From an uncultured Pelagibacteraceae bacterium (GTDB lineage: Bacteria > Pseudomonadota > Alphaproteobacteria > Pelagibacterales > Pelagibacteraceae), in assembly GCA_902559935.1 (NCBI GenBank), contig CACEJN010000007.1:1-43312 (forward strand): 43,312 nt of DNA, given 5' to 3'. Position 1 is the first letter of the stretch. Each line of letters opens with the position of its first letter. This document shows positions 1-43,312 of the stretch, piece after piece. The position numbers and the translations under genes are program-made. The notes under the pieces were generated by a model. It did no database searches. It was not told the origin of the DNA and saw only the letters and a program-made list of their open reading frames with translations.

Positions 1-981
1 AAGAATTTATTTCTTAACGAATCTAATCAAATAATAAAAATTGATCAGGCAAATTTTAATTATCTAGATACAGAAAACAAAAAAAATAATTACAACATAA
101 AAAAAGTAGAAGGACAAAATTATTTAATTGATGGCACCTCATTTAATGCAAATTCTTTAATTTCGAATTTACTAGATACTGATGATAAAAAAGAGAACAA
201 TCTTTTTGAAAATAACGTAAGTATGGAGTTAAATTTTGAAGAAGTTTACTTTGATAAAATATACTTTGTTAAGAATTTAAAAGGGAAGATAAATATTATT
301 AATAACAAAGTAGATGAAGCTGATATTTTAGCTTTTTATAACAATTCACAAAATATAAAATTTACAATTAAAACAAATGATCGAGGTGAAAAAATTACCA
401 CTCTTTTCTCATCTAAGGCAAAACCACTAGTAGATAGATACAAATTCATTAAAGATTTTGAAGATGGTAAAGATGGATATTTAGATTTCTCCTCTATAAA
501 AAAAGACGGAATTTCAACTTCCAAGTTGGTTATCGATAATTTTAAAGTTAAAGAAATTCCTGCATTAGCAAAGTTGTTAGCACTCGCATCTCTTCAAGGA
601 TTAGCAGACTTACTTACAGGAGAAGGGATTAGATTTACAGATTTTGAGATGAATTTTACAAATCAAGATAAACTTATGAAAATTCAAGAGTTATACGCAA
701 TTGGCCCAGCAATATCTATTTTATTGGAAGGATACATTCAGGAAGATAAATTAATAAGTTTAAGAGGAACTTTGGTTCCAGCGACAACAATCAATAGATC
801 TATTGCTTCTATACCTTTACTTGGAGATTTATTGATTGGAAAGAAAGTAGGCGATGGTGTTTTTGGAGTCAGCTTTAAAATTAAAGGTCCTCCTAAAGAT
901 TTAGAAACTACTGTAAATCCTATAAAAACTCTAACACCCAGGTTTATTACTAGAACTTTAGAGAAAATTAAAAAAAATTAA
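1..981 (+). CDS. AsmA/YhdP-like envelope protein, C-terminal part (5' end outside window)
   Basis: The reading frame is open from base 1 with no stop before 979, so the ATG at 223 is internal and this is the last 326 codons of a longer gene. The product is rich in beta-strand-like alternation. Its C-terminus has a small-residue/proline stretch (PATTINRS..IPLLGDLLIG) followed by a GVFGVSFKIKGP segment, which resembles the ends of AsmA-like proteins (DUF3971/AsmA_2 type). Such proteins are thought to bridge inner and outer membranes and move phospholipid. No catalytic motif is visible. Its stop overlaps the convergent tyrS stop (shared TTAA). The family call rests on the C-terminal pattern only; the N-terminal membrane anchor lies outside the window. 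Confidence 0.72.
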   Translation, partial: KNLFLNESNQIIKIDQANFNYLDTENKKNNYNIKKVEGQNYLIDGTSFNANSLISNLLDTDDKKENNLFENNVSMELNFEEVYFDKIYFVKNLKGKINIINNKVDEADILAFYNNSQNIKFTIKTNDRGEKITTLFSSKAKPLVDRYKFIKDFEDGKDGYLDFSSIKKDGISTSKLVIDNFKVKEIPALAKLLALASLQGLADLLTGEGIRFTDFEMNFTNQDKLMKIQELYAIGPAISILLEGYIQEDKLISLRGTLVPATTINRSIASIPLLGDLLIGKKVGDGVFGVSFKIKGPPKDLETTVNPIKTLTPRFITRTLEKIKKN

Positions 982-2207
982 TTTAATTCTATTTTAATAT
1001 GTCTTTTTTTTCCAAGGGAAAGTTTAAGATAATTATCTTTAAATAAATTTATATTGATTTCGAATTTTTCATCTGAAATAACATCGTCATTAATTTTTAC
1101 CGCATTCCCTTTTATAAGTCTTCTGATTTCGCTTTTCGAGTTTTCTAGTTTAGATAACAAAACAAGGTCTACTATATTTATTTTTTCTTCTATTTTATTT
1201 GATTGAATGTTAACTTTAGGTAAGTTCGAACCCAGAGTATTTCCGGAGAAAGCTTCTTTTGCTGCTTGCTCAGAATTTTTAGCTGCTTCCTTTCCATGTA
1301 ACATTTCTGTGGTTTTATTAGCAAGTAGTATTTTTAATTCATTTATATCTTTATCTTTAATTGTTTCTATTTCCTTAATTTCAATTTCAGTAAACATTTT
1401 TAAAAATTTAATTACATCTCTATCGTCTACGTTTCTCCAAAATTGCCAATAATCATAAGCTGATAGGTATTTTTCATCTAACCAAATAGCCCCACTTTCA
1501 GTTTTTCCCATTTTAGCACCAGTTGCTAGTGTAATTAAGGGTGTTGTTAAACCAAAGGTTTGATTATTAGAATATCTTTTAATAAGCTCAACACCATTAA
1601 CAATGTTTCCCCATTGATCTGAACCTCCGATTTGCAAGACGCAATTTTCATTCTTATTTAATTCAAGAAAGTCATATGCTTGTAATATCATATAATTAAA
1701 CTCCATATAGCTTAGAGATTGTTCTCTATCTAATCTGAGTTTTACACTATCAAATGTTAGCATTCTATTTATCGTAAAATGTTTTCCGATATCTCTCAAA
1801 AACGAAATATAATTTAAATCTTTAAGCCAAGTATAATTGTTTACAAATATTGGCTTTGTATTTGGATCATCATTATCTAAAAATTTTTTTAAAATATTTT
1901 TGATATTTTTAATATTTTTTTCAATTTTATCTTCACTTAATATTTTTCTAGTTTTATCTTTACCAGATGGATCCCCAATTCTTGTGGTTCCTCCACCAAG
2001 TAAAACTATTGGTCGATGTCCATTTTTTTGAAGTAGTCGTAAACACATTATTTGCAACAAGCTACCCACATGTAAGCTTTCAGCTGTACAATCAAAACCT
2101 ATGTAACCTTTGATCTTTTCTTCATCTAATTGTTTAGATAGTTCATCTTCACTTGTGCATTGATAGAAAAAACCTCTATCTTTAAATTCTTTTAAAAATT
2201 TATTCAT
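978..2207 (-). CDS. tyrS: Tyrosyl-tRNA synthetase
   Basis: Class I aminoacyl-tRNA synthetase that charges tRNA-Tyr in the cytoplasm. The 409-residue length is normal. The HIGH-type signature is HVGS at residues 46-49 and the KMSKS-type loop is KMGKT at 232-236. The tyrosine-binding region includes YMEFNYMILQAYDF (about 167-180) and IGGSDQWGN (about 193-201). The last 70 residues form an S4-like RNA-binding domain (SKLENSKSEIRRLIKG). It is divergent from anmK across a 45-bp gap and convergent with the AsmA-like gene, sharing a TTAA that gives both strands a stop. All key motifs are present and nothing is odd. Confidence 0.97.
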   Translation of the reverse strand: MNKFLKEFKDRGFFYQCTSEDELSKQLDEEKIKGYIGFDCTAESLHVGSLLQIMCLRLLQKNGHRPIVLLGGGTTRIGDPSGKDKTRKILSEDKIEKNIKNIKNILKKFLDNDDPNTKPIFVNNYTWLKDLNYISFLRDIGKHFTINRMLTFDSVKLRLDREQSLSYMEFNYMILQAYDFLELNKNENCVLQIGGSDQWGNIVNGVELIKRYSNNQTFGLTTPLITLATGAKMGKTESGAIWLDEKYLSAYDYWQFWRNVDDRDVIKFLKMFTEIEIKEIETIKDKDINELKILLANKTTEMLHGKEAAKNSEQAAKEAFSGNTLGSNLPKVNIQSNKIEEKINIVDLVLLSKLENSKSEIRRLIKGNAVKINDDVISDEKFEININLFKDNYLKLSLGKKRHIKIELN

Positions 2208-2252
2208 AAGTTTATAGTTACAATATACAAATTTTTTTTAAAAAACATATCA

Positions 2253-3395
2253 ATGAAAAAAAAATTATATACTGCAATTGGACTAATGAGCGGAACATCT
2301 ATGGATGGTATTGATTTATCTATAATTAGTTCAGATGGATACGATGAATTTTCAAACATTTTAGATGATTATTATGAGTATGATAAAAATCTTCAGGATC
2401 AGTTAGTTCGATTAAGAAATTCAGTTTTAACAAAGAAAGATCTTTTACAAAATTCAGAAAAATTAAGAGAATTAGAGCGTAATTTAACTCTTTTTCATGC
2501 CGATGCAGTTAATCAATCATTAAAAAAATATAGAGATCCCATTGATTTGATAGGTTTTCATGGTCAAACAATTTTTCATAACCCAGATGAGAAAATTACT
2601 AATCAATTAGGAGATGGGAAATTATTATCTCAAATAGTCAAAAAAAAAGTCATATATGATTTTAGACAAGCGGATATTCAAAATAATGGCCAAGGTGCAC
2701 CTTTAACACCAATTTTTCATCATGTTTTGTCAAAAAAAATTAATCAAAATTTTAATATTAAATTTCCAATAGGTTTCTTGAATATTGGTGGTATCGCAAA
2801 TGTTACAAAAATTATCAATGACTCAGATAATTTTCAAAATAACCTTTCTGCTTTTGATATAGGCCCTGGTAATTGTTTAATTGATGAATGGGTAAGAAAT
2901 AATTCTAATAAAAAATTTGATAAAAATGGAGAACTAGCTATTGCAGGAAAAGTTGATCAATTAATTCTAAATAAGGCAATAGATAATTTTAAAATAAATT
3001 CTTATTCCCATTCAATGGATATTAAAAATTTTGATGTATCTTTTGCAAGAGGTTTATCGCTAGAAGATGGTTGTGCCACTATAACAGATTTTACAGCATA
3101 TTTGATTGCAGAAGGTTTAAAATATATTGGTCAAAAAAATATTATTACATTCTTACTCTGTGGTGGTGGAAGAAAAAATATTAATTTAATTAAACGTATT
3201 AAAAATTATTTATCAAACGAAAGTAATATCACTTTAGAAAGTATAGATAATTACAATTTAAAAGGTGATTATGTTGAGTCTCAAGCATTTGCATTTTTAG
3301 CTATAAGATCATTTTTAAATTTACCAATTTCTTTTAGTACAACAACAGGATGTAAAGAATTTACAGTGGGAGGAAAATTAGTAGAAAATTTTTAA
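2253..3395 (+). CDS. anmK: Anhydro-N-acetylmuramic acid kinase
   Basis: AnmK phosphorylates and hydrolyses 1,6-anhydro-N-acetylmuramic acid, a peptidoglycan turnover product, to MurNAc-6-phosphate. The ATP-binding phosphate-1 motif GLMSGTSMDGID sits at residues 10-21, followed by GFHGQTIFHNP (about 106-116), the FDIGPGNCLID nucleotide-binding segment and a C-terminal LLCGGGRKN motif, all typical of the ASKHA-fold AnmK family. The 380-residue length is normal. It has its own short upstream gap shared with tyrS, and the stop overlaps the convergent hydrolase by 4 bases. No other recycling genes (nagZ, amgK, murQ) are in the window, so the fate of the product is not visible here. Confidence 0.95.
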   Translation: MKKKLYTAIGLMSGTSMDGIDLSIISSDGYDEFSNILDDYYEYDKNLQDQLVRLRNSVLTKKDLLQNSEKLRELERNLTLFHADAVNQSLKKYRDPIDLIGFHGQTIFHNPDEKITNQLGDGKLLSQIVKKKVIYDFRQADIQNNGQGAPLTPIFHHVLSKKINQNFNIKFPIGFLNIGGIANVTKIINDSDNFQNNLSAFDIGPGNCLIDEWVRNNSNKKFDKNGELAIAGKVDQLILNKAIDNFKINSYSHSMDIKNFDVSFARGLSLEDGCATITDFTAYLIAEGLKYIGQKNIITFLLCGGGRKNINLIKRIKNYLSNESNITLESIDNYNLKGDYVESQAFAFLAIRSFLNLPISFSTTTGCKEFTVGGKLVENF

Positions 3396-4048
3396 TATAG
3401 TGCTGTTTCTTTTTTTATATATTTATCAAGATGCTTAATTAAAGCTTCACTTGTTTTTGAAAAAAAGTGATTGGCTTCAGATACTGCATTAAATTCTACT
3501 TTGATACCTTTCTGTGCACTTAATCTTTTGTCAAGCTCAGTAATATATTCTACTGGTACCAATTCATCTTTTTTACCATAAGCCACCAAACCTGAAGTTG
3601 GACACGGAGATAAAAAAGAAAAATCATAAACATTTGGTTGAGGTGAAATTGCAATAAACCTGTTTATTTCTGGTCTTCTCATTAATAATTGCATTGCAAT
3701 CAAAGATCCAAATGAAAATCCTGAAACCCAACATTGTGAATTGTCAAAATTTTCTCTTTCAAGCCAATCTAACGCTGCTGCTGCATCAGCTAGCTCACCT
3801 TGACCATTATCAAATTCCCCATCACTTTTGCCAACACCTCTGAAATTTACTCTACAAACAGAAAAATCATTATCCATAAATGCATGAAATGTATCTACCA
3901 CTACTTTATTATTCATAGTTCCTCCATATTGAGGATGAGGCTGTAACACTAAAGCAATTGGAGATGTGTTTTTTTTACTTTTATAATATTTAGCCTCAAG
4001 TCTTCCTGCAGGACCAGGTATAAATATTTCTAAAATCTTGTTATCCAT
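3392..4048 (-). CDS. Alpha/beta hydrolase, COG2945-like
   Basis: A small cytoplasmic serine hydrolase of 218 residues. The nucleophile elbow is G-F-S-F-G (within WVSGFSFGSLIAM, near residue 111). The likely acid is Asp in GKKDELVP and the likely general base is His in EANHFF. The early HPHPQYGGTMNNKVV-type segment and RGVGKSDGEFDNG resemble the short COG2945 hydrolases found widely in alphaproteobacteria. There is no signal peptide. The substrate is unknown. It diverges from the iscR promoter region with a 137-bp gap and shares a 4-bp stop overlap with anmK. Family assignment is firm; function is not. Confidence 0.82.
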   Translation of the reverse strand: MDNKILEIFIPGPAGRLEAKYYKSKKNTSPIALVLQPHPQYGGTMNNKVVVDTFHAFMDNDFSVCRVNFRGVGKSDGEFDNGQGELADAAAALDWLERENFDNSQCWVSGFSFGSLIAMQLLMRRPEINRFIAISPQPNVYDFSFLSPCPTSGLVAYGKKDELVPVEYITELDKRLSAQKGIKVEFNAVSEANHFFSKTSEALIKHLDKYIKKETALY

Positions 4049-4130
4049 ATGCGATATTGATTATTATTCTCAAAAAAAATGTACGTTTATCACAACTCAG
4101 CGACAATATGTTAGTTTTTTTTTATACTCT

Positions 4131-4162
4131 AAACTTGACCATTTTAGTCAAGTATGTATAAA
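4131..4162 (+). promoter_or_regulatory. IscR-type operator overlapping the iscR-suf promoter
   Basis: Bases 4131-4155 match 23 of 25 positions of the E. coli type 1 IscR consensus (ATASYYGACTRWWWYAGTCRRSTAT); the arms CTTGAC and GTCAAG form a perfect inverted repeat with a 7-base centre. A promoter lies within: -35 TTGACC at 4135-4140, a 16-bp spacer and -10 TATAAA at 4157-4162. The operator therefore covers the -35 box and nearly the whole spacer, as expected for repression by the product of the first gene. The predicted start is near 4169, leaving a short leader with AAGGG at 4175-4179 as ribosome binding site. This is an inference from consensus matching. Confidence 0.78.
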
Positions 4163-4185
4163 AACCCACAATTTAAGGGTATAAA

Positions 4186-4611
4186 ATGAAACTTACATCA
4201 AAAGGTAGATATGCCGTCATGGCTTTAGTTGATTTAGCTAGGTTTGATAACATCAATCCAGTATCACTTAGAGATATATCGTTAAGACAAGGTATATCTC
4301 TAGATTATCTAGAGCAAATTTTTTCTAAATTAAAAAAAAACGAAATTGTTAAAAGTATAAGAGGAACGCAAGGAGGATACGTTCTTAATAAAAATCCAAA
4401 TGATATAAAATTAACAAATATTTTTCATGCCGTAGATGAGAAAGTAAAAACTGTTCAATGTAAAAAAGAATCTAAAAAAGGATGCAACGGCAAAGCCACA
4501 AAGTGTATTACGCATAATCTATGGGATGAATTAGAGATTCACATAAATACATTCTTTGAAAATAAAAGCCTTAAAGATTTATTAAATAACAATAAAGAAA
4601 CAAGAGTTTAG
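4186..4611 (+). CDS. iscR: Rrf2-family Fe-S regulator, IscR-like
   Basis: A 141-residue winged-helix transcription factor of the Rrf2 family. The N-terminus [18 protein letters not shown] and the [11 protein letters not shown] wing are characteristic. Three cysteines, C92, C100 and C107, plus H110 in CITHNLW correspond to the [2Fe-2S] ligands of E. coli IscR, so cluster sensing is expected. RirA is an alternative in alphaproteobacteria, but the CxxH-NLW pattern and the type 1-like operator just upstream fit IscR better. It leads the suf operon; its TAG stop is one base from the sufB ATG. Likely role: repress the operon when Fe-S supply is adequate and relieve it under iron or oxidative stress. 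Confidence 0.9.
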
Positions 4612-4612
4612 A

Positions 4613-6055
4613 ATGGATAACAGACAAAAAGAGATAAATAATTTAAAAGACTATAAATATGGTTTTTCGACAGACATAGAAAATATTCAAGCACCAAAAG
4701 GTTTGAATGAGGATGTCATTAAATTTATATCTAATATTAAAAAAGAACCTGCATGGATGCTTGAGTTTAGGCTAAAAGCTTTTGAAAGATTTAAAGCATT
4801 AAAAGAACCAGATTGGCAGAAACCTAAATTTCCAAAAATAGATTATCAAGATTTATATTATTATTCTGCTCCTAAAAGTATGAAAGATAAGCCAAAGAGC
4901 TTAGATGAACTGGATCCTAAACTTTTAGAAACTTATAAGAAACTTGGAATTCCTTTACAAGAACAAGCGAGATTAAATGGAATAGCTGTTGATGCTGTAT
5001 TTGATTCAGTTTCTGTAGCTACTACTTTTAAAGATGAATTAACAAAACAAGGAATTATATTTTGTCCTATATCAGAGGCAATTCAAAATCACCCTGAATT
5101 AGTCAAAAAATATTTAGGCTCTGTAATCCCAACAAGTGATCATTTTTTTGCAACATTAAATTCAGCAGTTTTTACAGATGGTTCATTTGTATACATTCCA
5201 GAAGGTGTTAGATGTCCAATGGAACTATCAACTTATTTTAGAATTAATGCATCTAATACAGGTCAATTTGAAAGAACTTTAATTATTGCAGATAAAGGAA
5301 GTTATGTAAGTTACTTAGAGGGATGTACAGCTCCAATGAGAGATGAAAATCAATTACATGCTGCTAATGTAGAGCTAATTGCACTCGATGATGCAGAAAT
5401 AAAATATTCAACTGTTCAGAACTGGTATCCAGGTGATCAAGATGGCAAAGGTGGAATTTATAATTTCGTAACCAAAAGAGGTTTGTGCAAAGGTAAAAAT
5501 TCTAAAATTTCATGGACACAAGTTGAAACAGGTTCTGCAATTACCTGGAAGTATCCTAGTTGTATTCTTAAAGGAGATAACTCTGTTGGTGAGTTCTATT
5601 CAATAGCTATTACTAACAATTATCAAAAAGCAGATACAGGTACCAAAATGATCCATCTAGGTAAAAATACTAAAAGTAAAATAATTTCTAAAGGAATATC
5701 AGCAGGTAGTTCAGATATGACATATAGAGGTTTAGTTGATATTTCATCAAAAGCTAACAATTCAACTAATTATACTCAGTGCGACTCTTTATTAATGGGT
5801 AACAAGTGTGGAGCTCACACTGTTCCTTATATAAAAAATAAAAACTCTGAGTCCAATATTGCTCATGAGGCAACCACATCCAAGATTAGTGAAGAGCAGC
5901 TACATTATTGTCAACAAAGAGGATTAAATCCAGAAGAAGCTGTTGGCTTAATTGTTAACGGTTTTTGTAAGGAAGTATTGCAACAATTACCTATGGAATT
6001 TGCTGTAGAAGCACAAAAACTTGTAGGTATCAGTTTGGAAGGAAGTGTTGGTTAA
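4613..6055 (+). CDS. sufB: Fe-S cluster scaffold subunit SufB
   Basis: 480-residue core subunit of the SufBC2D scaffold, on which Fe-S clusters are built in the cytoplasm. Recognised by the N-terminal [10 protein letters not shown], the [19 protein letters not shown] segment, [23 protein letters not shown], and the C-terminal [17 protein letters not shown] and [16 protein letters not shown] stretches, all highly conserved in SufB. Length is full. It follows iscR by one base and is followed by sufC one base after its stop, so translational coupling is likely. Confidence 0.97.
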
Positions 6056-6056
6056 T

Positions 6057-6791
6057 ATGCTTAAAATAAATAATTTAAATGCAACCATCGATAATAAGTC
6101 TATTTTAAACGGACTATCCTTAGATATAAATCCCGGTGAAGTTCATGCAATTATGGGCCCTAATGGATCTGGAAAAAGCACTTTATCAAATATTCTATCT
6201 GGAAAAAAAGGTTATGAAGTTTCTGGGGAAGTTCTTTTTGAAGAAAAAGATTTATTTGAACTTGAAACAGAGGAAAGAGCACACAAGGGTATATTTTTAG
6301 CTTTCCAATATCCTTTAGAAATTCCAGGTGTAAATACAAATATATTTTTAAAAACTTCTTTAAATGCTGTTAGAAAAGCTAGGGGTGAGAAAGAGCTTGA
6401 TGCTATTGAGTTTCTAAAATTGGTGAAAGAAAAGTCTAAAGAATTAAAATTTGATGAGGAAAAATTAAACAGACAATTAAATGTTGGTTTCTCAGGAGGT
6501 GAAAAAAAGAAAAATGAAATTTTACAGATGTCGTTGCTAGCTCCAAAACTTTCAATTTTAGATGAAACAGATTCTGGTTTAGATATTGATGCTTTAAAGA
6601 TTGTTGCAGATGGAGTTAACACATTAAGAGATAAAAATAATTCATTTTTAATTATTACACACTACCAAAGATTACTTGATTATATAAAACCTGACTTTGT
6701 TCATGTTTTGATGAATGGAAAAATTGTAAAATCTGGTGGTCCAGATTTAGCTTTAGAATTAGAAAAAAAAGGATACGAAAATTTTAATTAA
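6057..6791 (+). CDS. sufC: Fe-S assembly ATPase SufC
   Basis: ABC-type ATPase that powers conformational change of the SufBCD scaffold; it is soluble and not a transporter. Walker A is GPNGSGKST near residue 33, the signature is FSGGEKKKNE and Walker B is LSILDETDSGLD, with the Asp-Ser variation typical of SufC. I start it at the ATG at 6057, giving 244 residues: GGAAG at 6041-6045 is well placed as a ribosome binding site and MLKINNLNA matches the usual SufC start. A GTG at 6045 would add four residues and overlap sufB; it is less likely. sufD follows directly. Confidence 0.96.
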   Translation: MLKINNLNATIDNKSILNGLSLDINPGEVHAIMGPNGSGKSTLSNILSGKKGYEVSGEVLFEEKDLFELETEERAHKGIFLAFQYPLEIPGVNTNIFLKTSLNAVRKARGEKELDAIEFLKLVKEKSKELKFDEEKLNRQLNVGFSGGEKKKNEILQMSLLAPKLSILDETDSGLDIDALKIVADGVNTLRDKNNSFLIITHYQRLLDYIKPDFVHVLMNGKIVKSGGPDLALELEKKGYENFN

Positions 6792-8039
6792 ATGAAAGAA
6801 CAATTACAAAAAGATTTTTATAATAGTATAAAAAATTTAAGTTTATCTCAAAAAGATATTGAGATAAAAAAATTTTGTTTAGATAATTTTATAGACAAAG
6901 GTTTTCCAAATAGAAAAGAGGAAGATTGGAAATTTTCAGATCTTAATCAAATAATAAAAAATAATATTGGAGAACTTAGTTTTTATAATGATCAAACTTC
7001 TACTAATAAAGTTGATACCTCTGTATTTGTAGATGGATTAGAACACAATAAAATAGTTTTTATAAATGGTAGAATTGAAAAAATTGATTTTGAATATGAA
7101 AAAAAAGATCAAATAGAAATAATTGATCAATCAGAAACTATAAATGAATTTGAAAATAGCAATTCATTATCTGACTTAAATAATGCCTTTACTAATAAAT
7201 GTTTTAAAATATTGGTAAAAAAAGGTTATCAGTTAGCAAAACCTCTTATTATCTATCATACAACAAATTCAAAAATTTGGTCTAAAAACATAAATTTAAG
7301 ACTTAATTTTGAACTAGATAAAGATAGCTCGTTAAGATTAATTGATTTGTTTAATGATGCATCTGAAAAGAATTTTTTAAATATATTTTATAACTTTGAA
7401 TTAAAGGAAAATGCAGTTTTAAAAAATTATAAAGTAGACAAACTAGAAAATAAAAATATTAAGTATTCTTTTAATAATATTGATCAAGACAAGAACAGTA
7501 TTTCTGAAACATTTATTTTATCCTCTGGATCAAATTTTTCTAAAAATGAGATAAATTGTAATTTAAATGGAATTTATGCATCAGCTTTTGTAAATGGTGT
7601 TTTTTCATTGAATAATGATAAACATCACGAAATCAGATCAATAATTAATCATCTAACTGAAAATACAAAAAGTTATCAACTAATTAAAAGTGTTTTAGAC
7701 GAAAATTCTAAAGCAGTGTATCAAGGAAAAATATTTGTAAATTCAGATGCTCAGAAAACTGATGGATACCAGTTGAGCAAAGCAATATTATTAAATAAGG
7801 AGTCTGAATTCAACGCGAAGCCAGAACTAGAAATTTACGCAGATGACGTTAAATGTTCGCATGGTTCAGCTTCAGGCAGTTTAAATGAAGATTCTATATT
7901 CTATTTAATGTCTAGAGGTTTGAGTTATCAACAATCAAGAGAGCTATTAATCAATGGTTTTCTTCTTGATGTTGTTGAAAAAATTACTGACTCAGAAATT
8001 AAAAACTTAATAAAAAATATGATTGGAATTAAAGAATGA
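6792..8039 (+). CDS. sufD: Fe-S assembly scaffold subunit SufD
   Basis: 415-residue partner of SufB in the SufBC2D complex. The N-terminal half is divergent and very Asn/Lys/Glu-rich. The C-terminal beta-helix part carries the conserved segments YQGKIFVNSDAQKTDGYQ, SEFNAKPELEIYADDVKCSHG and LMSRGLSYQQSRELLINGF. The H in KCSHGSASG corresponds to the conserved SufD histidine important for iron handling. It starts immediately after sufC and ends with an ATGA overlap into sufS. Assignment is secure from the C-terminus and from operon position. Confidence 0.94.
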   Translation: MKEQLQKDFYNSIKNLSLSQKDIEIKKFCLDNFIDKGFPNRKEEDWKFSDLNQIIKNNIGELSFYNDQTSTNKVDTSVFVDGLEHNKIVFINGRIEKIDFEYEKKDQIEIIDQSETINEFENSNSLSDLNNAFTNKCFKILVKKGYQLAKPLIIYHTTNSKIWSKNINLRLNFELDKDSSLRLIDLFNDASEKNFLNIFYNFELKENAVLKNYKVDKLENKNIKYSFNNIDQDKNSISETFILSSGSNFSKNEINCNLNGIYASAFVNGVFSLNNDKHHEIRSIINHLTENTKSYQLIKSVLDENSKAVYQGKIFVNSDAQKTDGYQLSKAILLNKESEFNAKPELEIYADDVKCSHGSASGSLNEDSIFYLMSRGLSYQQSRELLINGFLLDVVEKITDSEIKNLIKNMIGIKE

Positions 8040-9253
8040 ATATTGATCAGATAAAAAAAGAATTTCCAATTTTTGATGAAAAAATTCAAAATAATGATCT
8101 AGTTTATTTAGATAGTGCGAATTCATCTCAAAAACCCAAGATAGTTGTGGATAGAATTAATGAATTTTATACCAAACAATTTTCAAATGTTGGTAGAAGT
8201 GTTCATTATCTTGCAGTTGCTGCTACTAATTTGTATGAAAATACAAGAACATCTGTTCAAAAATATATTAACGCTAAAGATAAAAATGAAATTGTCTTTA
8301 CAAAAGGCGCTACCGAAGCATTAAATTTAGTTGCCAATACATTGGGTCAAAGCTACTTGCAGGAAGGTGACGAAGTATTAATTACAGAACTTGAGCATCA
8401 TTCAAATTACGTTCCATGGCATTTCTTAAGAAAATCAAAAAATATAAAAATTAATTTTGCCGAAATAAATGAAGAAGGTGAAATTACTCTTGAAGAAATC
8501 GAAAAGAAAATAACCCCAAAAACAAAATTAATTTCAATTACCCATTTGTCGAATGTAACAGGTGCAATTTTACCAGTAAAAGAAATTACTCAGCTTGCTC
8601 ATTCAAAAGGAATAATTGTTGTAGTTGATGGATGTCAGGGAGCGCCACATTTAAAACTAGATATGCAAGAATTAGACTGTGATTTCTATGCAATTTCATG
8701 TCACAAAATGTATGGACCTACAGGTTTGGGGGTTTTGTATGGTAAGAAAAAATGGTTAGAAGAATTACCTCCATACCAAGGTGGAGGAGGAATGATAAAT
8801 GAAGTTAAAAAAGATAGGATATCTTACGGTGAATTACCTAATAAATACGAGGCTGGTACAATGGCTACAGCACAAGTAATTGCTTTTGATCAATCAATAA
8901 AATTTTTAGAAAGTATTGGTATCGAAAATATCATGAAACACGAAGCAGACTTAGTTGAATACGGACAAGAGCTATTACAAAAAAATAACTCAGTCAAACT
9001 TATTGGAAATCCAAAAAATAAAGGAGGGGTTTTATCATTTACTATAGAAGGAGTTCACCCTCATGATATTGCAACTATCTTGGATGAAGATGGGGTTGCA
9101 ATAAGAGCAGGACATCATTGCTGTCAAATTCTACATGACAAATTAAATATCCCAGCTAGTGCTAGAGCATCAGTTGGTATTTATAATACAAAAGAAGATT
9201 TAGATCACCTAAACCAGTCAATAAACAACTGTAAAAAAATATTTAATTTATAA
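8036..9253 (+). CDS. sufS: Cysteine desulfurase SufS
   Basis: Type II PLP-dependent cysteine desulfurase that takes sulfur from L-cysteine as a persulfide for Fe-S assembly. The PLP lysine is K224 in SCHKMYGPTG. The catalytic cysteine is C362 in RAGHHCC; a second Cys at 363 is unusual but harmless. The short HHC loop is typical of group II enzymes that need an accessory acceptor, supplied here by the adjacent sufU. The TEATEALNLVA-type cofactor segment (KGATEALNLVA, about 90-100) and ITELEHHSNYVPW (about 117-128) are intact. The 405-residue length is normal. It overlaps sufD by 4 bases and sufU by one. Confidence 0.96.
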   Translation: MNIDQIKKEFPIFDEKIQNNDLVYLDSANSSQKPKIVVDRINEFYTKQFSNVGRSVHYLAVAATNLYENTRTSVQKYINAKDKNEIVFTKGATEALNLVANTLGQSYLQEGDEVLITELEHHSNYVPWHFLRKSKNIKINFAEINEEGEITLEEIEKKITPKTKLISITHLSNVTGAILPVKEITQLAHSKGIIVVVDGCQGAPHLKLDMQELDCDFYAISCHKMYGPTGLGVLYGKKKWLEELPPYQGGGGMINEVKKDRISYGELPNKYEAGTMATAQVIAFDQSIKFLESIGIENIMKHEADLVEYGQELLQKNNSVKLIGNPKNKGGVLSFTIEGVHPHDIATILDEDGVAIRAGHHCCQILHDKLNIPASARASVGIYNTKEDLDHLNQSINNCKKIFNL

Positions 9254-9717
9254 TGAACTTAAAAGAGCTATATCAAGAAATTATATTAGAACACGGTAAG
9301 AATCCTAGAAATCTTAGAAAGACAGAAGGCTTTAATAAAGACGCTAAAGGTAATAATCCTCTTTGTGGTGATAATGTTCATGTTTACTTAAAACTAAATG
9401 GACAAAAAATTGTAGAAGATGCATCCTTCGAAGGGAGTGGTTGTGCGATTTCAATGGCTTCAGCCTCTATAATGACAGATTTGATTAAAGGAAAAAATGA
9501 ACATGAGGCTAAAGAAATAGTTGAAGATTTTTTAGGCATGATTAAAGAAAATCCTGAATTAAAATCTGAGTATTTGAGCGAAGATGAAAAAACTAAACTA
9601 ATGTGTTTATCTGGTGTTAAGCAATATCCAATGAGAGTTAAATGTGCAACTTTATCTTGGCACACAATGGTTTCGGCTTTTGATGAAAAAACAGAAGAAG
9701 TAAAAACTGAGAATTAA
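9253..9717 (+). CDS. sufU: SufU-type sulfur transfer protein (NifU/IscU N-terminal family)
   Basis: 154-residue zinc-type sulfur acceptor of the IscU fold. Ligands expected from B. subtilis SufU are present: C38 and D40 in LCGDN, C64 in GSGCAIS, and C131 in RVKCATLSW. The roughly 20-residue insertion between the second and third ligand regions (about 85-110) and the absence of IscU's LPPVK motif favour SufU over IscU. It would take the persulfide from SufS and pass it to SufB. It overlaps the sufS stop by one base (TAATG). Proteobacterial suf operons usually carry sufE, so its use here is of note. Confidence 0.9.
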   Translation: MNLKELYQEIILEHGKNPRNLRKTEGFNKDAKGNNPLCGDNVHVYLKLNGQKIVEDASFEGSGCAISMASASIMTDLIKGKNEHEAKEIVEDFLGMIKENPELKSEYLSEDEKTKLMCLSGVKQYPMRVKCATLSWHTMVSAFDEKTEEVKTEN

Positions 9718-9720
9718 ATT

Positions 9721-10020
9721 ATGACAAAAAAAGATGAAATAATTGAGGAAATAAGAAAAATTTATGACCCTGAGTTACCTGTAAATATCTACGAATTAGG
9801 TTTGATTTATGATATTAAAGTAGAGGACGATAAGTTTGCTAAAATTAAAATGACTTTGACTACACCAAATTGCCCAGTAGCAGAAAGTTTACCTAAAGAA
9901 GTAAAAGATAGTGCAATGCAAGTTGAAGGTATAGAGGATGTTGATCTTGAATTAGTTTGGGATCCACCGTGGAACAAAGATATGATGTCAGAAGCAGCAA
10001 AATTGGAATTGAATTTATAA
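9721..10020 (+). CDS. sufT: SufT-like MIP18/DUF59 family protein
   Basis: 99-residue protein made only of the DUF59 (MIP18) domain, associated with Fe-S cluster delivery or maturation. The family core is visible as IYDPELPVNIYELGLIYDIKV (an uninterrupted match to the usual DPE-P-NI-LGLIY pattern), TLTTPNCPVAESLP with its conserved Cys, and LVWDPPWNKDMMSEAAK at the end. Stand-alone DUF59 genes within suf operons are named sufT. It sits three bases after sufU, and its TAA overlaps the next ATG (TAATG). The precise biochemical role of the family is unsettled. Confidence 0.9.
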   Translation: MTKKDEIIEEIRKIYDPELPVNIYELGLIYDIKVEDDKFAKIKMTLTTPNCPVAESLPKEVKDSAMQVEGIEDVDLELVWDPPWNKDMMSEAAKLELNL

Positions 10021-10355
10021 TGAACCCAATAATCAAATTAAGCGCTAACGCAGCATTAAGAATAAAAGAAATAATGGCTAATGCTGAAAAAGATTCTATT
10101 GGTGTTAGAGTGTCAGTCAAATCAGGTGGTTGTGCAGGGATGTCTTATGTAATGGAATATACAAAAGAGTTAAATCCTAATGATGAAATTATTGAGGATA
10201 AGGGTGTAAAGGTATTCGTTGATTCAGCTGCTATTATGTATCTTCTTGGTACTGAAATGGATTATAAAAAAGAGGAATTATCTTCGTCATTTGTATTTAA
10301 CAATCCAAATGAAACTGAGAGATGTGGCTGCGGAGAGTCATTTAAAATATCATAA
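10020..10355 (+). CDS. sufA: A-type Fe-S carrier protein (IscA/SufA/HesB family)
   Basis: 111-residue A-type carrier that takes clusters from the scaffold to targets. The three cluster-binding cysteines are present: C38 in SGGCAGMSY and C102/C104 in the C-terminal CGCGESF. I start it at 10020, where the A of the sufT stop begins ATG; the reading frame is open further upstream, but that would lie inside sufT and the family begins at this methionine. It could be called iscA, sufA or erpA; the operon context favours sufA. It is the last clear member of the suf operon, with a 66-bp gap before the next small gene. Confidence 0.92.
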   Translation: MNPIIKLSANAALRIKEIMANAEKDSIGVRVSVKSGGCAGMSYVMEYTKELNPNDEIIEDKGVKVFVDSAAIMYLLGTEMDYKKEELSSSFVFNNPNETERCGCGESFKIS

Positions 10356-10386
10356 GTTGTATTATCCCATTATTTGCATATCAGTA

Positions 10387-10415
10387 TTGCATTATATGCA
10401 TATCTAGTATATAGA
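10387..10415 (+). promoter_or_regulatory. Candidate sigma-70 promoter for the small protein at 10422
   Basis: TTGCAT at 10387-10392, a 17-bp spacer and TATAGA at 10410-10415 form a reasonable vegetative promoter in the gap after the suf operon. Two ATGCATAT-like repeats lie in the same gap. The -10 box ends only six bases before the ATG at 10422, so a transcript would start at or very near that ATG. No ribosome binding site is visible. Other TA-rich hexamers nearby could serve instead. Confidence 0.33.
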
Positions 10416-10421
10416 TTCTAT

Positions 10422-10592
10422 ATGAACAAATTTGAGTTTAAAAATCTTGTTAAAAACTTAAAAGAATCTTTAAAGGAAAAAACATTCTTTAAGGAACTAC
10501 GTAAAGAAGTGGAAACCGGTGCTAACGGAACACAAGATTACGTAGTCAAAAAAGGTGTTAACAAAGATACAATTGCAACAACTAGACAGTAA
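10422..10592 (+). CDS. Small conserved-looking hypothetical protein, 56 residues
   Basis: I do not recognise a family. From the ATG at 10422 the product is a 56-residue, highly charged, soluble protein starting MNKFEFKNLVKNLKESLKEK and ending KKGVNKDTIATTRQ, with a predicted helical first half and no membrane segment or cysteine. The frame is open back to 10374, but those codons (HISIALYAYLVYRF) overlap the promoter-like sequence and look non-coding. It follows the suf operon and converges on glnA with only nine bases between the stops. The lysine-rich helical start and composition like its neighbours suggest a real gene; the function is unknown. Confidence 0.6.
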   Translation: MNKFEFKNLVKNLKESLKEKTFFKELRKEVETGANGTQDYVVKKGVNKDTIATTRQ

Positions 10593-10601
10593 TTAAATTT
10601 A

Positions 10602-12008
10602 TTAGCTACTGTAATACATCTCAAACTCTACAGGATGAGGTGCGTGTTCAAATTTGTGAATTTCCTCAAACTTAAGAGCAATGTAAGCATCAATTTGATC
10701 ATCAGTAAAGACACCACCTTGAGTTAAAAACTCTCTATCTTTGTCTAAACTTTCCATCGCTTCTCTTAAAGAACCACAAACTGTTGGGATAGCTTTAACT
10801 TCTTCAGGTGGTAATTCATATAAATCTTTATCAAAAGATTCACCTGGATGAATTTTATTTTTAATTCCATCAATTCCAGCCATTAACATAGCTGCAAAAG
10901 TCAAATAAGGGTTTCCTGCAGCATCTGGGAATCTAATCTCACATCTTGCACCTTTTTTACTTAATGTGATTGGTATTCTACAAGAAGCAGATCTATTTCT
11001 TGCTGAATACGCAAGAAGAACTGGAGCTTCAAAACCTGGAATTAATCTTTTGTAACTGTTTGTTGTAGAGTTAGCAAAAGCATTAATTGCTTTAGCGTGT
11101 TTTAGGATTCCACCAATATAATGTAACGCAGTTTCACTTAACCCAGAATACGCATCACCTGAAAATACCGGTGTATCACCTTTCCAAATAGATTGGTGGA
11201 TGTGCATACCTGAACCATTATCACCAGCAACTGGTTTTGGCATAAATGTTGCAGTTTTTCCAAATGAATGTGTAACCATTTGAACAACATATTTGTACAA
11301 CTGAACGTTATCTGCTTGATTAACTAAAGTTCCAAAATACATTCCAAGTTCGTGCTGACTAGGAGCAACTTCATGGTGATGCTTTTCAACTTTAATACCA
11401 ACTTCTTTTAAGTTTTTAAGATACTCACCACGCATGTCTTGTTCACTATCAACTGGTGGCACTGGGAAATACCCTCCTTTAATTTGAGGTCTATGACCCA
11501 TATTTCCATTTTCATATTCTTTACCTGAGTTGTAAGGACCTTCTTTACTATCTAATTTAAATCCACATTCATTCATATCATTTTTAATTCTTACATCGTC
11601 AAACACAAAAAATTCTGGCTCAGGTCCAAAAAAGGCTTTATCACCAATACCTGAAGCTTTTAAATATTCTTCAGCTTTTTTAGCAACACCTCTTGGATCT
11701 CTTTCATAAGGATCTTTTTTAATTGCATCTAGAATATCACAAAACAAAACCACAGTATTATGAGACGTAAAAGGATCCATGAACATTCTTGCAGTATCAG
11801 GTTTTAAAATCATGTCAGACTCATTAATTGCTTTCCAGCCAGCAATAGACGAACCGTCAAAAAATACACCTTCATTCAACATATCTTCATCGACTATTGA
11901 AGCATCCATTGTTAAATGTTGAAGTTTTCCTCTTGGATCAGTGAATCTTAGATCCACAAATTCTGCTTCTTTTTCTTTGATAAATTTTAATACGTTTGCT
12001 GCACTCAT
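10602..12008 (-). CDS. glnA: Glutamine synthetase type I
   Basis: ATP-dependent ligation of ammonia to glutamate; a dodecameric cytoplasmic enzyme central to nitrogen assimilation. The 468-residue length is typical of GSI-beta. Visible motifs: FDGSSIAGW near residue 50, [12 protein letters not shown] (metal-binding glutamates), [13 protein letters not shown]-type segment ([15 protein letters not shown]), [12 protein letters not shown] and [10 protein letters not shown]397 in [10 protein letters not shown] is at the same position as the adenylylation site of E. coli GlnA, so GlnE-type control is possible. The ribosome binding site is TAGGAGA. The 137-bp gap to the divergent ybaK-like gene presumably holds its promoter; I could not identify a specific operator there. 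Confidence 0.98.
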
Positions 12009-12145
12009 TTTGTCTCCTATGTAATTTTGTTTGGCCTGATTAGCAAAAAAATACTTAAAAATATTGCTTATTTAATAAATAACACCTATGCAATTTTCAC
12101 ATAAGTAGTGTAATTAGTCACTAAAATAATAAATATATTAAACCT

Positions 12146-12628
12146 GTGAAATCAATATTAAATAAAGAGCCAGTTTTAAGAGCTGAAAAATCGCTAAAAA
12201 AATTTAGCCCAGATCTGGAAGTGATTGTTTTAGAGAAAACTGCCAGAACAGCAAACGATGCAGCTACAGCTTTAGGTTGCAAAGTTGGAGCAATTGTTAA
12301 AAGCTTACTTTTTAAAGCAGGGGATAGTTTTGTTTTATGTTTAGTTTCTGGAGATAAAAGATGTTCATTAAATAAATTAAAAAAAATATTAGATGAAAAA
12401 GATGTTTCAATGGCTATCCCAGATGATGTTAAAAAAATTACTGGATATACAATTGGTGGAGTTTCTCCAACAGGACATTTAACAAAAATAAAAATTTTTA
12501 TTGATGAAACTTTAAATAGATTTTCTTCTATTTTTGCAGCCGCAGGTCATCCTAATGCAGTATTCGAAATAAATTTTGAAAATTTAATTGCCTTAACCTC
12601 TGGTGAGATAAACGAAATAACAGAATGA
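12146..12628 (+). CDS. YbaK/EbsC-family aminoacyl-tRNA deacylase
   Basis: 160-residue single-domain protein of the YbaK/ProX group, which hydrolyses mischarged aminoacyl-tRNAs such as Cys- or Ala-tRNA-Pro. Typical features: TARTANDAATALGCKVGAIVKSLLFK with the conserved substrate-pocket lysine, CLVSGDKRCSL, and the glycine-rich TGYTIGGVSPTGH loop followed by AAAGHPNAVFEI. It starts with GTG at 12146; no earlier ATG is in frame with a site. It overlaps the following transporter gene by 4 bases (ATGA), so the two are likely co-transcribed, although a functional link is not obvious. Confidence 0.9.
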   Translation: MKSILNKEPVLRAEKSLKKFSPDLEVIVLEKTARTANDAATALGCKVGAIVKSLLFKAGDSFVLCLVSGDKRCSLNKLKKILDEKDVSMAIPDDVKKITGYTIGGVSPTGHLTKIKIFIDETLNRFSSIFAAAGHPNAVFEINFENLIALTSGEINEITE

Positions 12629-13512
12629 GAAAACCACAATTAGTTGATTATTTGTTGTTGACATTGTTGTCATTAATATGGGCGTCTGCTTTTTTTAATA
12701 TAAAGATTGCCACATACTCATTTGGACCTATTACAATAGGTTTTTTAAGATCTTTTTTAGGAGCTATACCAGTTTTAATTTTATGTTTTTATAAAAATAT
12801 TAAAATTGAGGCGTTCTCAAAAGATTGGAAATGGTTTGCAATTATAGGATTAGTAAATTTAGTTATTCCATTCATATTAATATCATATGGAGTAAATTTT
12901 GTTCAAAGTAACTTAGCAGCTATTTTGATGTCTACAACACCATTAAGTTCAACTGTTCTAGCTCACTTTTTTTTAAAAGGAGAAAAATTTAATCTGTTAA
13001 AAACAATTGGATTATTAATTGGGTTTTCAGGAATAGTATTTTTGTTTTCAGATAATTTTTTAATAAATGAAAATAACTTTGTTGCTGCACTTTTAATTCT
13101 ACTTGGATCTACTTGCTATGTTATTGGAGGAGTAATAACCTTAAAAATAAGCAATAAAGAAAATGAAAATGTTACAGGTTCAATTTTAATTTGGTCAACA
13201 ATTATACTTCTTCCATTCACTTTAATTTTTGAAAAACCTTGGATGTTAAATCCTTCAACAGACTCTATTATATCGGTAATATATTTAGGAATTTTTCCTA
13301 CCGGGATAGCATGGTTATTGAGATTCAGAATTTTAAAAACAAATGGTCTCATATTTCATTCACAAGTTTCATATATCATTCCAATATTTGGAATTATTTT
13401 AGGATACATATTTCTCAATGAAATAATTACCTCAAAAATTATAGTTGCATTAATTGCTGTATTTATTGGAATATATTTAGCAAGAAAAGCAGATTATAAA
13501 AACGTTACTTAA
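12625..13512 (+). CDS. EamA/DMT-family transporter
   Basis: 295-residue inner-membrane protein with about ten hydrophobic segments arranged as two EamA repeats. The first repeat has SLIWASAFFNIKIA near residue 20 and the conserved SNLAAILMSTTPLSSTVLAHFFLKGE end; the second repeats the pattern with GIFPTGIAWLLRF and FHSQVSYIIPIFGIILGYIFL. Such proteins export metabolites or amino acids; the substrate cannot be read from sequence. The ATGA overlap with the YbaK-like gene suggests translational coupling, and the 3' end overlaps the convergent methyltransferase by 8 bases. Confidence 0.9.
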   Translation: MRKPQLVDYLLLTLLSLIWASAFFNIKIATYSFGPITIGFLRSFLGAIPVLILCFYKNIKIEAFSKDWKWFAIIGLVNLVIPFILISYGVNFVQSNLAAILMSTTPLSSTVLAHFFLKGEKFNLLKTIGLLIGFSGIVFLFSDNFLINENNFVAALLILLGSTCYVIGGVITLKISNKENENVTGSILIWSTIILLPFTLIFEKPWMLNPSTDSIISVIYLGIFPTGIAWLLRFRILKTNGLIFHSQVSYIIPIFGIILGYIFLNEIITSKIIVALIAVFIGIYLARKADYKNVT

Positions 13513-14407
13513 GCTTTGCCATTGCTTTTATGTGAGCAGGACCAGTTTCACAACAACCTCCAATAATTGTTGCTCCATTTTCTTTAAATTTTTTTGCAAT
13601 TTCATGAAATTTATCTGGTGTAAGATCATGTCTTTTGCCTAAAAACTCATTTGGATTTCCCTTAGTTTTTAAATAATTAGCCGTGTATCCATCTTTTGGT
13701 TTAGTGGTCATAAATCCATTTAATTTAAATCCAAATGGAACGTTTAATTTTTTGATTTCTTCAAGATTGCGCTCATAATTTTCAGGTGAAACACAAGATA
13801 ACATAACACCTAAAAGATTTTCATCAATAATACTTTTAATATTTGAAATTTTTTCACCACTAGGTAGTTTTGTGCCTTCTGAAATATGAATTCCTATTAA
13901 ATAAGGTTTCTTGAATTCTTTAATTGCCTCAATACCACATCTAAACTCTCTAATGCTGCTCCAAACATCAAAGTAATAAAAGTCTACATATTCATTTAAC
14001 AATTTAGCCTGTTCATTAAAATCTTTAGTGATTTCAGCCTCACTTCTTCTATCCTCTTCATAAGTTAAACGTTGAGGTGGCAAACCTCCAGCAATCATTA
14101 TATTTGGATATTCATTTTTCACTTTTAAAGCAATTTCTCCTGCTTTTTTATTAAGATATTCGAATTTATCTTCAATATTGTTTTCACTTAGTCTTTTTCT
14201 TCTTGTTGTAAAAGTTGTTGTAACAATTACTTCTGCTCCAGCTTTTACAAAATCTTTGTGGGTATGCTCTACCAATTCATGATATTCAGAATTTAGTATC
14301 GCATTAGCACTCCATAAAGTTCCATTTGGCTTCATGCCACGAGCTAAAAGCTCTTGACCCATTCCACCATCCAATATTCTCGTCTCTTTAAAAAAATTAA
14401 TATCCAT
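13505..14407 (-). CDS. Homocysteine S-methyltransferase (BhmT/MmuM type)
   Basis: 300-residue zinc-dependent methyltransferase that makes methionine from homocysteine using betaine or another methyl donor. The three zinc cysteines are C205 (LSCVSPEN) and C285-C286 (GGCCETGP), and the N-terminus ILDGGMGQELLARG is typical. Length suits the MmuM/BhmT single-domain group. In SAR11, homologues are annotated bhmT and linked to glycine betaine or dimethylglycine use; the donor here is not proven. Its 163-bp leader holds a SAM-II and then a SAM-V riboswitch, strong evidence for a role in methionine supply. The ribosome binding site GAGGA (14416-14412) is four bases from the ATG. Confidence 0.92.
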   Translation of the reverse strand: MDINFFKETRILDGGMGQELLARGMKPNGTLWSANAILNSEYHELVEHTHKDFVKAGAEVIVTTTFTTRRKRLSENNIEDKFEYLNKKAGEIALKVKNEYPNIMIAGGLPPQRLTYEEDRRSEAEITKDFNEQAKLLNEYVDFYYFDVWSSIREFRCGIEAIKEFKKPYLIGIHISEGTKLPSGEKISNIKSIIDENLLGVMLSCVSPENYERNLEEIKKLNVPFGFKLNGFMTTKPKDGYTANYLKTKGNPNEFLGKRHDLTPDKFHEIAKKFKENGATIIGGCCETGPAHIKAMAKLK

Positions 14408-14414
14408 TGTGTCC

Positions 14415-14471
14415 TCACTTTTTTAGTGCTTTAGCTTTATGCTAGGTGCACAATACAGTTCAACTACCTTG
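14415..14471 (-). promoter_or_regulatory. SAM-V riboswitch
   Basis: Read on the minus strand, the leader contains AAGGTAGTTGAACTGTATTG, then TGCACCTAGCATAAAGCTAA and AGCACT, closely matching the SAM-V pattern as I recall it. P1 can form between AGGT (14469-14466) and ACCT (14447-14444); the loop carries the conserved GAACTGTATTG and the junction the conserved GCATAAAGCTAAAG. A small hairpin CACT/AGTG (14428-14416) runs straight into the GAGGA ribosome binding site. SAM-V elements are known from marine alphaproteobacteria and act by hiding the ribosome binding site when S-adenosylmethionine is bound. Pairing was drawn by eye. Confidence 0.88.
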
Positions 14472-14487
14472 CTTATTTGATTATTTT

Positions 14488-14545
14488 GGGATTTCCATTT
14501 TAGCAGTTTATGCCCGCAATAGGATCAAATCGGCAATTACCTTTT
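14488..14545 (-). promoter_or_regulatory. SAM-II riboswitch
   Basis: Upstream of the SAM-V element the minus strand reads TTGCCGATTTGATCCTATTG followed by CGGGCATAAACTGCTAAAAT and GGAAAT. This matches the SAM-II layout: a P1 stem (TGCC 14535-14532 with GGCA 14514-14511), a loop with GATTTgAtCCtATTGC, then TAAActGCTAAAatGG, whose GG can pair back to the loop CC as the pseudoknot. The 17-base linker to SAM-V is A/T-rich. Tandem SAM-II/SAM-V leaders have been described for this clade ahead of homocysteine methyltransferase genes. Pairing was drawn by eye. Confidence 0.85.
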
Positions 14546-14569
14546 AATTGATAAATGAATGTTTGTAAA

Positions 14570-15160
14570 CTATTTATCTAAAGTAATTTTAGCATTAAAA
14601 GAAAAAGACCTTCTTTCAGCATTAATATTAAATGGATATGCCGTATGCATTAAATAGTTTGGAAAAATTATCAAGTCTCTTTGTTTAGGTACAATGTTAA
14701 AAATACTTCTGCTCAAAAAACCTCTTTGTCCGTTTATAAAATCAATTGTGCCGTTAGTCTTATCTTTTTTGTTTTTTAAAAATTTATTCTTAGTCATATC
14801 TTTTGGCACTTTTAAATAACCTACACCAGATATATCTCCATCATGATAATGAATAGGGTTATATTCATCTTTAAATTGACTAACTACCCATAAATTTAAT
14901 ATTTTTATATTTTTAACTTTTTTAATTTTTTCATTTTTAAGAAAATCTTTAATATTTTTTTTTATTTCTCTCTCTAAATTTTTTTTTATAAAATTATTTG
15001 AAATTTTAATTTCTTTTTTAATTTGACTAGCTAGTTTAGAGCTATAATCATTATTTTTTGTTAATACTTTATTATCAATCTCTTTGTTCAAGATATTTAA
15101 AAATTTCTTTGAAATTTTTGTCTTTCCAATTGATGGACCAAAAGGTTTAATATTTTTCAT
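14570..15160 (-). CDS. Putative 2OG-Fe(II) oxygenase (TIGR02466-like)
   Basis: 196-residue protein with a lysine-rich helical N-terminal half and a C-terminal double-stranded beta-helix-like half. Candidate metal ligands are in HYHDGD (residues 104-109) and H171 in LMHTAYPF, with R182/R183 in ERRSFSFNAK as the 2-oxoglutarate-binding arginine; the order fits the TIGR02466 oxygenases. The substrate is unknown. It lies downstream of the TauE/SafE gene on the same strand (37-bp gap), and the SAM riboswitches begin just after its stop, so read-through into the methyltransferase would have to pass them. The family call is from the motif pattern only. Confidence 0.68.
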   Translation of the reverse strand: MKNIKPFGPSIGKTKISKKFLNILNKEIDNKVLTKNNDYSSKLASQIKKEIKISNNFIKKNLEREIKKNIKDFLKNEKIKKVKNIKILNLWVVSQFKDEYNPIHYHDGDISGVGYLKVPKDMTKNKFLKNKKDKTNGTIDFINGQRGFLSRSIFNIVPKQRDLIIFPNYLMHTAYPFNINAERRSFSFNAKITLDK

Positions 15161-15197
15161 AACGTTTTAAATATATTAAAAGCATATTTATTCAATA

Positions 15198-15944
15198 CTA
15201 AGCAATAAGTTTAATTCCCATTCTTATTGCTACAAAAATTACAAGAAAAGAAGTTAATATAGCTAAAATTTTATTCGATAAGAATTTAATGTTTAATAAG
15301 CTACCAATTTGTCCTCCAATAAATACCGTTAAAAACAATGGCCAATAGTTAATAACCTGATCTAAAACTTGATCTTTTGTCAGCTGTCCAGCTATCCCAA
15401 AGATAGAATTGATTAATATAAATAAAGATGCACTACTGGTTATATGTCTTGGGTATCCAGCTTTCATTAAAAATAAAAGAGGGCTTAAAAAAATTCCTCC
15501 ACCAATTCCTACTAAACCTGACAAAAAGCCAATGATAGATCCAATAAAAATTGAAATAAATTTAGGAATTTTGTTAATTTTGATTTGATTATTATTAAAA
15601 GATTTACTCTCAATTAGTAAAAAAATACCTGCAACCAACAAAACACAAAATAATAAAATCTCAAATAAACTTTTTTCAATTGTTATTGACCCTCCAATAA
15701 ATGCTAAAGGTATAGAGCCAATTAAATAAGGGAAAAGTAAACTAAAGTTTGTATTTTTAGATCTTATAAAATTAATAGAATTACCAGATACAACAATAAT
15801 ATTACACACAAGGGCTATAACGGGAAATATTGTGTAAGGCACACCCCAAATTAAAAGTAATGCAAGATATGTTGAACCACCCCCAAATCCAACACTTGAG
15901 TATATTAAAGCAGTTACAAAAAAAAGAATTGATAATATAATCAT
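15198..15944 (-). CDS. TauE/SafE-family membrane transporter
   Basis: 248-residue inner-membrane protein with about seven or eight hydrophobic segments. The family's repeated glycine-rich motif appears as YSSVGFGGGSTYLALL near the N-terminus and GFLSGLVGIGGGIFLSPLL near residue 140. Members export or import small anions such as sulfite, sulfoacetate or related organosulfonates. It diverges from moaB with only nine bases between the start codons, so it is physically attached to the molybdenum island; whether it moves an oxyanion relevant to molybdenum enzymes or a sulfur compound linked to the SAM-controlled gene is open. Confidence 0.88.
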   Translation of the reverse strand: MIILSILFFVTALIYSSVGFGGGSTYLALLLIWGVPYTIFPVIALVCNIIVVSGNSINFIRSKNTNFSLLFPYLIGSIPLAFIGGSITIEKSLFEILLFCVLLVAGIFLLIESKSFNNNQIKINKIPKFISIFIGSIIGFLSGLVGIGGGIFLSPLLFLMKAGYPRHITSSASLFILINSIFGIAGQLTKDQVLDQVINYWPLFLTVFIGGQIGSLLNIKFLSNKILAILTSFLVIFVAIRMGIKLIA

Positions 15945-15953
15945 TTTTAAATT

Positions 15954-16454
15954 ATGGATGTAAATATAGCTTTATTAACTGTAACAGATACAAGAACATT
16001 TGATAATGATAAATCGGGTGCAATCTTGGTTGAAAAAATTAAAGAAGCTAAACACCAATTAATTGATAGAAAAATTTGCAAAGATAATAAAGAAGATATT
16101 GTGAAAATTTTAAAAGAATGGACAGATCAAAAAAATATAGACGTCATAATCACCACTGGAGGAACAGGTCTTACAGGTAGAGATATAACTCCTGAAGCGA
16201 TTGATGAAATTGCAGACAAACATATACCTGGTTTTGGAGAGGTTTTTAGAACAATAAGTCTTAAAACAGTTGGAACATCATCAATACAATCTAGAGCTTG
16301 TGCAGCTTTATCTAATGGTAAATATATATTTGCATTACCAGGATCCTCCGGAGGTGTAACTGATGCGTGGGATGGAATATTAAAGCATCAACTAGATATT
16401 AATCACAAACCTTGTAATTTTGTTGAATTATTTCCTAGACTTAAGGAAAAATAA
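15954..16454 (+). CDS. moaB: Molybdopterin adenylyltransferase-like MoaB/MogA
   Basis: 166-residue protein of the MoaB/MogA fold, which adenylates molybdopterin before molybdenum insertion. Seen: LLTVTDTRTFDNDKSG at the start, TTGGTGLTGRDITPEAI (the MPT-binding GGTG loop, about residues 64-80), and ALPGSSGGVTDAWDGIL near the end, with PRL at the C-terminus. Alphaproteobacteria often use moaB in place of mogA. It is divergent from the TauE/SafE gene with nine bases between starts and convergent with the DUF1244 gene, whose stop is adjacent. It fits the downstream need for cofactor by CoxL and MsrP. Confidence 0.93.
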   Translation: MDVNIALLTVTDTRTFDNDKSGAILVEKIKEAKHQLIDRKICKDNKEDIVKILKEWTDQKNIDVIITTGGTGLTGRDITPEAIDEIADKHIPGFGEVFRTISLKTVGTSSIQSRACAALSNGKYIFALPGSSGGVTDAWDGILKHQLDINHKPCNFVELFPRLKEK

Positions 16455-16700
16455 TTATTTTTGATATTTGTCTTTCCATTCAGAGTAAGGCATTCCATAA
16501 ACATGCTCTCTTGCATCAGGATCAGAAATTTCAATTCCTTTTTTCCCCGCCTCTTCTCTGTACCACTTAGAAAGACAGTTTCTACAAAAACCTGCAAGAT
16601 TCATCAGATCTATATTTTGCACATCTTTTCTTTCTCTAAGATGAGATATAAGCCTTTCGAATGCTGCAGACTGTAATTCTTTTTTTGTATTTTCGTCCAT
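16455..16700 (-). CDS. DUF1244 family protein
   Basis: 81-residue soluble protein. The LAGFCRNCLSKWYREEA segment with a CxxC pair (about residues 48-51) and DAREHVYGMPYSEWKDKYQ at the end are the signature of DUF1244 (SMc04008-like). The function of the family is unknown; it is widespread in alpha- and gammaproteobacteria. It sits as a lone minus-strand gene inside the plus-strand moaB-cox run, 21 bases from the divergent coxG start, so its promoter must overlap coxG's. The CxxC could bind metal, but this is a guess. Confidence 0.9.
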   Translation of the reverse strand: MDENTKKELQSAAFERLISHLRERKDVQNIDLMNLAGFCRNCLSKWYREEAGKKGIEISDPDAREHVYGMPYSEWKDKYQK

Positions 16701-16721
16701 AATTTATTATATGTTTAATTT

Positions 16722-17288
16722 ATGAAATTAACAGGATCTTATAAAATTAATTTGGAGAAACAAAAAGTTTGGGATGCTTTAAATGATCCAGAAATACTAA
16801 AACAATCAATCCCTGGGTGTGAAGAGTTTAATAAAAAATCTGACACTGAATTTTCTGCAAAAGCTACAAATAAAATTGGACCTTTTAATGCTACATTTTC
16901 TGGTGACATTGAATTGAAAGATTTGAATCCTCCTAATAGTTATAAGATTTCAGGATCTGGAAATTCTTTAGTTGGTTTTGCTTCAGGAGAGGCTGAAGTT
17001 AAACTTGAAGATACAGACAAAGGAACAAATTTAATTTATTCCGTTGAAGCACAAGTAGGTGGTAAAATTGCACAGGTAGGCTCAAGACTAATTGATATGA
17101 CAGCAAAAAAGATGGCAGATATTTTTTTTGGTAAATTTTCAGAATTGATTTCTTCTGAAAAAGCTGAAGAAAAAGAAATTCCATTAACAACTGATTCAAA
17201 AACACCAGAAACAAAAATTAATTATGGTTATTTAACTGCTGCAGTAGTTCTTGGAATTTTCTTAATTTATTGGGTGTTTTTAAAATAA
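16722..17288 (+). CDS. coxG: CoxG-like SRPBCC protein with C-terminal membrane anchor
   Basis: 188 residues: an SRPBCC/START-like lipid-binding fold (about 1-150) starting MKLTGSYKINLEKQKVWDAL with GCEEF and YKISGSGNSLVGFASGEAEV, then a linker and a single C-terminal transmembrane segment (YLTAAVVLGIFLIYWVFLK). In Oligotropha, CoxG is reported to recruit CO dehydrogenase to the membrane, and related proteins shuttle quinone. Position directly ahead of coxS fits that role. The 87-bp gap to coxS contains an imperfect inverted repeat around TTGACA (17304-17322). Confidence 0.88.
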   Translation: MKLTGSYKINLEKQKVWDALNDPEILKQSIPGCEEFNKKSDTEFSAKATNKIGPFNATFSGDIELKDLNPPNSYKISGSGNSLVGFASGEAEVKLEDTDKGTNLIYSVEAQVGGKIAQVGSRLIDMTAKKMADIFFGKFSELISSEKAEEKEIPLTTDSKTPETKINYGYLTAAVVLGIFLIYWVFLK

Positions 17289-17375
17289 AATTCTAGTCCA
17301 AGTAGTGTTCAATTTGACACTTGCCTTCATATTCTCAAAATGATTAAATCATAACATTATTTATAAGGAGAGATT

Positions 17376-17837
17376 ATGGGTAAAATTTCATTAGAAGTTA
17401 ATGGAAGAAAAGTAGAAAAAGAAGCTCCTGATAACACTTTACTATCTACATTTTTAAGAGAGCATTTACAGCTAACAGGTACACATATCGGATGTGATAC
17501 TAGCCAATGCGGAGCATGTGTAGTTCATGTTGATGGAAATTCTTTAAAAAGTTGTACGGCTTTAGCAGCTGATGTTAATGGATCAAAAGTTAAAACAATT
17601 GAAGGTTTAGAAACAAATGGAAAAATGCATCCAATGCAGGAAGCATTTAAAAAACTTCATGGCTTACAGTGTGGTTTTTGTACTCCAGGAATGGTTATGA
17701 GCGCAGTTGATCTTTTGCAAAAAAACAAAAAACCATCAGATGCAGAAATTAGAGATTGGTTAGAAGGAAATATTTGCAGATGTACAGGATATCAAAATAT
17801 TGTTGCAGCAGTTAAAGAAGCAGCAACAAAAATGTAA
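17376..17837 (+). CDS. coxS: Xanthine oxidase-family iron-sulfur subunit, CoxS-like
   Basis: 153-residue small subunit with two [2Fe-2S] clusters. The plant-type ferredoxin cluster is C40, C45, C48 and C60 ([10 protein letters not shown]...SC); the second, helical-domain cluster is C99, C102, C134 and C136 (CGFC...CRC). It passes electrons from the molybdenum site in CoxL to FAD in CoxM. A strong ribosome binding site (AAGGAGAG) precedes the ATG. The gene order S-L-M is that of form II enzymes (form I is usually M-S-L). coxL follows after 20 bases. Confidence 0.96.
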
Positions 17838-17857
17838 TTTTAAGGAGGAAATATAAA

Positions 17858-20236
17858 ATGGCAAGTTTAGTAGGTTCTAGAGTTGAGAGAAAAGAGGATA
17901 AAAGATTTTTAACTGGCAAAGGTAGATATACAGCAGATATTAATTTAGCAAATCAAACTTATGCAATTTTTGTTAGGTCTCCACATGCAAGAGCATCTAT
18001 TAAAAAATTAAATATTGATAAAGCATTAAAATCATCAGGAGTAGTAAGTATACTTACTGGCAAAGAAATAGCTGATGATAAAATTGGAGGTTTGATAGCA
18101 GGTTGGGCAATTAGAAGTGAAGATGGTACAGAAATGAAATGTCCAGGAAACCCTCCATTAGCTAAAGATAATGTAAATTTTGTTGGAGATCCAGTTGCTG
18201 TTGTAATTGCTGAAAGTTTAGCAGAAGCAAAAGAAGCTGCGGAAAAAGTTCAAGTTGATTACAAAGTATTAAAAGCAGTCACAAGTACTGCAGACGCTAT
18301 GAATGGAGATACTATTCATGAAGGAATTGATAAAAATCTTTGTTTTGACTGGCTATTAGGTGATAGACAAAAAGTTAAAGAAGCATTTGATAAGGCTGAT
18401 AAAGTAATTTCTATTGATATCATTAATAATAGATTAATTCCAAATGCAATGGAGCCAAGAGCATGTGTTGCTGATTACAATGCAGCATCTGAAGAGATTA
18501 CATTATATACAACAAGTCAAAATCCACATTTATCAAGATTGATAATGTCTGCTTTTGGAAATGTAGCTCCTGAACACAAGTTAAGAGTTGTAGCTCCAGA
18601 TGTTGGTGGTGGTTTTGGTTCAAAAATTAATGTCTATAACGAAGATATTGTTTGTAGCTGGGCAGCTAAAAAAATTAATAGAGCTATTAAGTGGGTTGCG
18701 GAAAGATCAGAATCTTTTTTAACTGACATACATGGAAGAGATCATGTTACTCATGCAGAATTAGCGGTTACTAAAGATGGAAAGTTCCTTGGTTTTAAAA
18801 ACGAGACCATTGCAAACCTTGGAGCTTATGCTCGAGTATTTGGAACAGTTACTCCAACTTATTTATTTGGACCTTGCGCAACTGGTGTTTATGAAATTCC
18901 AGCAGCTTATACAAATGTCAAAGCCGTATATACAAATACAGCTCCAGTAGATGCTTATAGAGGCGCAGGTAGACCAGAAGCTACATATACAATAGAAAGA
19001 TTAGTTGAAAAAGCTTCAATGGAATTAGGAATAGATAAAACTGAACTTAGAATAAAAAACTTCCCTACAGCATTTCCTTTTAAACAAACTTTAGTTCATA
19101 CAGTAGATTCTGGTGATTATGTTGCTGGAATGGAAAAGGCAAAACAGATGGCGGACTACAAAGGTTTTGAGGCGAGAAGAAAAGAGTCTGAAGCTAAAGG
19201 AAAACTTAGAGGAATAGGTGTTACCTCATATTTTGAAGCATGTGGTATTGCTCCTTCAGCTGCCGTAATGTCTTTAGGATGTGGAGTTGGATTATGGGAA
19301 TCTGCAGAGGTTAGATTTAATCCAACAGGACAAGTCACTGTTTACACAGGTTCACATAGTCATGGACAAAGTCACCAAACAACTTTTGCTCAAATAGCAG
19401 CTGATGAGTTAGGTGTACCAATAGAAAATATAGATATCGTTCATGGAGATACAGATAAAGGAACATTTGGTATGGGAACATACGGTTCTAGATCTTTAGC
19501 TGTTGGTGGTATTGCTATTGTCAATGCTTGTAAAAAAATAGTTGAAAAAGGTAAAAGAGTTACAGCAAAAATGTTAGAGGCAAATCCTGAAGATGTTGAG
19601 TTTAAAGATGGTGAATTTATTGTTTCTAAATCGAATAAAAAGAAAACAATTGGAGAAGTAGCTTTTGCTTGTTATTTGCCTGGTGTTAGAGATGAAATGA
19701 AATCTCCATTGCCAGAAGGTGACGAACCTGGTTTAAAAGAAACTTCTTTTTATGATCCTTCAAACTTTTCTTTCCCAGCAGGAACACATATTGCAGAAGT
19801 TGAGATAGATCCTGAAACAGGACATGTGAAGCTTGAAAAATATACGGCTTGTGATGATTTTGGAAGAATAATTAATCCAATGGTTGTAGAAGGACAAGTT
19901 CATGGCGGTCTTGCTCAAGGTATTGGTCAAGCATTGTATGAAAATGCTGAGTATGATGAAACAGGTCAGTTGATGACAGGATCTTATATGGATTATACGA
20001 TGCCACGTGCAGATAATTTTCCTGAGTTTAACATTGGTTATACTTGCACGCATGCAACCACAAATCCTCTAGGAGTTAAAGGCTGTGGAGAAGCAGGAGC
20101 AATAGCAGCACCACCTACTGTGATGAATGCTGTAATTGATGCCTTAGGTGGACAAGAGGTTACTATGCCAGCTACAGCTGAAAAAGTGTGGAAGGCTTGT
20201 AAAAATCTAAAAAAATCTAACGCAAAAGCAGCATAG
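17858..20236 (+). CDS. coxL: Molybdenum hydroxylase large subunit, form II CoxL-like
   Basis: 792-residue catalytic subunit carrying the molybdopterin cytosine dinucleotide cofactor. Seen: GSRVERKEDKRFLTGKGRY at the N-terminus, the cofactor loop DVGGGFGSK, the active-site loop AYRGAGR at 366-372, and the catalytic glutamate E745 in GCGEAGAIAAPP. True (form I) CO dehydrogenases have AYxCSFR with the Mo/Cu-bridging cysteine; that cysteine is absent, so this is form II. Form II proteins are annotated as CO dehydrogenase, but CO oxidation is unproven for most, and many act on purines or other heterocycles and aldehydes. The ribosome binding site is AAGGAGGAA. Confidence 0.95.
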   Translation: MASLVGSRVERKEDKRFLTGKGRYTADINLANQTYAIFVRSPHARASIKKLNIDKALKSSGVVSILTGKEIADDKIGGLIAGWAIRSEDGTEMKCPGNPPLAKDNVNFVGDPVAVVIAESLAEAKEAAEKVQVDYKVLKAVTSTADAMNGDTIHEGIDKNLCFDWLLGDRQKVKEAFDKADKVISIDIINNRLIPNAMEPRACVADYNAASEEITLYTTSQNPHLSRLIMSAFGNVAPEHKLRVVAPDVGGGFGSKINVYNEDIVCSWAAKKINRAIKWVAERSESFLTDIHGRDHVTHAELAVTKDGKFLGFKNETIANLGAYARVFGTVTPTYLFGPCATGVYEIPAAYTNVKAVYTNTAPVDAYRGAGRPEATYTIERLVEKASMELGIDKTELRIKNFPTAFPFKQTLVHTVDSGDYVAGMEKAKQMADYKGFEARRKESEAKGKLRGIGVTSYFEACGIAPSAAVMSLGCGVGLWESAEVRFNPTGQVTVYTGSHSHGQSHQTTFAQIAADELGVPIENIDIVHGDTDKGTFGMGTYGSRSLAVGGIAIVNACKKIVEKGKRVTAKMLEANPEDVEFKDGEFIVSKSNKKKTIGEVAFACYLPGVRDEMKSPLPEGDEPGLKETSFYDPSNFSFPAGTHIAEVEIDPETGHVKLEKYTACDDFGRIINPMVVEGQVHGGLAQGIGQALYENAEYDETGQLMTGSYMDYTMPRADNFPEFNIGYTCTHATTNPLGVKGCGEAGAIAAPPTVMNAVIDALGGQEVTMPATAEKVWKACKNLKKSNAKAA

Positions 20237-20243
20237 GAGGTTT

Positions 20244-21029
20244 ATGAAAGATTTTAATTATCATTCAGCAAAAGATAGTAAAGAGGCATCTAAACTTGCC
20301 TCATCTAGTTCTGCTTTCTTAGCAGGAGGAATGACTACTATTCCTTCAATGAAATTAGGATTAGCTACTTACAAAGATTTAATTGATATAAAAAATATTA
20401 AAAAATTAAGTGGCATAAAAGTAAGTGGGAAGTCAGTAATAATTGGAGCTGCAACTAAACATGTTGAGGTTTCGAATTCTAAAGATATAAAAAAAGCAAT
20501 TCCATCATTATCTAGTTTGGCTGAAGGTATTGGTGATCCTCAAGTTAGAAATAGAGGAACGATAGGTGGGTCAGTAGCAAATAATGATCCATCAGCAGAT
20601 TATCCATCAGCCTGTATTGCTTTAAACGCAACAATACATACGAACGAAAGAAAAATTGAAGCGGCAAAGTTTTTTAAAGGAATGTTTGAGACAGCTTTAA
20701 AAAAGGGAGAGTTAATTGAAGCTATAGAATTTCAGATACCAGAAAAATCAAGCTATCAAAAACATCCCAATCCTGCATCTAGATATGCAATCGTTGGAGT
20801 ATATGTGGCCAAACATAAAGGAGATGTAAACGTTGCAGTTACTGGGGCAAAATCATGTGTTTATAATGATAAAGATATGTCGAAAGCTCTATCGGGTAAT
20901 TTTTCCTCTTCTTCAATAGATGGAATGAATCTAGATAGCTCAGAAATGAACTCTGATATGCATGCTTCTGCAGATTTTAGAGCTAGTTTAGTTGTCACTC
21001 AGGCTAAAAAAGCCGTTGATGCTTGTTAG
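20244..21029 (+). CDS. coxM: Molybdenum hydroxylase FAD-binding medium subunit, CoxM-like
   Basis: 261-residue flavoprotein subunit that takes electrons from CoxS. The two FAD-binding motifs are AGGMTTIPSMKLG (about 27-39, the AGGxS/T loop) and RNRGTIGGSVANNDPSADYP (about 104-123, the TIGG loop). The C-terminal CO dehydrogenase flavoprotein domain is present but short: about 20-30 residues fewer than typical CoxM. An AGGAGG site lies just before the ATG, in the eight-base gap from coxL. It is followed after 21 bases by the split xdhC genes. Confidence 0.94.
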   Translation: MKDFNYHSAKDSKEASKLASSSSAFLAGGMTTIPSMKLGLATYKDLIDIKNIKKLSGIKVSGKSVIIGAATKHVEVSNSKDIKKAIPSLSSLAEGIGDPQVRNRGTIGGSVANNDPSADYPSACIALNATIHTNERKIEAAKFFKGMFETALKKGELIEAIEFQIPEKSSYQKHPNPASRYAIVGVYVAKHKGDVNVAVTGAKSCVYNDKDMSKALSGNFSSSSIDGMNLDSSEMNSDMHASADFRASLVVTQAKKAVDAC

Positions 21030-21050
21030 TTAAAAACTATATTTTATCAG

Positions 21051-21380
21051 ATGAAAAATTCATTTGATGAGAAAATTTTAGACGAAGCTCAAGATTGGAT
21101 CAAAGCTAATCAAAAAGTAGTTTTAGCAACAGTAATTCAAACCTGGGGATCATCACCTAGACAAGTTGGTAGTAGAATGATTGTCAATGAAAAGGGAGAT
21201 TTTTCAGGTTCTGTTTCTGGCGGATGTGTTGAGTCTGCAGTTGTAAGTGAGTGCCTGTCATTAATTAAAGATAACAAGCCTTGTAAAAAAATAGAATTTA
21301 AAGTTTCAAACGAGAGTGCGTGGGAAGTGGGACTGGCCTGTGGTGGAGAAATTGCAGTATATATTGAGCAGATACATTAA
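21051..21380 (+). CDS. XdhC/CoxI-family maturation protein, N-terminal-domain half
   Basis: 109-residue protein consisting of the XdhC_CoxI domain alone: VLATVIQTWGSSPRQVGSRMIVNEKG, SGSVSGGCVESAVVSECL and the Cys-containing LACGGEIAVYIEQ end. Full-length XdhC binds molybdenum cofactor, has it sulfurated and inserts it into xanthine dehydrogenase-family enzymes. Here the second domain is a separate gene overlapping by one base (TAATG), a known arrangement in alphaproteobacterial cox clusters. No stop or frameshift suggests decay. It would serve CoxL maturation. Confidence 0.9.
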   Translation: MKNSFDEKILDEAQDWIKANQKVVLATVIQTWGSSPRQVGSRMIVNEKGDFSGSVSGGCVESAVVSECLSLIKDNKPCKKIEFKVSNESAWEVGLACGGEIAVYIEQIH

Positions 21381-22060
21381 TGAAACTTAAAACACTTGAA
21401 GAAATTTTAAAAAAAAAATCATCAAAAACTGAGTTTGCAATTCTTACAAATTTAGAAAATGGGAATAGTGAGATTTATATACCTGGAACTTCTCCAGAAG
21501 GAGAGTTTTCAAAATACATAAATGAAATAGAAAAATTTTTTAAATCAAAAAAAAATGGGGTTATAGAAAATTCAGAAATATTTGTTGAAACTTATATAAA
21601 ACCAATAAAAGTAATTATTGTTGGTGCTGTACATATTGCACAATACTTAGTTGATTTTGCAAAAAGTTTAAATTTTGAAATTAGTATCATAGACCCAAGA
21701 GGATATTTTGCATCTGAGCAAAGATTTCCTGATATTAAAGTTATTAATAAATGGCCAAAAGAGGCTTTTGAAGAAATTGAAACAAATTCAAATACAGCCT
21801 TAATAGCTTTAACACACGATCCAAAAATAGATGATCCCGCTTTACAATTCGCTCTTAAGAATAAATTTTATTATATTGGAGCACTTGGTAGTAAAAAAAC
21901 TCACGAAAATAGATGTCAAAGATTAAGTGAGGCTGGATTTACTAATGATGAAATCAATTCAATTCATGGACCAATTGGAATTAAACTTGGAGGTAAATCC
22001 GCTCCAGAAATTGCTTTATCTATTATAGCTCAACTAGTTTCTGAAACTTATAAAAAGTGA
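21380..22060 (+). CDS. XdhC-family maturation protein, Rossmann-domain half
   Basis: 226-residue partner of the preceding gene, with the XdhC C-terminal Rossmann domain: VIIVGAVHIAQYLVDFAKSL (nucleotide-binding strand-loop-helix, about 73-92), SIIDPRGYFAS, ALTHDPKIDDPAL, YYIGALGSKKTHENR and the end HGPIGIKLGGKSAPEIALSIIAQLV. These are the standard XdhC/CoxF signatures. The N-terminal 60 residues look like a degenerate extra segment of no recognised family. It overlaps the mocA-like gene by 4 bases (GTGA), so the three genes are probably translated as a unit. Confidence 0.9.
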   Translation: MKLKTLEEILKKKSSKTEFAILTNLENGNSEIYIPGTSPEGEFSKYINEIEKFFKSKKNGVIENSEIFVETYIKPIKVIIVGAVHIAQYLVDFAKSLNFEISIIDPRGYFASEQRFPDIKVINKWPKEAFEEIETNSNTALIALTHDPKIDDPALQFALKNKFYYIGALGSKKTHENRCQRLSEAGFTNDEINSIHGPIGIKLGGKSAPEIALSIIAQLVSETYKK

Positions 22061-22632
22061 TTAAAGTTATATTACTTGCCGCTGGTTTATCCAAACGAAT
22101 GAAATCAGAAAATAAACTTATTAAGTTATATAAAAATAAACCTCTAATTAATTATTCACTAAATGTATTAAAAAAAAGTAAAGCAAATAAAATCATTATA
22201 GTTCTTGGTCACCAATATAAAGAAGTAAAAAAAATAATTAAAAAAAATAAAAAGATTATTTTTACCTATAACAAAAACTATAAAAAAGGAATGGCCTCTT
22301 CTATAAAAATGGGATTAAAAAAAGTATCTAAAAATGACTACGGCTTTATTGTAGCCCAGTCAGATATGCCATTTGTTAAACTATCAGATATAAATAAAAT
22401 CTGCAGATCTATAAAAACTAAACAATTTTTAGTCCACGCATTAAAATATAAAAATAGATTAGGTAACCCCATTGGTTTTGATATTTCTTTGATAAAAAAA
22501 TTTAAAAATATTAAAGGTCAGTTTGGAGCAAAATTTATGGTCAAAAGGCTTCAAAAAAGAACAAATTTTATTAATACAAGCTGTATTAAATCCTTTAAAG
22601 ATTTTGATAAAGTTTCAGATTTTAGAAGCTGA
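22057..22632 (+). CDS. mocA: MocA-like molybdenum cofactor cytidylyltransferase
   Basis: 191-residue nucleotidyltransferase of the MobA/MocA fold. The nucleotide-binding loop LLAAGLSKRMKSENKL is at residues 6-21, and the metal-binding aspartate lies in VAQSDMPFV (about residue 105); GNPIGF is also typical. MocA transfers CMP to molybdopterin to give the MCD cofactor used by xanthine oxidase-family enzymes such as CoxL. The protein is unusually lysine-rich. It starts with GTG at 22057 overlapping the previous stop, and its 3' end overlaps the convergent msrQ by 18 bases. MobA is a less likely reading given the cox context. Confidence 0.85.
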   Translation: MIKVILLAAGLSKRMKSENKLIKLYKNKPLINYSLNVLKKSKANKIIIVLGHQYKEVKKIIKKNKKIIFTYNKNYKKGMASSIKMGLKKVSKNDYGFIVAQSDMPFVKLSDINKICRSIKTKQFLVHALKYKNRLGNPIGFDISLIKKFKNIKGQFGAKFMVKRLQKRTNFINTSCIKSFKDFDKVSDFRS

Positions 22633-23196
22633 TTTAGTAATTTTAACCCTAAAAAGTAAAAGAATTATTAAAAGTATTAAAAATATAAGTGGTTTAAAAA
22701 ATATTGTTTTTGATAGCCAAATATAATGAAGTACGCCAAAAATCCCAATTATATAAATTAATCTATGAATTTTTTTCCAATTTTGTTTTAACAGTCTAAC
22801 CATTTTCTCAGATGACGTTACAGCAAGAGGGATTAATAAAAGCCAAGCTGAAAAGCCAATAAAAATAAACTTCTTTTTTAAAACATCATTTATTAGTGGT
22901 TCAAAATCAAATCTGTAATCTAGACCAACGTAACTCAACATATGAGCAGATGCATAAAAAAATGCGAACAAACCAAGCATTCTTCTAAATTTGATCCATT
23001 CTAACGATTTAGTAATTTTCCTAAGTGGTGTCATAGAAAGAGTTAAAAAAATAAAAATCAATGTCCATTCACCAAAGTGATTAATAATTCTATCCACAGG
23101 CTCTGGTCCTAATTGATTAAAAACTATTTGATAAGTAATTAAATAGATTGGCCAAAGCGAGAGAAAAAAAACTATAATTTTAGAATAGCTTCTCAA
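22615..23196 (-). CDS. msrQ: MsrQ heme-binding membrane subunit (YedZ)
   Basis: 193-residue inner-membrane protein with about six transmembrane helices. The ferric-reductase-like core shows GEWTLIFIFLTLSMTPLRK, RRMLGLFAFFYASAHMLSYVGLD with a heme-ligand histidine, and WKKIHRLIYIIGIFGVLHYIWL with two more. It feeds electrons from the respiratory chain to periplasmic MsrP, which reduces methionine sulfoxide in oxidised envelope proteins. It lies six bases downstream of msrP, as in the usual msrPQ pair, and overlaps mocA convergently by 18 bases. Confidence 0.93.
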   Translation of the reverse strand: MRSYSKIIVFFLSLWPIYLITYQIVFNQLGPEPVDRIINHFGEWTLIFIFLTLSMTPLRKITKSLEWIKFRRMLGLFAFFYASAHMLSYVGLDYRFDFEPLINDVLKKKFIFIGFSAWLLLIPLAVTSSEKMVRLLKQNWKKIHRLIYIIGIFGVLHYIWLSKTIFFKPLIFLILLIILLLFRVKITKSASKI

Positions 23197-23202
23197 TTTA
23201 AT

Positions 23203-24108
23203 TTAATAATTTTTTTTTAAATCCATACCGCTATAAAGACTTGCAACTTCATCTCCATAACCATTAAACATTAAGGTCTTTACTCTAGGCGCCCAAACAC
23301 CTTCACCAATTATTCTTTCAGTTGCTTGAGACCATCTTGGATGATCAACATTAGGGTTAACATTTGAGTAAAATCCATATTCTCTAGGTGAAGCCCACAT
23401 CCATGATGAGGTAGGCATGTTTTCGACAAATTTAATTTTAACAATAGCTTTTGCACTTTTAAAACCATACTTCCATGGAATAAAAATTCTTAATGGTGCT
23501 CCGTTTTGATTAGGGAGTTTTTTACCATACAAACCTGTCACAACTGTTGTCAAAGGATGCATAGCCTCATCAATTCTTAAACCTTCATTGTATGGCCAGT
23601 TTAAAACGGGGTATCTTTGACCTTTCATTTGCGTAGGGTCATACACACTTTCAAATTCAACAAATTTTGCTTTATTAGTTGGATTTACTTTAGATAGTAA
23701 TTCGCTCAAAGAAAAACCCATCCATGGAATAACCATAGACCAACCCTCAACACATCGTAGTCGATATATTCTTTCTTCAGAAACAAACATTTCTGAGATT
23801 TCCTCCATTGATAATTTAATTGGTTTTTCAACTTCTCCTTCAATAGCTATTTCCCACGGAGTTGTTTTAAATATTTTAGAATTTCTATGAGGATCACTCT
23901 TTGATGTTCCAAACTCATAATAATTATTATAAGTCGTAATATCTTTATAACTTGTTAATTTATCTCTCTCACTTGCCAGAGATTTATTTACAAAAGGTAT
24001 AGTGGACATAGCTAGTGAGCTTGCACCAAGACCTATAGATTTAATGAAAGATCTTCTTTTTTTATAAATACTTTCTGGTGTAATTTCTGAATTTTTAAAT
24101 TTTATCAT
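23203..24108 (-). CDS. msrP: Protein-methionine-sulfoxide reductase catalytic subunit MsrP (YedY)
   Basis: 301-residue periplasmic molybdoenzyme of the sulfite oxidase family. A Tat signal is visible: KKRRSFIKSIGLGASSLA (residues 16-33), with the mature form starting near residue 46. The molybdenum-binding cysteine is C119 in YRLRCVEGWSMVIPW, and GLYGKKLPNQNGAPLRI and PWKYGFKSAK are typical. It uses plain Mo-molybdopterin, so needs the moa genes but not mocA. msrQ follows six bases later and moaE precedes with a one-base gap, linking it to cofactor synthesis. Confidence 0.96.
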   Translation of the reverse strand: MIKFKNSEITPESIYKKRRSFIKSIGLGASSLAMSTIPFVNKSLASERDKLTSYKDITTYNNYYEFGTSKSDPHRNSKIFKTTPWEIAIEGEVEKPIKLSMEEISEMFVSEERIYRLRCVEGWSMVIPWMGFSLSELLSKVNPTNKAKFVEFESVYDPTQMKGQRYPVLNWPYNEGLRIDEAMHPLTTVVTGLYGKKLPNQNGAPLRIFIPWKYGFKSAKAIVKIKFVENMPTSSWMWASPREYGFYSNVNPNVDHPRWSQATERIIGEGVWAPRVKTLMFNGYGDEVASLYSGMDLKKNY

Positions 24109-24109
24109 T

Positions 24110-24556
24110 TTAATTATTTAGAGATACTCCTTTTAACCACTCACTGTCCTCATTTTCATAATGTTCTTTTTTCCAAATAGGAGATCTTTTTTTAATTTCT
24201 TCAATTATATATCTAGATAACACAAAAGCTTGATCTCTATGTTTGCAAGCTACACCAATAATGATACTTTTTTCTTTTAAACCCACATAACCTTTAACAT
24301 GTTCAATAAATACTGCTTTTTCTTTAATATTTAGTTTGTTATCTGCTTCCTCATAAATTTCTTCAAAACTTTTGAGAACCATACTTTCTTTGGCATCATA
24401 GGTAATACCAGTAACTGTTTTGTTTTCATTTAAATCTCTTACAGTCCCAACAAAATATATTACAGCACCAAATTTCGATTGATTTAAAAAATTTTCTGCT
24501 TTTGAAATTTCTATCTCCTCTTTTTTTGAAGCATCAATAATTTTAGTATGTAGCAT
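24110..24556 (-). CDS. moaE: Molybdopterin synthase catalytic subunit MoaE
   Basis: 148-residue large subunit of molybdopterin synthase, which converts cyclic pyranopterin monophosphate to molybdopterin using sulfur from MoaD. Motifs: GAVIYFVGTVRDLNENKTV, IGVACKHRDQAFVLSRYIIEEIKKRSPIWKKEHY with the conserved lysine in PIWKKE, and WLKGV at the end. Length is normal. The start overlaps the moaD stop by one base, giving coupled translation of the two synthase subunits. Confidence 0.95.
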   Translation of the reverse strand: MLHTKIIDASKKEEIEISKAENFLNQSKFGAVIYFVGTVRDLNENKTVTGITYDAKESMVLKSFEEIYEEADNKLNIKEKAVFIEHVKGYVGLKEKSIIIGVACKHRDQAFVLSRYIIEEIKKRSPIWKKEHYENEDSEWLKGVSLNN

Positions 24557-24825
24557 TAACCGCCTCCTATGGGAGGTATAATGCTAAAGTTTTGTTTTTT
24601 AACTATTTTATAATTGTCTGAGACAATTTTATCATCAGACGAACAAAAAGCTGATGATTTAATAATTTTTTTAAAAGTTTCATTACCTTTAAATTTCATA
24701 TCAACAAACTTTATCATTTGGTTTCTAAGATCTTTTATTGAGGAATTTTCAATTAATTCAAAATCTAAATGTGATTTAGTACTAAATTCTCTAGTTGCGC
24801 CAAAAAGTTCAACTGATATTTTCAT
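24556..24825 (-). CDS. moaD: Molybdopterin synthase sulfur carrier subunit MoaD
   Basis: 89-residue ubiquitin-fold sulfur carrier. The C-terminus FSIIPPIGGG ends in the double glycine that is adenylated and thiocarboxylated, and VELFGATREFS at the start is typical. Homology elsewhere is weak, but position between moaE and moaC with one-base overlaps on each side, the length and the Gly-Gly tail make the call safe. No moeB/thiF activator is in this window. Confidence 0.92.
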   Translation of the reverse strand: MKISVELFGATREFSTKSHLDFELIENSSIKDLRNQMIKFVDMKFKGNETFKKIIKSSAFCSSDDKIVSDNYKIVKKQNFSIIPPIGGG

Positions 24826-25370
24826 TAAAAAATATTTTTTAAAAAATCTGGGAGACCATCAGGGTTTTTCCATAATCCACTTTTTCCACCTTCTTTAATC
24901 AATAATTTTACGTTATCAATTTTAAGATGCGGATTTACTATTTTGCTTAAATCATAAATTGTGATTAAGGCAGAGTTAACACCCATTATAGCTTCCATTT
25001 CAACACCTGTTTTTGCTACTGCAGAAACCACGCAAAAAACTTCTAATGAACTGTCTAATTCATTCATAATTATTTTAGTAGCCGTATGGTCAATTGGAAG
25101 TGGGTGACATAGAGGAATAAGTTCACTTGTTTTTTTTACACCCAACACAGCTGATACCTCAGCTAAAGTAATGGGGTCTCCTTTAGGCATCTTCTTATTT
25201 TTAATTAGATCAAAAACTTCTTTTCCAACATAAATTTTACCTGACGCAAGTGCTCTTCTAAAAGTTTCTTTTTTTGAGGAAACATCAACCATATTGAAAG
25301 AATTTTTTTGAAATATTTCTTTCGCCCAATCTTTAAGCTCTTCTTGATTTATAATTTTTAATTTTGACAT
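24825..25370 (-). CDS. moaC: Cyclic pyranopterin monophosphate synthase MoaC
   Basis: 181-residue enzyme acting with MoaA in the first step of molybdenum cofactor synthesis. Family motifs: FNMVDVSSKKETFRRALASG, LIPLCHPLPIDHT, KTGVEMEAIMGVNSALITIYDLSK with the catalytic aspartate and lysine (YDLSK for the usual YDMCK), and GGKSG at the end. It is about 20 residues longer than usual because of an N-terminal extension (to about residue 25) of no known role. Single-base overlaps with moaD and moaA mark one operon. Confidence 0.96.
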   Translation of the reverse strand: MSKLKIINQEELKDWAKEIFQKNSFNMVDVSSKKETFRRALASGKIYVGKEVFDLIKNKKMPKGDPITLAEVSAVLGVKKTSELIPLCHPLPIDHTATKIIMNELDSSLEVFCVVSAVAKTGVEMEAIMGVNSALITIYDLSKIVNPHLKIDNVKLLIKEGGKSGLWKNPDGLPDFLKNIF

Positions 25371-26362
25371 TAGCCACCTGTTTTAGATAAATTTTTAGTT
25401 AAACCAGTTTCACCAATTTCTAAATGGTGAGATTCTTTTTTAAATTTCATTTGACTCATTATAAGATCTTGTAATTCTTCAATTTGAACATCTTTTTGTA
25501 ATAAATGTCTTATGTTTATTCCAGTATTGCCAAACAGACATAATCTAAGATCTCCTCTTGATGTAATTCTTAATCTATTACAGCTTCTACAAAAATCTTT
25601 AGAGTAGGGTGCTATGATTCCAAATTTCCCTTTATATTCTGGATTGATATAGTTTAGAGACGGCCCAGCATCTTTACCTAAGGTTTGATAAATCCAATTA
25701 TTTTTATTTAAGTATTCTTTGAAGATTTTTGAAGATACATGGTATTTTTTAAAATAATCTAGGTTATCACCTGTTTGCATTAACTCTATATATCTAAAAT
25801 CTACTTTGTTCTTTTTTATAAATTCTCCCCAAGTTTCAAAATCTTTGTCTGATGCATTTATTCCATTTAAAAGAACTGCATTAATCTTAATATTTTCAAA
25901 ATTTAAATCTTGAAGATTTTTAATTCCTTTTAAAATCTCTGGTAATCGATCATGACCTGTAACATTTTTGAATGTATTTCTATCTAGACTATCAATGCTA
26001 ATATTTATGCCGTTTAAGCCACTATCCACTAACATCTTTGCTTTTTCATCTAAATGATAACCGTTTGTGGTAATTACAACTTTTTTTATTCCAGCTTCAT
26101 TTTTTAAAATCTTGATTATATCAAAAAAATCTTTTCTTACTGTTGGTTCGCCACCAGTAAGTCTAATTTTGCATACACCTAATTTTGAAAAAACTTTTGC
26201 TAAACGTTTAATTTCGTCTAAGTGAAGAAATTTTCTGTTATCGCTCTTATCAATTTGATAACCATTAGGTAAGCAATACCCACACTTAAAATTACATACA
26301 TCGGTAATCGAAAGTCTTATATATGGAAAAGTCCTACCAAAACTATCTCTTAACATTTTCAT
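25370..26362 (-). CDS. moaA: GTP 3',8-cyclase MoaA
   Basis: 330-residue radical SAM enzyme that cyclises GTP. The radical SAM cluster is C23, C27 and C30 (CNFKCGYC); the C-terminal substrate-binding cluster is in DFCRSCNRLR and LRLCLFGN (about 258-275); the terminal Gly-Gly (SKTGG) needed for activity is present. SITDVCN and IRLTGGEPTVRKD are typical. The start is ATG at 26362 with an alternative ATG two codons in. No ribosome binding site is visible because a 49-base A/T-rich hairpin ends two bases before the ATG. It leads moaACDE-msrPQ. Confidence 0.97.
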   Translation of the reverse strand: MKMLRDSFGRTFPYIRLSITDVCNFKCGYCLPNGYQIDKSDNRKFLHLDEIKRLAKVFSKLGVCKIRLTGGEPTVRKDFFDIIKILKNEAGIKKVVITTNGYHLDEKAKMLVDSGLNGINISIDSLDRNTFKNVTGHDRLPEILKGIKNLQDLNFENIKINAVLLNGINASDKDFETWGEFIKKNKVDFRYIELMQTGDNLDYFKKYHVSSKIFKEYLNKNNWIYQTLGKDAGPSLNYINPEYKGKFGIIAPYSKDFCRSCNRLRITSRGDLRLCLFGNTGINIRHLLQKDVQIEELQDLIMSQMKFKKESHHLEIGETGLTKNLSKTGG

Positions 26363-26364
26363 TT

Positions 26365-26413
26365 AAGTTAAAGCTATCATAATTAATAAAATTAATCATG
26401 ATAGAATTAACTT
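26365..26413 (-). promoter_or_regulatory. A/T-rich hairpin abutting the moaA start codon
   Basis: The 62-base gap between the GYD gene and moaA holds a near-perfect inverted repeat: outer arms AAGTTAA (26365-26371) with TTAACTT (26407-26413), and inner arms TATCATaATTAAT with ATTAATcATGATA (26375-26387 with 26391-26403) around a three-base loop. On the minus strand it lies after the GYD stop and ends two bases before the moaA ATG. It could terminate GYD transcripts, though it lacks a GC-rich stem, or hide the moaA translation start. No known riboswitch class is recognised. Confidence 0.6.
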
Positions 26414-26424
26414 AAAATCTAGCT

Positions 26425-26751
26425 TTAACCTGCTGGTTTATAATTAGCCATAGCCTTTGATGCCATGCCGGCAGCTTTACCCATATCCATTTCCTCTAAT
26501 ATGGTAAAATTTGTTATAGCTCCAGAAGCTTCAACTGCTAGCTTAACTGCTGCAGCACCTTCAAATCCTATATTACCACTTACAACTCCTACAAAATCGT
26601 AAGTTCCTCTTGTGATCATAAAAGACTCCATTTTTCCTCCCACTGCTTCTGATAAAGCGGTGGCTGCTGCAGCTCTGTCTTGATCTGGATTACCTATAAA
26701 TCCTTTAAAAGCTTGAGCCGTGTAATTGCCCATTACTATAAATTTAGCCAT
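26425..26751 (-). CDS. GYD-domain protein
   Basis: 108-residue soluble protein of the GYD family (ferredoxin-like alpha/beta fold). The family pattern is visible as YTAQAFKGFIGNPDQDRAAAATALSEAVGGKMESFMITRGTYD (non-contiguous motifs) and a C-terminal ITNFTILEEMDMGKAAG. No catalytic residues are evident; the family has no settled role. An excellent ribosome binding site (AAGGAGGT) and a TATAAT -10 box, with a higher alanine/glycine content than its neighbours, suggest strong expression. It lies upstream of moaA on the same strand, separated by the hairpin. Confidence 0.85.
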   Translation of the reverse strand: MAKFIVMGNYTAQAFKGFIGNPDQDRAAAATALSEAVGGKMESFMITRGTYDFVGVVSGNIGFEGAAAVKLAVEASGAITNFTILEEMDMGKAAGMASKAMANYKPAG

Positions 26752-26777
26752 AGTTACCTCCTTTAATGAAGTCTAAC

Positions 26778-26783
26778 ATTATA
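26778..26783 (-). promoter_or_regulatory. -10 box for the GYD gene
   Basis: A perfect TATAAT on the minus strand lies 26 bases upstream of the GYD start codon. No good -35 box is found 16-18 bases further up (only TTTTCT-like sequence). The predicted transcript would have a roughly 20-base leader containing the AAGGAGGT site. Confidence 0.45.
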
Positions 26784-26894
26784 AGAAAAAAAACATCAAT
26801 GAGAAAATTACATATTTGTTATGCGCTGTTTAAATGTATATGTTCAATTAATGCTAGATTTATTAAACAATTATAGAAAATCTAATTTTATACT

Positions 26895-28196
26895 ATGAAT
26901 GTAAAAACCAACAATTTAAATAAATCTGAAATTGACAAGATAATACACTTTTACAAACAAAAAAAATTTGATGATGCATTAATATTATCTAACAAAGTTT
27001 TAAAAAAAGAAAAAAATATCCCTTTTTTGTTTAACTTAAATGGGCTTATAAATTTGAGTTTAGAAAATTGGGAGAATTCTGTTCAAGTATTTCAAAAAGC
27101 TATTGATTGTGATGATAAGTTTGTTGAGGCATACAACAATATGGGGATTGCTTACAGTCATTTAGGCAAAGAAGATAAAGCTATAGAAAATTATAATAAA
27201 GCAATAGAAATAAAAAAAGACTATTCAAATGCTTATAACAATTTAGCAACTCATTATGATGATTTAGGAAAGTATGATCAAGCAGTCAAAAATTATGTGA
27301 ATGCCTTAAAATTTAATTCAGATCATTTACAAGCTCAAAATAATTTAATTCATTTAATGAATTTTTTTAATCCAGAAAATGATGAAAATAATTCAATCAT
27401 TAAAGCTAATCATGATATTAAAAATATTGATACTAAAATTTCTATATTAAATAAAATTTCACTAAGAGAATTGAATGATTATTTAATAAAGTGCAATCAA
27501 ATATTAAAGAAAAACTTAAAAAATTTATCTTTTTTTGACACACAAATTCACAGAAGAAATGGGTTCAACCTAAATTGTGATCGACATCATAAAGCATTTA
27601 ACAAATTCAAAATAATACCAAAATATTGCTTTGGTTGTATCAAAGTTCAAATTAATTTAACAACAGTGGTTCAATTATTAAAACTTTATTTTATATTTGA
27701 TCAAATTAATTTCCCTAATGATAATATTAGAAAGTCATTTATCGAGTTAAGACCGGGTATCCCAGGAACTTATAAAGGTCTTATTTATTGTGAGTCAGTA
27801 GAAGAAGCGCACAAAATTATTGATATTTTAGAGCCTTATATGACTAAATTAATCGAAAAGAATTTTAATTTATCAATTAAAAGAGGTTGTACAGAATTTG
27901 ATATTGAATTTCCCGGATATAAAGATGTAAAAAATTTAAAAAATGTTTTGTATCAAGATGATTGGGTTCAAAGTGAAAAATTAATTGATGAAGAAATATT
28001 GAATGGAAGCAAAAAGGGGAAAAAGGTTTTTAATAGAAGTCTAAAAGGAGTTGGTTTGTCTGACTTATTAACCATTCATAATTGGCTAAATTACGCAAAG
28101 TTGATTCAAGATGAGAGTTATAAAGATATAACAAATGAAATATTTTTTTCAAAATATATTTTTCAAGCTGTAAAAAGGAGAGATAATCAAAATTAA
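26895..28196 (+). CDS. TPR protein with an unrecognised Cys/His-rich C-terminal domain
   Basis: 433 residues. Residues about 10-150 contain four TPR-like repeats; the clearest are at 74-107 (FVEAYNNMGIAYSHLGKEDK then AIENYNKAIEI) and 108-141 (SNAYNNLATHYDDLGKYDQA). After a variable linker, residues about 215-350 form a domain I do not recognise, with C228, H231 and H232 in NCDRHH, C245 and C248 in YCFGC, then C299 (GLIYCES) and C332 (KRGCTEF), also IELRPGIPGTYKG. The Cys/His spacing could bind a metal. No signal peptide. It is followed nine bases later by a PhyH-type dioxygenase gene, suggesting joint function. No ribosome binding site is visible. Confidence 0.7.
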   Translation: MNVKTNNLNKSEIDKIIHFYKQKKFDDALILSNKVLKKEKNIPFLFNLNGLINLSLENWENSVQVFQKAIDCDDKFVEAYNNMGIAYSHLGKEDKAIENYNKAIEIKKDYSNAYNNLATHYDDLGKYDQAVKNYVNALKFNSDHLQAQNNLIHLMNFFNPENDENNSIIKANHDIKNIDTKISILNKISLRELNDYLIKCNQILKKNLKNLSFFDTQIHRRNGFNLNCDRHHKAFNKFKIIPKYCFGCIKVQINLTTVVQLLKLYFIFDQINFPNDNIRKSFIELRPGIPGTYKGLIYCESVEEAHKIIDILEPYMTKLIEKNFNLSIKRGCTEFDIEFPGYKDVKNLKNVLYQDDWVQSEKLIDEEILNGSKKGKKVFNRSLKGVGLSDLLTIHNWLNYAKLIQDESYKDITNEIFFSKYIFQAVKRRDNQN

Positions 28197-28204
28197 TATT
28201 TAAT

Positions 28205-29041
28205 ATGCCAAAAATACTTTCAGATTTTGAGACAAGTAGTTTTAGAGAAAATGGTGCCGTTTTTCTTAAAAATAAATTTGATATTAAGTGGATTAACAAA
28301 CTCCAGAAAGGAATAGAAAAAGATATTGCAAACCCCAGTCCAAGATTTAAATCACATACGATAGAAAAAGGTGCTCCAGCTTATTTGGAAGATTATTGGA
28401 CATGGCATTTAGTTCCTGAATTTAAAGATTTTATTTATAATTCTCCATATGCAGAAATAGCTTCGGAATTAATGTCCGCTAAAAAAATAAATTTAGTTAT
28501 GGATAATTGGTTTTTAAGAGAAGCGGGATCAAAGTCCTCAACACCATTTCATCATGATATCAGTTATTTTGACATGGATGGTACAATGTGTGTTCTTTGG
28601 CTTCCACTCCAGCCAACTAAGAAAGATGAAGGAGTTGTTTGGGTTAAAGGATCACATTTATGGAATAAACTTTTTTTGAGAGTCTTGTTCAAAGACGGAC
28701 ATAAAATTGAAGGAAATGAATGTGTTGTAAATGGAAAAAAATATGAACTACCCCCAGATATATTAGGTAACAAGAAAAAATATGATTTTTTACAGTGGGA
28801 TTGTGAAATTGGTGATGCTGTAATTTTCGACATGAGAACTCTTCATGGAAGTTTGGGAGAAACAATTCCTGGAAAGACATTAAGTCGTTATACTTTAAGA
28901 GTAGCTAAAGAAGGTTCAAAAATTAGTTATGATGGTGATTGGACTAGTTTTAATTATAGAAAAGCAATGCAAGAGGCAGGTTATAAAAATGGGGACCCTG
29001 TCGAAGGTGAAATGTTTCCTACACTTTATGAAAAAATTTAG
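28205..29041 (+). CDS. PhyH-family 2-oxoglutarate/Fe(II) dioxygenase
   Basis: 278-residue cytoplasmic non-heme iron dioxygenase of the phytanoyl-CoA hydroxylase family. The iron triad is H116 or H117 with D118 ([10 protein letters not shown]) and H214 (DMRTLHGS); the 2OG arginine is in [10 protein letters not shown] just after. Length is typical. Bacterial members hydroxylate varied small molecules, and the substrate here is unknown. It directly follows the TPR-Cys/His gene and ends with a 4-base stop overlap with the convergent ABC ATPase gene. Confidence 0.88.
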
Positions 29042-29829
29042 CTATTAAGCCTGTTCATCTCTTCTAGTTCGACTTCTAGTTTATCCAGTTCTTCTCCACC
29101 TGCCATCATTCCTAAAAGTTCTTCTCTACTAATATCTTTTTTATTAAAAGTTCCTAAGCTTTTACCTCTATTTAAGACAGTAAAGCTGTTTCCAACTGGA
29201 TATGCATGATGAACGTTGTGGGTAATTAAAATTACAGCTAATCCTTGTGAAGCTGCTTTTACAACATATTTTAAAACCATTGATGCTTGATGAACACCTA
29301 ATGCAGAAGTTGGTTCATCTAGTACCAAAACTTTTGCACCAAAATATATAGCTCTTGATATTGCTAAACATTGTCTTTCACCTCCAGACATTGTTCCAAC
29401 TGCTTGTGAAGGATCTCTTACATCAATTCCAATTTGACCCATTCGTTCCGCTGCAATTTGATTTGCCTTTTCAATATCAAAAGTTTTTAGAAAAGGAGGT
29501 CCTTTTAATGGCTCTCTACCCATGAAGAAATTTCTAGTCACACTCATTAACGGAACTAAAGCTAAATCTTGATAAACTGTTCCAATCCCCATATCCAAAG
29601 CATCTTTTGGTGAGTCAAAAACAGTTTTTTTACCTTCTATTACTATTTCACCCTCATCAGGCTTATGAACACCAGCTAAAGTTTTAATCAATGTAGATTT
29701 TCCTGCTCCGTTGTCTCCAAGTAAACACATAATCTCACCTTTTTTTAATTTCATAGTGACATCTTTTAGAGCAATAACTTTTCCAAAAAATTTACTAATA
29801 TTATTAAATTCAATTAAATTTTCAGACAT
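29038..29829 (-). CDS. Sugar ABC transporter ATP-binding protein (CUT2, FrcA-like)
   Basis: 263-residue ATPase with one nucleotide-binding domain: Walker [13 protein letters not shown] (about 37-48), Q-loop VYQDLAL, signature [14 protein letters not shown], Walker [14 protein letters not shown] and switch histidine in [11 protein letters not shown]2 ATPases such as RbsA are usually double-domain (about 500 residues); the single-domain form is that of the FrcA group of alphaproteobacteria. It is the last gene of the SBP-permease-ATPase operon, overlapping the permease stop by one base. Two copies would assemble with the permease dimer. Confidence 0.93.
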
Positions 29830-30956
29830 TATTTACTCTCAGTTACTCGTTTTCTAATGTAATTATTAAATACCACAGCTATTAACATCATTGCCCCCAA
29901 AAACACTTTAAACCAATCAGTATCAACGTCTGTGTAAAATATTCCCATAGATACAGTTCCAAATATTAATGCGCCAAAAGCTGCACCAATTGCTGATCCA
30001 TATCCACCAGTTAACAAGCAACCTCCAACGACAGCTGCAGCAATTGCCTCTAACTCTTTTAAATTTCCTCTCATAGTATCTGCAGAACCAGCATCTAAAA
30101 CTTGAATAGTTGCAAAAATAGTTGCTGCAACAGCAGTTCCAATAAATAAACTTATTTTAACTCTTCCAACAGGCACACCGACATTTGTTGCACCATTTTT
30201 GTCCCCACCAGATGCAAAAATCCAGTTTCCATATCTCGTTTTCATTAATATCCATGTTGCAAAGAGGGTAGCTGCAATAAACCATATTACCGAAGGAGGA
30301 ATACCAGTAGCTAATGGAGTTCCATCAGTTCTTAATGCAATTAAATTCATTGAACCCAACCAAGTAAATAACCATTTGAAGGTGTCAGTTGCAAACATCC
30401 ATGCGATTGGATCATTTTCAATTAAAACTCTTAAACCTGGAACTTGAGTTCTTCCTGTAATTAATCTTGTGATTGCTAATGTTGCTCCTCTTAAAATAAA
30501 CAACATCGCTAGAGTTACTATAAAAGATGGAAGCCCTGTTCTAACAACAAGGATACCATTGAAATAACCAACTAGTACCGCCATAGCAAATGCAAAAATA
30601 ATACTAATCCATAAAGGCCAGCCCCAATAAATAGCAGGAATAGCAATACAAATACCTGCAAAACCAATCATTGATCCAATTGATAAATCAAATTCTCCAC
30701 CGATCATTAGCATCGCTGCTGCAATTGCAATTATTCCTAAATTTGCAGAGACATCTAAAAAGTTAAGAGTTCCATAAGCACTAAACATTCCAGTATCACC
30801 TGCAACTATTCCAAAAAATATGAATACTAAAATTGCACCACCAACAGCACCTAATTCAGGTCTATTTAAAAGTAATCTTAATTTAGAAACTTCTTTTAGC
30901 CTTTCGTCTTGACTAGAAGTTTTTTTTGATGCAATACTTTTTGCTTTGTCGGACAT
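29829..30956 (-). CDS. Sugar ABC transporter permease (CUT2, FrcC/RbsC-like)
   Basis: 375-residue inner-membrane permease with about ten hydrophobic helices after a 30-residue charged cytoplasmic start. Family motifs: [42 protein letters not shown] and [27 protein letters not shown], all standard for the BPD_transp_2 family of ribose/fructose/inositol permeases. It includes an insertion around residues 170-215 ([20 protein letters not shown]), longer than in RbsC. It follows the binding-protein gene after a 66-base gap that holds a terminator-like hairpin. Confidence 0.93.
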
Positions 30957-30977
30957 TTTGTTTTGAATTTTGTTTAG

Positions 30978-31012
30978 AAAAAAGGCCTAACTAAAAGTTA
31001 GCTAGGCCTTTT
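30978..31012 (-). terminator. Terminator-like hairpin between binding protein and permease
   Basis: AAAAGGCCTA (30980-30989) pairs with TAGGCCTTTT (31003-31012), with a further short CTAA/TTAG pairing inside. On the minus strand the 3' arm runs into six T residues (A's at 30978-30983 on the plus strand), the form of an intrinsic terminator. It lies 11 bases after the binding-protein stop and 21 bases before the permease start. Partial termination here would give more binding protein than permease, a common arrangement. Confidence 0.75.
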
Positions 31013-31022
31013 AAAGTATTTT

Positions 31023-31946
31023 TTATCTGTAACCTTGAGCTGCCCACTTAATTACTTTAGCAGCATTGTCAGGAGTTACGAAACCAGGACCAGTCATAAC
31101 TACACCAGCCGGCATTGTTCCATATCTCATGTACTGACCAAAAATTGCTATTGGTAAGTAACCTTGTAGGTATTGTTGTTGGTCAATTAAAAACTCTACT
31201 TTACCTGCAGCAGCAGCCTTTAACATTCCTGGTGACATATCAAATGTACCAAGTTTAACAGAACCAACTTTTCCTGCAGCTTCTAAAGCTTTAAGAGCAG
31301 CTTCACCTGCAAGACCAGCACCTAAAGTTAGAATAGTGTCATATCCACCACCTAATTTAGCAGCAACAGCTTTTTGAATTTCTGTTGGGTCATTAGAAGT
31401 TCCTAATATGTCAACTGATCCACCAAAACCTTTTTTGAATCCAGCACATCTTCTATCTAGTGCAACGTTTCCAACTTCGTGGTTAACACATAGTGCTTTT
31501 TTACCACCAGCAGCTTTCATTTTTTGTCCGCCACCTACACCAGCTTCAAACTCAGTTTGTCCAACGTGAGCACTGATACCTAGTGATGCAAAGTCATCTG
31601 AACCAGAGTTCATTGAAATTACTGGGATACCAGCAGCGATAGCAGCTTTAACAGATTTTCCTAAAGCAGCAGCATCTGGAAGAGTAATCACAATACCTTT
31701 TGGTTTTTGTGAAACTGCGTTGTCAATTAATTTAGCCATTTCAACCATGTCGAAAGTAGCAGGTGCAGTGTACTTACAAGATATTCCCATATCAGCACAT
31801 CCTTTATCTACACCATTCTTAGCAACAGACCAAAACGGGTCGTTAGCTTGTCCGTGAGATACAACGATCACGTCTACTGCTAAAGCAGACACTGAAAGCA
31901 TAACCCAAGCAACAAAAGCTAATAATGATTTGTATAATGTTTTCAT
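31023..31946 (-). CDS. Periplasmic sugar-binding protein (Peripla_BP_4, CUT2 type)
   Basis: 307-residue periplasmic substrate-binding protein. The signal peptide is residues 1-23 (MKTLYKSLLAF..VSALA, cleaved before VDVIVV). The mature chain shows the two-lobed type I fold: SHGQANDPFWSVAKNGVDKG, GIVITLPDAAALGKSVKAAI, GIPVISMNSG and TILTLGAGLAGEAALKALEAAG. Ala/Gly-rich composition and a strong ribosome binding site (GAGGGAAA) suggest high expression. Ligand specificity cannot be read with certainty; nearby iolG/iolE-like genes make a cyclitol or similar polyol plausible, and fructose or ribose remain possible. Confidence 0.93.
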   Translation of the reverse strand: MKTLYKSLLAFVAWVMLSVSALAVDVIVVSHGQANDPFWSVAKNGVDKGCADMGISCKYTAPATFDMVEMAKLIDNAVSQKPKGIVITLPDAAALGKSVKAAIAAGIPVISMNSGSDDFASLGISAHVGQTEFEAGVGGGQKMKAAGGKKALCVNHEVGNVALDRRCAGFKKGFGGSVDILGTSNDPTEIQKAVAAKLGGGYDTILTLGAGLAGEAALKALEAAGKVGSVKLGTFDMSPGMLKAAAAGKVEFLIDQQQYLQGYLPIAIFGQYMRYGTMPAGVVMTGPGFVTPDNAAKVIKWAAQGYR

Positions 31947-31976
31947 TATATTTCCCTCTCGTTATTAAAAATTAAC

Positions 31977-32035
31977 TTTTAAAGTTGGGACGTTAACATA
32001 GAAAAAACTGGGTTGTAAAGATGACAACTTTAAAA
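31977..32035 (-). promoter_or_regulatory. Long inverted repeat in the binding-protein leader
   Basis: TTTTAAAGTTG (31977-31987) and CAACTTTAAAA (32025-32035) are perfect 11-base inverted arms separated by 37 bases, within the 146-bp gap ahead of the binding-protein gene. The intervening bases hold GTTAAC and a pyrimidine-rich stretch on the minus strand. It could be a transcript hairpin or a pair of operator half-sites. A candidate -10 (TATACA) lies just upstream on the minus strand, which would place the repeat in the 5' leader. No known RNA family is recognised. Confidence 0.5.
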
Positions 32036-32092
32036 TGTATAGGTTTTATACACAGTTTATAATTATTTTAGATTTTCAATTATTAGTTGAAA

Positions 32093-33100
32093 CTAAAATT
32101 TCAATTTAATTTGTTTTTTTTGTTTCAAAGAAATTGATGCAGCATTTGCTATGATAAGAGCTCTTCTTCCATCCTCAAAACTAGATATGGGTTTGTTTTT
32201 CTTTATTGTATATCTAGCCAGTTCATCCAGTTGAAGCTTGTATGCATCAACATATCTATCAATAAAAAAATTAAGAAGAGGTTTTTTTTGAGAAGTGTTA
32301 TTTTTATTAAATATTTCTGTCTCGTTTTCTTTTTTATTTCCAGAAATCAACATTCCTTTAGATCCAAACAACTCTACTCTTTGATCATAGCCAAAACTAC
32401 AATGTCTTGAATTAGTGATTATACATTGTACACCTTTATTTGATCTTAAAATACATGAGGCAAGTTCATAATCTTTAATTTTATCAAATTTTTTGTCTGA
32501 AATATTGCTTCCTGTTGAAAAAATTGAGCTCACTTCATCTTTATCTTTTTCTAAATAAAATCTAGCTAAATCAAAGTCATGTATCATCATGTCTTTAAAT
32601 ATACCCCCTGAAACTTTTAAATAATCTAAAGGAGGAGGCGCTGGATCTCTGCTAGTAATTATTATTTTTTCTAGCCTTCCTATTTTTCCTTTTTGAAGCT
32701 CTTTTTTTAACGAACTATGACCTGGGTCATACCTTCTGTTAAATCCCAACTGTATTCTCGGATTGTGTTTTTTTATTTTTCTTAGGCATTTGTTAACTTT
32801 ATCAATATTTAAATCTAAAGGTTTTTCACAAAAAATTACTTTTTTATATTTGGCTGCTTCCTCAATTAATTTGATATGCGTTGGTGTACTTGAAGCAATA
32901 AAAATTACATCTATATTTTTATCTTTGAACGCAATTTGAGGATTATTAATAGATGTTGAGTTAAATTTTTTTGATAATTTTTGATTAAGTTTTGTATTGA
33001 TATCAAAAGTATATTTTAAATTAAAACTTTTATGAGAAAATAAATTTTCAGCATGCATTTGACCAATTCTTCCAAGACCAATTAAAGCAACCTTAATCAT
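32093..33100 (-). CDS. iolG: Gfo/Idh/MocA oxidoreductase, inositol 2-dehydrogenase-like
   Basis: 335-residue NAD(P)-dependent dehydrogenase. The Rossmann fingerprint is ALIGLGRIGQMHAENL (residues 5-20); the substrate lysine is in FCEKPLDLN; the catalytic Asp-His region is GGIFKDMMIHDFDLARFY. These are the IolG hallmarks, including RFNRRYDPG-like GFNRRYDPGHSSLKK. The likely reaction is oxidation of myo-inositol (or a stereoisomer) to the inosose. It overlaps the next dehydrogenase by 4 bases (ATGA). Identification as iolG rests on motif resemblance and on iolE nearby; other cyclitol or sugar dehydrogenases have the same motifs. Confidence 0.8.
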   Translation of the reverse strand: MIKVALIGLGRIGQMHAENLFSHKSFNLKYTFDINTKLNQKLSKKFNSTSINNPQIAFKDKNIDVIFIASSTPTHIKLIEEAAKYKKVIFCEKPLDLNIDKVNKCLRKIKKHNPRIQLGFNRRYDPGHSSLKKELQKGKIGRLEKIIITSRDPAPPPLDYLKVSGGIFKDMMIHDFDLARFYLEKDKDEVSSIFSTGSNISDKKFDKIKDYELASCILRSNKGVQCIITNSRHCSFGYDQRVELFGSKGMLISGNKKENETEIFNKNNTSQKKPLLNFFIDRYVDAYKLQLDELARYTIKKNKPISSFEDGRRALIIANAASISLKQKKQIKLKF

Positions 33101-34224
33101 AGCTTAACCCATTTTTTTGATTTGCTAGATTTTTTACATGCATCAATAAATTTAGCAGTTTCATATCCATCATCTTCGTTAGGATAAAAAGTTCTTTTTT
33201 TTGATTTTAATGATTCAGCAAACTCTCTATAAATATTAGAAAAAGCATCCAAATAACCTTCAGGATGACCAAATTTTATTCTAGAAAATTTTTTTGAAAA
33301 GCTTGCGTCATGAAATCCTCTTTCTAATATTCTGACAGCTCCTTTTGATGGATTATATTTTAAATAAGTTGGATCATTTTGTACCCATTCTAAACTTCCT
33401 TTAGATCCAAAAATTCTTATTCTTAAACCATAAACTCCACCTCTTGCAGTACAACTTGTCCAAAACATTCCTTTTGCACCATTATCAAATTCAATTAATA
33501 CTTTAGCGTTGTTATCCATTTTAACTGTTTTTGATACTTGACTAATATCAGCAAAAACTTTTTTTGTTTTTAATCCAGACATATAGCTGGCAAGATGACA
33601 AGCATGAGATCCAAGTTCGTTTAAAACTGTAGAGACGCCTACAATTTTTTTATCAAGTTTCCAACGAAATATTTTTCTAGAGTTTTTTTTATTTATTGTT
33701 TTTCCTTCACTCCAGTCTTGAACATACTCAAAATTAATATCTTCTATATTTCCAATTTTTCCTTTTTCAATTAATACTTTGGCTTCTCGAACCATGGGGT
33801 AGGCTGAATAATTATGTGTTAGAGCATATTTAATTTTTTTATTTTTTTTTATTTTATTAAATAAACTTTTGGCTTGTTTCAGATCAGCAGCAAAAGGTTT
33901 ATCAGAAATTATATGAATGTTTTTATCGATAAACTTTTCAGCAATAATTTGATGACTTCCTGGCGGTGTCATTATTGATACAACATCAATTTTATCTTTT
34001 CGAAGACTTTCTTTGTTGGCCATGGTTAAATAATTTGAATAACATCTATTTTCACTCACACCGATGCTTTTTCCAAACGAAGTTGATTGTTTTGAATTTC
34101 TTGAAAAAACTCCAGCTACAATTTCATATTTGTCATCAAACCTTGATGAAATTCTGTGCACGTGACCAATCCAAGAATTAGGTCCACCTCCAATGATACC
34201 TAGTTTTAATTTTTTAGATTTCAT
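33097..34224 (-). CDS. Gfo/Idh/MocA family oxidoreductase
   Basis: 375-residue dehydrogenase of the same superfamily as its neighbour but longer. Seen: GIIGGGPNSWIGHVHRIS (Rossmann loop, about 9-26), HIISDKPFAADLKQAK with the conserved lysine of the KP motif, and ELGSHACHLASYMSG in the catalytic histidine region, with a C-terminal YLDAFSNIYREFAE. Such paired dehydrogenases in inositol clusters often act on a second cyclitol or a downstream keto-sugar. It is first in the two-gene minus-strand operon and diverges from iolE across only 30 bases. Confidence 0.85.
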   Translation of the reverse strand: MKSKKLKLGIIGGGPNSWIGHVHRISSRFDDKYEIVAGVFSRNSKQSTSFGKSIGVSENRCYSNYLTMANKESLRKDKIDVVSIMTPPGSHQIIAEKFIDKNIHIISDKPFAADLKQAKSLFNKIKKNKKIKYALTHNYSAYPMVREAKVLIEKGKIGNIEDINFEYVQDWSEGKTINKKNSRKIFRWKLDKKIVGVSTVLNELGSHACHLASYMSGLKTKKVFADISQVSKTVKMDNNAKVLIEFDNGAKGMFWTSCTARGGVYGLRIRIFGSKGSLEWVQNDPTYLKYNPSKGAVRILERGFHDASFSKKFSRIKFGHPEGYLDAFSNIYREFAESLKSKKRTFYPNEDDGYETAKFIDACKKSSKSKKWVKL

Positions 34225-34232
34225 TTTTAAAA

Positions 34233-34246
34233 CTTATATATATAAG
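34233..34246. promoter_or_regulatory. 14-bp palindrome between divergent dehydrogenase and iolE genes
   Basis: CTTATATATATAAG is a perfect palindrome centred in the 30-bp spacer between the two start codons (34224 and 34255). It could be a shared operator or a pair of overlapping -10 boxes. A/T-rich palindromes arise easily by chance in this genome, so position is the main support. Confidence 0.35.
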
Positions 34247-34254
34247 ACTTATTT

Positions 34255-35157
34255 ATGTCAGTAAAATTAGGAATAGCGCCGATTGCATGGAGTAATGATG
34301 ACATGCCGGAACTAGGAGGCGATACTTCTTTAGAACAATGCTTGTCAGAAGCAAGTCAGGCAGGTTTTATTGGAATTGAGTCTGGAGGAAAATTTCCCAA
34401 AACATCTGAGGAGTTAATACCTAAATTAAAAGAATTTAATTTAAATCTTTGCTCAGGTTGGTATGGAGCAAACTTAAGAAAAAATAGTGTTACAGAGGAA
34501 AAAAATTTAATTCAAGATCAGCTAAAGTTATTTAAAGATTGCAATTCACCTTGTATGGTTTTTGCAGAGGTTTCAGGTTCAATTCAGGGAGATCCAAACA
34601 GAAGACTTTCTACAAGACCAAAAATGGATCTTGATGAAGCAAAAAAATATTATTCAAAAATTTCTGAAATGGGAAAATATTTAGAAGATGAAGGTATGCC
34701 TCTTGCTTACCATCATCACATGGGAACAGTAATAGAAACTGAGGAAGATACGATAAAATTGTTAGAAAATACTGATGATAGTGTTAAACTTACTTTAGAC
34801 ACTGGCCATATGTTATTTGCTCAGGGCAATTCTCTAAAAATTTTAAAAGATTTCAGTGAAAGACTTATTCATATGCACTGCAAAGATATTAGAAAAGATG
34901 TTTTAGAAAAATCTTTGAAAGAAGATTTAAGTTTTAGAGGAGCATTTTTAGAGGGTGCTTTTACAGTACCTGGTGATGGCTGTATTGATTACAAGCCACT
35001 ATTTGATGTATTAAAAGAAAAAAATTATTCAGGTTGGTTGGTAGTTGAAGCTGAGCAAGATCCAGCAAAAGCAAATCCTTTTGAATATGCAAAGATTGGT
35101 TATAAATATTTAACTGAAACCTTAAATAGCAGCAATATAGAGATTTTTAAAAATTGA
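34255..35157 (+). CDS. iolE: Myo-inosose-2 dehydratase-like protein (IolE), xylose-isomerase-like TIM barrel
   Basis: 300-residue TIM-barrel metal enzyme of the AP_endonuc_2 family. The N-terminus IGIAPIAWSNDDMPELGG-type (LGIAPIAWSNDDMPELGGDT), ECLSEASQAGFIGIESGGKF-like helix and LCSGWYGANL are close to the IolE pattern (NP/A-I-xWSNDDxPELGG...SGWY). LTLDTGHMLFAQG, HMHCKDIR, and WLVVEAEQDP carry expected metal ligands. IolE dehydrates scyllo-inosose. It is divergent from the dehydrogenases and abuts the convergent pilin-like gene. The remaining iol genes (iolB, C, D, J) are not in the window, so the pathway is incomplete here. Confidence 0.85.
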   Translation: MSVKLGIAPIAWSNDDMPELGGDTSLEQCLSEASQAGFIGIESGGKFPKTSEELIPKLKEFNLNLCSGWYGANLRKNSVTEEKNLIQDQLKLFKDCNSPCMVFAEVSGSIQGDPNRRLSTRPKMDLDEAKKYYSKISEMGKYLEDEGMPLAYHHHMGTVIETEEDTIKLLENTDDSVKLTLDTGHMLFAQGNSLKILKDFSERLIHMHCKDIRKDVLEKSLKEDLSFRGAFLEGAFTVPGDGCIDYKPLFDVLKEKNYSGWLVVEAEQDPAKANPFEYAKIGYKYLTETLNSSNIEIFKN

Positions 35158-35658
35158 TTATCTATAAATAGAAGTAAGTTCGTTGTTTCCTGCTGCAACA
35201 CAAGGTGATTTAAAACAAGTACCAACAATCCACTCTGAACCTGGATCAGGTAAAAAATTCGAAGACATTACAAAGATCACTCCCATTTCAACGGCTTGAC
35301 CAGCTTTACCTTCAGCTTTTATTCTTGGATCAGGATCAGTTTTCACTTTTGAGTCATCAGAAAATGGATTTTCTATTTTTAAATTTTCATTGATATAATT
35401 AACAACTTTATCAGCTATCCATTCACCATTACATGGATCACCCCAAACAGTGAATTTACCTTCATCGTTGTTTCCACATTTATTAATTTCATCATTAATT
35501 AGATCAACGACTTTGTTGTGATTTTCTTTTACTAAATTAGCTTTAGCTTCAACCGCTGGTCTCGTGCTTGCTGTCCAAATTAACATTCCAACTACAAAAA
35601 TTGCAGAGGCAGATACTAAAAACTCTAAAAAACCAAAATTCTTGAAGTTAATTTTCAT
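35158..35658 (-). CDS. Membrane-anchored, pilin-like hypothetical protein
   Basis: 166 residues, no family recognised with certainty. An N-terminal short basic stretch MKINFKNFG is followed by a single hydrophobic helix (about 10-30, FLEFLVSASAIFVVGMLIW) and then a soluble domain with four cysteines (KCGNN, DPCNGEW, TCFKSPC), which may form disulfides outside the membrane. The G-F-L-E-F-L-V opening resembles a type IV prepilin site, but Glu is at +3 instead of +5. It follows the hydroxyacid dehydrogenase by one base on the same strand and abuts iolE's end convergently. It could equally be an ordinary anchored periplasmic protein. Confidence 0.6.
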   Translation of the reverse strand: MKINFKNFGFLEFLVSASAIFVVGMLIWTASTRPAVEAKANLVKENHNKVVDLINDEINKCGNNDEGKFTVWGDPCNGEWIADKVVNYINENLKIENPFSDDSKVKTDPDPRIKAEGKAGQAVEMGVIFVMSSNFLPDPGSEWIVGTCFKSPCVAAGNNELTSIYR

Positions 35659-35659
35659 A

Positions 35660-36622
35660 TTATAATTTTACAGTCTTTGATTTTTCCAACTTTTTATCAA
35701 AAAAATCAATAATATTTTGAATTGTTTCTTTTCCCATTCTTGTCATACATTCCTCAGTGAACGCAGCAGTATGCGGACTTAAAAATACTTTATTATTTTT
35801 TAGTAAAGGATTATCTGGTTCAGGTGGCTCGATTTCAAAAACATCTAAACCAGCTCCAAGAATTAAATTTTCATTTAAAGCTTTATCTAGATCAATTTCA
35901 TTTATAACTCCACCTCTTGCTGCATTAATTATAATGCAATTTTTTTTCATATTTTTCAGCAAGTTGTAATTGATAATATTCTTTGTTTTTTCATTAAGAG
36001 GCACATGAAGAGATATAGCATCCATGTTTTGTGAGGCTTCCTCTAAACTATCTACTTTTGTACCACCATGCTTTTCAATTATTTCTTTGGACACAAAAGG
36101 ATCATACACAAAAACTTTCATTTCAAATCCCTGACATCTTTTTATTAAAGCCTGTCCAATACGACCAAATCCAGCAATCAATATATTTTTATTCCACAAT
36201 TCAACAGTTTTTGGCAATTTATTTCGGTCATTGAATTTACCACTTTTAACAGTTTCATCGTACATATTTCCTTTTTTGGAAATATTTAGAAGCATAAACA
36301 TTACATGCTCAGCTACAGCCACTGCATTTGCGGTTGCTGTAATTGCAAGAGTAATGTCATTTTTTTTTGTGCTTTCTAAGTCTATATTGTCATAACCAAC
36401 ACCATGTCTTGAAATTATTTTAAGTTTATTTGCACTATCAATTACTTCTCCAGCTAGTTTTGCAGTTCTAATTGAAACGCCATCACAATCTTTTATTTTT
36501 GTTTTAAGAAATTCAATATCTGTATTTTCTATAACCTCAAATTCGTAATCTGGATTATTTTTTATAAGCTCTATCCCAGCTTCATGTATAGGTTGGATTA
36601 CTAATATTTTTTTCATAAGCAT
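35660..36622 (-). CDS. D-isomer-specific 2-hydroxyacid dehydrogenase (SerA/phosphoglycerate dehydrogenase-like)
   Basis: 320-residue NAD-dependent dehydrogenase. The nucleotide loop is IAGFGRIGQALIKRC (about residues 148-162). The catalytic triad of the family is present: Arg in INAARGGVINE, Glu in FEIEPPEPDNPL and His in LSPHTAAFTEE. The substrate-binding start SRHGVGYDNIDLE is typical. There is no C-terminal ACT domain, so it is not a regulated full-length SerA. The substrate is unknown; glycerate, hydroxypyruvate or related keto acids are possible. ATG at 36622 or two codons later could be used. Confidence 0.88.
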   Translation of the reverse strand: MLMKKILVIQPIHEAGIELIKNNPDYEFEVIENTDIEFLKTKIKDCDGVSIRTAKLAGEVIDSANKLKIISRHGVGYDNIDLESTKKNDITLAITATANAVAVAEHVMFMLLNISKKGNMYDETVKSGKFNDRNKLPKTVELWNKNILIAGFGRIGQALIKRCQGFEMKVFVYDPFVSKEIIEKHGGTKVDSLEEASQNMDAISLHVPLNEKTKNIINYNLLKNMKKNCIIINAARGGVINEIDLDKALNENLILGAGLDVFEIEPPEPDNPLLKNNKVFLSPHTAAFTEECMTRMGKETIQNIIDFFDKKLEKSKTVKL

Positions 36623-36658
36623 TTATACACAAATATAAGTTTTATAAAATATTAATTA

Positions 36659-37645
36659 TTAAATTAAATTAGATAAATCTCTTTTATTATTTTTGAAAGT
36701 AGGCAGAGGATATTTAAAAGCAAATTTTCTTGGAATACATTTTTCTTTAGCTTTTTCCCAGAGAGCTAGCCATTGTTTAAAATTTTTAATTTTAAGATTT
36801 TTTTTATTTTTACTTCTAACGTAAAAATTGGGAAGGGGCTCTCGTCCTGATGGCTGTCCAGCAACATTATACCTTAGATCAGCACTTATTCTAAAATCAT
36901 TTGATCTATTTGGTAAAGAACAGTGTATTGAATGTTTGTGCAGAAGTATCACATCACCAATGTTAGCCTCTAAATAAATATGTTTCATATCATCTAACAA
37001 TTCACTATTTTTTAGTTCTACTTGTCCTCTGTATCCTGAAACGTGATTTAGTAATCCTATTTTATTGATCTTTTTAACAGTAATCATACATCCATTTTTT
37101 TTAGTAGTTTTAGTAAAAGGAATCCACACAGTAACCATGTCAGTTAATTTTTGCCCTTTTGTATTTAATACAGCCGCATCCTGATGCCAAGGCGTTCTTC
37201 CGCTTAGACCATCATGAATTGAACCTTTTGGTAATTTTTTTTCAGGCTGTTTAATTCTAGTATTTTGAACAGGGTTAGACATTATTTCTTTACCCAAAAT
37301 ATTTTCTACAACATCCAAAATATTTTTATTAGTAATTAAATTCCATAATGATTGAGTAGCAAAATAATCACTATCTTTTTTTACGTGGTCTCTTGGTAAT
37401 CGAGTATTAAAATATTGATCTAAATCATAAATATTAAGTTTTGAAATATAAGAGTATTTTTTTTTAAAATCGAATTTAAGAACTTTTTTTACGTCTCTCT
37501 TTTTTGCATATTTTTGGATGAGACAATCCATAACAAATTCCATATCATTAAGAATTGGCTTTAAGTCTCTCCTAAAGTTAAGTACATTTTTAACAATCAA
37601 GTACCCATTCTCATATAATTTTTTCTGAAGACTATTTGTCATCAT
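36659..37645 (-). CDS. PhyH-family 2-oxoglutarate/Fe(II) dioxygenase
   Basis: 328-residue member of the phytanoyl-CoA dioxygenase family. The iron ligands are H154 and D156 (TPWHQDAAVL) and H241 in KHSIHCSLPNRS, with the 2OG-binding arginine in NDFRISADLRYN. The N-terminal LYENGYLIVKNVL is typical of the family. It is lysine-rich and otherwise divergent from the PhyH protein at 28205. It lies 28 bases downstream of another oxygenase on the same strand, inside a run with a panE-like reductase and a hydroxyacid dehydrogenase, hinting at a small oxidative pathway. The substrate is unknown. Confidence 0.85.
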   Translation of the reverse strand: MMTNSLQKKLYENGYLIVKNVLNFRRDLKPILNDMEFVMDCLIQKYAKKRDVKKVLKFDFKKKYSYISKLNIYDLDQYFNTRLPRDHVKKDSDYFATQSLWNLITNKNILDVVENILGKEIMSNPVQNTRIKQPEKKLPKGSIHDGLSGRTPWHQDAAVLNTKGQKLTDMVTVWIPFTKTTKKNGCMITVKKINKIGLLNHVSGYRGQVELKNSELLDDMKHIYLEANIGDVILLHKHSIHCSLPNRSNDFRISADLRYNVAGQPSGREPLPNFYVRSKNKKNLKIKNFKQWLALWEKAKEKCIPRKFAFKYPLPTFKNNKRDLSNLI

Positions 37646-37673
37646 TAAAATTTATTTTATCATTCACAATATT

Positions 37674-38543
37674 TCAATGTTTTGGTGCTGTGGTTAAATA
37701 GTTCGCATCATGAAAAGAGGTTAACATTCTTTTTTTGGTGCTAATTATGTGAGGATAATATGAGATACCTTTGTAATTCCATATAACTGGTTTATTTAAT
37801 GCATAACTTCCATAAATAAAAAAACGCTTTGGACAATTTTTTTCTACAAAACGCTTAACTCCATGATAGGAATTTGGAGTAGATTGGAAAAAAACAACAG
37901 TTCCTTTTTTGGGTGTAAAAGATTTGACTATTTCAAGCTCAGTTATTTTTGGAAATCTTCTAAAACTTTTTCTTAAATTTTTTTTTGCTTTTTTTCTATA
38001 GATAGTAAGAGAGCCACCATTCTTTTTTGGAATGTCTGTTAAATAAATTAAGAAATTATATAATCTAGTTATATCATCTCGATGAGGTCTTAATCTATAC
38101 CCTCCTTTTGATACTGAAAAGTCTATATCTAAATTTACTTTAGGATTAGTATAATTATTACCCAATAATTTTTTTAATTCACTAGAATTTAATTTTTTTT
38201 TAATAGTGAACTTTTTAGGATTAAATGATTTTGGTTTATATAAATTTACCCATGATCCATCCTTAAAATTTTTTGTAAAAAGATTTTCAATTTTTTTATA
38301 AAAAGACTTACTATTAAACAGTTTAAAAAGCTTTGCAGAGTTTATTGAATTTTTTATGTATAAATTAAAGTTTTTTGAACCTTTATTAATCCTGCTTCTA
38401 CCTCCCATAATCATATCATCAAATGATTTTGAGTTACTTATTTCTTTAATTAATAAATTACAGATATTTTTTGAAACAACGTTGTCTCCAACTAAAACAG
38501 GAAAGTTACTTTTGATTTTTTTTAATTTATTTGTACTGAGCAT
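37674..38543 (-). CDS. 2OG-Fe(II) oxygenase-like protein
   Basis: 289 residues, very lysine- and asparagine-rich. The C-terminal half has a prolyl-hydroxylase-like pattern: H154 and D156 in LRPHRDDITRLYNFLIYLTD, then H227 in PNSYHGVKRF followed by a basic residue for 2-oxoglutarate (RFF), with GTVVFFQS before the distal histidine. The first 100 residues are unlike any family I know. Its start abuts the panE-like stop. Modification of a protein or a sugar chain is possible, but nothing in the sequence decides. Confidence 0.75.
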   Translation of the reverse strand: MLSTNKLKKIKSNFPVLVGDNVVSKNICNLLIKEISNSKSFDDMIMGGRSRINKGSKNFNLYIKNSINSAKLFKLFNSKSFYKKIENLFTKNFKDGSWVNLYKPKSFNPKKFTIKKKLNSSELKKLLGNNYTNPKVNLDIDFSVSKGGYRLRPHRDDITRLYNFLIYLTDIPKKNGGSLTIYRKKAKKNLRKSFRRFPKITELEIVKSFTPKKGTVVFFQSTPNSYHGVKRFVEKNCPKRFFIYGSYALNKPVIWNYKGISYYPHIISTKKRMLTSFHDANYLTTAPKH

Positions 38544-39488
38544 TTAGCTGTACATTCCTTCTTTCACTTTAATCATTTTATACATCAGATCGTTTAAAGG
38601 TGTTTTAATCCCATGTTTTTTACCTATTTTTGAAACTGCGCCACTAATAAAGTCTATTTCAGTCTTTCTCTTATATTGAACATCAAAAGCCATAGACGAC
38701 TTGTTGGTTTGCATTGAATCTACAATTTTATTAAACATAAATAAGCATTCATCTTCTGAAACATTAACTCCATCTGCAAGCGCCACTTCTCTCGTCTCTA
38801 AAATTATTTCTTTACCTAAATCTCGAGATACTTCGTTTGCTTTATTGTTTATATATAAATCAGTATGATGAAGATCAAAAATTGCAGATAATGGTCCAAT
38901 TGCTGTTAAAGCAAAAAGCTTCATCCATTTTCTTTTCTTTACATCTTCTGTAGCAATCATTTCAAGATTATGTGCTGTAAAAGTATCTGCTATTTCTTTA
39001 ATTCTATCAGTAATTCCTCCCTCGTACTCACCAATCCAAGATGGTAACGAACCATGATTCATTATATGACCTGGTCCTAAAATGTTTGAAGCTTGAGTAG
39101 TTGTTCCACCAATTACTTTTTCATTACCCACAATACCTTGAATAATTGCTTCATGACCAATACCATTTTGAAAAGACATGAATACTGTTTTGTCTCCTAT
39201 GATATTTTTAATACTATTTAATGCAGGCTCTAAAGCAGTAGCTTTACACATAACAATTACAGCATCTACTTTATCTAACGATGATGGATCTGAAGTGGCT
39301 TTAACTTTGATTACTCGATCACCGCCATGTCCATCCATTTTTAAACCATCTTTATTAATTGCATCTACATGCTCTTTCCAAACATCAATTAAAATTACAT
39401 TTAAACCTTTTTCAGCAAGCAAACTGCCAAATAAACAACCCATTGCTCCCGCACCAAGAATAGCTACTTTTAAATCTTTATTAATCAT
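38544..39488 (-). CDS. Ketopantoate reductase-like protein (PanE/ApbA family)
   Basis: 314-residue NADPH-dependent reductase. The Rossmann loop is AILGAGAMGCLFGSLLAEKG (about 9-28); FMSFQNGIGHEAII contains the conserved asparagine; KKRKWMKLFALTAIGPLSA holds the catalytic lysine; and a C-terminal S-x-D-x-x-x-K pattern is seen in SSMAFDVQYKRKTEIDFISG. The fold is that of PanE, but many members reduce other 2-keto acids. It leads a minus-strand run with two oxygenases and a hydroxyacid dehydrogenase and diverges from the DUF1907 gene. Ribosome binding site AAGGTAA. Confidence 0.85.
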   Translation of the reverse strand: MINKDLKVAILGAGAMGCLFGSLLAEKGLNVILIDVWKEHVDAINKDGLKMDGHGGDRVIKVKATSDPSSLDKVDAVIVMCKATALEPALNSIKNIIGDKTVFMSFQNGIGHEAIIQGIVGNEKVIGGTTTQASNILGPGHIMNHGSLPSWIGEYEGGITDRIKEIADTFTAHNLEMIATEDVKKRKWMKLFALTAIGPLSAIFDLHHTDLYINNKANEVSRDLGKEIILETREVALADGVNVSEDECLFMFNKIVDSMQTNKSSMAFDVQYKRKTEIDFISGAVSKIGKKHGIKTPLNDLMYKMIKVKEGMYS

Positions 39489-39514
39489 CGTTACCTTATT
39501 TAAAATTATTTATG

Positions 39515-39540
39515 TATAGAAATTATATATATTATCTATA
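39515..39540. promoter_or_regulatory. Inverted repeat in the panE-like/DUF1907 divergent spacer
   Basis: TATAGA (39515-39520) and TCTATA (39535-39540) flank a 14-base TA-rich centre in the 88-bp gap between the divergent starts. It has the size of an operator for a small dimeric regulator such as the MarR-like protein encoded two genes downstream. The sequence is A/T-only in its centre, so chance occurrence is a real possibility. Confidence 0.35.
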
Positions 39541-39576
39541 GACATTATGCAAAATAAAATATAGCTTGTTCACATC

Positions 39577-40554
39577 ATGCAATTAAAAATAGAAAAAGGA
39601 ACTTTTAAAGATTATTCATTAGAAGATATTTCTGGTGCATTAAGAAAAGGATTATCTGAAAATTTCAAAAACGTTGAAGTAGAAGTGGTAGATTGCCCAA
39701 ATCTAAGAGATTGGGATTGCCCATCAGAAGGAATAAGTGGAAATCAAAAAATAATAGACGTTGGTGGAGAGCCTTATATGCATGATCCAAAATTTATTGG
39801 TGCAGAGTTTGACTATCAAGAAATATCTAAAATGATTAATTCTGAAAAATCTTATGCTTTAGGTGCTGGATCTGGTGCAATGTCTTGTTTAGATGGTCAC
39901 TGCGGAGAATTAGTTATCAATGAAAATTTAATTACTGATGAGTCTAAGTCAATAATAGCAAGAGTAAACCCAGATAAAAAATGTATTGTTGAAAAGTATT
40001 CTGCAAAAAAACACGGTGGACTTGGAAACATTTATTACACAGATGGTAAAAAAGGAAAAGTTATTAAAATAAAAATCAAAGGTAGAAATGGAGAACAAGG
40101 TTCTTTGCCCCAAGCAATGAGGTCCTCTTTATCAAAAAATTTAAAAATAAAAGATAATGAACATTTGTCTCTTGCTGGCGTGTTTAGAGTATTAAATGGA
40201 AAAATAAGGTCACATGTGCAACCTGATTATAAAGATATTAAACACGAGTATTATGATCCTAAACAAATGAAGTGTGTAAAAGATTTTCTTCAATTTTATG
40301 AACCTGTTGGACCAAAATTACAATGTTATACTGTTCTTTGGACGGGTGATCCAACTGGAGGAGAATTAAATCTAAGAGAGTCTGGTGAACATACTCATTT
40401 TCATTCTTATGAACATCAAAGAGATGCGGGACATTATCATTTTGACGTAACGCCTGATGAAATAGAATATGAAGGTTATTTTAATACTGCTACAGAGGTA
40501 CATAGAGTAAATAACATTTATAAAGAGCTACTAAGTAAAAATAGTATTGAATAG
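39577..40554 (+). CDS. DUF1907 family metallo-ester hydrolase (C11orf54-like)
   Basis: 325-residue protein resembling the DUF1907 family, whose human member C11orf54 is a zinc protein with ester hydrolase activity. The family signature is a histidine-rich motif near the C-terminus: H272, H274, H276 (GEHTHFHSY) and H287, H289 (GHYHFD), followed by DEIEYEGYFNTA. Earlier segments DCPNLRDWDCPSEGI, SGAMSCLDGHCGELVIN and KHGGLGNIYYTDGK are also typical. No signal peptide. It is the first of three plus-strand genes with a MarR-like regulator and a PanB-like enzyme. The natural substrate of the family is unknown. Confidence 0.85.
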   Translation: MQLKIEKGTFKDYSLEDISGALRKGLSENFKNVEVEVVDCPNLRDWDCPSEGISGNQKIIDVGGEPYMHDPKFIGAEFDYQEISKMINSEKSYALGAGSGAMSCLDGHCGELVINENLITDESKSIIARVNPDKKCIVEKYSAKKHGGLGNIYYTDGKKGKVIKIKIKGRNGEQGSLPQAMRSSLSKNLKIKDNEHLSLAGVFRVLNGKIRSHVQPDYKDIKHEYYDPKQMKCVKDFLQFYEPVGPKLQCYTVLWTGDPTGGELNLRESGEHTHFHSYEHQRDAGHYHFDVTPDEIEYEGYFNTATEVHRVNNIYKELLSKNSIE

Positions 40555-40582
40555 AAAACTCAATGAGTTTAAATTTATTTAA

Positions 40583-40999
40583 ATGAAAAGACAGTTCAAG
40601 TATCCTAAGCACTTTGAAGAACAAAAAAAAATACCAAAACTTACTCAAAAAAGAATTCAATTAGCAGAAATATCACTTGGTGATTTTGAAGGAAGATTAG
40701 CCAATGAATTATTGAATTGGTTTTCTTTAACTCCACAACATTGGATAATGTTACATATGGTTATGCTCGCTTATTACAAAAATAAATCAATTACTAAAAA
40801 TCAATTACTTAAAGTGATCGAAAAATCATATTTAACCTCAAATGTTTATATCGATACTGCAATTAAAAAAGGTTATTTTAGAATTATAAGAAATGAGAGA
40901 GACAAAAGATCTATATTCATATTACCTTCAGTAATCACCATTAAAACCTTTGAGGAATTTATTGATAGGAGAGATATTCTTTATAAAGGTGTTAAATGA
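40583..40999 (+). CDS. MarR-like winged-helix regulator
   Basis: 138-residue protein with a probable winged helix-turn-helix: LTPQHWIMLHMVMLAYYKNK, then a helix pair SITKNQLLKVIEKSYLTSN and a wing KKGYFRIIRNERDKRSIFILPS, the order seen in MarR-type regulators (the DKRS wing motif especially). No effector-binding site can be named. It overlaps the PanB-like gene by 4 bases (ATGA) and follows the DUF1907 gene by 28, so it probably regulates its own operon and perhaps the divergent panE-like gene. Confidence 0.72.
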   Translation: MKRQFKYPKHFEEQKKIPKLTQKRIQLAEISLGDFEGRLANELLNWFSLTPQHWIMLHMVMLAYYKNKSITKNQLLKVIEKSYLTSNVYIDTAIKKGYFRIIRNERDKRSIFILPSVITIKTFEEFIDRRDILYKGVK

Positions 41000-41811
41000 A
41001 GAATATCTATACATGGGCTGCTAAACCAGCAAAGCGAACTTTAACTGTAGCCGATTTAAAAGCAGCTAAAGGAAAAAGAAAATTTACACAAGTTACAGCG
41101 AATAGTATTGAAGAAGCCGAGGCAGCTGAAAAGGCAGGGTTTGATATGATTATATCGAATGCAAAGAATGTAATTCCTGTAAGAGAAGGTTCAAAAAATT
41201 TATTTTTAACAGCTGCTTTAGTATTAAATGAGTTTGTGACAGCAGACGATATTATGCGTGGAGCTTTTAAAGCATTAGAGAATGGTGCAGATGCAGTTAT
41301 GACACCAAGAAGTATGGACGTAGTTGAAATGCTAGCAAAGGAAGATGTTCCAGTGATGGGGCATTTAGGTTTAGTTCCAAGAAAATCTACTTGGATTGGT
41401 GGCTTGAGAGCAGTGGGTAAAACTGCTGATGAAGCATACGAACTTTTTCAAAAGTTTAAAAGATTAGAAGATGCAGGTGCTTTTTCGGCTGAGTGTGAAG
41501 TCATACCTGAGAATGTAATGGGTGAAATTTCAAAGCGTACAAATATCGTGACTGTTTCTTTGGGCTCAGGTAGAAATGCAGATGTAATGTATTTATTCAT
41601 GGAAGATATCTGTGGTGATACTGAAAATCCTCCAAGACACTCTAAAGCATATGGAAATTTATTAAAATTAAGAAATGAGATAAAAATAGAAAGAATAAAA
41701 GCTCTTAAGGCTTTTAAAAAAGATTCAATGACTGGAAAATTTCCAGGAAAGAAACAATCTTCAAATTTAGAAAAAAAAGAATTTGAGGAATTTATAAATC
41801 AACTTGATTAA
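40996..41811 (+). CDS. Ketopantoate hydroxymethyltransferase-like protein (PanB superfamily), atypical
   Basis: 271-residue TIM-barrel protein of the PEP mutase/PanB superfamily. GHLGLVPRKSTWIGGLRAVGKT (from residue 122) matches PanB's GHLGLTPQSV..GGYKVQG loop, and E166 in SAECEVIPENV matches PanB's catalytic glutamate. But PanB's magnesium aspartates (E. coli D45 in GDSLG and D84 in ADLPF) are not found: the equivalent stretches read ISNAKN and LVLNEF. It is therefore unlikely to be a normal ketopantoate hydroxymethyltransferase. It is coupled to the MarR-like gene by a 4-base overlap, and its stop overlaps the convergent aldolase gene. Its reaction is unknown. Confidence 0.75.
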   Translation: MKNIYTWAAKPAKRTLTVADLKAAKGKRKFTQVTANSIEEAEAAEKAGFDMIISNAKNVIPVREGSKNLFLTAALVLNEFVTADDIMRGAFKALENGADAVMTPRSMDVVEMLAKEDVPVMGHLGLVPRKSTWIGGLRAVGKTADEAYELFQKFKRLEDAGAFSAECEVIPENVMGEISKRTNIVTVSLGSGRNADVMYLFMEDICGDTENPPRHSKAYGNLLKLRNEIKIERIKALKAFKKDSMTGKFPGKKQSSNLEKKEFEEFINQLD

Positions 41812-42599
41812 TAAGCTTTAGACTCTTCTTTTTTTGAAGAACCTTTCATTTTTTCTACAACAGCTTTTGCACCAGCACTTAAAGCTCTTTGATCAGCTCC
41901 AATAGTTACAAAGTTAAAACCTTTACTTATCATTTTTTGTGCATATTCAGGTGTACCATTATGAATTCCTGCAAAAATATTATTTTTTTTTGCGTGTTCT
42001 AATATTCTTAGTATTTCAGAATAAGCTTTTGTGCTTTCTGCTCTATCAAAGCCAGGTTCTTCTCCTATTGCTAAACTTAAATCAGCTGGCCCAATATATA
42101 TTCCATCTACACCAGGAGTTGACATAATTTCATCTAGCTTTTCTAAAGACTCTTTTGTTTCGATCATAGCTAATTTGAGCATTTCATCATTTGCATGTTT
42201 TGCATAATCTGAACCACCATAGATTAACCCCCTAACAGGACCAAAACTTCTATAACCACGAGGAGGGTACATGCAAGCTTGAACAAATCTTTCTGCTTCT
42301 TCTTTATTACTTACCATTGGACATATAATTCCATAACAACCCGCATCTAGAATTTTCATTATTTGACCTGGCTCATTCCAGTTTACTCTAGCCAAAGGAG
42401 TTACATCTGTTGTTGAAATTGTTTGAAGCATTGGGAGTGCATTAGTGTAATCAACCAAACCATGCTGCATATCTATTGTAAGAGAATCCCATCCTTGGTG
42501 AGCCATTACTTCTGCTGAAACAGTACTAGGTATTTGAAGCCAACCATTAATAACAGGTTTCCCCGCTTTCATCATTTCTTTAACTTTATTTTTTCTCAT
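41808..42599 (-). CDS. HpcH/HpaI-family class II aldolase
   Basis: 263-residue aldolase of the 2,4-dihydroxyhept-2-ene-1,7-dioate family. Visible: NGWLQIPSTVSAEVMAHQGWDSLTIDMQHG (key: Asp and the catalytic His of DMQHG), LARVNW with the conserved arginine, GIICPMVSNKEEAE and GVDGIYIGPADLSLAIG at the metal/substrate site. Members cleave 2-keto-4-hydroxy acids to pyruvate and an aldehyde. It lies two bases downstream of a semialdehyde dehydrogenase gene, which would oxidise the aldehyde. The specific substrate is not determined. Confidence 0.92.
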   Translation of the reverse strand: MRKNKVKEMMKAGKPVINGWLQIPSTVSAEVMAHQGWDSLTIDMQHGLVDYTNALPMLQTISTTDVTPLARVNWNEPGQIMKILDAGCYGIICPMVSNKEEAERFVQACMYPPRGYRSFGPVRGLIYGGSDYAKHANDEMLKLAMIETKESLEKLDEIMSTPGVDGIYIGPADLSLAIGEEPGFDRAESTKAYSEILRILEHAKKNNIFAGIHNGTPEYAQKMISKGFNFVTIGADQRALSAGAKAVVEKMKGSSKKEESKAY

Positions 42600-42601
42600 T
42601 T

Positions 42602-43312
42602 TTAGATTTTTAAGCCCATGTGAGTATATTTCACATTTAGATAATCTTTGATTGCACCTGATCCACCTTCACGACCATAACCAGTTTGTTTTATACCTCC
42701 AAATGGTGCTTCAGCAACTGCAACTACACCAGTATTTACTGCAACAGTTCCAGATTCTAATTTTTCTGAACCTATGTGAGCTTGTTCCATTGAATTTGTG
42801 TAAAGATAACTGCATAAACCTAAATTATTATTGTTAGCTCTCTCTATAACTTCATCAAATGTTTTGAATGTTAAAATAGGAATAAGAGGGCCAAATGGTT
42901 CTTCTTTCATTATTGTAAAGTTGTCTTTTACATCGTCAAAAAAGGTTGGTTCATAAAAATATCCTTTATTAAAACCAGATGGTCTTTTTCCACCCATTAG
43001 TACTTTTGCACCTTCTTTTTTTGTGGTTTCAACTAGTTTTTCTATTTCCTCTAATCTCTTAGCAGTACTTAATGGACCCAATACAACTCCTTCATCCATT
43101 CCATTACCTATTTTTAATTTTTTTGCTCTTTCCATGAAAGCACCAACAAATTCATCTTTTTTACTTTCTTGAATATAAAATCGATTAGGTGAAATGCAGA
43201 CTTGACCGTTATTTCTAAATTTTCCAGTTATTGCTATATCGGCAACTTTATTGATATCTACGTCTTCACAAACGATAAATGGAGAATGTCCACTAAGTTC
43301 CATAGTAACTCT
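42602..43312 (-). CDS. gabD: Aldehyde dehydrogenase, succinate-semialdehyde dehydrogenase-like (N-terminal part outside window)
   Basis: The frame is open to the window edge; the last 236 residues are present. The partial chain begins RVTMELSGHSPFIV, the region of the catalytic glutamate (ELGG motif, here ELSG), and contains the catalytic cysteine in GQVCISPNRFYIQ. EEPFGPLIPILTFKTFDEV and the C-terminal EAPFGGIKQTGYGREGG match the GabD group of NAD(P)-dependent dehydrogenases. H in place of N/K after ELSG is a small departure. It is upstream of the aldolase on the same strand with two bases between. gabD is the best guess; related semialdehyde dehydrogenases are possible. Confidence 0.88.
   Translation of the reverse strand, partial: RVTMELSGHSPFIVCEDVDINKVADIAITGKFRNNGQVCISPNRFYIQESKKDEFVGAFMERAKKLKIGNGMDEGVVLGPLSTAKRLEEIEKLVETTKKEGAKVLMGGKRPSGFNKGYFYEPTFFDDVKDNFTIMKEEPFGPLIPILTFKTFDEVIERANNNNLGLCSYLYTNSMEQAHIGSEKLESGTVAVNTGVVAVAEAPFGGIKQTGYGREGGSGAIKDYLNVKYTHMGLKI

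Follow-up and report, generated by a model that had tools for sequence, protein, structure and literature searches.

The leader and its genes

The DNA analysed here, referred to as the window, is a stretch of 43,312 nucleotides from contig CACEJN010000007.1 of an uncultured Pelagibacteraceae bacterium. On its minus strand, 162 bases lie between a 2OG-Fe(II) oxygenase-like gene and a gene for an mmuM-like homocysteine S-methyltransferase (Table 1). The latter is assigned through its PF02574 domain, in agreement with the gene that a sequence-only reading of this DNA had placed downstream of two riboswitches, and no NCBIfam equivalog matched the protein at its cut-off. Over the 259 aa compared, the protein is 72% identical to that encoded at the mmuM locus of HTCC1062. 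The SAR11 origin proposed in the same reading was also borne out.

The half of the leader nearest to the gene is occupied by a SAM-V aptamer. It is placed in RF01826 since it passes the curated score of this family and lies where a methionine gene has its ribosome binding site. Two bases of the GAGGA motif are shared with the 3′ end of the SAM-V match (14415), and the PF02574 gene starts at 14407. SAM binding has been published for the metY and bhmT copies of SAM-V (PMC6061858). In a pseudoknot-free fold, the stretch UAUUGUG of SAM-V also pairs with the sequence CACAAUG around the start codon (window 14405-14416), a pairing that may be due to chance, as the site differs in many other mmuM leaders.

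Table 1. Positions of the genes and leader elements in the window
Feature	Position	Strand	Evidence or remark
2OG-Fe(II) oxygenase-like gene	14570-15160	-	PF13759
Compact SAM-II-type aptamer	14493-14536	-	R2 54.1 bits, E 5.8e-16; R1 57.7 bits
Compact SAM-II P1	GCC 14532-14534 with GGC 14512-14514	-	read from sequence
Compact SAM-II P2a	UCC 14522-14524 with GGA 14494-14496	-	read from sequence
Linker between aptamer matches	14479-14492	-	14 nt, no terminator; terminator scan, read directly
Possible anti-aptamer strand AUCAAAUAAGCAA	14469-14481	-	predicted pseudoknot-free minimum-energy fold; duplex energies
SAM-V aptamer	14415-14478	-	RF01826, 75.9 bits, gathering score 41, E 7.8e-11 (whole window)
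Ribosome binding site GAGGA	14412-14416	-	read directly; 4 nt 5′ of start codon
mmuM-like homocysteine S-methyltransferase gene, 300 aa	13505-14407	-	PF02574, E 1.6e-53

A compact SAM-II upstream of SAM-V

The sequence-only reading also placed a SAM-II aptamer upstream and proposed a search with covariance models for both classes. The match to SAM-V was strong, while SAM-II gave sub-threshold scores only. The Rfam scan returned no SAM-II match at the cut-offs of 44 bits (RF01726) and 36 bits (RF00521), and none at E<=1 on a stretch of 241 bases. When 91 bases were scanned with 4227 families, the two best-scoring ones were nevertheless RF01726 (14.2 bits, E 1.2) and RF00521 (12.2 bits, E 0.78).

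In SAR11, such low scores are no argument against a SAM-II, since those of bhmT and metX in HTCC1062 also fail. The bhmT copy reaches 15.5 bits with RF00521, and its SAM binding has been published, with a KD of 1.2 uM (cited in PMC5069961). The other copy (218239-218313), which is followed by an ORF that looks MetX-like by eye, reaches 26.7 bits. In effect, across the five SAR11 genomes that were searched, no SAM-II attained the RF00521 cut-off (the best had 27.8 bits of the 36), nor was any SAM-II above cut-off seen in the bhmT-type leaders among the 12 loci scanned. Thus, surveys that rely on this RF00521 cut-off undercount SAM-II in SAR11.

The assembly of the window itself, which is 57.8% complete, contains 10 sub-threshold RF00521 matches at E<=10, of which two lie directly 5′ of the only two SAM-Vs of the assembly. 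Matches this weak are at noise level and were also present in 14 of 14 control genomes, so it is their position 5′ of SAM-V that counts; by rough arithmetic, the odds of such a placement by chance are, for any one SAM-V, below one in ten thousand.

A more specific search was made with R2, a sequence-only model that, like A5, was built from 20 metY rows. The window and all mmuM leaders were excluded from it to avoid circularity. R2 gave a single match at E<=10 in the window, at 14493-14536, with the sequence UUGCCGAUUUGAUCCUAUUGCGGGCAUAAACUGCUAAAAUGGAA on the minus strand. The tandem of a compact SAM-II and a SAM-V in this leader is thus confirmed as real, the two different SAM-type aptamers being identified by R2 and RF01826, respectively. 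The coordinates of the sequence-only reading for both aptamers were correct, as was the overlap of GAGGA with the end of SAM-V.

Structure, core, and covariation

The compact element has the shape of a shortened SAM-II, with a P1 of 3-4 bp and 4-9 nt from P1 to GCUAAA. Its core in the window reads GAUUUGAU / UAUUGC / GCUAAAA. It is assigned to SAM-II as an H-type pseudoknot in which P1 and P2 (the latter via P2a) are both backed by compensatory change, and in which the SAM-contacting core is kept, namely, the U's of L1, the UU before GC, and the UAAA of P2. In SAM-V, the contacts to SAM are known to be made by U9 and U10 of the third strand, U19, U20, and U47-A48-A49-A50 (PMC6061858); in our mapping, these nucleotides appear to have counterparts in the compact SAM-II. 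GAUUU, UUGC, and GCUAAA are invariant in both alignments described below, although this invariance and the conservation figure are in part a product of the selection patterns, which demanded much of the core.

The compensatory changes among relatives that were to be expected of real stems were found in P1, where A-U replaces G-C, and in P2a. Alignment A1 contains 87 distinct rows from 107 elements (L062, which is too short, and duplicates were left out) and shows two-sided change in P1 (GCC/GGC) and P2a (UCC/GGA). Neither the percentage paired nor the number of two-sided pairs was reached by any of 500 shuffles, while the number of pair types exceeded the shuffles weakly (reached by 38/500). 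When the partner strand was slid as a control, however, the slide of -3 scored a higher covariation than the proposed register (0.027 vs 0.018). A second, more diverse alignment (A4) of 49 rows combines 30 of the 87 A1 rows with 19 of 21 further rows, L312 and L313 being left out; its pattern did not pick up several metX copies, nor L171 with its N letters. Two-sided cells number 12 in this alignment, compared with 1.8 for shuffles (0/500), but pair types do not exceed the shuffles (7 vs 6.9; 376/500). In these 49 rows, hand-anchored, P2a is UCC/GGA in 33, ACC/GGU in five, AUC/GAU in three, another triplet helix in four, and absent in four. The inner P2 pairs are invariant and, since they never vary, uninformative. 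In one element (L105), two P1 pairs are broken.

The compact element is apparently conserved at least as well as the neighboring SAM-V. Mean majority identity per column is 95.2% in 34 mmuM and 94.3% in 68 metY leaders for the compact element, compared with 91.7% and 91.0% for SAM-V, and falls to 56-57% in the five bases 5′ of the compact element.

Distribution among relatives

Of the 201 genomes examined from the genus, 100 contain SAM-V, with 136 sites in all. In 107 of these leaders (70 metY, 36 mmuM, and L055, which the script left unassigned and which reads as metY), it is preceded by the compact SAM-II. A longer SAM-II with an intrinsic terminator precedes it in 22 others (18 bhmT, three unassigned, and one metY). 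The remaining seven are all metY leaders: L015 is truncated at a contig end but has the 3′ part of the compact element, L081 and L144 have a SAM-II-like sequence of the longer kind with no terminator pattern, and L108, L139, L142, and L143 have a SAM-V with no SAM-II seen upstream. In the genus genomes examined, the terminator-free pair is the commonest arrangement of SAM-V leaders.

R1, a model restricted to the compact element, matches 107 of the 136 SAM-V leaders, equal to the count by pattern. Over the 201 genus genomes, it matches at 110 places in 82 genomes, all but three of them adjoining a SAM-V, and in a sample of the family it is found in 79 of 297 genomes and eight of 14 genera. A fixed-pattern scan of named genomes gave at least 120 stretches, 80 of them with listed titles. 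Among the matches listed, all 80 titles are Pelagibacteraceae, Pelagibacterales, or Ca. Pelagibacter, and a SAM-V follows the pattern after 41-52 nt in 116 of the 120 stretches; of the other four, one is cut by a contig end and three are mmuM leaders with no good SAM-V. The exact core pattern had no matches in viral contigs.

R2 also matches the compact copies at metX in other SAR11 genera (L161, L163, L167, and L174, at 23-33 bits), the mmuM leader of HTCC1062, and five mmuM leaders with no intact SAM-V, while it matches none of 14 terminator-type leaders. In HTCC1062, the best-studied strain of the genus, the metY leader has the compact SAM-II 5′ of SAM-V as well (G226:C1:1005762-1005805), and the SAM-V and compact matches of this strain coincide with intergenic regions in the list of Meyer 2009 (PMC2704228). 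The five mmuM leaders just mentioned are distinct sequences in which the compact SAM-II is intact and SAM-V is deleted or degraded (L238, L246, L298, L299, and L300, with L279 identical to L299). They can be regarded as natural knock-outs of SAM-V.

A fourth SAM-V of HTCC1062 (L307; 1126163-1126227, 57.6 bits) follows the preceding ORF closely, and the 150 bases upstream of this SAM-V show no SAM-II. We take it to be the osmC copy.

The terminator question

The sequence-only reading suggested that SAM-II could act on transcription, as in the tandems described to date. The search for an intrinsic terminator did not favor this proposal. The consensus scan of 14300-14700 found none, and neither the leader of the window nor any of 199 distinct compact leaders has a terminator-like site. 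Among 221 distinct leaders, terminators were found in 0 of 199 compact and 22 of 22 terminator-type ones, a contrast that is partly built in, as the groups had been split beforehand by a T-run pattern. By gene, the terminator group takes up 0/48 mmuM, 3/150 metY, and 16/16 bhmT leaders. The three metY leaders (L162, L165, and L303) are from other genera, and the group includes no metY or mmuM leader of the genus Pelagibacter. Given the lack of a terminator in compact leaders, the tandem of the window is not a simple copy of the described one.

Sister genera offer a clue to how this arrangement came about. In all five metY leaders inspected from g3 and g6 (L162, L165, L166, L171, and L173), the order is compact SAM-II, GC hairpin with a long T run, and SAM-V. 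Because a terminator is kept there between the two aptamers, the arrangement of the genus Pelagibacter would be explained most simply by terminator loss. The copies inspected from g7, g9, g12, and g4 lie 5′ of metX with no SAM-V, and that of g5 (L176) precedes metW. MetX was identified by NCBIfam for L161, L167, and L177 and by eye for the other copies. In L177 (g4), the SAM-II at 1044-1095 is followed by a GC hairpin and a T run just before the metX start codon, that is, a platform of the transcription type, while metX SAM-IIs in sister genera have no T run.

Hexamers resembling a -10 (sigma-70) box were no commoner than in shuffles in the 15 bases 5′ of the compact element, with counts per five positions of 22 and 19 against 20 in metY leaders, and 11 and 5 against 10 in mmuM leaders. 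Farther upstream, at 41-45 bases 5′ of the compact element, such hexamers peak in metY leaders (81 vs 20 expected; 142 leaders).

Relation to known systems

In the published SAM-II/SAM-V tandem, SAM-II is described as always lying 5′ of an intrinsic terminator (PMC9481103). The tandem of the window agrees with this class in having SAM-II 5′ of SAM-V in one leader but departs from it in that no intrinsic terminator was found after SAM-II. For HTCC1062, the table rows consulted in Meyer 2009 give the tandem at bhmT only (PMC2704228), the pairing is called relatively rare in PMC5069961, with one locus named, and for the metY and mmuM leaders the literature, as far as it was available, names SAM-V alone. 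In the literature searched, which did not cover the founding paper (Poiata 2009), a SAM-II 5′ of the SAM-V of metY or mmuM is undescribed.

The closest known system is the bhmT tandem of Pelagibacter ubique (PMC11508383), which shares with the tandem of the window the order of the aptamers, the SAM-V class, a methionine gene, and a SAR11 host. By contrast, the bhmT tandem has a terminator between the aptamers and a longer P1 (GCGC...GCGC, from its sequence). In the compact tandem, no terminator was found, P1 is short, and the genes concerned are mmuM and metY, with 14 nt between the matches in the copy of the window. The SAM-IIs of metX (L161, L163, L167, and L174) have the same core and compact size as that of the window, but have their 3′ ends some 20-35 nt from the start codon and no SAM-V after them, whereas in the leader of the window SAM-V intervenes. 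The SAM-V of metY (6FZ0) is of the same class as that of the window, and the structure and calorimetry reported for it were obtained on SAM-V alone, in RNAs of 52-55 nt (PMC6061858). Finally, the metA SAM-II of S. meliloti acts on translation at a distance (PMC9373788); unlike the compact SAM-II of the window, it has a terminator after the aptamer and, in the available text of this source, no SAM-V is mentioned. The tandem of the window is a terminator-free variant, which predominates in the genomes sampled from the genus, with a putative function for its compact half.

The bhmT leaders are themselves heterogeneous. In 12 of 18 tandem leaders (L033, L036, L072, L074, L076, L079, L084, L087, L089, L091, L099, and L114), alongside which the leader of HTCC1062 (L160) is listed, SAM-V lies away from the bhmT start, and the GPVICAE codons are found 111-126 nt past the GCAC end of SAM-V. 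The gap often has a hairpin-prone stretch similar to AGAGG...CCTCTT, and four of the leaders have an ATG ORF of 20-28 aa there. In L124, L133, L134, and L136-L138, the remaining six, bhmT starts directly after SAM-V.

Proposed mechanism and alternatives

Both aptamers are present, conserved, and covarying among relatives, and no intrinsic terminator was found between them. We consider it probable that they are two SAM sensors in series, a shortened SAM-II pseudoknot at the 5′ side and then a SAM-V pseudoknot with its end at the ribosome binding site, and that these sensors would act on translation or on the level of mRNA instead of by intrinsic termination. As the SAM-contacting core nucleotides are kept, it is very likely that both bind SAM. 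At high SAM, both would very probably fold and the gene be turned off, with SAM-V blocking the access of ribosomes, by analogy with what has been published for other copies. For the compact SAM-II, the reading that we favor by a little is that it causes no intrinsic termination and would add a second SAM-dependent step at the level of translation or mRNA, probably following the loss, in an ancestor, of the terminator still present in sister genera.

Under sulphur limitation, mmuM mRNA of HTCC1062 increases 6.08-fold and metY mRNA 7.14-fold (PMC5069961, Table 1), an increase beyond what would follow directly from a SAM-V that acts on translation only. A second step at the mRNA level could help to explain it, as could mRNA decay, through which changes in translation can alter mRNA. 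Additionally, the SAM-II domain of the bhmT tandem responds to SAM when alone but little in the full-length RNA (PMC11508383), so that a bound SAM-II in the leader of the window is not certain.

The response of metY and mmuM mRNA to sulphur would also fit the logic published for the bhmT tandem (PMC9481103), where SAM-II terminates transcription, here through an unrecognized or Rho-dependent terminator, and SAM-V blocks translation. A terminator is indeed kept in the five metY leaders of g3 and g6 and in bhmT-type leaders. Nevertheless, no terminator-like site was found in the leader of the window or in any of the 199 compact leaders, although the scan detects one in all 22 terminator-type leaders, and this division of labor seems unlikely for the leader of the window. 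It is still less likely that the compact AAAANGGA serves as a standby or distant Shine-Dalgarno sequence that aids translation from the start farther downstream and becomes masked in P2 on SAM binding. There is a precedent in the metA SAM-II, whose internal SD is required for translation starting 74 nt downstream (PMC9373788), and the GG of the compact element, which is the P2a partner, is invariant in the 87 A1 rows. P2a alone, however, already requires GGA, and in nearly all leaders found, SAM-V and its own ribosome binding site intervene, although the compact element does persist in the five mmuM leaders with no intact SAM-V.

The core is intact in these same five leaders, and this speaks against the least probable of the alternatives, namely, that the compact SAM-II is a decaying remnant of the terminator deletion and SAM-V the sole working part. 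Such decay might account for the low Rfam scores, for the lack of a visible expression platform of its own, and for the four metY leaders with no compact SAM-II. On the other hand, a remnant is not expected to be conserved at least like the adjacent SAM-V or to show compensatory changes, as the compact element does. Two SAM sensors in series thus remain the preferred reading.

A possible coupling helix

If two sensors do act in series, they might be coupled through the linker. In the window, the strand AUCAAAUAAGCAA is complementary at 11 of 13 positions to 14524-14536, which is the 5′ strand of the compact SAM-II and comprises the UUGC at the side of P1 and the loop AUUUGAU. An alternative helix of this kind would be incompatible with P1 and with the SAM-binding third strand of the compact SAM-II. 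Next to SAM-V, the final 12 bases of the linker are 95.3% conserved in metY leaders, where they match the aptamers in conservation, and 80.6% in mmuM leaders. In 146 of 147 distinct metY leaders, these bases include UCGG or UUGG, which is complementary to the GCCGAU within the compact SAM-II. In a fixed register, which was picked after the metY sequences had been seen, 141 of the 147 pair at five or six of six positions, and the other six have the motif shifted by two bases; 20 of 48 mmuM leaders pair at five and the rest at fewer, and bhmT leaders at 1-3. The pairing of the window is longer and in a register other than that of metY.

Support for this helix relative to shuffled linkers is modest. 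Duplex energies gave p<=0.05 in 22 of 93 distinct leaders. In folded ensembles of 50 of the 147 metY and all 48 mmuM leaders, 38 of the 98 beat all 10 shuffles, where about nine were expected, compared with 0 of 16 bhmT leaders. As the sequences are related, these counts are optimistic, and the helix is best treated as a hypothesis. The mean pair probability was 0.91 in 140 metY leaders (pseudoknot-free folds, with no control). It is therefore only tentatively that we propose a coupling in which the alternative helix would exclude the SAM-II fold at low SAM. It would resemble the linker-mediated masking of SAM-II in the bhmT tandem (PMC11508383).

A stronger version of this idea is that, in the genus Pelagibacter, the terminator-type tandem became one coupled switch, with two aptamers that cooperate on translation and no terminator. 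In that case, the 5′ strand of the compact SAM-II would pair with its own P1/triplex partner when SAM is bound and with the linker strand at the side of SAM-V when SAM is free. We regard this version as rather doubtful.

Implications

The metY leader of Pelagibacter is a model for SAM-V and the source of its crystal structure, yet the literature available to us does not present the RNA upstream of SAM-V in metY and mmuM leaders as an aptamer. Should the compact SAM-II bind SAM, affinities measured on SAM-V alone would miss half of the sensor. The finding also bears on why the SAM-II of bhmT is silent in full-length RNA (PMC11508383). Moreover, the leaders form a natural series (SAM-II alone, SAM-II with terminator and SAM-V, SAM-II with SAM-V but no terminator, and SAM-II after the loss of SAM-V) that allows tests of how a riboswitch exchanges its expression platform. 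Finally, if the compact SAM-II binds SAM, tandems would make up most of the SAM-V leaders sampled from this genus, which is abundant in the ocean.
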